Source of the DNA: Liolophura sinensis
Taxonomy: Eukaryota > Mollusca > Polyplacophora > Chitonida > Chitonidae
Assembly (NCBI RefSeq): GCF_032854445.1
Contig: NC_088301.1
Span: 58,850,512 to 58,914,511 of the forward strand
Length of the DNA stretch: 64,000 bases
Reading direction: 5' to 3'
Of this stretch, positions 1 to 64,000 are shown piece by piece (positions within the stretch are counted from its first letter, which is position 1; every line of letters starts with the position of its first letter). The translations under genes and the position numbers were made by a program. A model generated the notes under the pieces. That model had not been told where the DNA came from and did no database searches. It saw only the letters and a program-made list of their open reading frames with translations.

Positions 1-1493
1 GGGCTGTGGATAACGTATACCTGGGAATGATGTGTGCAGAGCACTGTCATGGCCAGGGAAGCTGTATCCATGGGATGCTGTGTCAGTGTGACCACTTCTA
101 CTCTGGAGACACCTGCATACCTACCACCCCCAACCCTAGCTACCTGAAGGACTCATTTGATGCGCTCTCCCTAGGAAGGTCTGCCAGGAACCGTAGTGAC
201 ATTAATGTTATCTCTAATCTGCCTATAACTTCACGTAAGTCCCTGTCATGTTTGGAGAGACAAAGTGGCCCTGAACATGTGATTAACAGTCTTGATGTAT
301 CCTCATTAATATTTTTAAAGTTCATTTCACAGCTCATGGCTACTCAGTTATTAAGAAGTTTGCACTGTGTTGGTCACACATGTAAGGTTATTGTTCTCTC
401 TCAGGCTCGGTCAGGCGATGTTTCCCCATTCTGATCATCCATTGTGCATCAGACATTTCTGGCAATAAGCAGTCCACAGTGCTCATTGGTTCGTTTAACA
501 CCAGTCAAAGTAATCAAATCAAAACACTGTTTAACTGTTCAAGAATTCTGATAGAAACCCCTTTTATAGGAACTGTTGATGAAGGTAAATGGCTGACATG
601 GAGTGGTGGTGAGATAGCAAAGACCTGTGGCATCCTCCTTACTGGCAGTAACCTCTACTACAGTAACAGAGGAGACAGATTGCTGACAACAGTCGACCTT
701 GACCTGTCAAAAGGGAGGTAAAGAACCATTCTCTCGTGTATTCTACATGTTACGCACAGGCAAGACAGAAGTGATATATGAAATTTGAGTGAGTTTGTTT
801 TATGCATGTAGAAGTAGATATTTGCGATTTATCCTGTTCTGACCCACCCTTGTGCTATTTTGTTGATGCCATTGCAAACAGATGTAAGTTGTCAAGAAAT
901 TTGTAAGAACATTCTGGTATTTTTTCATTGTTAGATAAGTTTTGTGATTGCCAGTGTGCACAAAACAAAAGTAAAAAAATAAAGATACACGCCTTACATC
1001 TGCATAACTACATGTACAAGGTGTATAGGATTCATGTAGGCCCACATCTCTGTTGTCATGTTGTCACAATTCCGTCTGTGCACTTGTCTGCTTGTGACAG
1101 TTGTAAATAATGCACAGTATCATTGTTGATATTTAAAGACATCTTTACAAAAAGATCAGTTGTAATCTGTAGTTGAGTTGTGTACACGTGCATGTGGATG
1201 GTTATGCCTGAGACATTCTGTATGACCTTCTGCTCAGTTTGATCCAGTTCTACCTGAAACTGGGATGTAAGGACACTGTGGACCCCAATACAGCGCCCAT
1301 CCTGCTGCAGTACTCAACCAATGGAGGCATACACTGGGTCATCATTGAGCAATTTGACTTCCATGCCTCCAGTAACCAACCCAACTACATCGTCGTACAC
1401 ATCCCACATGGTGCCCTGACAAAAAGTACTCGGATCCGTTGGTGGCAACCAAGCTTGGACGGTACTTTTCTTGAAGACTGGGCAATAGACCAG
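1..1493 (+). CDS. RELN: Reelin repeat 5: EGF module and subrepeat B (exons 1-3)
   Basis: The first complete codons read AVDNVYLG, the end of subrepeat A, followed by an EGF module ([11 protein letters not shown], then [12 protein letters not shown]) at about 27-116. Subrepeat B starts at YLKDSFD and continues through [13 protein letters not shown] (exon 2, 570-717), then [19 protein letters not shown] and TRIRWWQP (exon 3, 1238-1493). Exon 1 is taken to end at 234, because CAC|GTAAGT is the only strong donor giving phase 1 to match exon 2. This adds roughly 15 residues compared with the same position in the other repeats, so alternative splicing here is possible. Introns 235-569 and 718-1237 hold nothing recognisable. 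Confidence 0.85.
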
Positions 1494-4400
1494 GTAATAG
1501 TTGTTCTCTTTCAAATTGAAGACAAAACAAGACAAAAACAAACAGTTGAAAAAACAAGAAGACTATCTATCCTGTACAAAAATCACTCTGTATTGAGTCA
1601 TATCAGCCGGATTAGCTGCTACTGTGAATTATTTAAGTTGTTGTTGCAATGTATTAAATACATTTGTCAAGGAAATTGTCTGCTTTTAAATATGGACATG
1701 AGTTGATGGTTGTACATGGTTTAAAATTATTGACATAGTTTCTTTGTTATCAAAAACAGTATCATGGCTGAGGTAGATGTTATTTTACTTGAAAAGTGCC
1801 TGAAATTGTATATGTTCTTCACCTGATTCTCCTTAAACCACTGAGAACTCTCAGATGGCTTATATCTAAGTGCTTTTATCTCACTTGAACCAAAATGATT
1901 TGTCATGTGGGTGATTGTTTTGGCCAGGTGTACATAGGAAGTGAGAGGGAGAGCCAGGCACTCTTACAGGATGAACCGGACACCCCTAAGGACTCCAATT
2001 GGCTTCTTGCCCCTGGGGGAGAGGTGGAGGAAGTCTGTGGGTCAGACAGAGAAGCTATTCACTTTGCTGGTAAACGATATTCCATTAATACCCATATTAC
2101 GGTCAACTTATACATGTATCTGTTCTTACACATAGATGTAAATGCATGCAACACCCGCAGACACATGTAGAGGAAACTGCTGGTAAAAGTATTGTGGTAG
2201 TTCAAATGAAATAAATAAACCATGCATGTCCATGTCTTTTGTCTCTTATGGTATTAAAAGTTACATATATTCACTGAAATTCTTGTTTGCAGATCTTAAA
2301 ATCACATTTTATGTATGTGTATGTTTCTCACATGTAGGTAAGATCTCCAGCTTTTTTAAATCAGAAAGTCATAACCTCTGTATCCAGTCAATAAAGGAAA
2401 CATCAAATTCTTCCAAGGTTCTAATGTTAGAAAAATTGTATTCGTTGTGCCCAGACTTGTGCTACAGCATTGAAAGTGGGACAAGGTAGTTGGATGTGGT
2501 CCTAGGGTCACAAAGAGATCTAGACTTAAGTCAAAATTTTAAACATTAAATTTGGTATGTTTGTTGGTCGATAACGTGCACAAAATTTACATTGCCATTC
2601 CAACAATATATTTATTTTGCTACGTCAGAAATAACAATTTCAAACTGATCTATAATTTTGACTAAAGTTTAAGATCGTTTGTAAGATCGAAGCCTTTGTG
2701 ATATCCATAGGCCTTGGTTATTTCCTTCAGCCTTTCATTATGTTACAAAACCACAATAACGCCTGGCCTTATTTGTTTCCAGGTGAGGATGACATGAGGT
2801 ATGCCATATCTGCTGATATCCAGGTGGAAGAGGGTAGCTTTATACAGTTTGACTTGGCCATGGGTTGTGATCCATCAGAACACTGTTATGGTGAGTAATC
2901 ATGTCTTTATACTTTTTTTTGAAATTGTATATTATATCATATTGATATTGTGACTTTTTTAGTAGAAATGATCTGATTATTGTTATTCTGATATCCTTTC
3001 ATTTCCAGTGATTCTACCTAAGTTCAGTAAATCTTGGTATTCTCATATGTCTAAGTTTAGCTTTTTAAGACATTTTCTTTCTTGTTTGTCCAAGGTATTT
3101 AACCTAACTTTTTATATTTTAGTGTAGACCACAATAAATTAAAAAAAACCCAAAAAGGTATACGTTCATTTCTTTTTTTTTCCATTTATTTGGGTGTAGT
3201 TTATTATTCCAATATGTGTTGAGCGTCATCCTCTGTGATAAAGTGTTGATTTGATTTTTTGTTATTCCCAGGGATTGAGCTTCAGTTTTCCTTGGATATG
3301 GGGAAGACATGGAGTTTATTGCGGGATGCTTGCTTGCCATCTAACTTGGACTGTAGTCAGTACTACAGTAGCAGTATATTTTATTCAGATCTTTTCACTG
3401 GATGGACAAGGGTCCTGCTACCACTGCCTTATTATACCAAGTGAGTAGCTGTAGAATTATGGATATGGGGAAGTAGAATTATTCTTCTCTCTCCTCCCAC
3501 CAATATGGTCACTCTGAGTTCAAGTCCTCTCAGGCCGCACATGTGAAGGTCTGCCAGCAACCTACCCCCCAGGCTCTGTCCGGTATCCTCCCACCATAAT
3601 GCTGGCCGCCATCATATAACTGAAATATTTTTGAGTTTGGCGTATAACACCAATCAAATAAATAAATAAATATTCTCTTATTATGCATACATATATGCAT
3701 GTGTATAGTCAATATTCATGCTCAGTTACTTACAAAATTTCCCTTATTTTGTGCATGTGCAATTACCTTTTTAAAACATTAGCTTCAGATGTTATAAGCA
3801 GTAGTAATTTCAGGCTAGCTAAAAGCACCCATTAATTGATTTAAATGATGTTTTATAAAATATCAGTTTAATTCTTAGCTGATTTTTTTTTCATTTAAGA
3901 TGCCCCCTCTTTATTCTCTTCATATGTGTGGAAAATCAGTAATTTTTGTAATGCAGATCTGCAGGTACTCGGTTTCGTTGGGTACAGCCACCTGAATTTA
4001 GAGCAGAGGATTCGTGGGCGATAAGTGGGTTGTACATAGGCAATGGATGCCCCAAATTCTGCAGTGGCCAAGGCTGGTGTCATGAAGGACAATGCAGGTG
4101 AGAGGAAATAGATGATGAAGAACAAATCTACCTGTACATACAGGCTTGTACACAGTTCTTTTCATGGTTCATATACCTATTACATTTAGGTCATTGTATG
4201 AGTGAAAGTGCTGAAGTATTATAGGTTGTATATGTTGTTTATATTGTATGGTATATTATATTTACAGTTTCCGCCACCCAAAAACTGATTGCCATCGCAT
4301 AAAAGCAAAATTCTTGAGTATGGAGTTCAAATAAAACAAACAAATAAATACTTTCTCAGGTCAGAGTTTGTATTTGACTCATTTGCCAATGTGAACATTA

Positions 4401-7400
4401 TTATAAGTGCCATTAACCTGATGAGCTATATATGATGTACTGCATCTAGTTTACATGTACATCTGTATGCTTTGCAGTGAATTGGGAGCCACTTTATGAT
4501 GAGCCCCAGACCTAAGTGTTGTGGTTAGCTAAGTTTAATGTTTTTACTTACACAGGTGTGAGGAGGGTTGGGAGGGGTTGGCTTGTGACACACCTAAAAC
4601 AGCCCTTCCTAGTTACTTGCAGGATACCTTTACCTCATCTCCCCTACCCCATAACTGGCTGACGATACTTGGGGGTGAGGTAGAGGACACCTGTTCTGTA
4701 GTGGGGTCAGGAACAGCCCTTCACTTCACTCAGGTATATCCTATTGGTTTTGACATTTATAGCCATCTATTCAGCTTTGGGAATGTATTAACGTACCTGT
4801 GTCTTCAAACATTTCCAGACCTTGATAGCTCAATTGGCAGAGCATCCACTATGGGGGTGGTAGAGCCAGGGTCAATCCTTGGTCGGGTCACACCTAAGAC
4901 CTTAAAAGCTTAAGTTGTAGCTTCCTCGCCTGGCATTCAGCATTAAATGGATAGTGCAAAGACTGCTTGACTGGTATCAGTATCAGGGCTCGGGTGGGCG
5001 GCTTACCTGCCTTTGGGATGTCGTCTCAGTGAAGATAAAATACAGTGGAAATCCTTGCTGCAACAAGGAGTTACATTAAGGTACATGCACTGTAAGGATT
5101 TCTTCGTCGTCATATGACCATTGTTGTATGACATTAAACCCTAAGCACTCACTCAGTCAAACAATTCCTTGAATTTTGTGCTGTGTTTGTCTCTTAAAAT
5201 TCCATTTATCCTGAAATTTTAAACTGATGACATTTTGTGCAGTTCTTTCCTTAATGATTTCCATCAAGTTAGTTTTCATGATATGAGCAAATTACAAAAA
5301 CTTGACCCACATCCAAACAAAATCAAGAAAATTATTAAATATGCAAATCTGATGTAACTTAAGATTACACAAAAGGAGCCTGCTCATAAAATTTATAAAA
5401 ATCATACAATATTCAGAGCAGTTATATTGCACAGAAATGAATCACCAGTGAGAATCATGAAATTCATTAAACATAAAAAACTTATGCTTGGATCAGGATA
5501 ATGTCTGTATTTGACCTGGGGGTTTGTATACTCATTGTGACCTGTAAGTTTTACTCACAGGCTACATAATATTGCCCATGTGAGACGTCAGGTCTGTTTT
5601 GAAAACTGGTCCAATACATGCATGTTTTGAATAATTAAAAATTAATTAACCCGATTCTGATTGGTGATAATTGCTTTTTATGATACCTGTATATTTATAA
5701 CTCACTCTTCCAAATAATTTGTCTGGTTTTGGTAAAATTTTGTGTTCAGCCTGATTTGCTAAATTTTGCCAATTTAATGATTTTTTCATTCTGATTGGCT
5801 GTTGCTTTCCATGTAAAGTGCTCCAAATATTGTCCAAGTTTGGACAAAATTTATGTACAATTTCTTTTCATGTATGATTGGAAATCTCAATCACAAAACT
5901 CACCAGAGATCCATAAAATGACAAGTTACGTGTGTGAGACATTTATGGTTATTGTATATCAGACATTTAACACTCGATATGCTGCGTAATTATCCAGTAT
6001 CGATTGTTGGTTTGGGGTGATTGATACTCGCAATCATTGCTTGTGTTTCAGCTCGCGTGTATAAGCGATGATGTAATTTTGTCTCGCATTATTGTACAGT
6101 ATAACAAGTGACCTCATGTAAGAAGCTGTGTGAAACCTTGTTACAGGGCTGCTCAAGAATGCTAGTAAGCCGTGACCTTGACCTCCGAGAGGCAGTTTAC
6201 ATCCAGTTTAACTTCATGTTTGGCTGTGTGACCCCTCCCCGCTCACGAGAGGGAGGTGTACTGCTAGACTTTTCATCCAATGGAGGAATAACATGGCAGC
6301 CTCTGGAGGAGCTCTACTTTAATCTCTACACGATACCAACGTATGTATTGCATGGATTGTGTTGAAGAGGCATTATCTTTAATTTTCACGCATTTTGGAC
6401 ATGTTTGTAAGGATACATTTGGAGGTAAAAGGCAGTAATTTTCTGTGTTCTAAAAGATTTTAATTACTAAATCATATGATAAATAAATACATATGAATAT
6501 TCATTTAAATGAAATTGCTGCGGCTTGAATGTTTTAATAACTTTTCTTATAGGTTTGTGAGTGTAAAACTCCCGCAAAGTGCAAAAGCCCAAGGTGTAAG
6601 GATAAGATGGTGGCAGCCAATTCACCCTGGAAACCGATTGGCTGACTGGGCTATTGACAATGTTGTGATTGGTGGAGATGTGACCAATCCAGACACACTC
6701 AAGGATACGTTTAATACTGGTCTTTCTCCAGAGAACTGGATCCAAACAAATAAAATCCAGTCAGGTGCGTACTGTGAGGAGGAATCGAATGCCATTGGCC
6801 AGGCAACACAATCAGAAGCATCAGTTTTGACCACTAGAGATTTGGATGTGAAATACGCCAATATCCTCCAGTTTTCCATCAATGTTGGTTGTGACTCTGC
6901 AGAGGAGCTGACACCCCCTGTCGCTGTGCAGTACTCTCTGGACTATGGTATGACATGGACGAACCTTGTGCCTCAGTGTGTGGAAAATGATCCGCACTGC
7001 CTGGGAGTGGCAACCATGGCGTCTGTGTACTACCCATCACCGGGGTGGAGGAGAATTGTTATCAAGTTCACAGGACAGGAAATTTCTACGTATGTACATC
7101 AAGGACTTGTCCTGAATTAAACTTACGAGCAGAAGTCAACTTCATCTGCATAGACATTTGGAAAGTCTAATCTTGGTTTTGTAAATAAAAAATAAATGAG
7201 ATTAAAGATTTTGGTGATTTAACCCAATGAGTCACTCTGAACAGGAAAGTGGAAGCTTTCCTCAGTTCTGTACACCTATGCTTTTCTCCATTATTAACGT
7301 ATACCCAAGTGCAGGTGTGACTCCACTCTGTGGTCATCCGTCAATCTGTATTTCATCAGGAAACAGTTGTCTCAACTACTTTCCTGATACTGAATTGGAA

Positions 7401-10400
7401 GTTGGTACAAGGCTTTATCATGACAGGTTACAGATCCAGTTCAAGGTGCTTTCTCTGTTATTAAACATATATTTCTCTGTTATAACCATTATGCTCTGTG
7501 TCCTAGACTGGGCCTATCACAGATGTTGTCTTGACACTATGGTGTTTCTTGTCTCAGGTCAACTCGGTTCCGCTGGATCCAGACCTCCCCTGTGGTAGAG
7601 CCCTTGACAAGCTCCAAGTGGGCATTAGCTGATGTTTACATTGGTTCGCCATGCCTCAGCTATTGTAACGGGCATGGCTTCTGTGATTACCCATACTGTA
7701 GGTGTGATGAAGGTTATGGCGGAGACGACTGTACTCTAGTGAACACAACTGCTGTCCTGGTAAGTCTACTTCATGGTGTCTATAAGAGTGTGATGCATCT
7801 TACAGTATTTGTCACTGTCTTGCTCAGTTTTATTGAAAAACATTTCTTCTTTCATTTTGTGATGGGTCCCATCGTCTGTAACCTTTTGTTCCAGTACTCA
7901 AGAACAATACATACATGAACATATACATGTATTGGGAATGCTGAATGATCCAGCTTTGACCCAAATCCCATGTCACTGACCTTGGTGGATTGTTGAAGAT
8001 GGCACTTTAATGTGTGATAGTTGTTATACTAAATGAGGTATCAGAGGAGAAGCGCTGTTTGAAAAAATCAAAACAAATGCTACTGGAAGCTCTGTATTGT
8101 CCACTTGTAGAAATAAGTAATTTTTCTTCTTTTTTATTCTCAGCCACAACTGAAGGATTCCTTTGGAGAAGCAAAGATTAACTTCACAAAATGGTTACTG
8201 GTACAGGGAGGCTCCATTGACTCACCCTGTCAGACAATGGTAGAAAGTTCTGCTCTGTTCTTCACTGGCCCAGCCTTGCGTCAGGTGGTTACCAATGACC
8301 TTGACCTTAGAGATGCTGTGTAAGTTTAATGTTGTGAGATTTGCCAAACAATGGTAGAAGGTTCTATGCTGTTCTGCACAGATCTAGTCCTGTATCAAGT
8401 GGTCACCAGTGCCCTTGACCTTGGAGATGCTGTATAAGTTCAGTGGGGTGAAAGAATGCTGCTAACATGTGCCATCAAAAGGTTGTAGAATTTGATCTCA
8501 GGAGGAGTTGTTTTTAACACTGGGTTGTTTGAAATTTGTTTCCTATGGGCATGCTCATGTTGACATTTTTATATATTGTTTTACATTTACATTAAAAGAA
8601 TTTCTGTTTTGTGCAGTTTTGTTTGGTTTTGTTTGCAGCTAATATTTGAATCTTATATTAGGGTGTGTTTCCTTCAGCTGTTGATGTTAAAGGTTATGAT
8701 AAAGTGAAATTTTGCCCATCGTTATTCTATGCAACTAATGGTTGGGGATTATTAATATAATTGTACATAATTTAAGACACATACACTGTGCAATTTGATG
8801 TCTTTAATGAATTAATTGGTTTCGTTTCAGATTTTTACAGTACTATGCCATGATTGGAGGAACGAGTAAAGACCCGTTCTGCCTTGAACCATCATCTTTA
8901 GACCACAGTGTTATTCTGCAATACTCCACTGATGGAGGCTAGTATTTTTACAGGTTTTTTTTTAATATCCTGGGATAATACTCATTATGAAGCAATTTAT
9001 ATGGCTTAAAAAGCATGTGTTTCAAACGTTGAATATAATATACCTTTAAAATTTAGGCTGAAATGTGATTTAAGGCAAATTGCCAGTATTTGTATTGTTG
9101 TCCATATGTTTTGGACACCCGTATATGTAATTATTTGTTGTTGTTTTTAACCTGGCGAGATGTAAATATAGGTTTGTGACTACCCTTATCCTTTGATTAT
9201 TGGCACAGGTATTACTTGGCATGCACTACATGTTCTTGACTACACGTCTTACACAAGTCCTAGCCGAGACTACATCACACTGCCTCTGGTAGCTAGAACC
9301 AATTCCACACGTCTGCGATGGTGGCAGCCACTGCCAAGTCTTGACCAATTAGCACCCAGCTGGGCTCTGGATAATGTGCTGATTGGAGGATCTGAGGTGA
9401 ACCCCAGCCATTTTGAGGAGCGCTTTGATGAAGAGCCCTCGCAAGATGACGCACCATGGGAGTTCTGTCCCTTTGGAGAGGTTGAAGATAATGTGTGTGA
9501 GAAACTGGGGAGTTCCCTGCATTATGGGAAAGGAAGAGGAGTGCGAATGTTTACAACAAATCAGCTTATTGTTCAGCAAGGGTACATGATTCAGTTCAAG
9601 GTATTACCTCATTTCTGTCTTCAAGATGTCAGTTAGATATGTGACCTATGACCCGTTTGGAAACCAAGTGATCCAGATGTTGGTAATTTTTCTGATGACA
9701 TCTTCTGAGCAAGGTTATTCCTTTTCTGTGAATAATTTTAATGTAGTGAACTGCCTTGATGTCAGGTTTGAACTAAAGATTGAATTAAGGTTTCATAGTG
9801 ATCACTTATAACATTATTGCAAGGGCTTGTGAATGGGGATATGTTCCTTGTCGATGTCTCTGACACAATATAACAAAATAGACTGTCTCATAAATGGATA
9901 ACTTCACATACCACTGATAGAGTTTTGCTTAAGTAAGCCCTTCTCACTGTAACTCACTGTATTTTACTTTTGCAGAAATGTGTCAATGATAGATAATGCA
10001 TACATGTGATATTGTATTCATAATGGCTTAATGACTGCACAAATTGTAGAGGCATTAGAACTTGGCATTTCAATTGAGGATAGTACCTTGTATGCAGACA
10101 TCCATACTTGTGAGGATTGTCCTTATCTTTACAGATCGCTGTCGGGTGTGAAGAGGCATTTTCTCCATGTGAAAACCACCATGCCCCAATTCGCTTGGAG
10201 TACAACAGAAATCCCACAAGTGAGTCATGGGAACTGTTGGAAACCGCTTGTTTGCCAGGCAATGATGTAAGCAATGGATGCAAGCCCTACATTCACCATG
10301 GACCCAGTGTCTACACGATGGACCAAGGGACAGGCTGGAGACGCATCACCATAGAAATACCCTACAGAGCTTACTCCAGGTGAGCCAGTCATTGTCAATG

Positions 10401-13400
10401 CTCCCTAACTAAAGACAGATAGTTTGCATTGTTAATTCTGCGAAATTCCATTAGTGTTGATTTTTCGCCTTTTGTTGATTTATTTATTTCTCTGGGTCTG
10501 GTTCGGAAGTGGTAGATCCGGGATCAATCCTGGGTCGAGTCACACCCAAGACCTTATAAGAGGAAGTTGTTACTTCCTCGCTTGGCGCTCAGCATGAAGA
10601 GGATATTGCAACAAGTGGTTGAACCATATCAGCATAATGGCTTGGGCGGTGCGGCTTACTTGCCTTCGGTAAGGCGTCTCAGTGAAGCAGCACTAAATAA
10701 AAGAGTGGTGGAAATCCGTCTTGCAACAAGGAGGCACATTGCATGGGAAGGATTCCTTCGTCATCATATGACTGAAAAATTGTTAAGGAGGACGTTAAAC
10801 CCCAAGCACTCACTAACTATTTCTCTGGACTCCTGTGAGTGGCCTAGCTAGCTGACAATAAGCTCCTGACCAGTGAGGTCAAACTTTTGAATCCAACCCT
10901 CATTGACACAGCTCCAACTAAATGTCAGTTCTGCTGGGTACCTGTGAATGGCAAGTCCCATTCTCCTTTATTCTAACATCTGGTGTCATGTAAGTGAAAA
11001 ATTCTCTTTAAACACTGTGGTGTTGGAGCAATAAAATAAACAAAAGAATATACCAAGGTTGGAGATGCACATACATGGGCTTTGGATAATGTCTGGACTC
11101 CAATTTTTGACTCATTTTCTGCCTGAAGTCAGTCAAGTATCATGCTGTCGACAAATGAGGAAGCGTGTTCATATCCAGGTCTAGCAATTTAATTTTAAGT
11201 CAGATGGTTTGTCAAACATCTTGCCAAGGTTGGTGGCATTCCAGGGCCCTCCACTTGTAAACCTGACCATTGTCATATAGGTGAAACCTTTTGGAGTGTG
11301 TTGTTTTAAACACATTTTGATTTAATAAATAAATACATAGATAAACTCTTGTGATCATTATTAAGGAGAAAACTGATGCAGTTGTGATGAGTAATAAAAA
11401 ACCCAGGAGACTTGCCACTCAGCAGTCTGTTTGTGCTGGTTTCAGTGTGACTCGCTTTAGGTGGGCTCAGATGTCACCCCACAAAGAGGTGCCAGGGTGG
11501 GCTCTAGATGATCTGTACATTGGGGAGAAGTGTGAGGACATGTGTAATGGGCGTGGTGATTGTGTGGATGGCAGGTGTGAATGTGACCCAGGATACATAG
11601 GTGAGGCTCTTACATCATGTCTGCAATAAGAAATAATGCTTAATTTCTAGAAATAAGCAAGAAGGTTGGGAAAATGTCTGTTTGGTTTGGTTTTAACCAC
11701 CTGTCTGCAATGGGTTATAGTTACACACAGATGCTGTGGATCCTGGCATTTAGTTGTTGTGGTAATGGCTATCTGTGGACTACATGTAAATACTAACTGT
11801 AAAAAATAACTGAGTCAGGCATACATATTCATAAGACAGATACTTTATATTTCACAGTGTTTAATAACAATAACAATATTTAAATCAGCCATGTCTTAAT
11901 TGAGCTAAATGTTGTTTTGTTTGCAATGTGTGTTCTGTATGTAGCTAGCATTCTCTTGGCCTATTTTGTTTCAGGACCAAGCTGTTTGCCTCTCAAATAC
12001 AGGCTTCCAAAGCGCCTGTATGACACATTTGAAGGAGAACTGTCTTCAGGGCTGTGGGAAACAGTCTCTGGTGGAGAAATTGGGTTTGGATGTGGAGCTT
12101 TGCTACCCAAAGCTCATGGGAAAAACCTTTACTTTAAGGGTTGTGGAGCAAGAGAGGCCTTAACTAAGGAAATGGACTTGAGAGACGCCAGGTAAATAGT
12201 CAAATGGAATTTGGTGTGATTTCAATGAAAGTGTTTCACGTCATACAGTTTTTCGGATGTCGGTCATGTACACTTCAATGTGTACAACACTTATGGGATG
12301 AAGGACCTATGTATCACTTTAACAAACCACAGCATAAAATTAAATTTGTTTCATTTTACATGCAGAAAATGAAAAGTAAACCTTCCGATATGTGAAAGGA
12401 AAGCTTCATACATGTGAAAGGTAGACAGTACATACAGTAAAACTTGCTAGGACATGCCATATGATCTTGGCAAGGCAATCCCCACCATATTAAAACAGTA
12501 GGCATATATCGAATGTGTGTGAGAAACTGGACACACATGAGTATTATAGTAAGCTCTCTATAGCATTGTTTGATAATATTCAGTCTGTATTCTCTTGGTA
12601 TACTGTTTTCAGCCAAATCCTGTTTGTGATCCAAATTGGTAGCCTAAGACAGAGAGCTACGTGTAATGTATACCTCCAGCCAGAAAATCCCAGTAATGGG
12701 TCTGTTCTGCTGCAGTTCAGCATTAACAAGGTAAGGAGCCATTAGAGTGAACACATGGATTAATCTGAAATATGGCTTTGTTTATATTAACCTGTGTGTA
12801 ATTGCCTTCAGCTGAAGCTGTACTGAACCATTCAAGAACAAGGCGCGTTCGTGAATTTTGTTAACATTTCTTCGAAAATATAAGATTAACTAGTAGGAGG
12901 CAACTTGCAATTTATATTTGATAAATAAACTGTTGTCCAACTTAGCGAAGGCTTTTGGACTTCATTAAAAAATTAGTATCCCACACGGAAGTTGATCTGA
13001 AAACCTTTAAATGCTTTTAGTAGATCATTTAAAAATCCAATTTTGAGCAACATTTTATTCATTGATTGGTGGTTTTATAGGGTGTTGAATGGAGACTGTT
13101 AGCCAATCACAACCCAGCAGATTTCCTGGAGGCCCGGCAAGTTATGTATGAGATTCCGTCAGATGCCAGAGTTGTTGGGCTCCAGTTCCGGTGGTGGCAG
13201 CCTTTGCACAGGGGCCTTGGGCATGACCAGTGGGCGATCGACAACGTGGAGATAGTAGGGTGAGCAAATTGTGTCCCTGTTGTCCGGAGGATGAATGGTG
13301 TAGTCAATTACTGTGTTTTCTTCTTGTTATTTTTTAACCCGTGATCTGCTGTGTAGGGGTAATCCTGTCAAAGAAGCCAATGTCATTCATCTCCTCAACT

Positions 13401-15343
13401 TCATGAAGTACCACTGTTTTTGTCATCTTGTTTGCCGTCTAACCACTGACGGAAAGCCCTCTAGACCATGTCTACATTAACAGACATTATCAACATACAC
13501 AGGTTGAGACTGTTGCTCTGTCTACATTCAGCGACCACCTTCATGTGTCGATCAGCAATACAATTTGGGCATTGTTAGATGTTTCCTTCTAACAATAGAA
13601 TTTCTCGACTTCCTAGGAAGAAAACTATGTCAGTTCAGGTTATTTTGCACTGCTTAGGTTGGCTCATAAGTATAATTTATAAAGTGGAGGCCACAAGTTC
13701 AGTTCGGATGCTAATTTTCCTTTAAACCAGTTGTGGGTTGATATACATGAAGGTTGCAGAATGTTGAGTGGCTTGCAGTATCACAGGAGCCTTGATACAT
13801 ATGCCTGTAACCTTCCGCTAACAGTTTCCATGTTAGACATGTCTTGGCATCAGGTGCCATACCTGTCAGCATGCAAATCACAATGACCAAGGCAGTCATC
13901 GACTGCAGAAAATCAGTGAAATTCAAAAGAAATTATGCTTTTTGACGAAGGCCCAATAACCTCTTAATACCTAAACTGCCAGATAGAATGCATATGTGTA
14001 GGAGCTTTTATGTAATTCTAGATAATCATTTAATACCGATTCCGGATGTGTGTCTGATTTTTCCTACATCTGTGAGTAGACCTAAAGCAGATGGATCTCT
14101 GGAGTCTGGGGCCACTTTGACAACCAAATAACGATTAGATGCTGTCACATTTTCCAAGTGATGACCAAATTATTGTTTTGCCTGTCTGGATTTGAAGCTA
14201 GATTGTACATGTAGCTAGTAACCTGAAGAATGTTTTCACTCACCTACTTTCTCAGGTCTGATTTCAGACTTGGATGTTTAACTCTCTGTCAGTACTATTA
14301 TGTCAGTATAAGAATTATGTCATACCCCAAGTGTGGGTGTCCGATAACAGTTAAAGCAAGTCATAGGGGTATTTTCACTATTCTGGCCTCTTGTGAGTAT
14401 CTCAAACAGTACATGGACATAAATGGTGCTCATGTTTTGCACACATGTAAAGCACAGTAACATGAGATGTACTGATACCAGTTACTATAAATTACGAAAT
14501 CCACTACTTTGATGCTTTGGTTTATTATTCCACATCATGAGAGAAATGTGAAAAATGTACTTCACATATACGTACAGGCTAGTTCTTTGGTACCTTTGCT
14601 ACCAAGTATTCCTCTTTTTTTCAAGGGGTCTCTTGGTTGAGGGATTTGACTAGTGTAAAGTCACGTTTTAGTCAGTTAGATCAGGAAGATATTTCACAGC
14701 ATTTCAATTTAGACTGTAGTGTTCATAACCATTTCATACCACTAACTCCAGGTTAGAGATATGTTTTTTAAATGCCTTTTCCACATAACAAATAATTGGC
14801 CTACATTTATGTACTAGCGTGAATTCGTACGTAGTTGGGAAGACTAAAGAAAATACATGTACCTACATGCACTGATCTCAAACTCTGAACGTCATTTGTA
14901 AAGAAATTTTGTAAAATGCAACTCTAAAGTGATGCTTTCTGAGAGCTGTTCAGTCTGTGAATCAAAGAATTTTGTGTGAAAAGTTAACCTGTCATCAATC
15001 AAAGATCATTGTTTTGTTCAGTTTACATGTCAGTTTTAATACAGCTCGATTAGTTAGTTTTAAGATGCAAATCATTTTCCAGAACTAAAATTGCTCTAGA
15101 TATGATCCCAAGTATTTTCCAGAACTAAAATTGCTCTAGATATGTCTCAGCTATTGCATGTTAAATAAAAATATTTTCTGTCTGTGTACTCCTTACTACT
15201 GAGTGTTTCTGTGTGTGGGTCCGTGTACACAATGATGTAGATTGTCGGCACTGACAGCTGATATGTTCTTTTTTAGGAGAAGGTCCAGTTTCGTAGGCGG
15301 GACCATACATCGTCGGCGGCGTCACGCTCAACTACGGGCATAA
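1..15343 (+). CDS. RELN: Reelin, C-terminal ~1320 residues (partial, 5' end outside window)
   Basis: Secreted extracellular-matrix signalling glycoprotein; in vertebrates it binds lipoprotein receptors (VLDLR/ApoER2). Twenty exons join in frame with GT-AG sites (one GC-AG): 1-234, 570-717, 1238-1493, 1928-2069, 2783-2890, 3272-3440, 3957-4097, 4556-4733, 6147-6340, 6553-7089, 7558-7759, 8144-8319, 8831-8937, 9209-9600, 10135-10379, 11446-11600, 11975-12191, 12613-12730, 13081-13259, 15277-15343 (stop TAA 15341-15343). The chain shows four EGF modules alternating with paired BNR/jelly-roll subrepeats carrying the family signatures RxRWWQP, WAxDNVxIG and TRFRWxQ. Length from this EGF to the stop matches the distance from EGF 5 to the C-terminus of human reelin (3461 aa), so the window probably holds repeats 5 (part) to 8. 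The gene continues upstream. Exon joins were worked out by hand from frame and splice sites; the end of exon 1 is the least certain. Confidence 0.95.
1928..6660 (+). CDS. RELN: Reelin repeat 6 (exons 4-10): subrepeat A, split EGF, subrepeat B
   Basis: Exon 4 (1928-2069) opens with VYIGSERES, then [13 protein letters not shown]. Exons 5 and 6 (2783-2890, 3272-3440) give [10 protein letters not shown] and [13 protein letters not shown]; exon 7 (3957-4097) gives TRFRWVQPP and the first half of the EGF module ([16 protein letters not shown]). The EGF is split by an intron and finishes in exon 8 (4556-4733) with [10 protein letters not shown]. Subrepeat B follows: [14 protein letters not shown], then [10 protein letters not shown] and FSSNGGITW in exon 9 (6147-6340), and VRIRWWQP with [10 protein letters not shown] at the start of exon 10. 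In vertebrates repeats 5-6 form the receptor-binding fragment; whether that role holds here cannot be told from the sequence. Introns contain SINEs (3500-3672, 4268-4351, 4821-5160). Confidence 0.92.
3500..3672 (+). repeat. SINE copy, family B (tRNA-derived, AATAAATAAA tail)
   Basis: Contains the family-B landmarks in order: GTTCAAGTCC (B-box-like), GTGAAGGTCTGCCAGCAACC, TCCTCCCACCATAATGCTGG, then GTATAACACCAATCAAATAAA and an AAAT tail. The same modules recur at least ten times in this window on both strands. Sits in a reelin intron. Confidence 0.8.
4268..4351 (+). repeat. SINE fragment, family B (degenerate 3' end)
   Basis: CCGCCACCC, then TTCTTGAGTATGGAGTTCAAATAAA and an AAAT tail match the 3' half of the family-B SINE with many substitutions. 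Sits in a reelin intron. Confidence 0.5.
4821..5160 (+). repeat. SINE copy, family A (tRNA-derived, full length)
   Basis: The head resembles a tRNA gene: TAGCTCAATTGGCAGAGC (A-box region) and GGTCAATCC (B-box region). The body has GTCACACCTAAGACC and GCTTCCTCGCCTGGCATTCAGC, and the tail ACATTAAACCCTAAGCACTCACTC. Two more copies in the window (10495-10818, 44638-44994) align along the whole length. Lies in the reelin intron between exons 8 and 9. Confidence 0.85.
6553..9400 (+). CDS. RELN: Reelin repeat 7 (exons 10-14)
   Basis: The 537-nt exon 10 (6553-7089) is the longest in the window. It ends repeat 6 and then carries most of subrepeat 7A ([44 protein letters not shown]). Exon 11 (7558-7759) gives [18 protein letters not shown] and an intact EGF module ([23 protein letters not shown]). 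Subrepeat 7B comes from exons 12 (8144-8319), 13 (8831-8937) and the first half of 14 (from 9209): [39 protein letters not shown] and [10 protein letters not shown]. The exon 13/14 intron appears to begin with GC rather than GT. The 3' half of exon 12 is duplicated in the following intron. Confidence 0.92.
8348..8446 (+). pseudogene. Duplicated 3' half of reelin exon 12 (pseudo-exon)
   Basis: About 99 bases repeat the segment 8234-8332 (end of exon 12 plus its donor) 114 bases downstream. The copy keeps an open frame related to the exon ([22 protein letters not shown] against [22 protein letters not shown]) but has no acceptor directly before it, and the donor GCTGT|GTAAGT has become GCTGT|ATAAGT. 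It is therefore very probably not spliced into the mRNA. Divergence is much higher than expected for a very recent copy. Confidence 0.8.
9209..13259 (+). CDS. RELN: Reelin repeat 8 (exons 14-19)
   Basis: Exon 14 (9209-9600) runs from 7B into 8A ([33 protein letters not shown]). Exon 15 (10135-10379) continues with [12 protein letters not shown] and [10 protein letters not shown]; exon 16 (11446-11600) has [19 protein letters not shown] and the last EGF module ([18 protein letters not shown]). Exon 17 (11975-12191) starts subrepeat 8B ([14 protein letters not shown]); exon 18 (12613-12730) reads [14 protein letters not shown] and VLLQFSINK; exon 19 (13081-13259) reads [22 protein letters not shown] and [13 protein letters not shown]. 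The latter closely parallels the end of repeat 8 in vertebrate reelin. The order and number of EGF modules mark this as the final repeat. Confidence 0.92.
10495..10818 (+). repeat. SINE copy, family A (5' truncated)
   Basis: Starts inside the tRNA-like head (GGATCAATCCTGGGTCG) and then matches family A through GGAAGTTGTTACTTCCTCGC, GGTGGAAATCCGTCTTGCAA and the end GACGTTAAACCCCAAGCACT. Lies in the reelin intron after exon 15. Confidence 0.85.
10855..10990 (+). repeat. SINE-like fragment, family C (tRNA head, TGACCAGTGAGGT)
   Basis: Reads CCTGACCAGTGAGGTCAAAC, then TTGAATCCAACCCTC. A related tRNA-like head (GTGACCAGTGAGGTCGGGCG, then GTTCGAATCCAGCCCTC) occurs at 57376-57453, so this looks like a third dispersed family. 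Boundaries are approximate. Confidence 0.45.
15073..15143 (+). repeat. Two-copy direct repeat in last reelin intron
   Basis: A unit containing TTTTCCAGAACTAAAATTGC then TCTAGATATG occurs twice, about 39 bases apart, nearly identical. A small recent tandem duplication with no apparent function. Confidence 0.8.
15277..15343 (+). CDS. RELN: Reelin terminal exon: short arginine-rich C-terminal region
   Basis: After the 2.0-kb last intron, acceptor TTTTTTAG opens a phase-matched 67-nt exon: the GG left from exon 19 takes one base, and the frame then gives [21 protein letters not shown] and TAA. Vertebrate reelin also ends in a basic tail containing an RRRR run just before its stop; that tail is needed for efficient secretion and signalling and is trimmed by furin-like proteases. 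Here the tail is only about 21 residues after the VEIVG that ends repeat 8, shorter than the vertebrate one, but the RRRR block is kept. The other reading frame across the same bases stays open longer but does not match the splice phase. Confidence 0.85.
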
Positions 15344-15349
15344 CTCCAT

Positions 15350-16838
15350 CCCCAGGGGCTGTCTGCTGTGTACATTTGTGGCTGTTATATTTAAAGTGAC
15401 CTTCTCAGATTGACTGCATCCTGATGTTTTGTCTGGAATACTGTTGTCCAAACTGAATGTGTATTATATGATAACTGACACTTATCAGAAAAACAGAACT
15501 ACGATGTCTTTGTCAGAAATTTTGAAAGCAAGTATATTTTAGTCAAGAACATGCCAGGATATATATATATGTGGCATTGCAGTATTTCACTGCTTTAATT
15601 GCCAGTGATCAGATGATTTGAATTCAAGGTAAACCGGCCTGGCATGCAACTAGTCAAAGAGTTGATGTGTTGTTAATCAAATAACATGTAATTATGTCCC
15701 TTGCTTGTGGACTTGATTAAATTCATTTCTTGTTCATATTGGAAATAAATTAACTTGTATTACAGTATAGAGGACAGTTCATCTTCATTTTTATTTATGT
15801 ACAACACGTATATATTTTTGGGGATTTAGTGCTTTTTCATGCTTCAGAGTTTACTAGGATGAAAAGTGTACTGATACATAAAGCTGGAAGTCTTTTGAAC
15901 ATGTTTGGAAGATAGATTCTTCAACAGAGAAATAGTTATGAACAAAGGACTTAAACTTGTGGTTTTCTCCACAGGATGCAAATGAAGCTTGGAGAAAAAA
16001 CAGATGAAATATAAATGGCATAAGAGGTCAAATGTGACCTTGCCCTACACCCATCATTTCTGATGTCAAGGAACATCTGTGTATGTTCTTCACAGCCAAG
16101 CCTGTCCCCACCCCATAAATGAACAAGTATGCATATAATTACCACTGTTTGACAAAACACTGGAATTATATAACAAGCTTAAAGCCTAAATGTAGGGAGC
16201 TGTATATACCTTCTACCTGGTTAGGACTTTTTTGTAAATATACACCTGGGGACAACTAAGCCAAATGGAAGTAAAGACTCAGCCACCTTCCCATACAATG
16301 ACTGAATTACAACTTCCTCATCTGTATCTGTGCACATACTGTATTGCTTCTGATTTGCCCTATACCAGTCTGGTCGCGTGTTCAAATCCAGCTTTGCTCG
16401 AGTTCAATCGGTGGCTTTGAATCATGATTTATCATGTAGCTGGTGGCATTCATTCATTGCACTCCAGCTTCTACTAGCTACAAACCTAACTCATTCTGTC
16501 ATAATACACCAAAAAAAAAAAAAAACAAAGATGTCTTTGACAATTTCTGCATATATCTGTAACTTCATGGAAGACATGAATCAGTTTATTTTTTATTCTG
16601 CCACTCTAGATGCTGTATTGAATTTCTTTGTTTCCATGGGGCCTAATGAGGTTAACAACACAATGATTTTGGTCATATCAAAATTGTGTCAATATGTTAT
16701 CCAAATGTTAACAAAATTAATAGTATAACCTCATCACAACCCCATGCAGAAGACACCAGACATTATGTACACCCACTCAAAATAGATACTGACAAGTAAA
16801 TTAACCTAGCCTCAAACATTTATTTACATTTATTTGAT
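15350..16838. other. Reelin 3' UTR and spacer, no further gene seen
   Basis: AT-rich DNA following the reelin stop. Apart from the AATAAA at 15744 and a tRNA-like SINE head near 16366-16500 (GTGTTCAAATCCAGC followed by AGCTGGTGGCATTCATTC), nothing recognisable was found. The longest open frame here (from 16378) runs through that SINE head and a poly(A) tract and is not considered a gene. Confidence 0.6.
15744..15749 (+). promoter_or_regulatory. Candidate poly(A) signal of reelin
   Basis: A canonical AATAAA lies about 400 bases downstream of the reelin stop codon, in AT-rich sequence, with T-rich stretches beyond it (from 15787). It is a likely 3' end of the transcript; no closer AATAAA was seen. 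Confidence 0.5.
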
Positions 16839-17360
16839 TGGATTTACATGTCATTTATTTGATTGGTGGTGTTATGCCATACTCAAGAATGTTTCACTTA
16901 CACGACGACAGCCAAATTATGGTGGAAGGAAACCCACTACCATCTGCAGGTTGCTGGCAGATCAGGCCGATGACAAAGCCTGAGTGAACTGGACTTGAAA
17001 TCACAGCGACTGCATTGGTGAGAGGCTCCTTGGTCATTGTGCCATGCTGCGAACCCCCTCGGCCACAAAGGCCTGTCTCTCAAACATTTAAAGTGCCACC
17101 TCAACATAGCCCTGGCCATGCAGAAGACACCAAAGATGACACCCACTCCTATACCACGCTTGTACGTACAAAGTGCCATATGTCATTAGAACCCTACATG
17201 TATGCAGAAGACACCAGACATTATGCGTATACCCACCCAATCGAGGAGAAAACTCCTGACATGACACCCCACCCACCCCTAAACTATTCCCTCATACATA
17301 TTGTCATGTGCCATCTCATTAGAACCCCATGCAGAAGACACCAGACATGTAACCAAACCC
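16730..17360 (+). repeat. Degenerate dispersed-tandem repeat interrupted by a SINE
   Basis: ATGCAGAAGACACC(A)GACAT followed by ACCCAC occurs four times (near 16745, 17117, 17202 and 17331), with unequal spacing. A family-B SINE (16839-17060, - strand) lies between the first and second copies, suggesting it inserted into an older tandem array. Confidence 0.6.
16839..17060 (-). repeat. SINE copy, family B (near full length, reverse)
   Basis: On the + strand it reads from the tail inward: TTTATTTGATTGGTGGTGTT, CATACTCAAGAATGTTTCAC, TTGCTGGCAGATC, and then the tRNA-like head (GACTTGAAATCACAGCGACT, GGTGAGAGGCTCCTTGGTCA). It is the most complete family-B copy in the window. Confidence 0.85.
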
Positions 17361-17880
17361 ATTTAAAGTATAGGTAAGGAGACCTATGTCATTACATCTC
17401 AGGCGAAGGATGCCACAATGAAGCAGATCTATAACATCTTAATGATTACCAACGAGCCAGTGAAATAATCATTTACTATGACCCAATGGGAGACTCAAAG
17501 ACGAGCTACACATAAGGCCCGAATCGGTGTAGAATACATTGTTTTCTTCAGTAACCTTGCAGTGTTCATGTGGCACCTGTGTGTTTCATGAGCACACATA
17601 CATCGATAACTGTGACAATAAAGGAAGAAAAGTTCATAGCTTTGGACCGCATTGTTACAGGAAGGAAGGAGTTTTACCACTTCCCCATCATGTATAGGAC
17701 AGAACAGAACACTAATCAAATACATAAACATTATATATATTCCTATTCTCAAAGATTAAGATGGTCTAAGTCTTGGATATTTGCCCAATCGTTGTGAAAT
17801 TTTGCACACAGTATTTAAGTAATCATGTCAACACACTGTAGCTAGGATTACTCTGTACGTGCAGATGTGCTCCAACAAGA

Positions 17881-18140
17881 ATGCGCAAATGCATTATCGG
17901 TTGGATTTTAGAAATTCTACAGGTTCAAGGTGTCAATGGAGTTCTTTTTATGGACGACAATGCACGTCCACATTGTGCCACAGTGATAAATGTCTTCTTT
18001 GAACATGAAGGCATTGAGCACATGCAATGGCCCTCCAATTCCCCGGATCTCAATCCTATTGAACATTTGTGGGACCTATTGAAACAAGCCGTGTATTGCT
18101 GTGTTATGATGGTGTCTGACCGTGATGATGATGACAGGAA
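17881..18140 (+). pseudogene. Tc1-type transposase fragment
   Basis: An open stretch encodes the C-terminal catalytic part of a Tc1 (IS630-Tc1-mariner) transposase: FMDDNARPH, with the second catalytic Asp, then NSPDLNPIEHLWD with the Glu of the DD34E triad. The DNA-binding domain and first catalytic Asp are absent upstream, and the homology ends at about 18095. No inverted terminal repeats were found, so this is a dead remnant in the reelin-QNG1 spacer. Confidence 0.85.
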
Positions 18141-18589
18141 CACATCTGAATCTACAGGGTACTTCTTGCTGCAGTGTGTTGACTTGGTTACTGAGATCCT
18201 GTCTGCAAAATCTTACCTTTGGGCAGATATCTTGGTAAATGTCAAACATTGTTTGGAGGGGGGGGGGGGGGAGGGGGGATTTACTTTTGATGCAGTGTTT
18301 AAATTGTGTAACACTGCAGTTTGTTCAAGTGTATTTCACTTCTGCACTATAGCTGTCCGTTTCAGTGGTTGAGGAAACCGTAGCTAAAGCTCTGAGTAAA
18401 AACCACCAACCTTTGGCTAGTAACTTATACACTTTTTCCCATGTGACAGAGTTTAATTACACGACAGCAGATTACAATAAGCCATCTCCATTGAGGACAG
18501 TGTGCTGCATCAGTTGCCACAGTGGTAATTTACATCAAGATACAATGACCAATAAACATGTATATTAACTGTTCAAAACATTCTGCCGT

Positions 18590-18745
18590 ACGTTGGAAGG
18601 TCTGCCAGCAACCTGTGGATGGTCGTGGGTTTCCCCTGGGCTCTACCCGGCCGGTTTCCTCCTACCACAATGTTGGCCGCCACCATTTAAGTAAAATATT
18701 CATGAGTACGGCGTAAACCACCAATTAAATAATAAAAAAATTAAA
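18590..18745 (+). repeat. SINE copy, family B (3' two thirds)
   Basis: GGAAGGTCTGCCAGCAACCT, GTCGTGGGTTTCCCCTGGGC, then GAGTACGGCGTAAACCACCA and an AATAAAAAAA tail match the family. Confidence 0.85.
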
Positions 18746-18749
18746 ACAT

Positions 18750-19880
18750 ATATAATATTATGTTGCAAAACGTAAGTATAAATATCTTTTTTTCTAGCTT
18801 TTCAAGCGATCCAGCCTTCGGAGTTTTTGTATGACTAGAAAATAAATACACGCTGTAGATGTAATATTACATTCCAGCTTCACCATATGATAAGTATATA
18901 CCTGTATCTATCCATTGGTAAGACAGATTATACAAGACAGGGGATGACATTTTAAATATTTCAGTAATCCAGGACGTCTCGCGTACTTTAAATGATTCTT
19001 TGCAAGGGTTCTAATAATTTATCGGCTAGAGTTGCCTGGTCACCCCAGTGCGCGCTAAATTTGATCATCTTCCTCTGCCTGAGATCTGTGGATCCGAGAC
19101 AAAATTGGTTACACTTGTCATCTAAGGCAAGGGAAGTGCTAGTGTTGGTGTGCAACCGATAAACCAGATAAGGCATCTAACTCAGCTGTGGAACTTCGCA
19201 AACGATGACTCGCTAGTTAAAACGGAGTAGGCCTAATCTCTAAATCAGTGTGGCGATCCCAGTGTTGAATTTGTGAAGCCGACCTGCGATCAAATAGACG
19301 TGACCTAGATGGTAGCGAAATCGTTATAGTGACCAGCACATCTTGTATTACAATATTTTGTGATGGCCTGTTAGATGTATTAATTAACAATTTACAGCTT
19401 GTAACAATTCTAAAATCAAAATCTTCCACGTTAGCGCCCGTGTTACCTTCTCACAAATGTAGGCTGCATGTAGGCCTATGTCTTGAGAAGAATTGACGTG
19501 GCCCGGGGGAGTGGTGTGGGCGTGTACTTTGGTTTAACTAGATAGCCTAGTTGCACGCTGTGGCACAATCTTTATATCAAATGTATTTGGTTTTTTTAGA
19601 TTCGTTGTGTTCAATTCATTTTACCGTTAACTTGCTTTGCCACATATGATATAATCCAGGTAGCCAATATGATGGATACATAATTATTTAAATAGTGCTA
19701 CACGGCCTCTGGTTTTAAAGGGTTCAGTCCCTTTTTTAAATTGTTGTCCACGGTAAATGCTCTGTGTATATTAGTATTATTCGGTATATTTTTATTTTGA
19801 AGATTTTGTCAATACTGTTGGATGTGGAGAACTCCATCTTTGCTACCTGTGATATCACTATAACGTGACAGCAAAAGTAT
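18750..19880. other. Spacer upstream of QNG1, nothing recognised
   Basis: No coding homology, RNA gene or repeat family was recognised here on either strand. The region lies within about 1.3 kb of the QNG1 start and may hold its promoter, but no clear core element was identified. Confidence 0.4.
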
Positions 19881-19988
19881 GTAACATGTAGTAGACTGCA
19901 GGAGCATGTAATATACAGTAGACTGCAGGAGCATGTAACATGTAGTAGACTGCAGGAGCATGTAATATACAGTAGACTGCATGAGATC
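19881..19988 (+). repeat. 27-bp x4 tandem repeat just upstream of QNG1
   Basis: Four units sharing AGTAGACTGCAGGAGCATGTA alternate between two variants, one beginning GTAACATGT and the other GTAATATAC, in the order A-B-A-B. This implies a 54-bp duplication of an already duplicated 27-mer. It ends about 80 bases before the QNG1 start codon. Confidence 0.9.
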
Positions 19989-20069
19989 CTATTCTGAATT
20001 ATATCTTCTTGTCACTCTCTTTTTTTTTTTTTTTTTCTTTTCAGACTGTTTCTCAGAAATTTTACGAGC

Positions 20070-23000
20070 ATGTCTGAGAAGGTTTTATTTCCCCGGGAAG
20101 CCGGCAGATTTATTGCTGAGACAAGCAAAGATGTGGAAGTTAAGGAAGAAGGTGTCCGGAAAATAGCCAAACTGGTATCACATTTAATAGCCTGAAATTT
20201 TCTAAAGGACAGAGCAATGCTGGTAGTTTCGCTATTTGCCTGCTGGCTGAACCCGTCAGGCTCAGAAATTAACCCATCTTAATTGATGAAGATATTTGCT
20301 CCAGTATTGAAACAAACCTATACTCACTTGGGCATCGGATTTGACACTTTTCCGTACAGTTACCAGGTTTCAGTTTTTAATGACAAGTGGGATATTAAGC
20401 CAGTTGGAAACCTAATGTTGTGGTCTTCCAATCTGAATGCATTCAGATATATGTTCCTCATATTAGTGTAATCTGGTTGACTTCTTACTGTGCGGCAATT
20501 CAACCAAAGACATGACAGAATTATTGGATGTCCGAAAACCTTGTATCTTTAACAGTGTGATCTGTATGTTAATATTTCTGAAGATAAACAAGATACCAAA
20601 GATTTCTGTATGAATAGAATGGGAAATGTATTGTTGGTACCACTACATACATTGTGTAAGTATCCTTAATTGGATAAGGATATATATTGTTACTTCTTAG
20701 ATTAGATCTGCCTTTGTCATCTAGATGAATATGGTGTACTGTTAGATAACTCTATACCTTCATTGCTAGGCCTGCACATTTGACATTAGGTACATGTACA
20801 TCAGTGTATACTCTCCATACAGGTAGCACTGCAAAAAGTCCATGAATGTTTGGAACTTCACCTTGCCTTTGCGCTCAACTCCTTAATTGTCTCATATAGG
20901 TCTGTCCTTTGTTGAATCTTGAAGACAAACTGCTTTTCTGACTTCTCTCTCTGATGACAGAAATCTCTAAGATTGTAGATATACAAACTGCCATAACTTC
21001 AATTATCATTTGCTCCCATCCATAATTTTGAATGCCAGACTTAATTTGGCAAATTAACTGCACATTTGTAATGCTGAGAAGTTTGATGTGATGTGGCTGA
21101 CAACCACAGGTTCAGATTCATGCCACGTTGCAGCCTTTAAGAGGCACTTACATGTATGCCTGTTCTGGGTGTCATAGTGATTATCTATAACATTAGCCTT
21201 GAAATCTGAACACCTGGATATGAACACATCAGAAGAGAATCATGGCTGACTCGTTAAGCAGTACTAACTAAACCTTTATTTATAATACAAATCACAGAAC
21301 CAGGGCTTAGCCTTTCTTAAATCTTTGCCTTTGGGTTACACAGTGTTTGCCACGAAGATTTACTGTTACAGCTAATGTCATTCTGCACAGAATTAAATAC
21401 AGTCAGAGTTATGTCTTTGTGATTATTTCTTTCTTGATGCAACAGGCTTGTTGGATTTTTATAATATTGCTTTTTAATAGCTTGAAACAAGCTTGGCAAT
21501 CACATATTGGACTAAATGGCCTGGAAATGCACCAGTTAACATGTGAACGTGTTATACAATGCACCAGTTCAGCTTTTGGTTAATGCATCATGTAATGGAT
21601 TTCTGCTTTAGCACGTGTATGATCATGTAAACAGAGCCATGCCTCAGCACAGTTCTTTAGTTAGCTCCGTTTGCTCCAATTTTACCTGCATCCTGCCCAG
21701 TTCAGGAATCAGATCATTTCATTGTTTTTATTTTTCCTGTGACCTAAATTTTATCATGTCTGATTGCTTACCTGATTGCCAACATATCTCTGTGACATGT
21801 TACATAGTGATGCATTCCAGTGGTGACATTGAGACTAACCAATAATACCACTTCTATCACTCAGATTATTGAGTATGCCAGACAAGGGAAGTTTAGGGTG
21901 GACAGGTGGAAGGACCACGAGCTTAATCCTATCACACAAGACAAGGCAGCTGTAGACTGGTGAGTGACAAGGCTAGGCCACAAGGATGGCCCTGCGTCAA
22001 CTAAATATGTTGCAAATAAATCAAAGGTTATATCTTTCATGTAAGCTTTTTTTTGTGATATTCAGAAGTGTGCAGAAGAATTCCAATAAATAAACATTTT
22101 CACAATTACAGAAATAAATGCAAGTTTAATCTGAACTTGATTACTTTTGTTTATCAGAAAAGAGAATAAATATCTCTGAGACTATTCAGCATTTTAAACC
22201 TTTCCATCAATTTCACATTTATCTTTATTTTCCCAGGATATTTGTGTCTGATGTGCTCAACTTTTCATTCTGGGCAGACGACGACTCAAAGAAGTACACT
22301 GTTAGTTACAAGGGAAAGCCGTACACTGGATACTGGTCATTGTGTGCTGCTATCAACAGGGCCGTAGATGTGAGCCATTTCAGCCATCATTTCAAATATG
22401 TTTGTTGGGCATCAACTGAAAGAACTTCCAAAAGTGGCTGTGCTGTAAATTTTTTATTGGGGTTTTGAGAAATTTTTTTGTGTCAGTGTTAATTTCTTTA
22501 AATAATGCTATTCTCATTCACGAGACTAGGTTTGGAAAAAGAATTCCCTGCCAACCTGTCCTTTTTTTTTTTTAAAGGGTCAGGATAAAACAAGCAAAGA
22601 ATTTTTTTAAGGATGGCCATTTTTGTCAGTGAAATTAAATGTTCTTTTGTGTGCATAATGAAGATTAACAGAGCCAAAATATTTAACTCGCAAGTTATCA
22701 GATGTCAGTGCTTTTGTATATAGATGAATATTGATATTTATCCCGCATCAAACAAAATGCTCTGCTTTTCATTGGACAACAACAGTCGAGTGGGGTAGAG
22801 ATATATTATCTCCCTTTGTTGGGATCCAACAGTGGTCACATTGCTGAAGCATTTTACCTATACATCGGCCTTCTGCACTGAATTGATGGATCTTTGCAGG
22901 ATAAATTTTGTTACATGGTGTCCCAGTGATAGGATACGCAAATATATGGTATGAATAATCCTCATATTGGGGGAGTCGTCAGCCCAGCCCAATATGAGGA

Positions 23001-25325
23001 TTATTGACACCATATACATGTATTTGCACATCCTATCACTGAGTATCCATGTAACTAATAATATCTAGTCTATTTTCCTTAAACTGTTCAGCATTTTCTA
23101 ATGATACCAGTGTTTAGTATATTGGTGTGCATTTCATCATTAGGGTGGTAATTTTGTTGTTTTGTTTTCTGCAGGAGGGTTATGCTATCACAGATCCTGA
23201 CTTTTATGCAAGCATAAGTAAAGAAGATTTGCAGAAAATATTTCGATCAGACTCTTCAGTTGATATCCCCCTCCTTGAACAAAGGCATCAAGTGCTTTGT
23301 GAAACTGGCAAAGTACTTCTGAAGGTATGCCATTTATTATTTAGAGTTAAGTTTTATATGTTCATCTATAGCATTGAAACAACAAACCGTTTGAGAACCA
23401 ATATCTAATAGCTAGGTATATAAATAACTGGGTCTCATGAGCCACTTCACATTTGAAATCAACTATAAGTCATCTCACACAAGGTTGCAGCTAGTTCATT
23501 CATTTTTGCCCCAGTAACAAAAATAGATCACTGCTAAAGACGTTGTATCTACTTTTATTACATCGTAACGTCTAACAGTAAGGGAGGTAACCCATTCTCA
23601 TCTGTATTACCCACAGTTGGCCAAGTTTACACAGCTATTTCATTAGGATCAGTTTTGTTGAATAGTGAATGATATACCCTATTTCCTCAACTTTTTGGAT
23701 ATGAAAGAGTACCTTTCAGTGCAGATTTTGGAGACAAAAATACATTGGATTGGCCAGTTTCAGGGTTTTTAAGTGTGTGTCACTGTTCATATAGGTATGC
23801 TTCATGTAATCATGTATGCTCCTGTAACTCCATGTTGCAGAAGTATGATGGAAGTTTTGTGAACTGCATAAGGGAATGCAACCAGAGTGCTGAAAAGCTG
23901 ATGAGACTGATTGTGGAGAATTTCCCATCTATGAGAGACGAGGCAGAGTATTGTGGAAAGAAAGGTTCTACTTCTTCACCTGAAAATATACAAACATGTT
24001 CTATTTTAAGGCCTAAGTGAATATAGCTTCCATAGGTAATTTTCTTCAACCACAAGTAGACTAAATTGATGTATTATGCAACTTTACATCTTCATTTTAA
24101 ACATGAAAACTTGTGGGATTTTTTCTACACATGCTTTGTTGAACATGAATTGCTTCATGTAAATGTTGTGTAATTCCATTATTTATCATGTTCGCTTCAG
24201 TTGCCCTGTACAAAAGAGCGCAGATTTTGATAGCTGACATTTGGGCAGCCTGCGGAGGGAAAGGACTTGGTGAATTCCATGACATAGATACTATCACAAT
24301 GTTCGCGGATTACAGGTGGGTTTGTCTCTGTGCTACTGCATCCACAAAATACATTCTTGAATCACCTTCTGTTACATGAGAAATCTTTCTGGTAACACCT
24401 TTCAAGACCCCTGTTTATAAATACGGTCAGGCCCAAGTCCTCATTAGTGATGTCTGATGTCACATCCTTGTGGTAAAGTACAGTGAGATCTGATTACAGT
24501 ATACCAAAGCATGTCAAGATGTTCAGGTGAGGCATCACTGAATTAGTGATATCCGATGTCACTGCATTCAGTTGAGGCATGGCTGAATTAGTGATATCTG
24601 ATGTCACTGCATTCAGGTGTGGCATGGCTGAATTAGTGATATCTGATGTCACTGCATTCAGTTTGCATTTGACTGTAGACTAGGGGATTTTGTCTCCACC
24701 TGACTAAAGGCTTGAAAGCAACTGTCCAATTTAAATACTATTTTAATGTCTGACTTAACAATAGCATACGCAGCCACCTGTATCATCTTGAGTAAATGTT
24801 ATTATGTTGTCTTAATTACGTTTGGCACATCATATTTCCTTGTTGTGTTTTTTATTATTTTATAAAATACAAGGATACCACAAGTCCTGACTTATTATGG
24901 AGCCTTAAAATATTCCAACAGCTTACAAGACAAACTGCAGAAAGGTAGGAACATTTTGTTTTCATCATTGTTTTTGGATTTGTGTGATCCTATACATATT
25001 GGACACCCGTTTTATAAGGGAAAGGATTTTAACCAATCGCTTTTTCTGTGTAATCATAGATCAAATTTTAAGTTTAGTGTCTGTCTGTCTGTCTCTCTAT
25101 ATGTACATATGTCAAACATTGTATATTTTTATACTATTCCAAAATTTGCTCATATTTTGAAAACTTATCAGGGGAGAATCATGGTACTTTACATGTTTGT
25201 CTTCTGTCTGTCTGTCTGTCTATATGTATGTATGTCTGACATTGTAACTTTTTTTACTATTCCAAAGGTTGCTCATATTTTGAAAACTTATTAGGGGAGA
25301 ATCATGGTACTTGACATGTTTGTCT

Positions 25326-25358
<33 letters not shown>

Positions 25359-25472
25359 ATGTATGTATGTATGTACATATGTCTAACATTGTAACTTTTT
25401 ATACTATTCCAAAAGTTGCTCATATTTTGAAAACTTATTAAGGGAGAATCATGGTACTTGACATGTTTGTCT

Positions 25473-25509
<37 letters not shown>

Positions 25510-27712
25510 ATGTATGTATGTATGTACATATGTCTAACATTGTAACTTTTTATACTATTCCAAAAGTTGCTCATATTTTGAAAACTTATTAAGGGAGAAT
25601 CATAGTACTTGACATGTTTGTCTTCTGTTTGTCTGCCTACCTGTGTGTCTGTCTGTCTGTCTATATGTACATATGTCTGACATTGTAACTTTTTATACTA
25701 TTCCAAAAGTTGCTCATATTTTGAAAACTTATTAAGGGAGAATCATGGTACTTGACATATTTGTCTTCTGTCTGTCTGTCTATATGTACGTATGTCTGAC
25801 ATTGTATATTTTTATACTATTCCAAAAGTTGCTCATATTTTTAAAACTTATTAGAGGAGAATCATTAACATATACGTACGTATGTCTTACATTGTATCTG
25901 GGTATGCTATCCCACAAGTTGCTCATTTTCGAAAACTTGATCAGAGCATGTCCTTTTACTATTTATTTATTTATTTGATTGGCGTTTTACGCCATACTCA
26001 AGAATATTTCACTTATACTACGGTGGCCAGCATTATCGTGGGTGGAATCCTTTTACTATGTGAGAGGCTTATGATTGGTACATTTATTTCAGTGTGTCAA
26101 GCATTTAATAGACCATACTTTGAATATACTTGAGCTCACATGAATGATATGCTGTATGATTATAAAAAGCAGAGTTGTGGGCATTAACACTCACAGTCTT
26201 TGATTGTAACTCATGTTGTGTTGAAATGCACATACATGTCATATGATGTGCTTGTTATAAATAAAAACAAATTTCTGCTACAAGAAAACGTCCTATGTGT
26301 TGTTGTTTTGTTTTTAAACGATAGACTGTTTCTGGACTGTGTGACTTTTGTTCATTGTGCAGATAATATTCTAGAGAATGGAGAACGGCAGGAGGTGGAA
26401 ATCAGGGGATGTTCCATATGGGCCACAGAGGTATGGTCAAGTGCAACTTTTATCTATGAAAGTAGGACTAAAACTTATTTAAATGGTTTACTTGAATCAG
26501 AAATTCATGGATATGTGCTAAATTGGTTGAGTAACAGTGTATGTTGGAAACCTAAGTAGTGCTTGTAGAAAAGATGTGGGGTGTCTAAAGAAGAAAGAAA
26601 CAAAGAAAATTGTGTGTGCTAACAATATATTAACAAGTTATACTGGTCAGGCTTTCACCCAGATATATGTGCTTCTGCATGCCATTGTGAATAATCTTGC
26701 AAGAAATGGCTGCCAGGTTTTTTCTACGTATTTGGTAGATCCCAAATAATTATAATAATGTTATGTCCTCTCAGACTAGTACATCCCAAATAATGATAAT
26801 ATTGTTTTTCTCTGATTGGTAAACCCCAAATAATGATAATATTCCCATTTCTCCTCTGATTGGTAGATCCAAATGGTGATGATAAAAATGTCATTTCTTC
26901 TGTGATTGGCAGATCCCAAATAATGATAATAATGTCGTTTGTTGCCATATTGGTAGATCTCAAAAAAACAGTAATTATGTAATTTCTTATCTGACTGGTA
27001 GTTCCTAAATAATGGTAACACGTGTAATGTCATTTCTTCTGTGATTGGTAGATCCCAAATAATGATAATAATGTCGTTTGTTGCCATATTGGTAGATCTC
27101 AAAAACACAGTAATTATGTAATTTCTTATCTGACTGGTAGTTCCTAAATAATGGCAACAGGTGTAATGTCATTTCTTCTGTGATTGGCAGATCCCAAATA
27201 ATGATAATAATGTCGTTTGTTCCCATATTGGTAGATCTAAAAAAAACAGTAATTATGTAATTTCTTATCTGACTGGTAGTTCCTAAATAATGGTAACACG
27301 TGTAATGTCATTTCTTCTGTGATTGGTAGATCCCAAATAATGATAATAATGTCGTTTGTTGCCATATTGGTAGATCTCAAAAAAACAGTAATTATGTAAT
27401 TTCTTATCTGACTGGTAGTTCCTAAATAATGGTAACATGTGTAATGTCATTTCTTCTGTGATTGGTAGATCCCAAATAATAATAATGCTCTCATTTCTTC
27501 TTGGGTTGGTAGATCCCAAATAGCTATAATTTGTTATCAACTTGCAGCTAATTGTTGAGGAGGTCAAGCGCTTGACAGCAGGTGATGAACAGCTGAAGGA
27601 CCTCCCATGCAATGCCATCATGGTAGATCACTACCTGTGGGATCATCGACGAGAATTCCAGGTAGACATGGAGAGCACCCCTTACCACAAGACACGGTCC
27701 ATCTACTACTGA
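20070..27712 (+). CDS. QNG1: Queuosine 5'-phosphate N-glycosylase/hydrolase (queuosine salvage protein)
   Basis: Member of the queuosine salvage family (DUF2419, human C9orf64/QNG1), which releases queuine from queuosine 5'-phosphate so that it can be re-inserted at the tRNA wobble position. Nine exons join in frame: 20070-20174, 21865-21959, 22237-22369, 23175-23324, 23841-23964, 24201-24315, 24874-24944, 26363-26430, 27548-27712. The product is 341 residues, the same as the human protein. Recognisable blocks: [14 protein letters not shown] near the start, [16 protein letters not shown] (about 67-82), [61 protein letters not shown], and [10 protein letters not shown] near the end. The start is the first ATG in frame, with homology beginning immediately after it. 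A pyrimidine tract and TTTTCAG at 20022-20043 suggest an untranslated upstream exon. Apparently intact and cytosolic; no signal peptide. Confidence 0.95.
22911..23054. repeat. Long imperfect hairpin (fold-back/MITE-like) in QNG1 intron 3
   Basis: Two arms of about 65 bases, 22911-22975 and 22990-23054, are reverse complements with few mismatches: left arm TTACATGG, GTGATAGGAT, AATAATCCTCATATTGGG; right arm CCCAATATGAGGATTATT, ATCCTATCAC, CCATGTAA. The spacer is about 14 bases. It looks like a small palindromic mobile element. Confidence 0.85.
24440..24665 (+). repeat. 45-bp tandem repeat in QNG1 intron 6
   Basis: Three clear units with period 45 (AATTAGTGATATC(C/T)GATGTC, then ACTGCATTCAG, starting at 24541, 24586 and 24631) follow a more diverged copy near 24442 (ATTAGTGATGTCTGATGTCA). 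Confidence 0.85.
25060..25930 (+). repeat. ~120-150-bp tandem array with internal CTGT microsatellite, QNG1 intron 7
   Basis: About seven units each contain GTTGCTCATATTTTGAAAAC, GGGAGAATCATGGTACTTGA, a run of CTGT, and TATGTACATATGTCTAACAT. Unit length varies mainly through the number of CTGT steps. Open frames across it on both strands are repeat artefacts. Confidence 0.9.
25963..26053 (-). repeat. SINE fragment, family B (3' end, reverse)
   Basis: TTATTTATTTGATTGGCGTT then TACGCCATACTCAAGAATAT and GGCCAGCATTATCGTGGG: the 3' end of the family-B SINE, inserted at the edge of the intron 7 tandem array. Confidence 0.85.
26715..27530 (+). repeat. Higher-order tandem array, ~139-bp period of three subunits, QNG1 intron 8
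   Basis: The motif TTGGTAGATCCCAAATAATG recurs throughout. GATTGG(T/C)AGATCCC starts at 26903, 27043, 27182, 27321 and 27460, a period of 139-140. Each period has three related subunits of about 43-49 bases (ending in GTTTGTTGCCAT, TTTCTTATCTGA and TCATTTCTTCTGTG). The 5' part (26715-26900) holds single, more diverged subunits. Exon 9 begins at 27548, directly after the array. Confidence 0.9.
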
Positions 27713-28302
27713 TGTCATTCCGCACATGGTGTGTGTTATTAGAGGGTGCTGCCTCATCAGTTGAGCAGAAGGAAGAGACGATATATTAAACCAGAAGATA
27801 TATTAGAACCAAGTTACACAGCATTGAAAACTTGAACAATTGTCGCTGACAGGTTCGGTGTTAGACAGTCATGCCTTAATGATACCCGGCAATCAACTGT
27901 GGCCTAATAACATTATACTAGCTACTGGTATGTGGTTTCAGTGACTGTTGAATGAGTTATGGTGACACCATCATTACAGTTGGGACAAAACCCGGTTCTT
28001 CATCTTATAGTAAGTAACTAAATGCTTGGACCTCTTTGAAGCTAAATATATCAAGTAACCTTATATAGAATTCCCTAGAATTGCATTGTATTTCTTATAG
28101 CAAATGACCATGTATTTAGACCTCCTTAGATTCTGTTGTATGTCTTATGGTCAGTGACCATGTGATTCCATGGACTGCCTAAGAATTTCATTGTAGCTCT
28201 TTAATATACCATGTAACCATATGTTTAGACCTCCTTGTAGTACATTAGGGCCTCTGTAGACTTTCTTTTTAGTTTTAGCAAGTAACCATAAAGGAAGTGA
28301 AC

Positions 28303-28308
28303 ATTAAA
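28303..28308 (+). promoter_or_regulatory. Candidate poly(A) signal of QNG1 (ATTAAA)
   Basis: ATTAAA about 590 bases past the QNG1 stop. An AATAAA at 28544-28549 is an alternative but belongs to a SINE tail. The choice is uncertain. Confidence 0.3.
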
Positions 28309-28333
28309 TAAGATAGAATGATAAGAAATGATC

Positions 28334-28339
28334 TTTATT
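28334..28339 (-). promoter_or_regulatory. Candidate poly(A) signal of the tandem-VFT gene
   Basis: TTTATT on the + strand is AATAAA on the - strand, about 860 bases past the stop at 29196. With the QNG1 candidate at 28303 this implies the two convergent transcripts end very close together or overlap. Confidence 0.35.
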
Positions 28340-28489
28340 CAGTTGGAATTTTGTTAAAGTATCACAAAGTATTACAAATGTTATATGACTCCATAATGTA
28401 AAAACATATAAGAAAAACAAATTACACTGATACAGTACATTGACTTTCTTGTTTGATCTCTATGCAACAGCTCTGTCACCACTTAAAAC

Positions 28490-28556
28490 TAACCACCAGG
28501 ATATAAGTGAAATATTCATGACTATGGCGTTGAACTCAGATCAAATAAACGAATAA
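28490..28556 (+). repeat. SINE fragment, family B (3' end)
   Basis: ATATAAGTGAAATATTCATG, CTATGGCGTTGAA and ATCAAATAAACGAATAA match the last third of the family. Confidence 0.65.
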
Positions 28557-28639
28557 GCTCTAGCCTGCTTTTTTATGATTAGTGGACATCTTTCCTTGAT
28601 TCTGGTGATATGTGTCTCAAACTGAAAGCATTGACACAG

Positions 28640-29010
28640 CCTGTGATGCTGGCAAGTTGTCAGCATTTAATAAAATGTGCTTGCATTGAGTGCCAGCTTG
28701 TGATGAGCCTGTGGTTTGCTTGTTGTGTGCCCGTGGTTTGCTTCTGGTGAGCCTTTGAATTGCTTGTGAGTTTGCTGCTTGCTTGTGGTGAACCAGTGGC
28801 ATGCGTGTGGGTTTTGCTGGTTTATGACAAGCTTACTTATTGCTAGTTTGTAAGTCTGGCTACCTCGCATTGGGCATGTTCGTGGAGAGCTTGTTGCTAG
28901 CTTGTGGTGAGCCAGAGGCTTAGTTGTTATGCCGTGCAGGGAGCCTGTTTTTTGAGTGAGCATATGAAGTGTGAGGATAGCTTGTGGTGAGCCCGTGGTT
29001 AGGAAGAGGT
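28640..29010 (-). repeat. Degenerate minisatellite in the VFT gene 3' UTR region
   Basis: TTGTGGTGAGCC(A/C/T)GTGG and TGGTTTGCTTGT motifs recur at irregular spacing of about 20-40 bases. The 127-residue open frame on the - strand (about 28667-29050) simply translates this repeat (AHHKLA-type repetition) and is not considered a gene. Confidence 0.7.
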
Positions 29011-29195
29011 CTGTTTGCAGAAGTTTGTGAGTTCCATATCCACAGATCACTGAGGTAACTCCTCGCCCTCGGTAGTAAATGATCAGAGGAATTGTGGTGG
29101 AAAACTAGTGGTTTGAGTTTTGGTTTGAACAATATGTTTTGTGCATGTCATAAAATCAACAAATTATTAATTCCAAGAAACTAAATGCAAGAAAC

Positions 29196-29548
29196 TTACA
29201 CATAAGCCCCCACTGAAATATAGGGTTCCCTCCCGTTCATGTCATTAACATGTCGGGGAGTGTTTGTACTGGTGTAACCCTGGGCATTAATTGGGCCATT
29301 CGGCTCACAAGGGTTACCGAGATCAGGCCTAACTCGTTGTCTTGACAGGGATACGTGTCTGGTAGACTTGTCCTCGATATCGTCAGAGCCATTGTCCTCT
29401 CTGGACGGAGATCTGGAGTCTCCCATACTGAAACCCTGTGAGGAGGACGAAGACAATCCTTCGGCTTCAGACGACATTTTCGCGGAGCTGGTGGACCCCG
29501 TGGTAGACAGGCTTGGGTTTTCGATCTGAAGACCTGTCGGGTACGGAC
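29196..29548 (-). CDS. Cytoplasmic tail exon of the tandem-VFT protein
   Basis: A 117-codon exon rich in Ser, Thr, Asp and Asn (GSTSSAKMSSEAEGLSSSSS; SRSPSREDNGSDDIEDKS). No enzymatic domain is visible. It ends ISVGAYV, whose hydrophobic C-terminal Val could fit a PDZ ligand, though the -2 residue (Ala) is not typical. The stop is TAA within TGTGTAAGTTT, so GTAAGT could act as a donor to an unseen downstream exon. Confidence 0.65.
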
Positions 29549-32500
29549 CTGTAACTTGAAGTAAGCCTTCAGAACATTTAACATGCCCGAACACGCAAAA
29601 AATGTATATCCACCACCAGGTATTTCTCTTTATGGTTGATAAAAGTAAAAAAAACCATAACATTCCAAAAACAATATTACCAAATAAATGAAATTTTTAG
29701 TCCTATTTTCATGTAGATAATCAGCGGTTATAGGTACATAATTTTATCCATGGTCATTAGATGTATACCAATCAATATAAAGCTGGATAATCCCACCCTA
29801 TACATTTTTTACTTACTGGCTGATGGCTGTTCGAATTTTCCCTTGTCTGTTGTGCTGTCGCAGAGTCTGTATCTAGAACACCAGAGGAGATGAACTACCG
29901 AAATCACAAGAACTACCAGACAGTTCAGCGACGTGATGATAATTATGACACTTTTCCATTCTGTGGATTCTGCGGACTTTCTTGAATCTGATATGGAATC
30001 GTAACACATGCTGCAATGCGGACCCAAACAGGTGGTGTCAATGCTCGAAACCGGGGATCTATCCGCATCTCCCGAGTACAGCTTTATTCTTTTGAGATCC
30101 ATTCGAAGCCCATGTCTGTCAAATATTCCAACCTAACAAGAGAAAGGACGTCAGAAACACATTCGTGTGATAAATCTATATTAGAAGCGGTATATGCAGG
30201 GTTTATGTTTTAATCAGTTCATGATCGATCTGCATCAGGCTTCTTCGGAAGGTATTATTAACCATCATATTAAGGTGGTTCCACAAAATTCTTCACAGGC
30301 CTTTTATATTAGACCTTTTAACGTGAATCGATGCGGTCGCCGTGAGTTCAAATCCAGCTCATGCTGTCTTCCTATCCAGCTGTACGTGGGAAGGTCTCCC
30401 AGTAAGCTGAGGATGATCGTGGGTTTCTCTTGGGCTTTGACAAGTTTCCTCCTACCGTGATGCTGGTCGCCGTCGTATATGTAAAGTATTCTTGAGTACA
30501 GCCTTATACACCAACCCCATAAGTAAATAAAAAAACATGTGAATGGTAGTTAAAAAGATTGTTGGGTATAAAATTTTGGGTGTTTTTAAGTTAGCTGTTT
30601 TAAGTAAGTTAATGGAAAACAACAATACAAAACCATTTATGAATATCTGATACCCTGAGCGTGTAAACCAAAATATTTATTTATTTATTTATTTATTCAT
30701 TTGATTGGTGTTTTACGGCGTACTCAAGAATATTTCACTTATACGACGGCGGCCAGCATTTTAGTGGGAGAAAACGGGCAGAGCCAGGCAATAAGTCACC
30801 TTTATGTTTGGATGCGTAAATTTGACAAAGAATTTATTTTAAATAAATCTATATCCTGTTGGCGATCAAGAAAATATAGATTAAAGATAATACAAAAGGC
30901 TACAGCATCGAGATTAACAAAAAGATAAGCGACGAGAATGCGGCAGTTGGCAAATGCATGATGCCACGTAATCAGAGTGAAACCCAGTGTCTTATCAATA
31001 TACTCACCTCAACATAGTAGTAATTCCCGTCGTCGCCCCGATGCAGGTTGTGAATGCGATATCCAATGTCTCCATTTCCATCATCACGAAATGGTCGGAA
31101 ACGCACATTCTCGGCACTGAACAGTGTGGTGTTTCGAATATGCTCAGTCACTCGTTCAGGGAACAAGCGAAACTTATCACAGCCCACCAGTGGCCCGTCT
31201 GAGCACAGTTCGAAGTGGGCTGCTACTAACCCATTCACAACGGCCGCAATCGAGTTCATTGCGTGCACAATTCTTTGATCGTTAATCATTGACTCAACGG
31301 TTTTTTCGTCTATCCGAACTGAGAGATCACAATCCACGTCATGTTTTTTGTTGAACGACCACGGTAAATTGCATTTGAATTGATCTTGCCAAAATCTGCT
31401 GAACCATGGATTGATGTCTGTTTTGGACGGCGCTTTCATGAGCAGGTACTCCCGGAGCTTGTTGTTCTCTGCCATCGATGTGTCCACGGTGACTGTCAGA
31501 GACCCAGCTGCCTCAAGTTCCAGTCCATCGATAGGCTTCATATTCACGCCCCAGTCCTCACTGGCAACGAATGTGAAGTTGTGGATATTACTTGTCCTTA
31601 AGGTTTGTAACAGCCGACGAGCACTGTCACCCGTCCCGAAAAATACTACCGCTGTGGCTTTGTTAATGCCAAGAATTTTTATCACGTTTTGCAAATCTTT
31701 GTGCTCCGGAATTTCGTTAATTGCTATGGGATTTGCCACACAGACGCCTTCCTTTTCTGCAAAAATCTGTATTTTCTTCATCCCCGTTTTCCCATAAATG
31801 TTATTTGTGTATACGATGTTGATATATTTCCAGCCCATAGCTTTGATAACTTTCACCATGAGATCGGCCTGTACTTCGTCACTGGGGACCGTCCGGAGGA
31901 AGAAAGGGTATAGGAATCTGTCGTCCAGGTCAGGACTTGATGCTGCATAGGAGACCTGAGGCAAGTTGAGGCGACTGAAGCACTGAGCTTGGGGCAGAGC
32001 CACGCTGCTCGGTTCCGGTCCGATAACAGCAACGACTTTCGTACGGTTTATCATCTCTCCCGTGACTTCATCCACCAGTTCGACGTTTCCAGAGAGAAAA
32101 TCCGATATGATACTATTGCTCTTCAGCGGATTGTAACATTCATCAAATATAACCACACCCAAGGACATCCTTGGATGGACATTCATTTTTGCCTTTTCTT
32201 TGAACATGTACAGAAATGCTTCTACAGACGGTATTGTATTTGTGGTTGTTCGTATGGCGCCACAACCGAATGGATCGGTTTTGGAAGATTCGTGGATTGA
32301 GAAGAAAGCAACGATGAGATAGTCCCCGGGAACATATATAAAATGCTGGATCTTGTGACATTCTTTGCAGACCGTCAAGCAGGTTGACTTCATGAGGTTA
32401 GGAAAGGAGACCTCGATACCCCCGTGGCCCTTCTGGTGTATTTCGTTACGAGATAGTTCCATGCTGGTTTTTGAGTAAGAGCCCACCTAGTGTTTAAAAA

Positions 32501-35500
32501 AGGCGATTTATATATCGTCTGAGACAGATATACATTTACAGAGTTTCAGGCTGGATTGATGGTGATTCCAGCAAATTATGACAGGTTGTCCTCAACATGA
32601 TAATGGTTGACTGCCAAAAAGACCTGGTGAATTAAAATTTCTACCCTGAGATATTAATCATCATAAATACAAGAAACGTGAATATAAGTCTTCTTTCGCC
32701 TACGATAGATGTCCTGCACGGCGTTATATACTATGTTCAACATAGCGACGAACTTTGTTAAAAAGATGCTCTGCCCATAGTGGCTATGTATGTGCATATT
32801 TCTCATTGTACCCCTTGTCCATGATCGCGTGGTATCCATTAAAGTGCAGTGTAGGCTTTTAGCATTTCTAGCAATAGTTTGCATCTAAATAGCATTCCTC
32901 AGAGCAATCCCCTTTTACATTGTATTTGTTAAATAGCATTTCAAATCCACTTAAATAGCTGTTGACCCGAAGACTACGTTTATCTGCTTAGAATTTCAAA
33001 GTATTGTCTAAATAGATCCTAATTACAACAGCCAGTTAAAGTAATGCCTAAAACACAATATATTTGCTAATTCGTGATTTCAAAGTATTGTCTGAATAGA
33101 TGCTAACTATCACCGCCCGGATCTTGTTGTCCTTATAAGACAATATATTTGCTAATTAGCAATACGTAAGTATTGTCAATACTAGCAATAGATTGCATCT
33201 AAAGAGCATACCTCAGAGCAATCCCCTTTTACAATATATTTGCCAATTAATATTTTAAATCTACTTTAAATATCTGTTGACCAGAAGACTGTATTTATCT
33301 TCTTAGAGTTTCAAAGTGTTGTCTAAAAAGATCCTAACTACCACAGCCATGGGAAGTTATTCGTACAACACAACATATATTTGCTAATTAGCGATTTGAA
33401 AGTCTTGTCTAAAAAGAAGTTGGCTAGCTCAACCAGGGTAAGTACTCCCTACAACACAATATATTTGCTAATTAGCAATTTGAATGTACTTTTTAAATAG
33501 ATGCTAAGTATCACTGCCAGAGTCATGTTATTCTTACAACACAGTATATTTCGGTGGGGTCGGGAGCGGTGTGGGTCTATCGTGGCAGTCCTAAATGGCA
33601 AATACTATATATGCTTTGACCACAACTGCACAGATGGCTTCTGTCATAGTTCGCGTACGCATAGCGCTATTATAGCAGTCTTAAATAGCGAATATATTAC
33701 TTTCAGAAATCCCCAGAGATTGCCTAAATGTCGATTGGTTGAGAGAACAATATATGTGCCCCTGAACAAACTAACTATCAAAGAGGGCAGGTTGGCGGAT
33801 TTCCTGGAAGAGCAATATAATCCCTATATAACGCCACTATGATAGCGCCATGTAAAAGCTAACTATCGAGGAGGCCACATGCGGGGATTTGTTGAAGGAC
33901 AATATATGTTAGCTGTTTAAGGTTGCTATGGTAGTGCTATGTAAAAGCTAGCTATCAAAGACGCCAGCTGGCAGATTTTCTGGAAGAGCGATATATTAGC
34001 GTTGTGTATAGAACCGAACTATGAAATAGGCCGTCGGTACGGATGTGTTAAAAGGGCAATATATTGAGTATTTAGCTCGGCTATAATGTCGCTATGTAGC
34101 TAACTTTCAAAGAGGCAATGTCACTTTATTTTCTGGAAGAGCAATATATTCGTTATTGCTCTAATAGTGCAATGTAGAAGCTAACTAACTATCAAAGAGA
34201 CCCTCTTGCGGATTTGTTGAGAGGACAATATATTCACTATTTACCGCTGCTATGATAGCGCTATGTAGAAGCTAACTATCAAAGGGGCCAGCTATGTGCA
34301 GGACGATTGAGAACAATATATGGGCTATTTAGCGCGGCCAAATAGACCATATATTATCATTCCGCATAGGCCTCTCTTTGGTAGTTAGCTTCTACGTAGT
34401 GCTGTACGAGCGGCGCTAAACAGCGAATATATTGTCCTTTCAAGAAATCCCCACAGATGCCATCTATGATAGTTGGTTTCTACATGCAGCCCTAAATGGC
34501 AAACATATTGTCCTTTGACCAAAACTGCACAGATGGCTTCTTTCATAGTTCCCCTATACATAGCGTTATTATAGCAGCCCTAAATAGCGAAGATATTACA
34601 TTCAGAAAATCCCTAGAGATTGTCTCTTTCAGGGTTTGGTATTATATGTTTTTTTTCACAGCTGTACTAATTACGGCATATACTTTCCTGTCCTCAAAAC
34701 CTGTCCCTACATTGTGCAGAGACACATCAATAATGCTACTGTAGCGCTAATAACAACTACATAGCAGTAATCATTAGAACAAGAGAGGAAAAATAGCCAA
34801 ATATTTGTAAATTCTTGTCAGTTCAGTGCACGTATCTCGTGTATTGCGTGAATCTGTTTCCACAATCTCGTATATGGGAACAATATTCGAAGCATGCAGC
34901 ACATAGCATTGTAGAAACACCTATTTGCAATTCAGGGAACGTCACATGGCTTAATTTACATATTTACTTGCCTGATTGATGTATCAACCCTTTTATTCCT
35001 TTATTCAAGAAGATCTCCTTGTTTTGGGTGTTTTAAGCCTGCATTTTATTCTTTTATCAGCAAAATAAATTATTTCGTGAAATGTGTTAAATGAACCTAA
35101 ATGATTGATTTGGTATTATAGTTACGTGTTTATTAGGAATCAAGGACAAAAGCCCCGGCGAACAAAAGCCCCGCAGTCAGAAGCCTCACGGACAAAAACC
35201 ACGGCGGACAAAACCCCGACGAACAAAAGCCCGATCGTCTTAATTAACCGATAAAAGATATCCAACAGTCTATAACAAACATGATGTCAAATATTTGTTG
35301 ACGGGAATTCATGTAGGTTGATTTTGTTTTCCATCTAAAAATTTGTCAAAGTGTATTCTAGTTTGTCACTATGGTTCAACAGCTTTCCTCTCATAAGTGT
35401 TGTACGCGTAAGTTTTCAAAACAATATCGCCAGAATGACTGGTGTCTCTGATGTCTCTAATATTATCGTCGAACGCTTTCCGTCAAGCAAATATAAGTTT

Positions 35501-38500
35501 ATTCTACATAGTATCACTATACTTAATTTGTTTGGCTGAAAGTTTTCAGCATGGCATACATGTTATGGCATAGCATAGGGTTGTAGCTTAGTACGATTCA
35601 CAGTAACACGTCGGGGCTGCCGGTATGCATTTTGAGTAGGTTTACAGGCATCTTAAGTAATTTTATGTGTTCACTATAACAGATGTATTTTAAAATTTTT
35701 ATTATTTAGAAACTTAAACCAAATCATATTATAGTTCACAAGAAAGATATTATTTTTGAATACTCTTAAAAAGAATAAAAGAAAATAGTTTATTTTTTTT
35801 ATGTAACTGTGTATTTTTAATTTATTTTATAGGCATACGTGGATGTTTATGATAAATCAAACGAATCAGTGATCTTAACGTTTAATCGGAAGTATTCTGT
35901 AATAATTGCGGGAATTAAACTTTATGAATTATTGCCCGACATTGAGAAAAATGAATGTATGCTGCATGTTTTTGAACATCTACACTCGGGAAGATCGAAA
36001 CAAGCACGTTTCGTGTCTTTTGCTTTCTGAGGTTTCCATCACTGCTACAAGTATTTAGAATCAACCATTTTCTGTACAGGTGTTAGGCTATAGCATGTAA
36101 ATTATATTTCCGAGATAGGAACAAATGAACAATTGATCAATCTAAGAAGATTTGTGTTCTTAGAATAGGAATAAAAAAGTCTAACACAAGCCTTAATACA
36201 GCCACTGTTTCCAACTGTAGACTACTTTCGTTTTCAGACAAGCCTGGAATGGTGGTCGAGAGTTTAGAGATATATCTCTCTCCAATGTCGTCAAAAACCG
36301 TTAGAATATGTGGAGATTGAACGAGAAGAGTAAGAAGATGTTCTGTTCATTGCATACATGTATTGAAATCTGATATTTCACTTTAGGGAGAATGTTTCAA
36401 GTTTTCTTAAACAGGAAAACAACTTATGTTATTTTCCATATGCATTTAATACTGATCCAGTGGCTTATGTCCGCCTGTGTTTTTGTACGCGGGGTTTTTG
36501 TCCGCCGGGGCTTTTGTCCTTCCCGCGTATATACGAGTGCTTTGTGGAACGTACTGTTTCGAATTATGGAACCTTGATGCAAGGTGATCTTCCAATGTAT
36601 TACAACTTACGTGATGAAAAGAACCCTTCCAAAACAGGTTGATGTTGTATAGATGACTTTCGTCAGGGTGGATAATGTCTCCTTTGGCATCAAATCGTAC
36701 GCGCCGCTGAGAGAACTCGGGAGGATAACGAATGCGGTTCGTGGAGGAATAACTGAAGGAAATCCCCTTCACTTCGTCCAGGACAGGGTTGCCAGTGTGA
36801 AGTTTGTCACACACGCCAGCCATGGTTCCACAACGTTTGTGATGAGCCTTCTTCACAGCTGCTCCCAAAACATACACTGCATCAAGAGTGGCGCCAACGT
36901 AGTCTTGTTGGTGAAAGCTTTTGCAAGAATCTTGCTTACTGCAGTATCTGTCTGTGTAGGATTTGACCCACGGAACAGAGGAATTTCTTCCCAGTAGCTG
37001 GTTTCTCGCAAACTCTATGAACTCTTGTATAGGTGTATTTTCTGACGACATTGTCAAGATTCCATCAGACAAGCTTTCGCCTACAGTGACGGCCTCCATA
37101 TTAGTACCTACGCTGTCTGACATTATCCAGAGCAGGGACGCCAGAAATGGATAGCGGCCTTCGTGATGATGCGCCTCCTTCAAAATGAATTGTGCAGCTT
37201 CCCTTTGACCCATATACACCACACCCACACTCCCACTGTCGGCAGATTTTTTTAGTTCTCCGAACAGGTCTTGCACAGGGTTGAAATGTAGGTTGTTCAA
37301 TGAAATTGTAAAATTAGCACATATCTTTTCCTGATAGGCTAGGTGCAGTAATTCCGCAGCTCCTGACTCCCCGTAGTTATCACTGGAGTAAATCAATGAA
37401 AACCGTGTCCATCCTAGCTCCTTCATCAAGTTAATGATAGCCTTTAAAGCCAGAAAACAAGAGAATATATACGTCAGTTGTATACAGATTGGAAGTATAC
37501 AATGGTTGTAGTTATCTATTTTATCAAAACCATGTAATTTGCACTGGTGACATTTAAAAAGGCGTTCAAAATGCTATACTGGGCTGCTGCGTCAAAAGCA
37601 ACAGGATATTGCAAGTAACTGTATTTGTATTTGGAAAGTCGAGTCCATCTTTACAAACACAAGCATCCAAACCTATACATTCTTCTAAAATATAAAAGAT
37701 AGCACATCCTTTGTAGAGTAAAACCAGAGCAGTGACGACAGTGTGATATATATAGCAAATGGTAACCATAAAGAGCATCTATAAGACTGTAATAGTATCC
37801 TCGATTGCGATGCACATATATTGGACGGTTATACCTTGGTCTGATGTAGGTCTGATGTCACTGTCCGTAGCACATTGGGATACAAGGTGGCGTTACTGAA
37901 GGCAGGTAACGTGGCCAGAGTGATAATTGGCAGACCAGAACGGTTCAGAATTTCGGCTACAGCAGCTGTAGTGGAACTTCTACTCGGTCCTATCACACCT
38001 GCATTAAAAAATCATGCACTTTAAAGAAAAAATATCAAAAGTGAAAAATTCGTGATTTTCTGGCGTTGTAAAACAATATCAAAGGATATAGTAAAAAAAA
38101 TACTATATGCATGTGACCAATTACATGTGCATGGGTATATCGATTTAAATCAGATTTGTCTGGCTTTCTCCCACCATAATGCTGAAGTAGCGAATTAGTC
38201 TTAAGCACGGCGTAAAACACCATTCAAATAAAGACCGCTCATGCTGGCTTCCTCTCCGGTCGTACGTGGGAAAATCTTCCAGCAGCTTGCATGCGGACGG
38301 TCGTGAGTTTCCCCCGGCTCTACCCGGTTTCCTCCCACCATAATGCTGGCTGTCGTGGTACAAGTGAAATATCCTTGAGCACGACATAGTAAAACACCAA
38401 TCAGATATACAAACAATACCATGTATTTGACAAATAAGCTTATTTGGCATGGCAAATCATCTCAAAGTGAGAAACAACATGTAGGCCTATATATGCTCTC

Positions 38501-41500
38501 AGCATGAATGAAAGCCATATATCATTGACGTAAAATTTAATTGTTGTGCAACAAGAGGATACGCTGGACTCTGTAATAAACAAATCTTGACCAACATAAT
38601 TATATATCCATCGAAACAATAACGTTTGCTTTTCAGTGTTATTACTCCAACACATATTAACGCAGAGTAGAACGTTTTCAGTGAAAAAGACTACATCACT
38701 ACATAGCACTGAATTGAAGGTGTCGCTTTTGGATAAAATGAACTATAGGTACTTGCTATGAGTGTGATATTCTTGATGCTAAATACCACATGTTTTTAAT
38801 GACTGACGCCACACAGATGATTATCTTTAGACCGAAATGAATCACGACCTGGGGTTTGGAATTTACCCCAAAAACAAAATAACGATGTTCTTAATCCAAT
38901 TTTCAAGAAATGAATGCTTGGAATTAAAACGTTTACAACCTACCTGGTAACATATTTACAATTATATGATTTTATTATCATTCTTTGTTTTTCAGTTCAG
39001 ACTATATTTGGACTTTTAACTTATTTTTCGTTTCCAATGTGGAATAACACAGTGATCTGAAATGTATACATATCACTCAAAGTATCTATTTAAAATGAAG
39101 TAAACTTAAGAAAACAAACAAACATCGTACCTGCTGTAAAGGCCGGTGCTTCCGGACAGTCACTGATGTTATGTTTTGAAGTTCGGCCTAGAATATTATA
39201 TGCGTGTTGACTGGCGTAATATGGGTCGCCACAATCATTGAAGACTGTGAAACCTTCGAAAAATAAAAAACATTTTAAATAAAAACAACTGTGAACAGGA
39301 TATTATGCTTGGGGAATTATCATACATTTCAAGCATTTTTCTCTCATGAAGAAAAATATCAGACATTTGGAATTTTATATGGAAATTTATTTATTTATTT
39401 ATATATTTGATTGGTGTTTTACGCCGTACTCAAGAATCTTTCACTTATACGACGGAAGCCAGTATTATAGGGGGAGGAAACCGGACAGAGCCCGGGGGAA
39501 ACCCACGACCATCCGAAGGTTGCTGGCAGACCTTACCTTACCATTTCTTTTACCAACGACTCAAAACAGGACAATGTCTCAAATTATGTCAGATTTTCTG
39601 AGAATGTTTCCTTCAACTAGGCCTACAATTCTAGCCGCACTTCTCTTACAAGTTAATAAATCTCTGGTATCCATGTACTCATTTATCTCGTCTGTGTTGC
39701 CTTTTACATTATTACACTAAAAAATCAGAATATGTGTGTTACATTCTACAGAACAATCTGCTGCAGCAACAGCATACATTCTGGCATCACTCAGACAACA
39801 GGATTTCTGCTAAATTTGAAAGAATATTTTTATGAGTACTAATTCACTCATAAAAAGCATCATTATATACTGACTATACTGTATTTTATCTCCCATGTAG
39901 TTCTGTCTTTTTTCACATCGCCAGATCTGTTCTTCTTCTGCTCATACAACACAGTACATTTTTCAGACTGAGGGTTGTACAAGATCGGTTGATCTCAAAC
40001 AGTCGCGAAGACGGCTTTGCCAGAGATGCATTGAGAGAAGGGTGGCCTCTACGATATATATCCCTACTGAATCTGGAAATACGGTACTCAAATCGTGATG
40101 GCCTGAGGTATAGTTCAAGTGGTCATGTCAAAGTGACCTCGACGGCAGGTAAGGTTGTGTAACGACAGGCGAGGAAGCTACTCTGGTATGTACACATGCA
40201 CATATATCTAGGCTGAAGTTCATGTAAACGGTCAAAAACTAAGGCGGCCCGCATACGACATTTAAATATGTTAAGATTTGAAATGTTGCTTTTAGTTTTA
40301 CCTGACATGAGTGCAAACAGCATTTCACCAAGGTGAAAGCATTTTGTCACATCGGTGGATAGGTTTCCACCCAGGTGGTTCGACGAAGTCCAAAGGTGGC
40401 GGATAAGAACGTTGACTAGATTTGGCTTTCGACAACAGATCATTTCCGTTATCTTCGGTTTACAACCTCAGAAACCACGCTAGTTAGTTTGCACGTTAGT
40501 TTTTACATGTGTGGAAACTGTTTCAGCACGAGGAAAAACGGTTTCTCCCAAGCGAGAACTGTTTTCACCTGGGTGAAAGCTTATTCTCTCACTTTTCCCC
40601 TTAATTAAAAATATTTAAAAAAGCTACTATCCCCCTGGCGAAAACCAAAGAAAAATTACAAAATTTATCCAATTAAAACAATTTCGCCAAAAAAGAATAA
40701 AATAGTGGGTTAAAATCGGGACTAGAACCAAATGCAATGTATGGGTATCAAAGAAGAGATAGCGGTGTAATGTTATACTACAGCGTGCATCGCCATTTTT
40801 ATTATCCATGTGCATAGCATGAGATCAGATTCTTCGGTGTGTATTATCTGGGATTAATATAATAGATTAGTTGTTGTATTAGCCCTTGATATTATGCACA
40901 CCACAGAGCAGCAATACTTGTGAAAATCATTTACTGTGTACAGTGATGAAGATTCCAAGTTTGGTTACATGGTGATCATTTGGACTGTACCGCGGTATTA
41001 TTTATTTCAGAGCACTGATGACCAGCCATGTATATTTCTCCAGCCATGTCTCATAGTCCGCCGCATACAACAAACATGCAATTCACGGCATCGGAGATGA
41101 AAATCAGCTGTGTAATGGTTAGCTGGAGCCTTGAGACTCCAGACTTGAGTCCACTTTCCCTGTGGTTTTAAGCCGGGACGCATGTGACCTTTTCTGGTGA
41201 AATCGGCGGTCTGCTGTTTCCTCAACCGAAACATCACAAATTCTTCAGTGTGGCATTGAATACCAAATGAAAACAAGCGGCATGCGCCATGCAATATATA
41301 ACGTGGACGGCATCGCTCTGTGTGGAGTATGGAAGTTTGTTGGTGAAACCAACACTTTAAAAGGAGTATGGAAGTGTGGCCGAAAAGTGCAGCCTTTTAA
41401 ATCTCGACAATCAGTGAAACGTGAATTGTGACGAAGTGTGCCCGAAAATAACGTCTGTTTAAATCTGAGCAGTCGTTCAAAACTGCACAGCGAGGGATAT

Positions 41501-44075
41501 GGAAATGTGCGGAAAATTGCAGTGGTTGAAACCTCAACAGGAAGTAATGAGCGAAAAGCCGTTCAAATAAGTATCATTCCTCAATACTATAGTTCTGCTG
41601 AAGGGAATCAGAAAGCGTTCAGGTGAAAGTTGCGTTGAGAATACATGTGGGTAGCTGAGTGGAGTGAAACTGAAAGTTGTCCATGGAAAGCTGTTCAGAG
41701 GTCGGAAAAAATTGAACGCAAAACGCAAGTCCATACAAATGAAAGTGGGCAGTAATAGGCGTTCACAAAAATAACTAATTAAGAGCTGTCTTAGAACAAA
41801 TATTTGGACAACTTTACTCTCATACGTACATTCATATCCATGGAATGCACCATTGAGTGTTATCTTTAACGCATGATAAAGATATGTTCTTACATTATCA
41901 GACCTCTCAACTCTCACGCATTCGGCGTGATACTCACGCATTCGGCTTCAATCTCACGCTCTCACGCAGCTACTTTAAAATCTCACGCATTCTGAAGGTT
42001 TAGGGTAAAAAATAAAAAAAACACTGGTAATTGTTGGTTTGCTTATGATATTCAACTGACCAAAGTACGGGTCGTGTCTTCAGTCATCCGAGGGAATTTC
42101 GCATGTTTATTTTTAACCTCCCCAGAGTTGTCGTTCCTGCTTCACCTGAGAGTGGATTTGATGATATTGAATTCTTCGTTAAAAAATTTCCACACCATCT
42201 CCCCTCAACAACGAATGAGATCGAGAAGCTCCAAGAAGAGTTTGTGGAATATCAAATGCTGGAAAAAAGTCACATTCCAGGACAAATCTGGGACAGCGCC
42301 CGCGTCAAACCTACTGAAGATGATAATGACCAGGAACTGGACGAGACACAGGATGGATGTCATTTGGGGTCATCTTTCCTCTCTTAAATTAGTAGACGGC
42401 AGCTCTAGGTTTGGAAGGTTGAGTAAAGTGGCTAAATTGATACTTATCCTACCACATTCCAACGCTGGCGAGGAGAGGGTATTTTCAATGGTGAGAAAAA
42501 ACAAAACCGCTTTTCGAGGATCGCTGGGAGTAGAGGGCACGCTGTCCTCTTTGATGACCATCAAACTAGCGAACTGTCACCAATTTGAACCACCAAGTGA
42601 AGTCTTAACCAGCGCCAAGAAGGCCATTCGTGAATACAACTTGTTACACAAGAAAAAATAATCTTTTCAAATAATAAAAGAGCACTCACGAGTCACATTC
42701 TTGTAACCACTGGCAGTGTAATTGTTTTACCACTAGACCTACCTCCGATCGATGATTCATCGGGCGTCGCCACCTGATTATAAATCTGTGTGCCACGTCA
42801 CCTTATAAGGTTATAAACAGTCACAATGCCGTCTAGCTAGTGTAAATTGTTGCAGACTACTGGCTAATTACAAAGTGACTAATCTGATTATATTTTCATA
42901 AATATTTTACGAAGCCACTCCACGGTATTTAGATCACGTCATGCATTGTACATTATTTTCGGTTTGTTGTGTGTTTGGATTGTTTCCACAATTTGAATAA
43001 TTTCAGGGAAATACAGTTTCCAATCTGACAAATGGTGTTGGTTATTAGTATTGATTTTCCCCACAAAATCTGTATAGATTTGCATCAAAGCGCCTAAAAC
43101 GAGATCCAAAACGAAGTAGAATACGGAAAGTTTCCTAACAATTCCACATTGTAATAGGGCCTACAGTAAGTTCACTCTTGGACTTCCAGTTTATTGTCTT
43201 AAGGAGAGAATAATATCAAAAGCATTCCATATTTGCTGATATATATGATGGTTATTCTTATGTAAAAATAGAAGATATTGTAAAAACCGTAAGTTAACAT
43301 TGTCTAATGATTTGCAGTTTTATTCTCCGGAAATGAGCTAGAATGCATCTCCGGCAATCTAGAACCCCAGAGCTTCCAGGGGCCGCTGTCTAATAATTTG
43401 CAGTTTTATTCTCCGGAAATGAGCTAGAATGCATCTCCGGCAATCTAGAACCCCAGAACTGGGCCCCCTAATTGGCTGGGATAGTAACCCAATCTCACTC
43501 CTTGGGAACATTTTAGGTTGAGAGGTCTGCATTATGCTCTAGTTAGCTCCAGTCCTGCTTTACTGAATATGTCGTGTATGACAAACTTACTAGAAAGGGA
43601 CGTAACTACAGATATTCGTAGCAGGAATGTGAAAAACAAATGTGAATATGACCTAACTGATGTGCATGTTAAATGGTAGCTCTATAACGTAATCTAACAT
43701 AAGCAATATAAAAATACACACTTGAAACACCTATAAAACGCTATCCACAGTTTAGTAGAGTCATTGACTGGCTACATATTGCCTAGATTATGAATATGTT
43801 AACGTGATGATTTTGTCCTTACCGAAATTAACACCTGGGATGTACTTCTTCCCACTGCTGTCTACCGTGTTGAGCTTGAGAACGGCATACTTCACGGCTA
43901 GGACGTGTTGCAAAGTAGCAAGTGACACCTCTCCACATTCCCCAAAGCCAGTGCTTCGCCGCACACTTAACATCACAGCAAACATTACATTTCCAGGTTC
44001 CTCGTACACCTTCGTGTGACACTGTGTGTATACAACGTGTGCGATGCACAGAGCGACAAGCGATTTCAGCAACAT
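29196..44075 (-). CDS. Tandem venus-flytrap (mGluR-like) single-pass membrane protein
   Basis: Seven exons join in frame on the - strand: 44075-43823, 39253-39131, 37998-37835, 37441-36611, 32486-31008, 30132-29817, 29548-29196 (stop TAA 29198-29196), giving about 1172 residues. Order: signal peptide (MLLKSLVALCIAHVV), VFT1 (about 20-460), linker with CLTVCKEC (493-500), VFT2 (about 505-950), linker with CLGPHCSMC (985-993), one transmembrane helix (about 1011-1034), and a 138-residue Ser-rich tail. Both VFTs belong to the ANF-receptor/periplasmic-binding type-I fold and resemble metabotropic glutamate receptors (IGPSRSSTTAAV and IGPEPSSVAL; LRTVTSD and LRTVPSD; NYGESG and IYGKTG). No 7TM, kinase or cyclase domain follows. 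The last acceptor could also be used at 29554. The stop codon overlaps a GTAAGT, so a further 3' exon cannot be excluded. Ligand and signalling are unknown. Confidence 0.85.
29817..32486 (-). CDS. VFT2 half, cysteine linkers and transmembrane helix (exons 5-6)
   Basis: Exon 5 (32486-31008) is one uninterrupted 493-codon exon. It begins with VGSYSK and the first Cys linker, then GDYLIVAFFSIH, a strongly mGluR-like VFT (PQVSYAASSPDLDD, FLRTVPSDEVQAD, NPWFSRFWQDQFKC), and ends GNYYYVE. Exon 6 (30132-29817) restarts with VGIFDR, the second Cys linker and the helix (SVIIIITSLNCLVVLVISVV). Pocket positions against mGluR1: Ser165 kept, Thr188 to Ser, Asp208 kept, Tyr236 kept, Asp318 to Glu, Lys409 to Arg, all conservative. 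The GTG at 32484-32486 is the first codon after a splice acceptor, not a start. Confidence 0.85.
30325..30535 (+). repeat. SINE copy, family B
   Basis: GCGGTCGCCGTGAGTTCAAA, TACGTGGGAAGGTCTCCCAG, GATCGTGGGTTTCTC, GTATTCTTGAGTACAGCC and a GTAAATAAAAAAA tail. Lies in the intron between VFT exons 5 and 6. Confidence 0.85.
30676..30792 (-). repeat. SINE fragment, family B (reverse)
   Basis: TTATTTATTTATTTATTCAT, GATTGGTGTTTTACGGCGTA, CACTTATACGACGGCGGCCA, then GGGCAGAGCCAGGC. It lies opposite in orientation to the copy at 30325-30535, about 140 bases away. Confidence 0.9.
32890..34625. repeat. 85-90-bp satellite array with internal inversions (VFT gene intron)
   Basis: Left half: ACAATATATTTGCTAATTAG recurs about every 85 bases (33057, 33141, 33228, 33370, 33455, 33540), followed by ATTGTCTAAATAGATGCTAA-type sequence. 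Right half: CTAACTATCAAAGAGGCC with GCTATGATAGCGCTATGTAG recurs about every 88 bases (33771, 33859, 33948, 34100, 34185, 34272). Segments near 33560-33720 and 34370-34620 carry the same unit in reverse (AAATAGCGAATATATT, GATAGTTAGCTTCTAC), so the array is inverted at least twice. A separate block of the family lies at 48090-48325. Confidence 0.85.
35142..36521. mobile_element. ~1.38-kb DNA element with iteron-type inverted termini, unclassified
   Basis: The left end AAGGACAAAAGCCCCGGCGA and the reverse complement of the right end (ends 36521) share AAGGACAAAAGCCCCGGCG. Each end carries several tandem variants of a ~17-bp iteron, (G/A)ACAAAAGCCCCGNC: about five at 35142-35231 and four at 36468-36521. 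The interior is very AT-rich and encodes only short open frames (35351-35539, 35839-36030) without recognisable homology. No convincing target duplication was seen. Probably a non-autonomous transposon; it sits in the VFT1-VFT2 intron, 90 bases from exon 4. Confidence 0.75.
36611..44075 (-). CDS. VFT1 half (exons 1-4) of the tandem-VFT protein
   Basis: Exon 1 (44075-43823) encodes the signal peptide and the first strand/helix (MFAVMLSV, HVLAVKYAVLKLNTVDSSGK, YIPGVNFG). Exon 2 (39253-39131) has VFNDCGDPYYASQHAYNIL, exon 3 (37998-37835) VIGPSRSSTTAAVAEIL and LPIITLATLPAFS, and exon 4 (37441-36611) the rest of both lobes, ending DESHLYNINLFWKGSFHH. Against mGluR1, the amino-acid pocket positions read Ser165 kept, Thr188 kept, Asp208 kept (TSD), Tyr236 kept (NYGES), Asp318 kept (MSDS), and Lys409 replaced by Tyr. 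This alignment was made by eye. The first intron (39254-43822) contains a hAT element. Confidence 0.8.
38150..38232 (+). repeat. SINE fragment, family B
   Basis: TTTCTCCCACCATAATGCTG, TTAAGCACGGCGTAAAACAC and CATTCAAATAAA: 3' end of the family, directly followed by a second, longer copy in the same orientation. Confidence 0.8.
38236..38412 (+). repeat. SINE copy, family B
   Basis: GCTCATGCTGGCTTCCTCTC, CGTACGTGGGAAAATCTTCC, CGGTTTCCTCCCACCATAAT, then AACACCAATCAGATATACAA. Lies in the intron between VFT exons 2 and 3. Confidence 0.85.
39386..39537 (-). repeat. SINE copy, family B (reverse)
   Basis: TTTATTTATATATTTGATTG, GTGTTTTACGCCGTACTCAA, CCCGGGGGAAACCCACGACC, GGTTGCTGGCAGACC. Lies in the first VFT gene intron, 133 bases upstream of exon 2. 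Confidence 0.9.
42103..42661 (+). pseudogene. hAT transposase C-terminal remnant (frameshifted)
   Basis: The second half encodes the hAT dimerisation region: RLSKVAKLILILPHSNAGEE, then RVFSMVRKNKTAFR, and SLMTIKLAN, ending LLHKKK and TAA (42659-42661). Upstream coding similarity (FDDIEFFVKKFPHHLPS, EEFVEYQML) lies in another frame, so a frameshift falls near 42350. N-terminal zinc finger and RNase H parts are missing. Confidence 0.8.
43301..43460 (+). repeat. 86-bp two-copy tandem duplication inside the hAT element
   Basis: TGTCTAATGATTTGCAGTTT at 43301 and TGTCTAATAATTTGCAGTTT at 43387 start two units. Both continue through CTCCGGAAATGAGCTAGAAT and GGCAATCTAGAACCCCAGA with almost no differences. 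Confidence 0.9.
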
Positions 44076-44637
44076 GGTTCCATTGTCACTTCAGCTTTAA
44101 ATTTGATTTAGATTTTAGACATGTTGTTTCTGAGTTGCAAAAGTCACTGCCCCTCAGGAGTGAGTCGGAAGTAACCCTAGTAGATATTAAAGGTGCTTAG
44201 ACGTCATGCTTCGTCGGACTCACAAGCCTAGGAGCACATATTAACCATACAGTCTACACCTTACCTATGGCCGACAGGTCTCTCTTCAAAAACTATACCT
44301 ACCAAGTATGCGGGGAACAGATTTATTCTCATAGGCAATCACATTTCTACTGTTATTTTTACATTATAAATTATCCTTACTTGAACAGCAATATACGAAT
44401 GGGTCCTGTATATGGCGTGCACATATTTCGCCCTGTAGAATTTATTAGATCATGTGTGTTGTGTAACTGTTTCAATCAACGTGAACAACTTATTGGTGTA
44501 AAAAACTAGTGTGTAAAGGTTTTTACATCAAACGCCTTCACTGTAAATTTCTAAAGTTTTGAACATAGCTCTCTCGTAAGTAAATATGGACAGGGCATCC
44601 AGAATCTCTGGCGCTCTGCTTCTTGATTGTATTGACC

Positions 44638-44994
44638 GGCCCTGATGGCTCAGTTGGTAGAGCGTTTGCTTAATTCGGGGGCGATAGATCCAGGGTCAAT
44701 CCTTGGTCGGGTCACACCTAAGACCTGAAAAGAGGAAGTTGTACTTCCTCGCTTGGCGTTCAGCATTAAGGGGATAGTGGAACGACTGGTTTACCCGTAT
44801 GAGTACAATGGCTCAGCTTACTTGCCTTCGGCAAGTCGTCTCAGTGAAGCAACACTAGATAAAAGAGCGGTGGAAATCCGTCCTGCCACAGGTGGCACAT
44901 TACAAGTACATGCACTCTGAGGACTCCTTCTTCGTCATATGACTGAAAAGTTGCTAAGTACGACGTTAAACCCTAAGCCCTCAAGCCCTCACTC
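44638..44994 (+). repeat. SINE copy, family A (full length)
   Basis: The tRNA-like head GATGGCTCAGTTGGTAGAGC (A box) and GGGTCAATCCTTGGTCGG (B box) is followed by GACCTGAAAAGAGGAAGTTG, TCGCTTGGCGTTCAGCATTA, and the 3' end GTACGACGTTAAACCCTAAG. It is the best preserved of the three family-A copies. It is not a functional tRNA gene: no acceptor-stem closure is seen. Confidence 0.9.
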
Positions 44995-45099
44995 TTGATT
45001 ATGTCCAATTCCGCTTAACCCTGGGTTTGGGGCTGTGTATTCATCGCGTTGAATTAGATTGTCACGTTGAACAGTTGCAATCAAAATGCAACTGAGACA

Positions 45100-45335
45100 C
45101 AAATCTTCATTATCGACAACTTATATACTAGTATCGTACACAATTCCACTACTGATTTCATTCATTCATCTAGAACATTCCTTGCGATTTTCCGACATCA
45201 ACAGAAACATTTGATTGCACGATTCCGTCCTAACTTCTGCTTCTCGTTGAACAATTCCGTCTTAATTTTTGCTTCTCTTCGCACGATTCCGTCCTAATTT
45301 CGTACTTTATATTCTGTCTTCGTTCTAGGGTGGAT
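45100..45335 (+). repeat. Left copy of a direct repeat flanking the 32-bp array
   Basis: ATCGACAACTTATATACTAG, GTACACAATTCC, GATTTCATTCATTCATCTAG and CGTCCTAATTTCGTA match, with moderate divergence and indels, 48380-48575. Internally it holds three ~36-base units with CGATTCCGTCCTAA. Confidence 0.65.
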
Positions 45336-45534
45336 TCTGTTAAACGTCGTATTGGAAATGGTCTTGTGATTATTGACCAGAACGTCTATTTTGTTTGATG
45401 CCTGTATGGAATAATAATGTCTTTTTTGAACTGTGTCTCCACTGTCACAGACATCTACACCTTAGGCTCCCAATACTACAGACACCCACACCCATTGCCC
45501 CAACATTAAAGACGTACACACCTGTTCTCCAAGA

Positions 45535-47510
45535 TTACACAGGCACTCACACCTGTGTCTCCAAGATTATACAGGCACCCAAACCTGTGTCTCCAAGATT
45601 ATACAGGCACCCAAACCTGTGTCTCCATGATTATACAGGCACCCACACCTGTGTCTCCAAGATTACAGGCATCCACACCTGTGTCTCCAAGATTATACAG
45701 GCACCCACACCTGTGTCTCCAAGATTATACAGGCACCCACACCTGTGTTTCCACGATTATACCGGCATCCACACCTGTGTCTCCAAGATTATACAGGCAC
45801 CCACACCTGTGTCTCCAAGATTATACAGGCACAAACACCTGTGTCTCCACGATTATACAGGCATCCACACCTGTGTCTCCAAGATTATACCGGCACCCAA
45901 ACCGGTGTCTCCAAGATTATACAGGCACTCACACCTGTGTCTCCAAGATTATACAGGCATCCACACCTGTGTCTCCATGATTATACAGGCACCCAAACCT
46001 GTGTGTCCAAGATTATACAGGCACCCACACCTGTGTCTCCAAGATTATACAGGCACAAACACCTGTGTCTCCAAGATTATACAGGCACCCAAACCTGTGT
46101 CTCCAAGATTATACAGGCACCCAAACCTGTGTCTCCAAGATTATACAGGCACTCACACCTGTGTCTCCAAGATTATACAGGCACCCACACCTGTGTCTCC
46201 AAGATTATACAGGCACCCACACCTGTGTTTCCAAGATTATACAGGCATCCACACCTGTGTCTCCAAGATTATACAGGCACCCACACCTGAGTCTCCAAGA
46301 TTATACAGGCACCCAAACCTGTGTCTCCATGATTATACAGGCACCCAAACCTGTGTCTGCAAGATTATACAGGCACCCACACCTGTGTCTCCAAGATTAT
46401 ACAGGCACCCAAACCCGTGTCTCCAAGATTATACAGGCTTCCACACCTGTGTCTCCAAGATTATACCGGCACCCAAACCTGTGTCTCCATGATTATACAG
46501 GCACTCACACCTGTGTCTCCAAGATTATACAGGCACCCACACCTGTGTCTCCAAGATTATACAGGCACTCACACCTGTGTCTCCAAGATTATACAGGCAC
46601 CCACACCTGTGTGTCCAAGATTATACAGGCACTCACACCTGTGTCTCCACGATTATACAGGCACTCACACCTGTGTCTTCAAGATTATACAGGCACCCAA
46701 ACCTGTGTGTCCAAGATTATACAGGCACCCACACCTGTGTCTCCAAGATTATACAGGCACCCACACCTGTGTCTCCAAGATTACAGGCATCCACACCTGT
46801 GTCTCCAAGATTATACAGGCACCCACACCTGAGTCTCCAAGATTATACAGGCACCCACACCTGTGTCTCCACGATTATACCGGCATCCACACCTGTGTGT
46901 CCAAGATTATACAGGCACTCACACCTGTGTCTCCAAGATTACACAGGCACTCACACCTGTGTCTTCAAGATTATACAGGCACCCAAACCTGTGTGTCCAA
47001 GATTATACAGGCACCCACACCTGTGTCTCCAAGATTATACAGGCACCCACACCTGTGTCTCCAAGATTACAGGCATCCACACCTGTGTCTCCAAGGTTAT
47101 ACAGGCACCCACACCTGAGTCTCCAAGATTATACAGGCACCCACACCTGTGTCTCCACGATTATACCGGCATCCACACCTGTGTCTCCAAGATTATACAG
47201 GCACCCAAACCTGTGTCTCCAAGATTATACAGGCACTCACATCTGTGTCTCCAAGATTATACAGGCACCCACACCTGTGTCTCCACGATTATACAGGCAC
47301 CCACACCCGTGTCTCCAAGATTATACAGGCACCCACACCTGTGTCTCCATGATTATACAGGCACCCAAACCTGTGTATCCAAGATTATACAGGCACCCAC
47401 ACCTGTGTCTCCAAGATTATACAGGCACCCACACCTGTGTCTCCAAGATTATACAGGCACCCACACCCGTGTCTCCAATATTATACAGGCACCCACACCT
47501 TAGACTCCAA
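45535..47510 (+). repeat. 32-bp minisatellite, about 62 copies
   Basis: The unit is CTCCAAGATTATACAGGCAC followed by CCACACCTGTGT (32 bases). Most variation is CCCAC/CCAAA/TCAC/TCCAC after GGCA. ACAGG and CCTGT within each unit are inverted repeats that could form a short hairpin. Rare 30-base units lack TA (GATTACAGG, near 45661, 46779, 47065); the last two mark a 286-bp higher-order duplication (nine units) at about 46577-46862 and 46863-47148. None of the three + frames contains a stop, so long open frames (up to 365 codons, repeating every 32 residues) arise by chance. Not considered a gene. Confidence 0.95.
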
Positions 47511-48089
47511 GATTATAGACACCCACACCTCTGGCTCCAGTGTTACAGACAAGCGCACCAACGGCACGAACATGAGCATCAGTGGCTTTAACGTTATAGC
47601 ACACTTTCATGCTATAAATATATACATGAATTTCACAATTACCCTTTGTCGGTAAAAATATACACTACGAAAAGCTACATACATAAAGCCTATGACGTAG
47701 ACTAAGTTAAAACTTATAGTTTTAATGACCTCAACACTCGCAAGTAAAACACAAAATTCATGGAGAGTGTGCATTTCTAGTACATGGATGGATGTATCTG
47801 ACCAGTAGGATTGGGTAACAGGCCTACCTAAATGTAGAGAACGCCCATAAGGGAAAACTTCCACTGGAGAACAAAGCGTGGAGCACCTGTCAACTTCTTT
47901 CAGTCAAAATAGGTAAATATGATTTAAGTGACCATCACTGGTGAATTTAGTTTTTAAACATGAAGACCTCCTTTTATCTCAATACGTGGTTATTCATCGT
48001 TTCTCTTTGACTTTCAGTGAATAGGACACACATGTGCGGTGCATAGTGTTAGATATATAGGCATCGAAAAAGACATTCGTATTCGCGCC

Positions 48090-48325
48090 GGGTCAGCGGT
48101 GGTTAAAAGACAATATAGGCCTATTTGCTAATTAGCGCTGCTATGCTAGCGCTTTCGTTTTGTATAAAAAGCATAACAACGATTACACCGGCCATACTGC
48201 TTCCGATGCCACTGGAATATATTGTGTTGTAAACATAACATGACCCTGGCAGTGATAGTTAGCTTCTATTTAGACAATACCTTCAAATCGCTAAATAGCA
48301 AATATATTGTGTTGTACGCATTACT
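48090..48325. repeat. Outlying block of the 85-90-bp satellite family
   Basis: GCTAATTAGCGCTGCTATGC, GCGCTTTCG, AGTGATAGTTAGCTTCTATT, GACAATACCTTCAAATCGCT and AAATAGCAAATATATTGTGT match the units at 32890-34625, partly in reverse orientation. Confidence 0.8.
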
Positions 48326-48379
48326 TCGGCTGGCTGTTTTGATTTAACCCGGGGCCTTATAGAGGCGACACATATAGGC

Positions 48380-48575
48380 CTACGTATTTTGATTATCAAC
48401 AAATTATAAACTAGCATGGTACACAATCTGGGTACTAATTTCATTCATTTTCCTAGAGCACACATTCCGTCTTTCCCTCAAAGCTTAATATTGAAGGCTG
48501 TTTCTTTTTGCATGCATGCATGAATCCGCGTCCTAATTTCGTAGACTTAATGTACTGTGTTAGTTCTGGTGGTTT
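48380..48575 (+). repeat. Right copy of the direct repeat flanking the 32-bp array
   Basis: ATCAACAAATTATAAACTAG, GTACACAATCTGG, TTTCATTCATTTTCCTAGAG and CGTCCTAATTTCGTAGACTT correspond to the segment at 45100-45335. Confidence 0.65.
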
Positions 48576-49039
48576 GTTTTTTCGCTAGGATATATCCTAT
48601 ATACGAGGTAATGGCTATATCCCAATTTTGGCCCGTGAACCCCTGACATGCACTCCCTCGCCTTTCAGTTCTCAGTGCACTGATTACAATACACTCCATA
48701 CTCTCGTACCAACACGCCAAATATTAAATTTCACTCACTCACAGAACTGTAAAGCCGGTCACATGAAATTCGTTTAGTATGACATACACCGCCATTGATC
48801 TTGGTCCACGGGTAAATTCTGTGTCAAAGACCCGTTGTTGAATCCTGTTACAGGCCCCCTAGCTTCCTCCATCCATATAGCAGTTACAACCGTCGAGTAA
48901 TTTAACTGTTTTTAAAAATACAAAAAAATAACAAAAATTTTCGGTTTGTAATTGAGGAACACTCTACCATGAGGGGAAAATAGTCCTAATACTGTGACAT
49001 GTATTTCTTAAATGGAAAACTTTTAAAGGACGTTGTATA

Positions 49040-49560
49040 TTTGGCTTTAACACGGTTGAGGAACTGTAGCGTTCGTCACGTCAGCATCTGCCCATCCGCG
49101 GGAACTGGTGCCATGCACTCGTGCACGCGCACTTGCGTGGGTATCCACGTGATGGAAGCATAACTCAGGTAATGCCTGCTCCCCAGCTTCGAAGGTGAAT
49201 GTCAAGGCCGCTGACCTTAAAATCGCGCAAACTTCCCTTGCAGGTGGTAAGTGCTACAATGTCGTGGTGTATGTTAACTACGTAATCTGTAATATGTCTA
49301 AGAAGTAAATACAAGGGAACTTACGTATACTCGTTAGTACACCAACTGGGCAGAAGAATTAAAAGATTCACTCCTGGAATGGATTCAGATCTAAACGTCG
49401 CCCACGTCAGACGATAATAGTCTGGGGAAAAATCGGTTGTTTTTATTTTGATGACAAAGGGTTTATTTCTTGTACCAGGTGACATCATCATATCTGCTGC
49501 CTAAGACCCAAAGGGAAAAAAACGAAAGACGGACTATTGAGACCACCGTGACTTACAGGT
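49040..49560 (+). promoter_or_regulatory. Possible promoter / 5' non-coding exon region of the BTB-kelch gene
   Basis: A locally GC-richer stretch with CGTCACGTCAGC (CRE-like, near 49076) and CCACGTGATGG (E-box CACGTG, 49146-49151) lies about 1.9 kb upstream of the BTB-kelch start. Exon-like segments ending in CAGGTAATG (near 49171) and ACAGGTAAATAATC (near 49559) could splice to the acceptor at 50997. This is inference only. Confidence 0.3.
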
Positions 49561-49564
49561 AAAT

Positions 49565-50990
49565 AATCATGATGTCTTCAGGTCTTTATAGTTATACATC
49601 TGTATCAAATACTACAACCAAGATCCTTTATTTTGATTTGTTGTCTTTGTTTGACTCCTGTTAAATATCAATACACACTTTTGATTTGTTATGGTTTGTA
49701 CGGTTGACCTGAAAGCATGTCTTACTACTGCAATGATCATATTTGGTGACAAGTTATAAAAATGCAGAGGCGAAATTATTAACTGTAATTTTGGGTAAAT
49801 TTAATGCCCCACTCCTATCTAGGCTGAAATTAAGCTGTGGTTTATATACATGACAGTTAGGACATAGGGCCCTATAGTGGACAAAGTATTTTTTTCACAT
49901 AGGCCAAATATATTGTGACTTAGTTGGGCATTTGATTTATCAATTTTAAAAATTGGTTTAACATTTGTAAATCTATGATTAATGATGTTGTCTGGAGTCA
50001 GTGCCAGCACCATGTGGGATATATACAGTGTTATGTTCTAGGTACACTAGGTATAAAGCTAACATACTGTTATGATGTAGAGCATCAGATTTCCCAGATT
50101 ACTTGGCTCTTGGTCTGATTCGTGTTCATGATCCCACCAGTGTGAAAGTCAAACCTTTGTAGTTAAAATGTAAACATATTTAATGATGTTCATAAAATGC
50201 TTAATCATTTAATGAAGGTAACTATTATTTAATACATTCTGAAAATATAATATGAGAAGAAATGTAGCATTTCTTTTTTTTTTTTTTTTCATAGTTAGTA
50301 TTCCAGAGCTAAGTGTGAACACACATCCCATGCTTTTGACCTCTTGCAGAGGTCAGTGACACACTTCCTGATATCGCTAGGAAATACAGGTAGAGGGTAG
50401 TGGTCAACTGTGTACTTGATCTGAGGGTAAAGTAGGTCACATTTGTGTTTTCACCTGAGGACAAATGAAGGGGGTCAAATTCCTGCCCTATTTAATAAAA
50501 AGTATACAAAGAATATAATTTTCTTGAAGCTGGTGTTTATGGCCTGTTGTCCTCTTTGGATAATGTACTGTGAAATAAATGAAAATCCGGAAAGTGCTAC
50601 ATGTAATTAATCCATTTAGAAATCACGTAGTGAGAGAGGCTTGCGTGTTTGCCTGCCGTTTCATGTTTCTGTGGTACATTAGGCTCATGTGTTGTCTGTC
50701 TCGTGTGAGGTACACACATGTAGACCATGGAACACAGTGTTACATGGTTGTAAGGACCTTGCTGGGGATGGACTTACTGGATGAGATTCAGTTGTTTGCC
50801 AGAAAACTAAGTCAAACACAAAGAAGGTGCTTATTAATTTCTAACAGCTACTGCCTCATCTTCTCTTTGGATGTTGGTGAAATGATTGTGTTTATTGTTT
50901 ATTATAAATGTATATTTTATCAGAAGTGAGGATTAGTGATGTTTGTGCGTTTAAAGGTTTCACCTTGTGATGTGTTTTTCTCTTGTTCTT
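49565..50990. other. Probable 5' UTR intron of the BTB-kelch gene, nothing else seen
   Basis: AT-rich DNA with a T-rich run at about 50274-50290. The 116-codon open frame at 50579-50929 has no recognisable domain and biased composition; it is not supported as a gene. Confidence 0.4.
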
Positions 50991-51036
50991 TAACAGGGGT
51001 AATAATTGAAGATTCCTAAGTGATTCATCTTTAAGC

Positions 51037-52824
51037 ATGGCATCAGGAGGAATGATGGAGAAGATCTCAGATGACCCAGAGTTTATCTACATGACTGACA
51101 ACACCCTCAAGTACATAAACAAGAATCACAAGAAGGTTATGGCTAAAATGTACGACTACAAATGTGACATTAAACTGAAGGTTGGTGATGCAAAGTTCAA
51201 GGCTCACAAGGATGTCCTGTCTGAGGCGAGTGATTATTTTGGAGCTATGTTCAGCGTTGACATGAGAGAAAGAGAGCAGAAAGAAATTGAAATTTTTGAA
51301 ATCAGTCCACATGGATTCTCTGCTCTGTTAGATTACTTTTACCATGGCCGAGTTTCCATATCACCTGATAACATTGAGGATGTGATTGAGGCTGCTCGAT
51401 TTTTGCATGTGGAGTGGATTTTAGAAGTATCCTGTGACTTCCTAGTTCGGCATCTCAGCCTGGAGAACTATGATACAGTCCTTCATCTGGCAGACTTTTA
51501 TTCCTTAGGAGATCTGAGATGGGACATTTCAAGATTTCTCGGCGAAAATCTCACAACACTGATCGAAGAGCCACGGTTCTATCAGAATCTAAGCTTTGAG
51601 TTGCTACTGAACTTTCTGAAAGAGAACATTTATGTTGAAATGAGTGAAGGCTATATCCTAAAGATTGTCCTGGACTGGGTTCATGAGAATTATGATGCCC
51701 GCCAAAAGTACCTGCCAAGACTGCTGGAGCATGTGAGGATGGGGATGTTGGAGCTGGAAGAGCTGGATAGACTCCCTGATGAGGTGCTGGACATTCCTGA
51801 GGTGTCCAAGGAGGTGGATGAGGCCAGACGATACATCTGCAGTATGACCACCCAGTCCCTCTACACCTCCAAAAAGTACCTACCTCGGGGATCACGGAAA
51901 GTTCTCACGATCATGGCAGCCTCTGAGGAAGCCAATGGAACTATTGTACTGTACAGGGATGCCAAGACACCAGGGATCTGCCAAGAGGAGTTATCCCCAC
52001 GAGGCCTGGACACAGAGGTAGAGTTCACCAGCCAGGCCACCATTGGAAACTTCCTTTATATAGCTGGAGGTTATGATCATCAGTACTGCAGCTCTAACCG
52101 CTTGTTTCGCTTCGACCCACGCTACAGAGACTGGGTGGAACTTACCCCTTTGCTGCAGAAGCGGGTATCTTTCGCAATGTGTAGCTCAGACACAGCTCTC
52201 TTTGCCATTGGTGGGATTCACCACATGATTCACGGAGAAGATGATGAGGAAATCATTTTGTCTTCTGTGGAAATGTATGAGCCTGAAGAGAACTGTTGGA
52301 AACCTCTGTCACCCTTACCTCATGGCAGCTACGACCAGGCCGCTGCCTTTGTCAGTGGATCCCTGTATGTGTCCGGTGGTATAAGTTCAGATCCTGTGGA
52401 TCCTGTTCCACTGAATTACTTTTACAGGTTGAAGGTGGATGGTGGGACTTGGCAACCATTGCCCTCTATGCTCCACAACCGCCAAGGTCACAGTATGACC
52501 CCTGTCAACGGGAAGCTTATAGTCATTGGAGGAAGAACGGCCCACGATGTGGCCACAATTTCGGACTGCTTGGCAAATGAGATGTATGACTTAGCAACTC
52601 ATCAGTGGACTGAGATCACACCCACTCCTCCAGATATTGGGCATATATTCCGCTATGTTGATATTCTAGATGGTAAAATTGCATTCCTGGCCAGTCATGA
52701 TGGTCACCAGTACATTTATTTTTATGATACAGAAAAGGGGAAAATTGAACCTGGTGATTATTGTGGCCGTGAGTATACACGTGTCACAACTTTACAAGTA
52801 TCTTACCCAAGTGCACAAATATAA
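51037..52824 (+). CDS. BTB-BACK-kelch (KLHL-type) protein, 595 aa
   Basis: Predicted substrate adaptor of a Cullin-3 ubiquitin ligase, acting in the cytosol. Order: BTB at about 38-140 (CDIKLKVGDAKFKAHKDVLS, SDYFGAMFSVDM), BACK at about 145-270 (LHLADFYSLGDL, FELLLNFLKENIYVEMSEGY, VLDWVHENYDAR, LEHVRMGML), then a degenerate kelch propeller at about 330-590 with GG signatures at 344-345 (IAGGYDH), 392-393 (IGGIHH), 447-448 (VSGGIS) and 498-499 (VIGGRT), and RFDPRYRDW after blade 1. It is a single coding exon. The ATG at 51037 lies just after the acceptor TTCTTTAACAG (51-bp upstream leader piece 50997-51036), so at least one untranslated exon precedes it. Some human KLHL proteins (KLHL9/13 type) share the FLY(I/V)xGG-RFDPRY pattern, but I cannot assign an orthologue. 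Length is typical of the family and the frame is intact. Confidence 0.93.
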   Translation: MASGGMMEKISDDPEFIYMTDNTLKYINKNHKKVMAKMYDYKCDIKLKVGDAKFKAHKDVLSEASDYFGAMFSVDMREREQKEIEIFEISPHGFSALLDYFYHGRVSISPDNIEDVIEAARFLHVEWILEVSCDFLVRHLSLENYDTVLHLADFYSLGDLRWDISRFLGENLTTLIEEPRFYQNLSFELLLNFLKENIYVEMSEGYILKIVLDWVHENYDARQKYLPRLLEHVRMGMLELEELDRLPDEVLDIPEVSKEVDEARRYICSMTTQSLYTSKKYLPRGSRKVLTIMAASEEANGTIVLYRDAKTPGICQEELSPRGLDTEVEFTSQATIGNFLYIAGGYDHQYCSSNRLFRFDPRYRDWVELTPLLQKRVSFAMCSSDTALFAIGGIHHMIHGEDDEEIILSSVEMYEPEENCWKPLSPLPHGSYDQAAAFVSGSLYVSGGISSDPVDPVPLNYFYRLKVDGGTWQPLPSMLHNRQGHSMTPVNGKLIVIGGRTAHDVATISDCLANEMYDLATHQWTEITPTPPDIGHIFRYVDILDGKIAFLASHDGHQYIYFYDTEKGKIEPGDYCGREYTRVTTLQVSYPSAQI

Positions 52825-54900
52825 CTTTAAGTGAACACCGCATCTGTATTAACCATTGGGCTTTCCTTGCGGAACATCATTCAATTCTCAAACAGTATGT
52901 TTTCTAAATTTATTTCTTGATTAAGTTAAATTTGAGTTCATTGCAATTCACATCCATTTATGTGGATATGGGTATAGGGAAATGTGATAAATATTTCATT
53001 AAAACTGCATTGAAAGAACACCACCAGAATCATATTACACATATGGGTGTCCCTGAAAGGTTACTTTGTTATTCATTAGTTGATCAGAATGTCTTGTATT
53101 TTTTGTATTTACTGCAAAGTTTTGGAGGAAATCGCAAAGTTGCCAAATGGTTAATTTAAACAAGATTTGTTACTTGTAATTACTTAATGATTTCATGCTT
53201 GATGCATGTACCTGTATATATTAAGTGTCTATATATGTTTGTGTTATGTGGGATCGCTTGGAGGCTAATGATTCATCTCCTATAAAGTGTATATTCAAGA
53301 CTTTTACATGTAGGTCAATCTTGTGTGCAGAGTGGACGTGTAATATGCATATTCATTTAGTGTTACCTTGGAAACCGTCTCACCGTGTGAAAGATGATGT
53401 TGTGTTTATGCATATAAACAAGGTACAATGTGTCTGTATGCCTATTGAAACAGGCGGCTATCAGAACAAAATGGTGGTAGTATGAGATGCACATATCTTT
53501 ATGGAGTCCTTGTCACTTGATTTTGTGAAAGGATTGGCCTTTTGCTGTTAATATTGAGCAATATGTATATGTTACAACATTAAATGAATCAAAATGTTAA
53601 GTAAGGAGTGTTAAGAGAGAGCATGTGAAACAAATTAAACTTCTTGCACTGTACTGTTTTGATAAGTTCTCAAGTATATTTTGAGTGTAAATCTCACCGA
53701 GATGACATCAGCCTATGTAATCACTGGTTTATAGATTTGTTGTAACTGTGCTGGGCATTCTGGGATTCCATGTACATGTAATATTACCCGCCTAATACAA
53801 GTACATACATGTATATATATGGGTTCATTTAATCCAGTCTTTTTGTTCCATATAATGGCATAAAAAATCAAGATTTTATATATGCACACGTTAGCAGCAA
53901 CGTCTGAGTTACTTTCCAAAAAACATACCAGTGCACAGGTGTTTCTATTTTGTTATACTGGTATCTGAAGTGAACCTGCAGTTCACTTCAGTATTTTTTT
54001 GGGAGTTTTTACTCAAGATAATTATTCCATTAAGGTAAACTTACCTTAGTAACTGTTGATTGACATCAGCAGCACAAAACGGCTGTAGACTTAATGCCAT
54101 TTTATCTGGTATCAGCTACATTCCAAGGGAAGATATCTGTTCACAGATTGTGAAATGACATTCCTGAATGTCTTCCCTTTTTATTGGTGTTCTTGATGAT
54201 GTATATATTTTCTGTCCATTTGTTTGTTCATTGTGTTTCATGATGTTTAACTTACATGCATAAGTTGTTTTGTGTGCTGGAGAGAGAAATATTTTTTTTT
54301 TTACATATCCTTTGCAAAAGAGTCACATATGAGTACTATCTTAAAATGTTACATTTCTGATTTGTAATTTTGTCATTTTGATTTGTTATTCTTAGCTGTA
54401 AAATTTGGATGTTGTGATATGTAGAGTAGTATTTAATTTAGAACCTTACACTAGGATCTGCCAGATCTGAAATCTCCAGTCTATAAATAGCTTTCATGTA
54501 TCAAACTAGTGCTGTCTAAATCATAGTTAGGGAGAATTCTTATTTATTACACAGTTTCATCTAGTCTTTGGTGAGATTATACTGCTTTTATATGATTTTG
54601 TTTTGTTTATTACTTTCTTTGCATACCTCATATTTTTAAAGAAGACTCTGGCCAGAGCATGTTAAGGTGTTTCTTTCCCACAACTTATTGTCCTACAGAC
54701 ACAAATGCTAATGGTAACTTTACTTATGTCATATTTTGAGGTTGTGAATCTGTATTTTTTGTGAGGTATCTATTGGATAATCAGCTAGAGCTCTTTTACA
54801 CATTATGGTTGATTTCATAATTGATGTGACAGGTAAACTTAAATGTGTTCTCATCATTCTGGACATTCAAAAATGTGCTAAATAATAAACGTTCAGTTTA
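52825..54900 (+). other. Probable 3' UTR of the BTB-kelch gene
   Basis: AT-rich sequence with no coding homology. The first AATAAA after the stop is at 54884-54889, so the 3' UTR may be about 2 kb; no closer AATAAA was seen. Confidence 0.45.
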
Positions 54901-57375
54901 CCAACTGACTCCATGAATAGTAGTTGTTAACTTGTGAATATTTTGCACCAGTGTGAAAATCCCTGGGATATGTGACAACAGTTTCATTGCTAAGACATAA
55001 TTGTACTTGAAAGCTTGAGTTAGTACAATGCATACAGATTTGTAACTGTATAGACTTAACAGGTTGTGCAATTGTAGCTGTTTTGAGCTGTTTGAGCTTT
55101 TAACGTAATTAAGGCTTCAGTTATCAAATTTTGTTGAGAGCATTTTTAGAAAGCAAAGTAGATTTTTCGTTCCACCCTGAGTATTGAACTCTGAAAGGCA
55201 AAACCACTGTTCATTACCATCTGTGAGCATCAAGTTTATGTAGTTTGATATTTTCAGGAATAGGTGGCATGCAAAAGGATATGCTAACATTATATCTATT
55301 TCTTATTTTCAGTGTCATCATTGCATTCTCTATTAATATGTATATGTTTGTTAAGGAGGAGCCACAATTGTGACACCATGGAGTACTTTCTAAACACAGA
55401 GTAACTGACGGCATGCCTGTGCCTGTTTTAATGGTGTCATGTTTTAAGGGGTTTTCTCTAGAGGCTTTTTCATGTGATACTAGCATAGCGTGCAAATCCT
55501 GGTTTGTATTATGTTATACTTTTATACTTTCATTGCGTATGTGCGCTGTTTCATTGGTTTACAACGACGTTTATGTAAGATAGTTATACTTGAAAACGAT
55601 AGTGCATCTAACTGTTTTATTTGCATGAACAATGTATTCTACGCTCCCATTACAGTGGTTTTTTGAATTAATGATTAAAAAAAACTTAAACTGAGCATTT
55701 GAATTTTGTTGTGTTCAGAAGTGTGTGTTCTACTTTTCATTTGGCTTACTACGGCCTTAGGGCGTTCACGAAGCATAACATTCGTTGTTCAGAAAATGAA
55801 ATAATGTGATCATAAGTTAAAGTATGAATTTATCTTATAGCAAATTTTGATTTACCGATCATTTGTATTAAAACAAAATCTTGGTATAGTACATAATTTT
55901 TAATTGAATATAATTATATAAAAGCCTTGATAACATGGCGAGTATATTTCACAAGGCCAGCTCAGTAACAAAGGAGTGGGGAAAAAGGCGCCAATTTTTC
56001 GGTCGTATCCGTCTGCATTTACTGGACTCGTGATATCATCAGTGCTATTCTCGGCATACACACTTGGTTTGTTGATGTTTTGAGATCACTCACGTGTACA
56101 GCTTAAGAATAATATTTTTAGTGCACATGCGCGTTGAGAAGGTGAGTGGGGGAGCAGTTATTGCGAGTAGCTGTAGATGTGCACTGTAGGACGGTTAACG
56201 GTCGGTTTGCATTTGTTTGTAAACACTGACCGACGAAACATGGGAGACCTACTTCCGTCGCGAACACAGGTCAAAAGCTTGAGATATGAATGACGACTAA
56301 ATACTTCACAGTCTATGCATATACAGATTCCAAATCCACTTCTTCGTTGTTCACCTGTCATGGAAAGCCATACAATAATGTTATTTTGCAGATACCAATT
56401 GATGTGTTTCCAGTGTATGCCCAGACATTGAGGCAATATGTGTGGTTACATGTAGAACGCATTGCATGTATTTTCTTCAGTGTGTCTTATCTTCTATGGT
56501 CATCATAAACACTGCACGCCTCAGTGAATTTAGGCTACTGCGCATAATCTTTTAGATGACGTTAGGTTCTATTTATGTTTTATAAAGATCTCATGATGTT
56601 GACGGAAGTATTTCAACACTTAGAGTAAACAAAACCCAAGCTTTTAGTCTGGAAATCTGATTCATGGGGTAAATATGCATTAAGATGAAAAGACATGTAA
56701 GTGTGTAATATCTGTATGTGGCGAAGAACCTGAAAGTAACAGCTTGTGTTTTTATAAGATAGGACTCGCACCACGCACATCCCGTTTGTTGTATTAAAAA
56801 GACTATAAATTAAACTAAATTTTAAAAAATGTTAACACTATCTGAGGAAAAAGATGTCTGTATGTTTTAGTTATGCTTTCGTGGCAAATGTTTATGTATA
56901 GGCCTATGCAGACAACGGAATAGTATCTAGTAATTTGTTTTGAAAACAGTTACATCACCAATACGACGTAAACATGGACGATATGTTTATATAAAATTCA
57001 AAGAGATAAAGTACGGTTTCTTCCTTCTTGTATTTACGAACAGTCCGGTGCTAAATTCATTGGAATGTTATTCAGGTCGCCATGATCTGTGGATTTTGAG
57101 ACGTTAAAAGAATAATGAGATAACAACAGGCAAAATCTGAGGACTTTAAATTAATGTCGACAGTTGGACTTTTTTGTGAGTCGCGTAATAAAAAAAAATG
57201 AAGATTTGAACATTTGCCAAAGACCTGAGTCATTGAGTTATTTATAAATGGTGATGTGTTGATGTGCCTTTGACATACGACATCTGTATGGACCCTGATG
57301 TAGTGGAAAAGTGGTAAAATTCTCATAACTTTTCGTATTTCAGGTTTATTATCACATCTTTTGAAGAAAGGGGGC
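54900..57375. other. Intergenic DNA, nothing recognised
   Basis: No gene, known repeat family or transposon remnant was recognised on either strand. Short open frames here lack domain signatures or splice support. Confidence 0.4.
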
Positions 57376-57453
57376 CCTTTCTGGCTAAGAGGTCTGACAG
57401 GCCGGCTCGTGACCAGTGAGGTCGGGCGTTCGAATCCAGCCCTCGCGTCAGGT
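57376..57453 (+). repeat. SINE-like head, family C
   Basis: CTGGCTAAGAGGTCTGACAG and GTTCGAATCCAGCCCTC look like tRNA-derived A- and B-box regions. The sequence stops directly at the 5' LTR of the Gypsy element, which may have inserted next to or into it. Compare 10855-10990. Confidence 0.5.
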
Positions 57454-57706
57454 GTGTGAGGCAAACACTATTCAAGGGGAATAATTCTAACTATATTCAG
57501 TGGCGCTGCTATCACGTGATTGTAGTGGAGCTGCCTCCATGTTGTTGATACATAATACACGTCCTGTCTCTCTCCTACTTTAAAGCCTTGTTCCTTCCAT
57601 CAAACCACCATATTTGGCGACAACGATCACGGAAGAATTTACTACAGTTCACTTTAGCTAAGTTACAATTTCTGCTACACATTTTCTGATTTGTTCATTA
57701 TTTACG

Positions 57707-58130
57707 ATGATGGTTTTGAGGATTGACGCACCCGTTCAATTTCCCCCTTCACCCGATGCCGGACCGTGGCCGCAGTGGCAGCGGTTGTTTACTAACTATT
57801 TGAAGGCCTAGTGTACAAATGGAGTACACTAGCAGCGAGAGAAAGACTGCAAGTTTACTTCATTTTCTCGGTGCAGAAGGCCAAAGAATCTACTACACCC
57901 TACCTCCTTCCCCAGGGGAAAATGCCAACGAAAGTGCTATGGTGGCATTAAAGAAACATTTTTCTCCTGTGGTCAACGTTGTTACACAAGGTCATCGCAG
58001 TCACGAGACGGTAGTTTCCTACATTGCCACACTGCGTGAATTAGCGTCCACTTGTGACTGTGGGACTTTACAAGACGAGATGATACGCGATCAGCTGATC
58101 GGAAAAATTTTCAGCCCCAGAATTACATAG
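57707..58130 (+). pseudogene. Gypsy gag remnant
   Basis: A retrotransposon gag region (LLHFLGAEGQRIYYTL, VALKKHFSPVVNVV, YIATLRELASTCDCG, LQDEMIRDQLIGKIF) is open from 57819 to 58130. The likely N-terminus (from 57707: RIDAPVQFPP, WPQWQRLF) is in a different frame and hits a stop near 57810, so gag is frameshifted. Confidence 0.8.
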
Positions 58131-58393
58131 ATTACTGATTGAAATTGATTTAACAATGAACAAAAGCAATTCAAATGGCCTGCTCAGCAGAGTCCGCTAT
58201 GAAAGAGGCCCAAACTCTCACTGGCACCAGTGTGGATTCTGCCGGCGCTGAGGTACGTTATAATCGTTCTAAATAACAGCCCCAGAGCAAACCTCAGCTG
58301 AAACCTACAGAAAATTCACCTAAATGTTGATATCGACACCTGACCAATGGCCGTCACTGCCCCAGCACCAAAACAAGGCAACCTACTTCCAAA

Positions 58394-59100
58394 GTGAAGT
58401 GTAATGTGAGTGTGAACAACGTCCCTCTGAATCTGATGGTCGATAGAGGCTCAGAAGCTTCCATCCTGTCAACAGAACTGTTGGATAAACATTTTTTAAG
58501 ACAGGCTGTACAGCCTTATACTAGTTCAATTACTGGGTACACTTCTTACTTACTGCTGTTTGTTTCAAGGCTAACGTTACATATAAACACAAATGAAGCC
58601 CAGCCAATTTCATTGTTGTTGAGCAAGGTACGAGTCTGTCCGGGAACGATTTCATACAGGCCCTTGATATCATAATACAGTGTAGTTCACTCTCATGTTT
58701 GTCTACAAATGTTAGTACGCCGAAGATTTCCAACCCGGCTGTTCAGACGGCAAGAAACAGAAACCCTAGGGTAAATGAGGAATCTAAGACCACGTTCGCT
58801 AATGAATTTCCAAATTTATTTTCAGACAAGTTTGGAAAGGCAAAGTGGTTTGGCACGCGATAAAGCTACGACCTGACGCAGCTCCCGTTCAGTCCAAACT
58901 CCGTTGGTTACCCTTTACGATTCGTGACGACATATCTAATGAACTGAGACGTCTGAAGGACGCGGATGTCATCGAGCTGACATGTCATCCCGTACAACCT
59001 TGACCGGCGGTTACTCCCAAACCGAGCGCTGGTACTCGTAAAAGCAGGCATCCGCCAGTGTGGGCAAAAGACTTTGTGGTGGACATAAAGAATTGAACGT
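58394..59100 (+). pseudogene. Gypsy protease and truncated RT start (defective)
   Basis: The retropepsin region reads NLMVDRGSEASILSTELLDK. The catalytic D-T/S-G triad is D-R-G here (58442-58450), which should abolish activity. Further on, in broken frames, PVQSKLRRLPFTIRDDI and RRLKDADVIEL mark the start of a Gypsy reverse transcriptase; coding similarity is lost by about 59100. Confidence 0.75.
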
Positions 59101-59820
59101 TGAAACTGAAAGAAGCTGAGGTTGTTAGGAATGCTTGGATCAGATTGTAGTGAACACTATAGGATGTTCTGTTGGTTTAAAATGTATTGGTAAGACGTTT
59201 TGTCATTGTTTAAATCGACGTTTAGGAACAGAGTTCGATTTCGTTCATTAGTCAGTTATTCATTGTGATTCGTATTTAGTTTTAAGTCGTGGATGCTAAC
59301 ATATATTTAGTTGTTGTATCTTTTTAAACGAGAGGGGAAATGTGGCATCCACTATTCAAGGGGAATAATTCTACCTATATTCAGTGGCGCTGTTATATAT
59401 CACGTGATTGTAGGGGCGCTGCCTCCATGTTGTTGATACAGAATACACGTCGTGTCTCTCTCCTACTTTATGGCGTTGTTCTCTACATCGAGAACTTAAA
59501 ATTACGTACACAGTGTATGCGGATAAAGAGTCATATCTGAGAGAATTTTGGTATTTAAAAATGAAAGCTTCTATGATTTAAACAGGTTGAACACAGTCTT
59601 TGAAGTTGTATATCTCATGAAGGTGAATTAAAAGGTTTTTTGTGTATATATCGAAAGGACAACTTGTGGTTCAATGAATCCTCGGTAATTCTTAGGAATA
59701 AAATTGAAGAATTATACTTATAATTTAGTTTAAACATACATTTCAACGTCAAAATACAAAGAATCAAGCCTGTAAGGTAATCCAACTTTATTATCTCTCA
59801 AGGTCTTAGCAATAGATGTA

Positions 59821-61431
59821 TCGGGTGGGCATAAAAAAATAGGCCGTAGGCCTACTTTGACACTCAACATGTCCGAAACCCTCTTACGTCAGCTTCTAAA
59901 CATTTACGCACTCAAGAGCCATTATGTCCTAACTATACAGACCAAATTTCTATTTGATCCTTTAAAATTTCTGTTCATGGGACCAAAATCAAAATAGAGT
60001 CAAAAACGCATGTTCTGGGCATTTCAAAATGATGTTCTACATTGTTTTACTTGAAAAGGTGATCAAATAGTCCTCCATCTTGTCGGTAGACGGCGCGCAA
60101 ACGTTTCTTTTATGAACTGATTGAGTCCCGAATCTCCTTGAGAGTCATTTTTTTCCAGCAGTTCTTGATGCGTGCTTTCAGTTCATCCTCAGTGAATTTT
60201 TTCATGCGACCGTCATAAACCTTCTCGCTCAGAGAAAGGTCCATGGGATTGCAGCCGGGGCTTTGCGGTGGCGACTCGTACTTAGTTATGAGTAAAGGAG
60301 TCACTTCCTCAAGATGCTGCTGTGTTGCACGGCAGGCATGGGATGGCGTGCTGTCTTGCTGGAAGACAAAGTCATTTTCTGGGTACAACCGGCGAAAATC
60401 AGGGAGCAGGCCACGATCGAGAAGTTTCATGTAATTTTCGGAATTCACCTTAGTCTTTTCGGTATCCATAAAATGTATGCGGGTTATTCCGCGCCAACAA
60501 ACTCCGCCAGAAACCATCAACTTCTTTGTAAACCAACTTGATTCATGCTACAGCCTCCTAACATGAATGTCCCGCTTTCGTTTGCCATAAACGCGATCGT
60601 TTTGTCTATTGCGTGCATTCTCATTTGGAAAGTCTTTTTCATCCGTGAAACCAATTTTCTTCACCTTCTCCGTCGAAAACTTATCATCAAGGTTTCTGCA
60701 GCGCGTTTTTCTTTTCTGTTTAACCGTTTCATCCCGCCATGAAGTCCGTATTCGCTTGTACGATTTTAATCCCTGTTCTTTTGTCATATTTCTCAAAGAA
60801 GTCCGAGATACTCCAAGGTTCCTTGCAATCTGTCTCTGCGATTTGTGAGCGGCGGGATTGTCTTCCTGGGAGCAAAGTTCCTCTTCCACATACTGAAGAT
60901 TTTCTTCCGAGCAAACAGTTTTTGGTCGTCCACTGCCTGACTTCCTTTCTAGAACCTGTTCTTTCTAACTTTCTGATCACATTGTTAAGGGAACTTTTAT
61001 TCCAGTTTTTCACCGGGAATTCTTTCACAATTTTTGCCCCTCTCCAACCCTTTTCATGGAAACATGTTGCGGTCAATTCCTTGTCCGCCGCTTAGAAAAC
61101 CATCTTGATTGAGCCAAACTTGTTCCTATCTGACAGAAGAGTTTCTCTGACACTAGAGCCAGTCAATTTTTCCAGACGACACTTGATTGACGCGTGTCAC
61201 ACAGGTGCAGCGCGCGCTCTTCTCATGACATCTGACAGGTGATGCAATGTGGGCCACCGAAGCGTGCGTTTTTGAGGCTATGTTTTCATTTTAACCCTGT
61301 GTACAGACTACTCAAGCTATGACCTTAAAAATTGGCCAGTATATTAACAAAATCATGCCATCTGAACGTCTAAAGTCTGAAAGGTTTTGAACAGCAATGC
61401 AGCATCACCCATTTTTTTTAGGCCCACCCGA
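59821..61431 (-). mobile_element. Mariner/Tc1-like transposon (1.61 kb) with TA target duplication
   Basis: Inverted termini TCGGGTGGGC(A/C)TAAAAAAA at 59821 and (reverse) ending 61431, with TA on both sides (59819-59820, 61432-61433), as expected for the IS630-Tc1-mariner superfamily. The transposase pseudogene occupies most of the - strand. Confidence 0.9.
60110..61103 (-). pseudogene. Mariner-like transposase, inactivated
   Basis: Order on the - strand: helix-turn-helix (FHEKGWRGAKIVKEFPVKNW, NNVIRKLERTGS), SGRPKTV hook, second HTH (QRQIARNLGVSRTSLRNM), then the catalytic domain with FTDEKDF, FVFQQDSTPSHAC and SPGCNPMDL. Lesions: a TAA at the fourth codon, a frameshift near 60950, an in-frame TAG at 60548-60550, and Gly in place of the third catalytic Asp (SPG where relatives have SPD). 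The element cannot encode an active enzyme. Confidence 0.88.
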
Positions 61432-61433
61432 TA

Positions 61434-63140
61434 TATTCGAAGACACTTCGTGAAATTTGCTGTCTATATAAATATATTATAAAGAGCGACGTTAACATGG
61501 CGTGTGTTTTTATCTGCGACATTCTGACAATGATGATTCCATGATATCAAATTCGTAATAATCAGTGTAAATGCAATGTCTTGGGATCTTTCCTTGGGAT
61601 CATTTTAATGTCGACTCACGCTGATATGCATTTTGATATATCTCTAAATATCTTCACTTTTACTCTCTTATACTTTGGTAGCTGTAAGCAAAGATCGAAA
61701 TATTGAGAGCTAGTTTTGATGTATGAAGGACCATGCTTTAACATAATTAAGTTAAGTTAAATTAAGTGCATCGAATCTTCAGTGCAGTGGCCTGCAGTCT
61801 CAAGAATGTTTAATTCAAGAGTTCAATTCAAGGATGGTTGAATGATTCTTAACTGTTTCACCATACTCGCGATTTCTTTTCATTCACGCGATAGCGTTCG
61901 GTTTTATTGGAGGAAACGGTAACCGTAATGCCCAGGTATATCACAGAACTTTTGTCGGATGCTGACGACCTGTCCCGTATGTGATGTGTGCTGCTTAAAT
62001 AAATCACGATAATGATAGTATGGTGTGTCGATATGTCATATCAGTAACTGGTTTTCAGAGATCTGAAACCGCCTCTTATTAGATGCCAGATTAAACACCG
62101 GATGTTAATAAACATACAGTCATACTGGGTGAGAAGGAGACAGGCAGACGCTGACAGGAACAGTACACTATGATTTATGTCCTCCATTTTTTGTCAACAT
62201 TAGTCATTTGACTGTAACAGTGCATGATGGTAGGCTACATCTAGAAAAATCGACACTGTCACATTTCTTTGATGTTAACATGCATGATTTGTTATATTTA
62301 TAGTTAGATGATTGCAGTTTTGAAAACCATTGACAGATAGTCACTTGTCTCAGTCTCCGATGCGCATTAGTTTTTCATTCAGGCTTGATAACTGATTTGT
62401 TTTGTTTTTTAACAGTAAAAAGGTAGAAATACTAGTAGCAGCCACATTATACATTATTTAAGATTACTGAGAAACAGTTGTGTAAAGAAAATTGTTATAT
62501 GAAGTGGATGATGTTCCCTTGGAGAAATTGCGACCCCCATGCAGGAAATACTTGTATAGCCCCGGCCCCGAAATTGTTTTTTCACATACTGTATTCGACA
62601 GGTAACATAACGGCTACATTACTATGTTTTTATGCAAATGCGCCAGAAATGTAAGGATATAAAAATCTTACTAATTTACACGTGTCTCTTGTGAATGAAA
62701 ACAGTAAGTCCATCCAAGTAAATTATGTACTTCTTTTACTTAATTCACTTTCCTAAACTTAAACAGACAACTATATTTTTACACTGAGAGAATATATTTT
62801 ACCCATACAAATTTTAGTGGAGTCTTTTTTCTGCCATAAAACCTCTGTGTAACCAACAACATCGATGAGGGTCACTAGCGCCATATACCAAAACATTCAT
62901 GATATTGCGCTATATATGTACAGTGATTTGTACTAAACTGTTGATATCGTTTTGTGCTCGAGATAATTGTTGCCAGGAAAGGAAGCTATTATTCTGGACG
63001 TAATGGTTCAAGTAAAGCATGAACACCGTGTTGTGCGTGTTATAATTAGTGCTATGTGCTGTAGGAAGCCTGTTGTTACCTTTTTCTAGATGTATTGGAT
63101 TGTCTTGTAAAGAAATCATGAACACTACAGGCTTTGTAAC
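61434..63140. other. Intergenic DNA, nothing recognised
   Basis: AT-rich, without coding homology, known repeats or RNA genes that I could support on either strand. Confidence 0.4.
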
Positions 63141-64000
63141 TATTATGTTACAAGCGAAGAAGGCAGAAACACCACGGTGTCACGCGTAATGATTATTTCC
63201 AAGAGAAAATGCCCCCAAACACAACATTGTACATCAAATCTAAGTTATAATGGAAGTAAGAAACCACTTAGGCCTACACCAACATCTCACGATAAGTTAC
63301 AAACAAAGAAGGCACAAACACCATGTTGTGCATCAGATCTTAACTTACAAGTCTAGAAGTCAAGATCACCAAGTTTTTTTTTAGCTAATGATAAGTTACA
63401 AGCCCAGAAATCACTAACTCCGCGTTGTACATCCGATGATAAGTTAGAAGCGCAGATACCACTCTAACACCATGTTGTAATCTAGTGATAAGTTACACGC
63501 GAAGAAACCACTACCTCCACGTTGTATATGTAATGATCAGTTACAAGCCCAGAAACCTCTAACACAAAGTTACACCTCTAATGATGAGTTACAAACGAAA
63601 AAACTCCACGTTGTATATCTAATGGTAAGCTACAAGACCAGAAATCACAAACACCTATATATCTACTAAGTTACAAGAGAAGAAACCATTAACTCCACAT
63701 TGTATATCTAATAATATGCTACAAGCGCAGACACCACTAACTCGAAGTTGTACATTTAATGATAAGTTACAAGAAAAGAAACCACAAACACCAAGTTGTA
63801 TATCTAATGATAAATTAAAAACTAAGAAACCACTACCTCCACGTTGTATATGCAATGGTAAGCTACAAGCCCAGAAACCACAAACACCAAGTTGTATATC
63901 TAATAAGTTACAAGCGAAGAAACCAATAACTTCACGTTGTACAACTAATAATATGCTACAAGCGCAGACATCACTAACTCGAATTTGTACATTTAATGAT
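63140..64000. repeat. ~48-bp satellite array, continues past the window end
   Basis: Units built on GATAAGTTACAAGC(G/C)(A/C)AGAAACCAC, then (T/A)AACNCC(A/-)CGTTGTATATCTAAT recur to the last base, at least 16 copies, increasingly regular towards the right edge. Because 48 is a multiple of three, the - strand shows a 16-residue repeating open frame (63655-63855); it is not supported as a gene. Confidence 0.9.

Follow-up and report, generated by a model that had tools for sequence, protein, structure and literature searches.

Tandem venus flytrap domains on a single helix: a chiton gene family of the class C receptor type with a possible co-receptor or decoy role

Class C receptors are understood to have one venus flytrap domain (VFT) per chain and to signal via pairs of chains. 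What, then, is the role of a chain that holds two VFTs and a single membrane helix? This question is raised by a gene of the chiton Liolophura sinensis on NC_088301.1, located in a stretch of 64,000 nucleotides (the window). The gene comprises seven exons on the minus strand, from 44075 to 29196, which together encode 1172 amino acids:

Exon 1, 43823..44075, minus strand: start codon at 44075, signal peptide (judged by eye) and N-terminal part of VFT1; phase 1 donor.
Exon 2, 39131..39253, minus strand: VFT1.
Exon 3, 37835..37998, minus strand: VFT1, with the equivalents of Ser165, Thr188 and Asp208.
Exon 4, 36611..37441, minus strand: remainder of VFT1; phase 0-0.
Exon 5, 31008..32486, minus strand: three-Cys linker 1 and the entire VFT2 in a single symmetric exon; phase 0-0.
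Exon 6, 29817..30132, minus strand: single transmembrane helix, residues ~1012-1034, preceded by three-Cys linker 2.
Exon 7, 29196..29548, minus strand: Ser-rich tail, stop codon 29198-29196; acceptor position uncertain.

All junctions are GT-AG and in phase and there are no internal stops, bearing out the frame-consistent seven-exon model of the first-pass annotation. The least certain point is the start of exon 7. Because the reading frame stays open upstream to 29696, the model may miss some tens of tail residues.

The protein runs from the signal peptide through VFT1, a three-Cys linker (Cys493/497/500), VFT2, a second three-Cys linker (Cys985/990/993) and the helix to the Ser-rich tail. 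The first-pass annotation had read two VFTs, one helix and a Ser-rich tail from the sequence, and had suggested a profile search for ANF_receptor, NCD3G, 7tm_3 and kinase. The Pfam search matched ANF_receptor twice along the protein (whole-chain E 4e-83), and neither NCD3G, 7tm_3, kinase nor cyclase up to E = 1. Just two more rows came within that limit: Peripla_BP_6, which passed its cut-off and belongs to the same superfamily as ANF_receptor, and TMEM154 over the helix, below its cut-off (11.6 vs 30.3 bits). Mean hydropathy exceeds 1.6 only in hydropathy windows starting at 1008-1022, which agrees with a single hydrophobic segment, and the 137 residues from 1036 on include 26 Ser and 10 Thr. 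Among solved structures, VFT2 matches mGluR5 (E 3.9e-53) and VFT1 matches mGluR7 (E 1.7e-22). The 60 best of 90 and 109 matches for VFT1 and VFT2 are mGluR, taste or calcium-sensing receptors, with natriuretic peptide receptors missing from these 60.

The gene does not stand alone. Four sister loci on three contigs (C7:41.60 and C7:53.45, hereafter C7a and C7b, C3:12.43 and C4:10.58 Mb) share its domain order, giving a family of at least five genes. The order VFT1, VFT2, linker and helix, with no listed 7tm_3 nearby, was seen at all five loci looked at. These come from a survey in which 28 of the 38 genomic places matching the window VFT2, and a minority of the 103 places matching the ANF_receptor profile, were looked at. 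Intron phases are nearly identical among the two-VFT loci wherever exons could be located, the counterparts of exons 1 and 2 having been located at some loci only: the phase 1 donor of exon 1 recurs at C7b and C4, and an exon 2 counterpart was found at C7a only. A phase 1 intron precedes exon 3 at all five loci, and indeed in all seven paralogues inspected, three of which are five-VFT loci described below. At five of five loci, exon 5 has phases 0-0 and exon 6 starts in phase 0. The exon 6 donor is phase 1 at four; C4 differs, with phase 2 and an extra exon. At C7b there is merely a weak candidate donor after VFT1. The VFT exons of the two-VFT genes are under coding constraint, as pairwise comparisons of VFT1 exon 4 and VFT2 exon 5 gave pS of 0.73-0.89 vs pN of 0.30-0.56, with synonymous distances mostly saturated.

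A model that is incomplete or fused, either joining separate VFT1 and VFT2 genes or lacking unrecognized exons with a 7TM or enzyme domain, is very improbable. In its favor, a 4.1 kb intron separates VFT1 from VFT2 in the window gene. However, this intron measures only ~0.5 kb at C4 and C7b, the domain order is identical across the five loci, and no signal peptide precedes VFT2. Moreover, in the four closest members both VFT1 and VFT2 branch as (C7b,(W,(C7a,C3))), W being the window gene, with supports of 91/95 and 94/91 for VFT1 and 100/98 and 100/99 for VFT2, as expected if both belong to one gene. For these reasons, separate genes are unlikely. Against missing effector exons, an in-frame stop codon closes the tail, and the exon-by-exon search, which can miss weak matches, lists no 7tm_3 within ~1.17 Mb of the gene. 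Kinase HRD and cyclase patterns are absent from the minus strand of the window, where one DFG-like pattern lies in a frame that contains stops and was judged a chance occurrence. In tblastn searches of the same strand, 7TM queries, one of them misframed (7D), reached at best E 0.3-0.4, and one of these matches was the single helix itself. The earlier claim that the protein lacks an effector domain is thereby upheld for the model and the minus strand of the window.

Relatives with a 7TM domain do occur elsewhere in the genome. At three loci on C10 (24.52-24.62 Mb), a class C 7TM exon comes after five VFT exons. They share with the window gene the kinship of the first VFT, the phase 1 intron and similar linkers (VGxY and C-C-C types). 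They differ from it in the number of VFT exons, in the 7TM exon and in a mostly incomplete amino-acid recognition motif, which is complete in only one of their 15 VFTs. In the tree, whose VFT1 rows are without the N-terminal part and which omits two divergent VFT sequences from the C7:57.68 locus, the first VFTs of both gene types group together (98/98). Since these first VFTs are related, tandem VFTs probably predate the split of the two-VFT and five-VFT genes. Alternatively, the other VFTs could have been gained separately and later. The position of VFT2 relative to those VFTs that follow the first at the five-VFT loci is not settled by the tree, in which the five VFT2s group at 73/84 only. 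The C4 VFT1 forms a long branch, and the five VFT1s are not a single group in the best tree. Most VFTs beyond the first occupy one phase 0-0 exon, and the likely route of array growth would be duplication of such an exon without loss of frame.

The helix was also compared with TM1 sequences, the idea being that it might be a relic of TM1 from a 7TM exon. Its comparison with TM1 of C10C scored 50 (p 0.007, 300 shuffles), an uncorrected best of 20 comparisons, of which five used the misframed query 7D and the next best had p 0.04.

Do the VFTs retain the capacity to bind a ligand? In mGluR1 numbering, the five-residue amino-acid motif consists of Ser165, Thr188, Asp208, Tyr236 and Asp318, as named in PMC2680970. 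Ten VFTs from the five two-VFT loci were scored. Ser165, Asp208 and Tyr236 are retained in all ten, position 188 is Thr or Ser in all ten, and position 318 is Asp or Glu in nine, the exception being the C3 VFT2, without an acidic residue. A basic residue stands at the Lys409 position in no more than six of the ten. Of the 277 columns, 10 are invariant, and Ser165, Asp208 and Tyr236 account for three of them (hypergeometric p 3e-4, columns treated as independent). The window VFT1 matches the motif at all five positions (S, T, D, Y, D), and VFT2 has two conservative changes (S, S, D, Y, E). Because the recognition residues are kept in both, each window VFT probably binds an alpha-amino acid or a close analogue, and the amino-acid sensor proposed in the first-pass annotation is likely on sequence grounds.

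The same annotation had suggested that the chain could form an internal VFT pair, a built-in pseudo-heterodimer. In the fashion of an mGluR dimer, lobe 1 of VFT1 would then meet lobe 1 of VFT2. This proposal fared less well, and we consider it distinctly unlikely. The 53 residues (458-510) from the end of exon 4 to the first strand of VFT2 would be long enough to span a VFT, and both sites have the recognition residues. However, positions 177 and 178 of mGluR1, which belong to the dimer helix, are altered in both VFTs across the five two-VFT loci: L177 is replaced by R/G/Q/A in VFT1 and R/H/Q in VFT2, F178 by S/T/E and L/I/T, respectively. In addition, an N-glycosylation sequon of the window VFT1 (Asn144, NRS) aligns to this helix; it may go unused and, by eye, is missing from the other four loci. 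A structure prediction for the VFT2 exon alone, with window exon 4 as the sole other row, had a mean pLDDT of 34.8.

Could the chain signal through its own tail? VFT closure might rearrange single-helix dimers, with the Ser- and Tyr-bearing tail recruiting adaptors or kinases. Candidate tail exons of 138 (C7b), 232 (C7a) and 155 aa (C3) suggest that long tails are not restricted to the window gene, and by eye some contain Tyr motifs (EPYISV in the window gene, DPLYHEI in C7b, NTYVNM in C7a). The tails do not obviously align to each other. A Tyr motif common to all of them was considered and dropped, as by eye the C3 tail has none. Against own signaling, the tails of the window gene, C7b, C7a and C3 were searched, and no Pfam family reached its cut-off in any of them; the window exon 7 tail matched none up to E 0.1, and the sole weak row was SACK1 in the C7a tail (14.3 bits vs cut-off 21.4). 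All in all, own signaling appears rather unlikely.

The searches turned up neither a 7TM nor a kinase or cyclase domain, which leaves the protein without any known VFT output. It would be a type I membrane protein, with two VFTs outside and ~137 residues inside the cell, that binds its ligand at the surface. There, it could pair with a VFT-bearing 7TM receptor and alter its response or surface level, or act as a decoy that takes ligand away. We consider it fairly probable, judging from the sequence, that the gene is an amino-acid-binding, tandem-VFT member of the class C family without G-protein output, serving as a co-receptor or decoy. More tentatively, and with somewhat more doubt than conviction, we envisage a class C branch that multiplies VFTs by symmetric-exon duplication, with five per 7TM, and with two per helix as co-receptors or decoys for multi-VFT GPCRs. 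If true, a receptor complex of this kind could sense several amino acids simultaneously. Both gene types are natural constructs for asking how many flytraps must close and whether VFTs can act in series, the two-VFT chains offer a test of whether a chain lacking a 7TM tunes a GPCR, and the phase 0-0 VFT exon suggests that the genomic route to larger arrays is simple.

Compared with known systems, the protein shares with class C GPCRs such as mGluRs the mGluR-type VFT sequence, the five-residue motif and a Cys-bearing linker after the VFT. In contrast to their one VFT and seven helices, it has two VFTs, one helix and no 7tm_3, and its linkers have three Cys each, without a match to the nine-cysteine NCD3G, a domain that is not universal among class C receptors. 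The natriuretic peptide clearance receptor also combines a VFT with one helix and no enzyme, but has one VFT, a short tail and a peptide ligand. Tandem VFTs are also found in the bacterial sensor kinases BvgS and EvgS. Among the titles and abstract openings listed from the open-licence literature, no animal receptor with tandem VFTs was found, and the two-VFT single-helix and five-VFT 7TM arrangements may perhaps be undescribed.

Three further systems resemble it in single respects, and two of them, SmGBP and mGlu3-delta4, are precedents for the proposed role. Venus kinase receptors, as outlined in PMC3703292 and PMC2680970, place a VFT with amino-acid recognition on a single helix, but differ in having one VFT and an intracellular tyrosine kinase; the window protein has two VFTs and neither a kinase family nor an HRD pattern. 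SmGBP, a truncated flatworm mGluR, likewise has an mGluR-like VFT without a 7TM. According to PMC3206071, it binds glutamate, is enriched in worm membranes and is soluble on expression in HEK cells, and unlike the window protein it has one VFT, no Cys-rich linker or intracellular domain, and a possible helix at the N-terminus only. The mGlu3-delta4 splice form is, like the window protein, a class C chain of reduced length located at the membrane and, according to PMC5714154, interacts with mGlu3 and reduces its ligand binding and membrane level. It is the splice product of a one-VFT gene, whereas the window protein comes from a dedicated two-VFT gene family.

The gene W in the window (the window spans C7:58850512-58914511 in the 609 Mb genome) was reconstructed by exon joining as seven exons with GT-AG borders and consistent phases. 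Its stop-free chain of 1172 residues starts with a predicted signal peptide, judged by eye, and the Pfam search matched ANF_receptor in two stretches, the venus flytrap domains VFT1 and VFT2. Three cysteines lie in the linker behind each (493/497/500 and 985/990/993), followed by one hydrophobic helix (~1012-1034) and a 137-residue tail that starts at 1036 and includes 26 serines. The two VFTs and single helix proposed in the first-pass annotation are thus borne out. The gene and its surroundings comprise:

44075 to 29196, minus strand: W, seven exons
44066-44083, minus strand: five-codon frame overlapping the W start codon, from an out-of-frame ATG eight bases ahead of it
41996-42661, plus strand: hAT transposase C-terminal fragment in intron 1 (Dimer_Tnp_hAT 25.3 bits, cut-off 21.4)
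45517-47539: tandem repeat with a 32-base unit in 63.5 copies, ~1.4 kb ahead of the start codon; long stretches are open in all three plus-strand frames

The proposed lack of a 7TM or enzyme domain also held. NCD3G, 7TM, kinase and cyclase families were absent from the Pfam matches of the chain up to E = 1, and kinase HRD and cyclase patterns from the minus strand of the window. Comparing 7TM exons with this strand by tblastn gave two matches only (E 0.3-0.4), one being the single helix itself. On C7, the closest listed 7tm_3 match was at 57.676 Mb, ~1.17 Mb from the window, in a search run exon by exon, which weak matches may escape.

As read from the sequence, VFT1 and VFT2 very probably sit in a single gene. 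The VFT2 exon begins in the linker, directly behind a phase 0 acceptor, and has no signal peptide. Furthermore, the exon and domain order is repeated at four paralogous loci: two on C7 (C7a and C7b; C7:41.60 and C7:53.45 Mb), C3 (C3:12.43 Mb) and C4 (C4:10.58 Mb). All five loci share a phase 1 intron ahead of exon 3, a phase 0-0 exon 5, a phase 0 acceptor of exon 6 and a single helix after VFT2. The exon 6 donor is phase 1 in four of the five, and the exon 1 donor is phase 1 in W, C7b and C4; this agreement covers located exons, exons 1 and 2 being located at some loci only. The VFT1-VFT2 intron is just ~0.5 kb at C7b and C4, and the C7b donor after VFT1 is a weak candidate only. At C4 the helix lies in an additional exon, spliced in frame. 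Candidate exons for the tail, each terminating in a stop, were located at C7b, C7a and C3. None of the four tails tested reached the cut-off of any Pfam family. VFT2 identity of the paralogues to W is 39, 37, 36 and 29%, and pS of 0.73-0.89 against pN of 0.30-0.56 (exon 4 and exon 5 pairs) matches the expectation for proteins held by selection.

In a tree of 31 VFT rows, the four closest members follow one branching order, (C7b,(W,(C7a,C3))), in both domains, with supports of 91/95 and 94/91 (VFT1) and 100/98 and 100/99 (VFT2). The five VFT1s do not form one group, C4 VFT1 standing on a long branch; support for a group of all five VFT2s is just 73/84.

In mGlu1, the amino-acid part of the ligand is recognised by Ser165, Thr188, Asp208, Tyr236 and Asp318, according to PMC2680970. 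The five two-VFT genes have ten VFTs in all, and across these the equivalents of Ser165, Asp208 and Tyr236 are invariant, position 188 is always T or S, and position 318 is D or E in nine. These three pocket residues are among 10 invariant columns in the 277 filled in all ten VFTs, which gives p 3e-4 in a hypergeometric test that takes columns as independent; run on each domain alone, the test yields weaker values (p 0.003 for VFT1 and p 0.016 for VFT2). Lys409 of mGluR1 contacts the glutamate side chain. Since this position is basic in only 6/10 VFTs, the ligand, to judge from these residues, need not be glutamate.

Further loci in the same genome comprise three on C10 with five VFTs, possibly more remarkable than W, and others with fewer VFTs or internal stops:

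C10:24523000-24540500: five ANF_receptor exons over the Pfam cut-off, then a 7tm_3 exon
C10:24574500-24591500: five ANF_receptor exons over the Pfam cut-off, then a 7tm_3 exon
C10:24604500-24624000: five ANF_receptor exons over the Pfam cut-off, then a 7tm_3 exon
C7:57676000-57689700 (57.68 Mb): probable 7TM receptor with three apparent, divergent VFTs, the third alone over the Pfam cut-off and the first two under
C10:24.64, 4.01 and 4.70 Mb: apparently one VFT plus 7TM each
C10:24557667-24565426: VFT and 7tm_3 matches, several with internal stops; may be a multi-VFT cluster member in decay

Each five-VFT locus is likely one gene: most adjacent exons fit through phase 0 donors and phase 0 acceptors, the latter mostly [VI][GA]x[YWF]. 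At one locus, C10B, no donor passed the test after the second VFT and the linker exon for the fourth, separate in C10A and C10C, was not recognised. All seven paralogues checked, three of them five-VFT loci, have a phase 1 intron ahead of exon 3; in two mGluR-like genes, labelled by eye, the corresponding region lies within a single exon. In the tree, the first VFTs of the five-VFT loci form a group with VFT1 of the two-VFT genes (98/98); it gives no clear placement of VFT2 among the later VFTs of these loci. The complete recognition set occurs in 1/15 of their VFTs; the three first VFTs are unreadable at 208 and fail at other positions. With one-, two-, apparent three- and five-VFT loci coexisting, VFT number appears to vary within one genome (1, 2, perhaps 3, 5), and a phase 0-0 VFT exon would offer a ready mechanism for changing it.

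As no 7TM, kinase or cyclase was found, the W chain possesses none of the known VFT outputs. VFT1 and VFT2 might, with low probability, pair within one chain as a pseudo-heterodimer, as first suggested; against this, positions 177/178 of the mGluR dimer helix are altered in both VFTs, and Asn144 (NRS) of W VFT1 aligns to that helix. By analogy, precedents favour a role as binding partner or decoy. PMC3206071 describes glutamate binding by SmGBP and its enrichment in membranes of the worm, although in HEK cells the protein was soluble; according to PMC5714154, mGlu3-delta4 associates with mGlu3 and reduces its ligand binding and its level at the membrane.

Among the titles and abstracts listed in our search of open-licence papers, no animal tandem-VFT receptor was found. 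The word "tandem" is absent from the consulted parts of three GPCR surveys (PMC12716839, PMC3251606, PMC4302439), and ANF domains are unmentioned in that of the last. Long GPCR N-terminal forms do exist, as new sequences in the consulted part of PMC3251606 have N-termini as long as 1667 residues.
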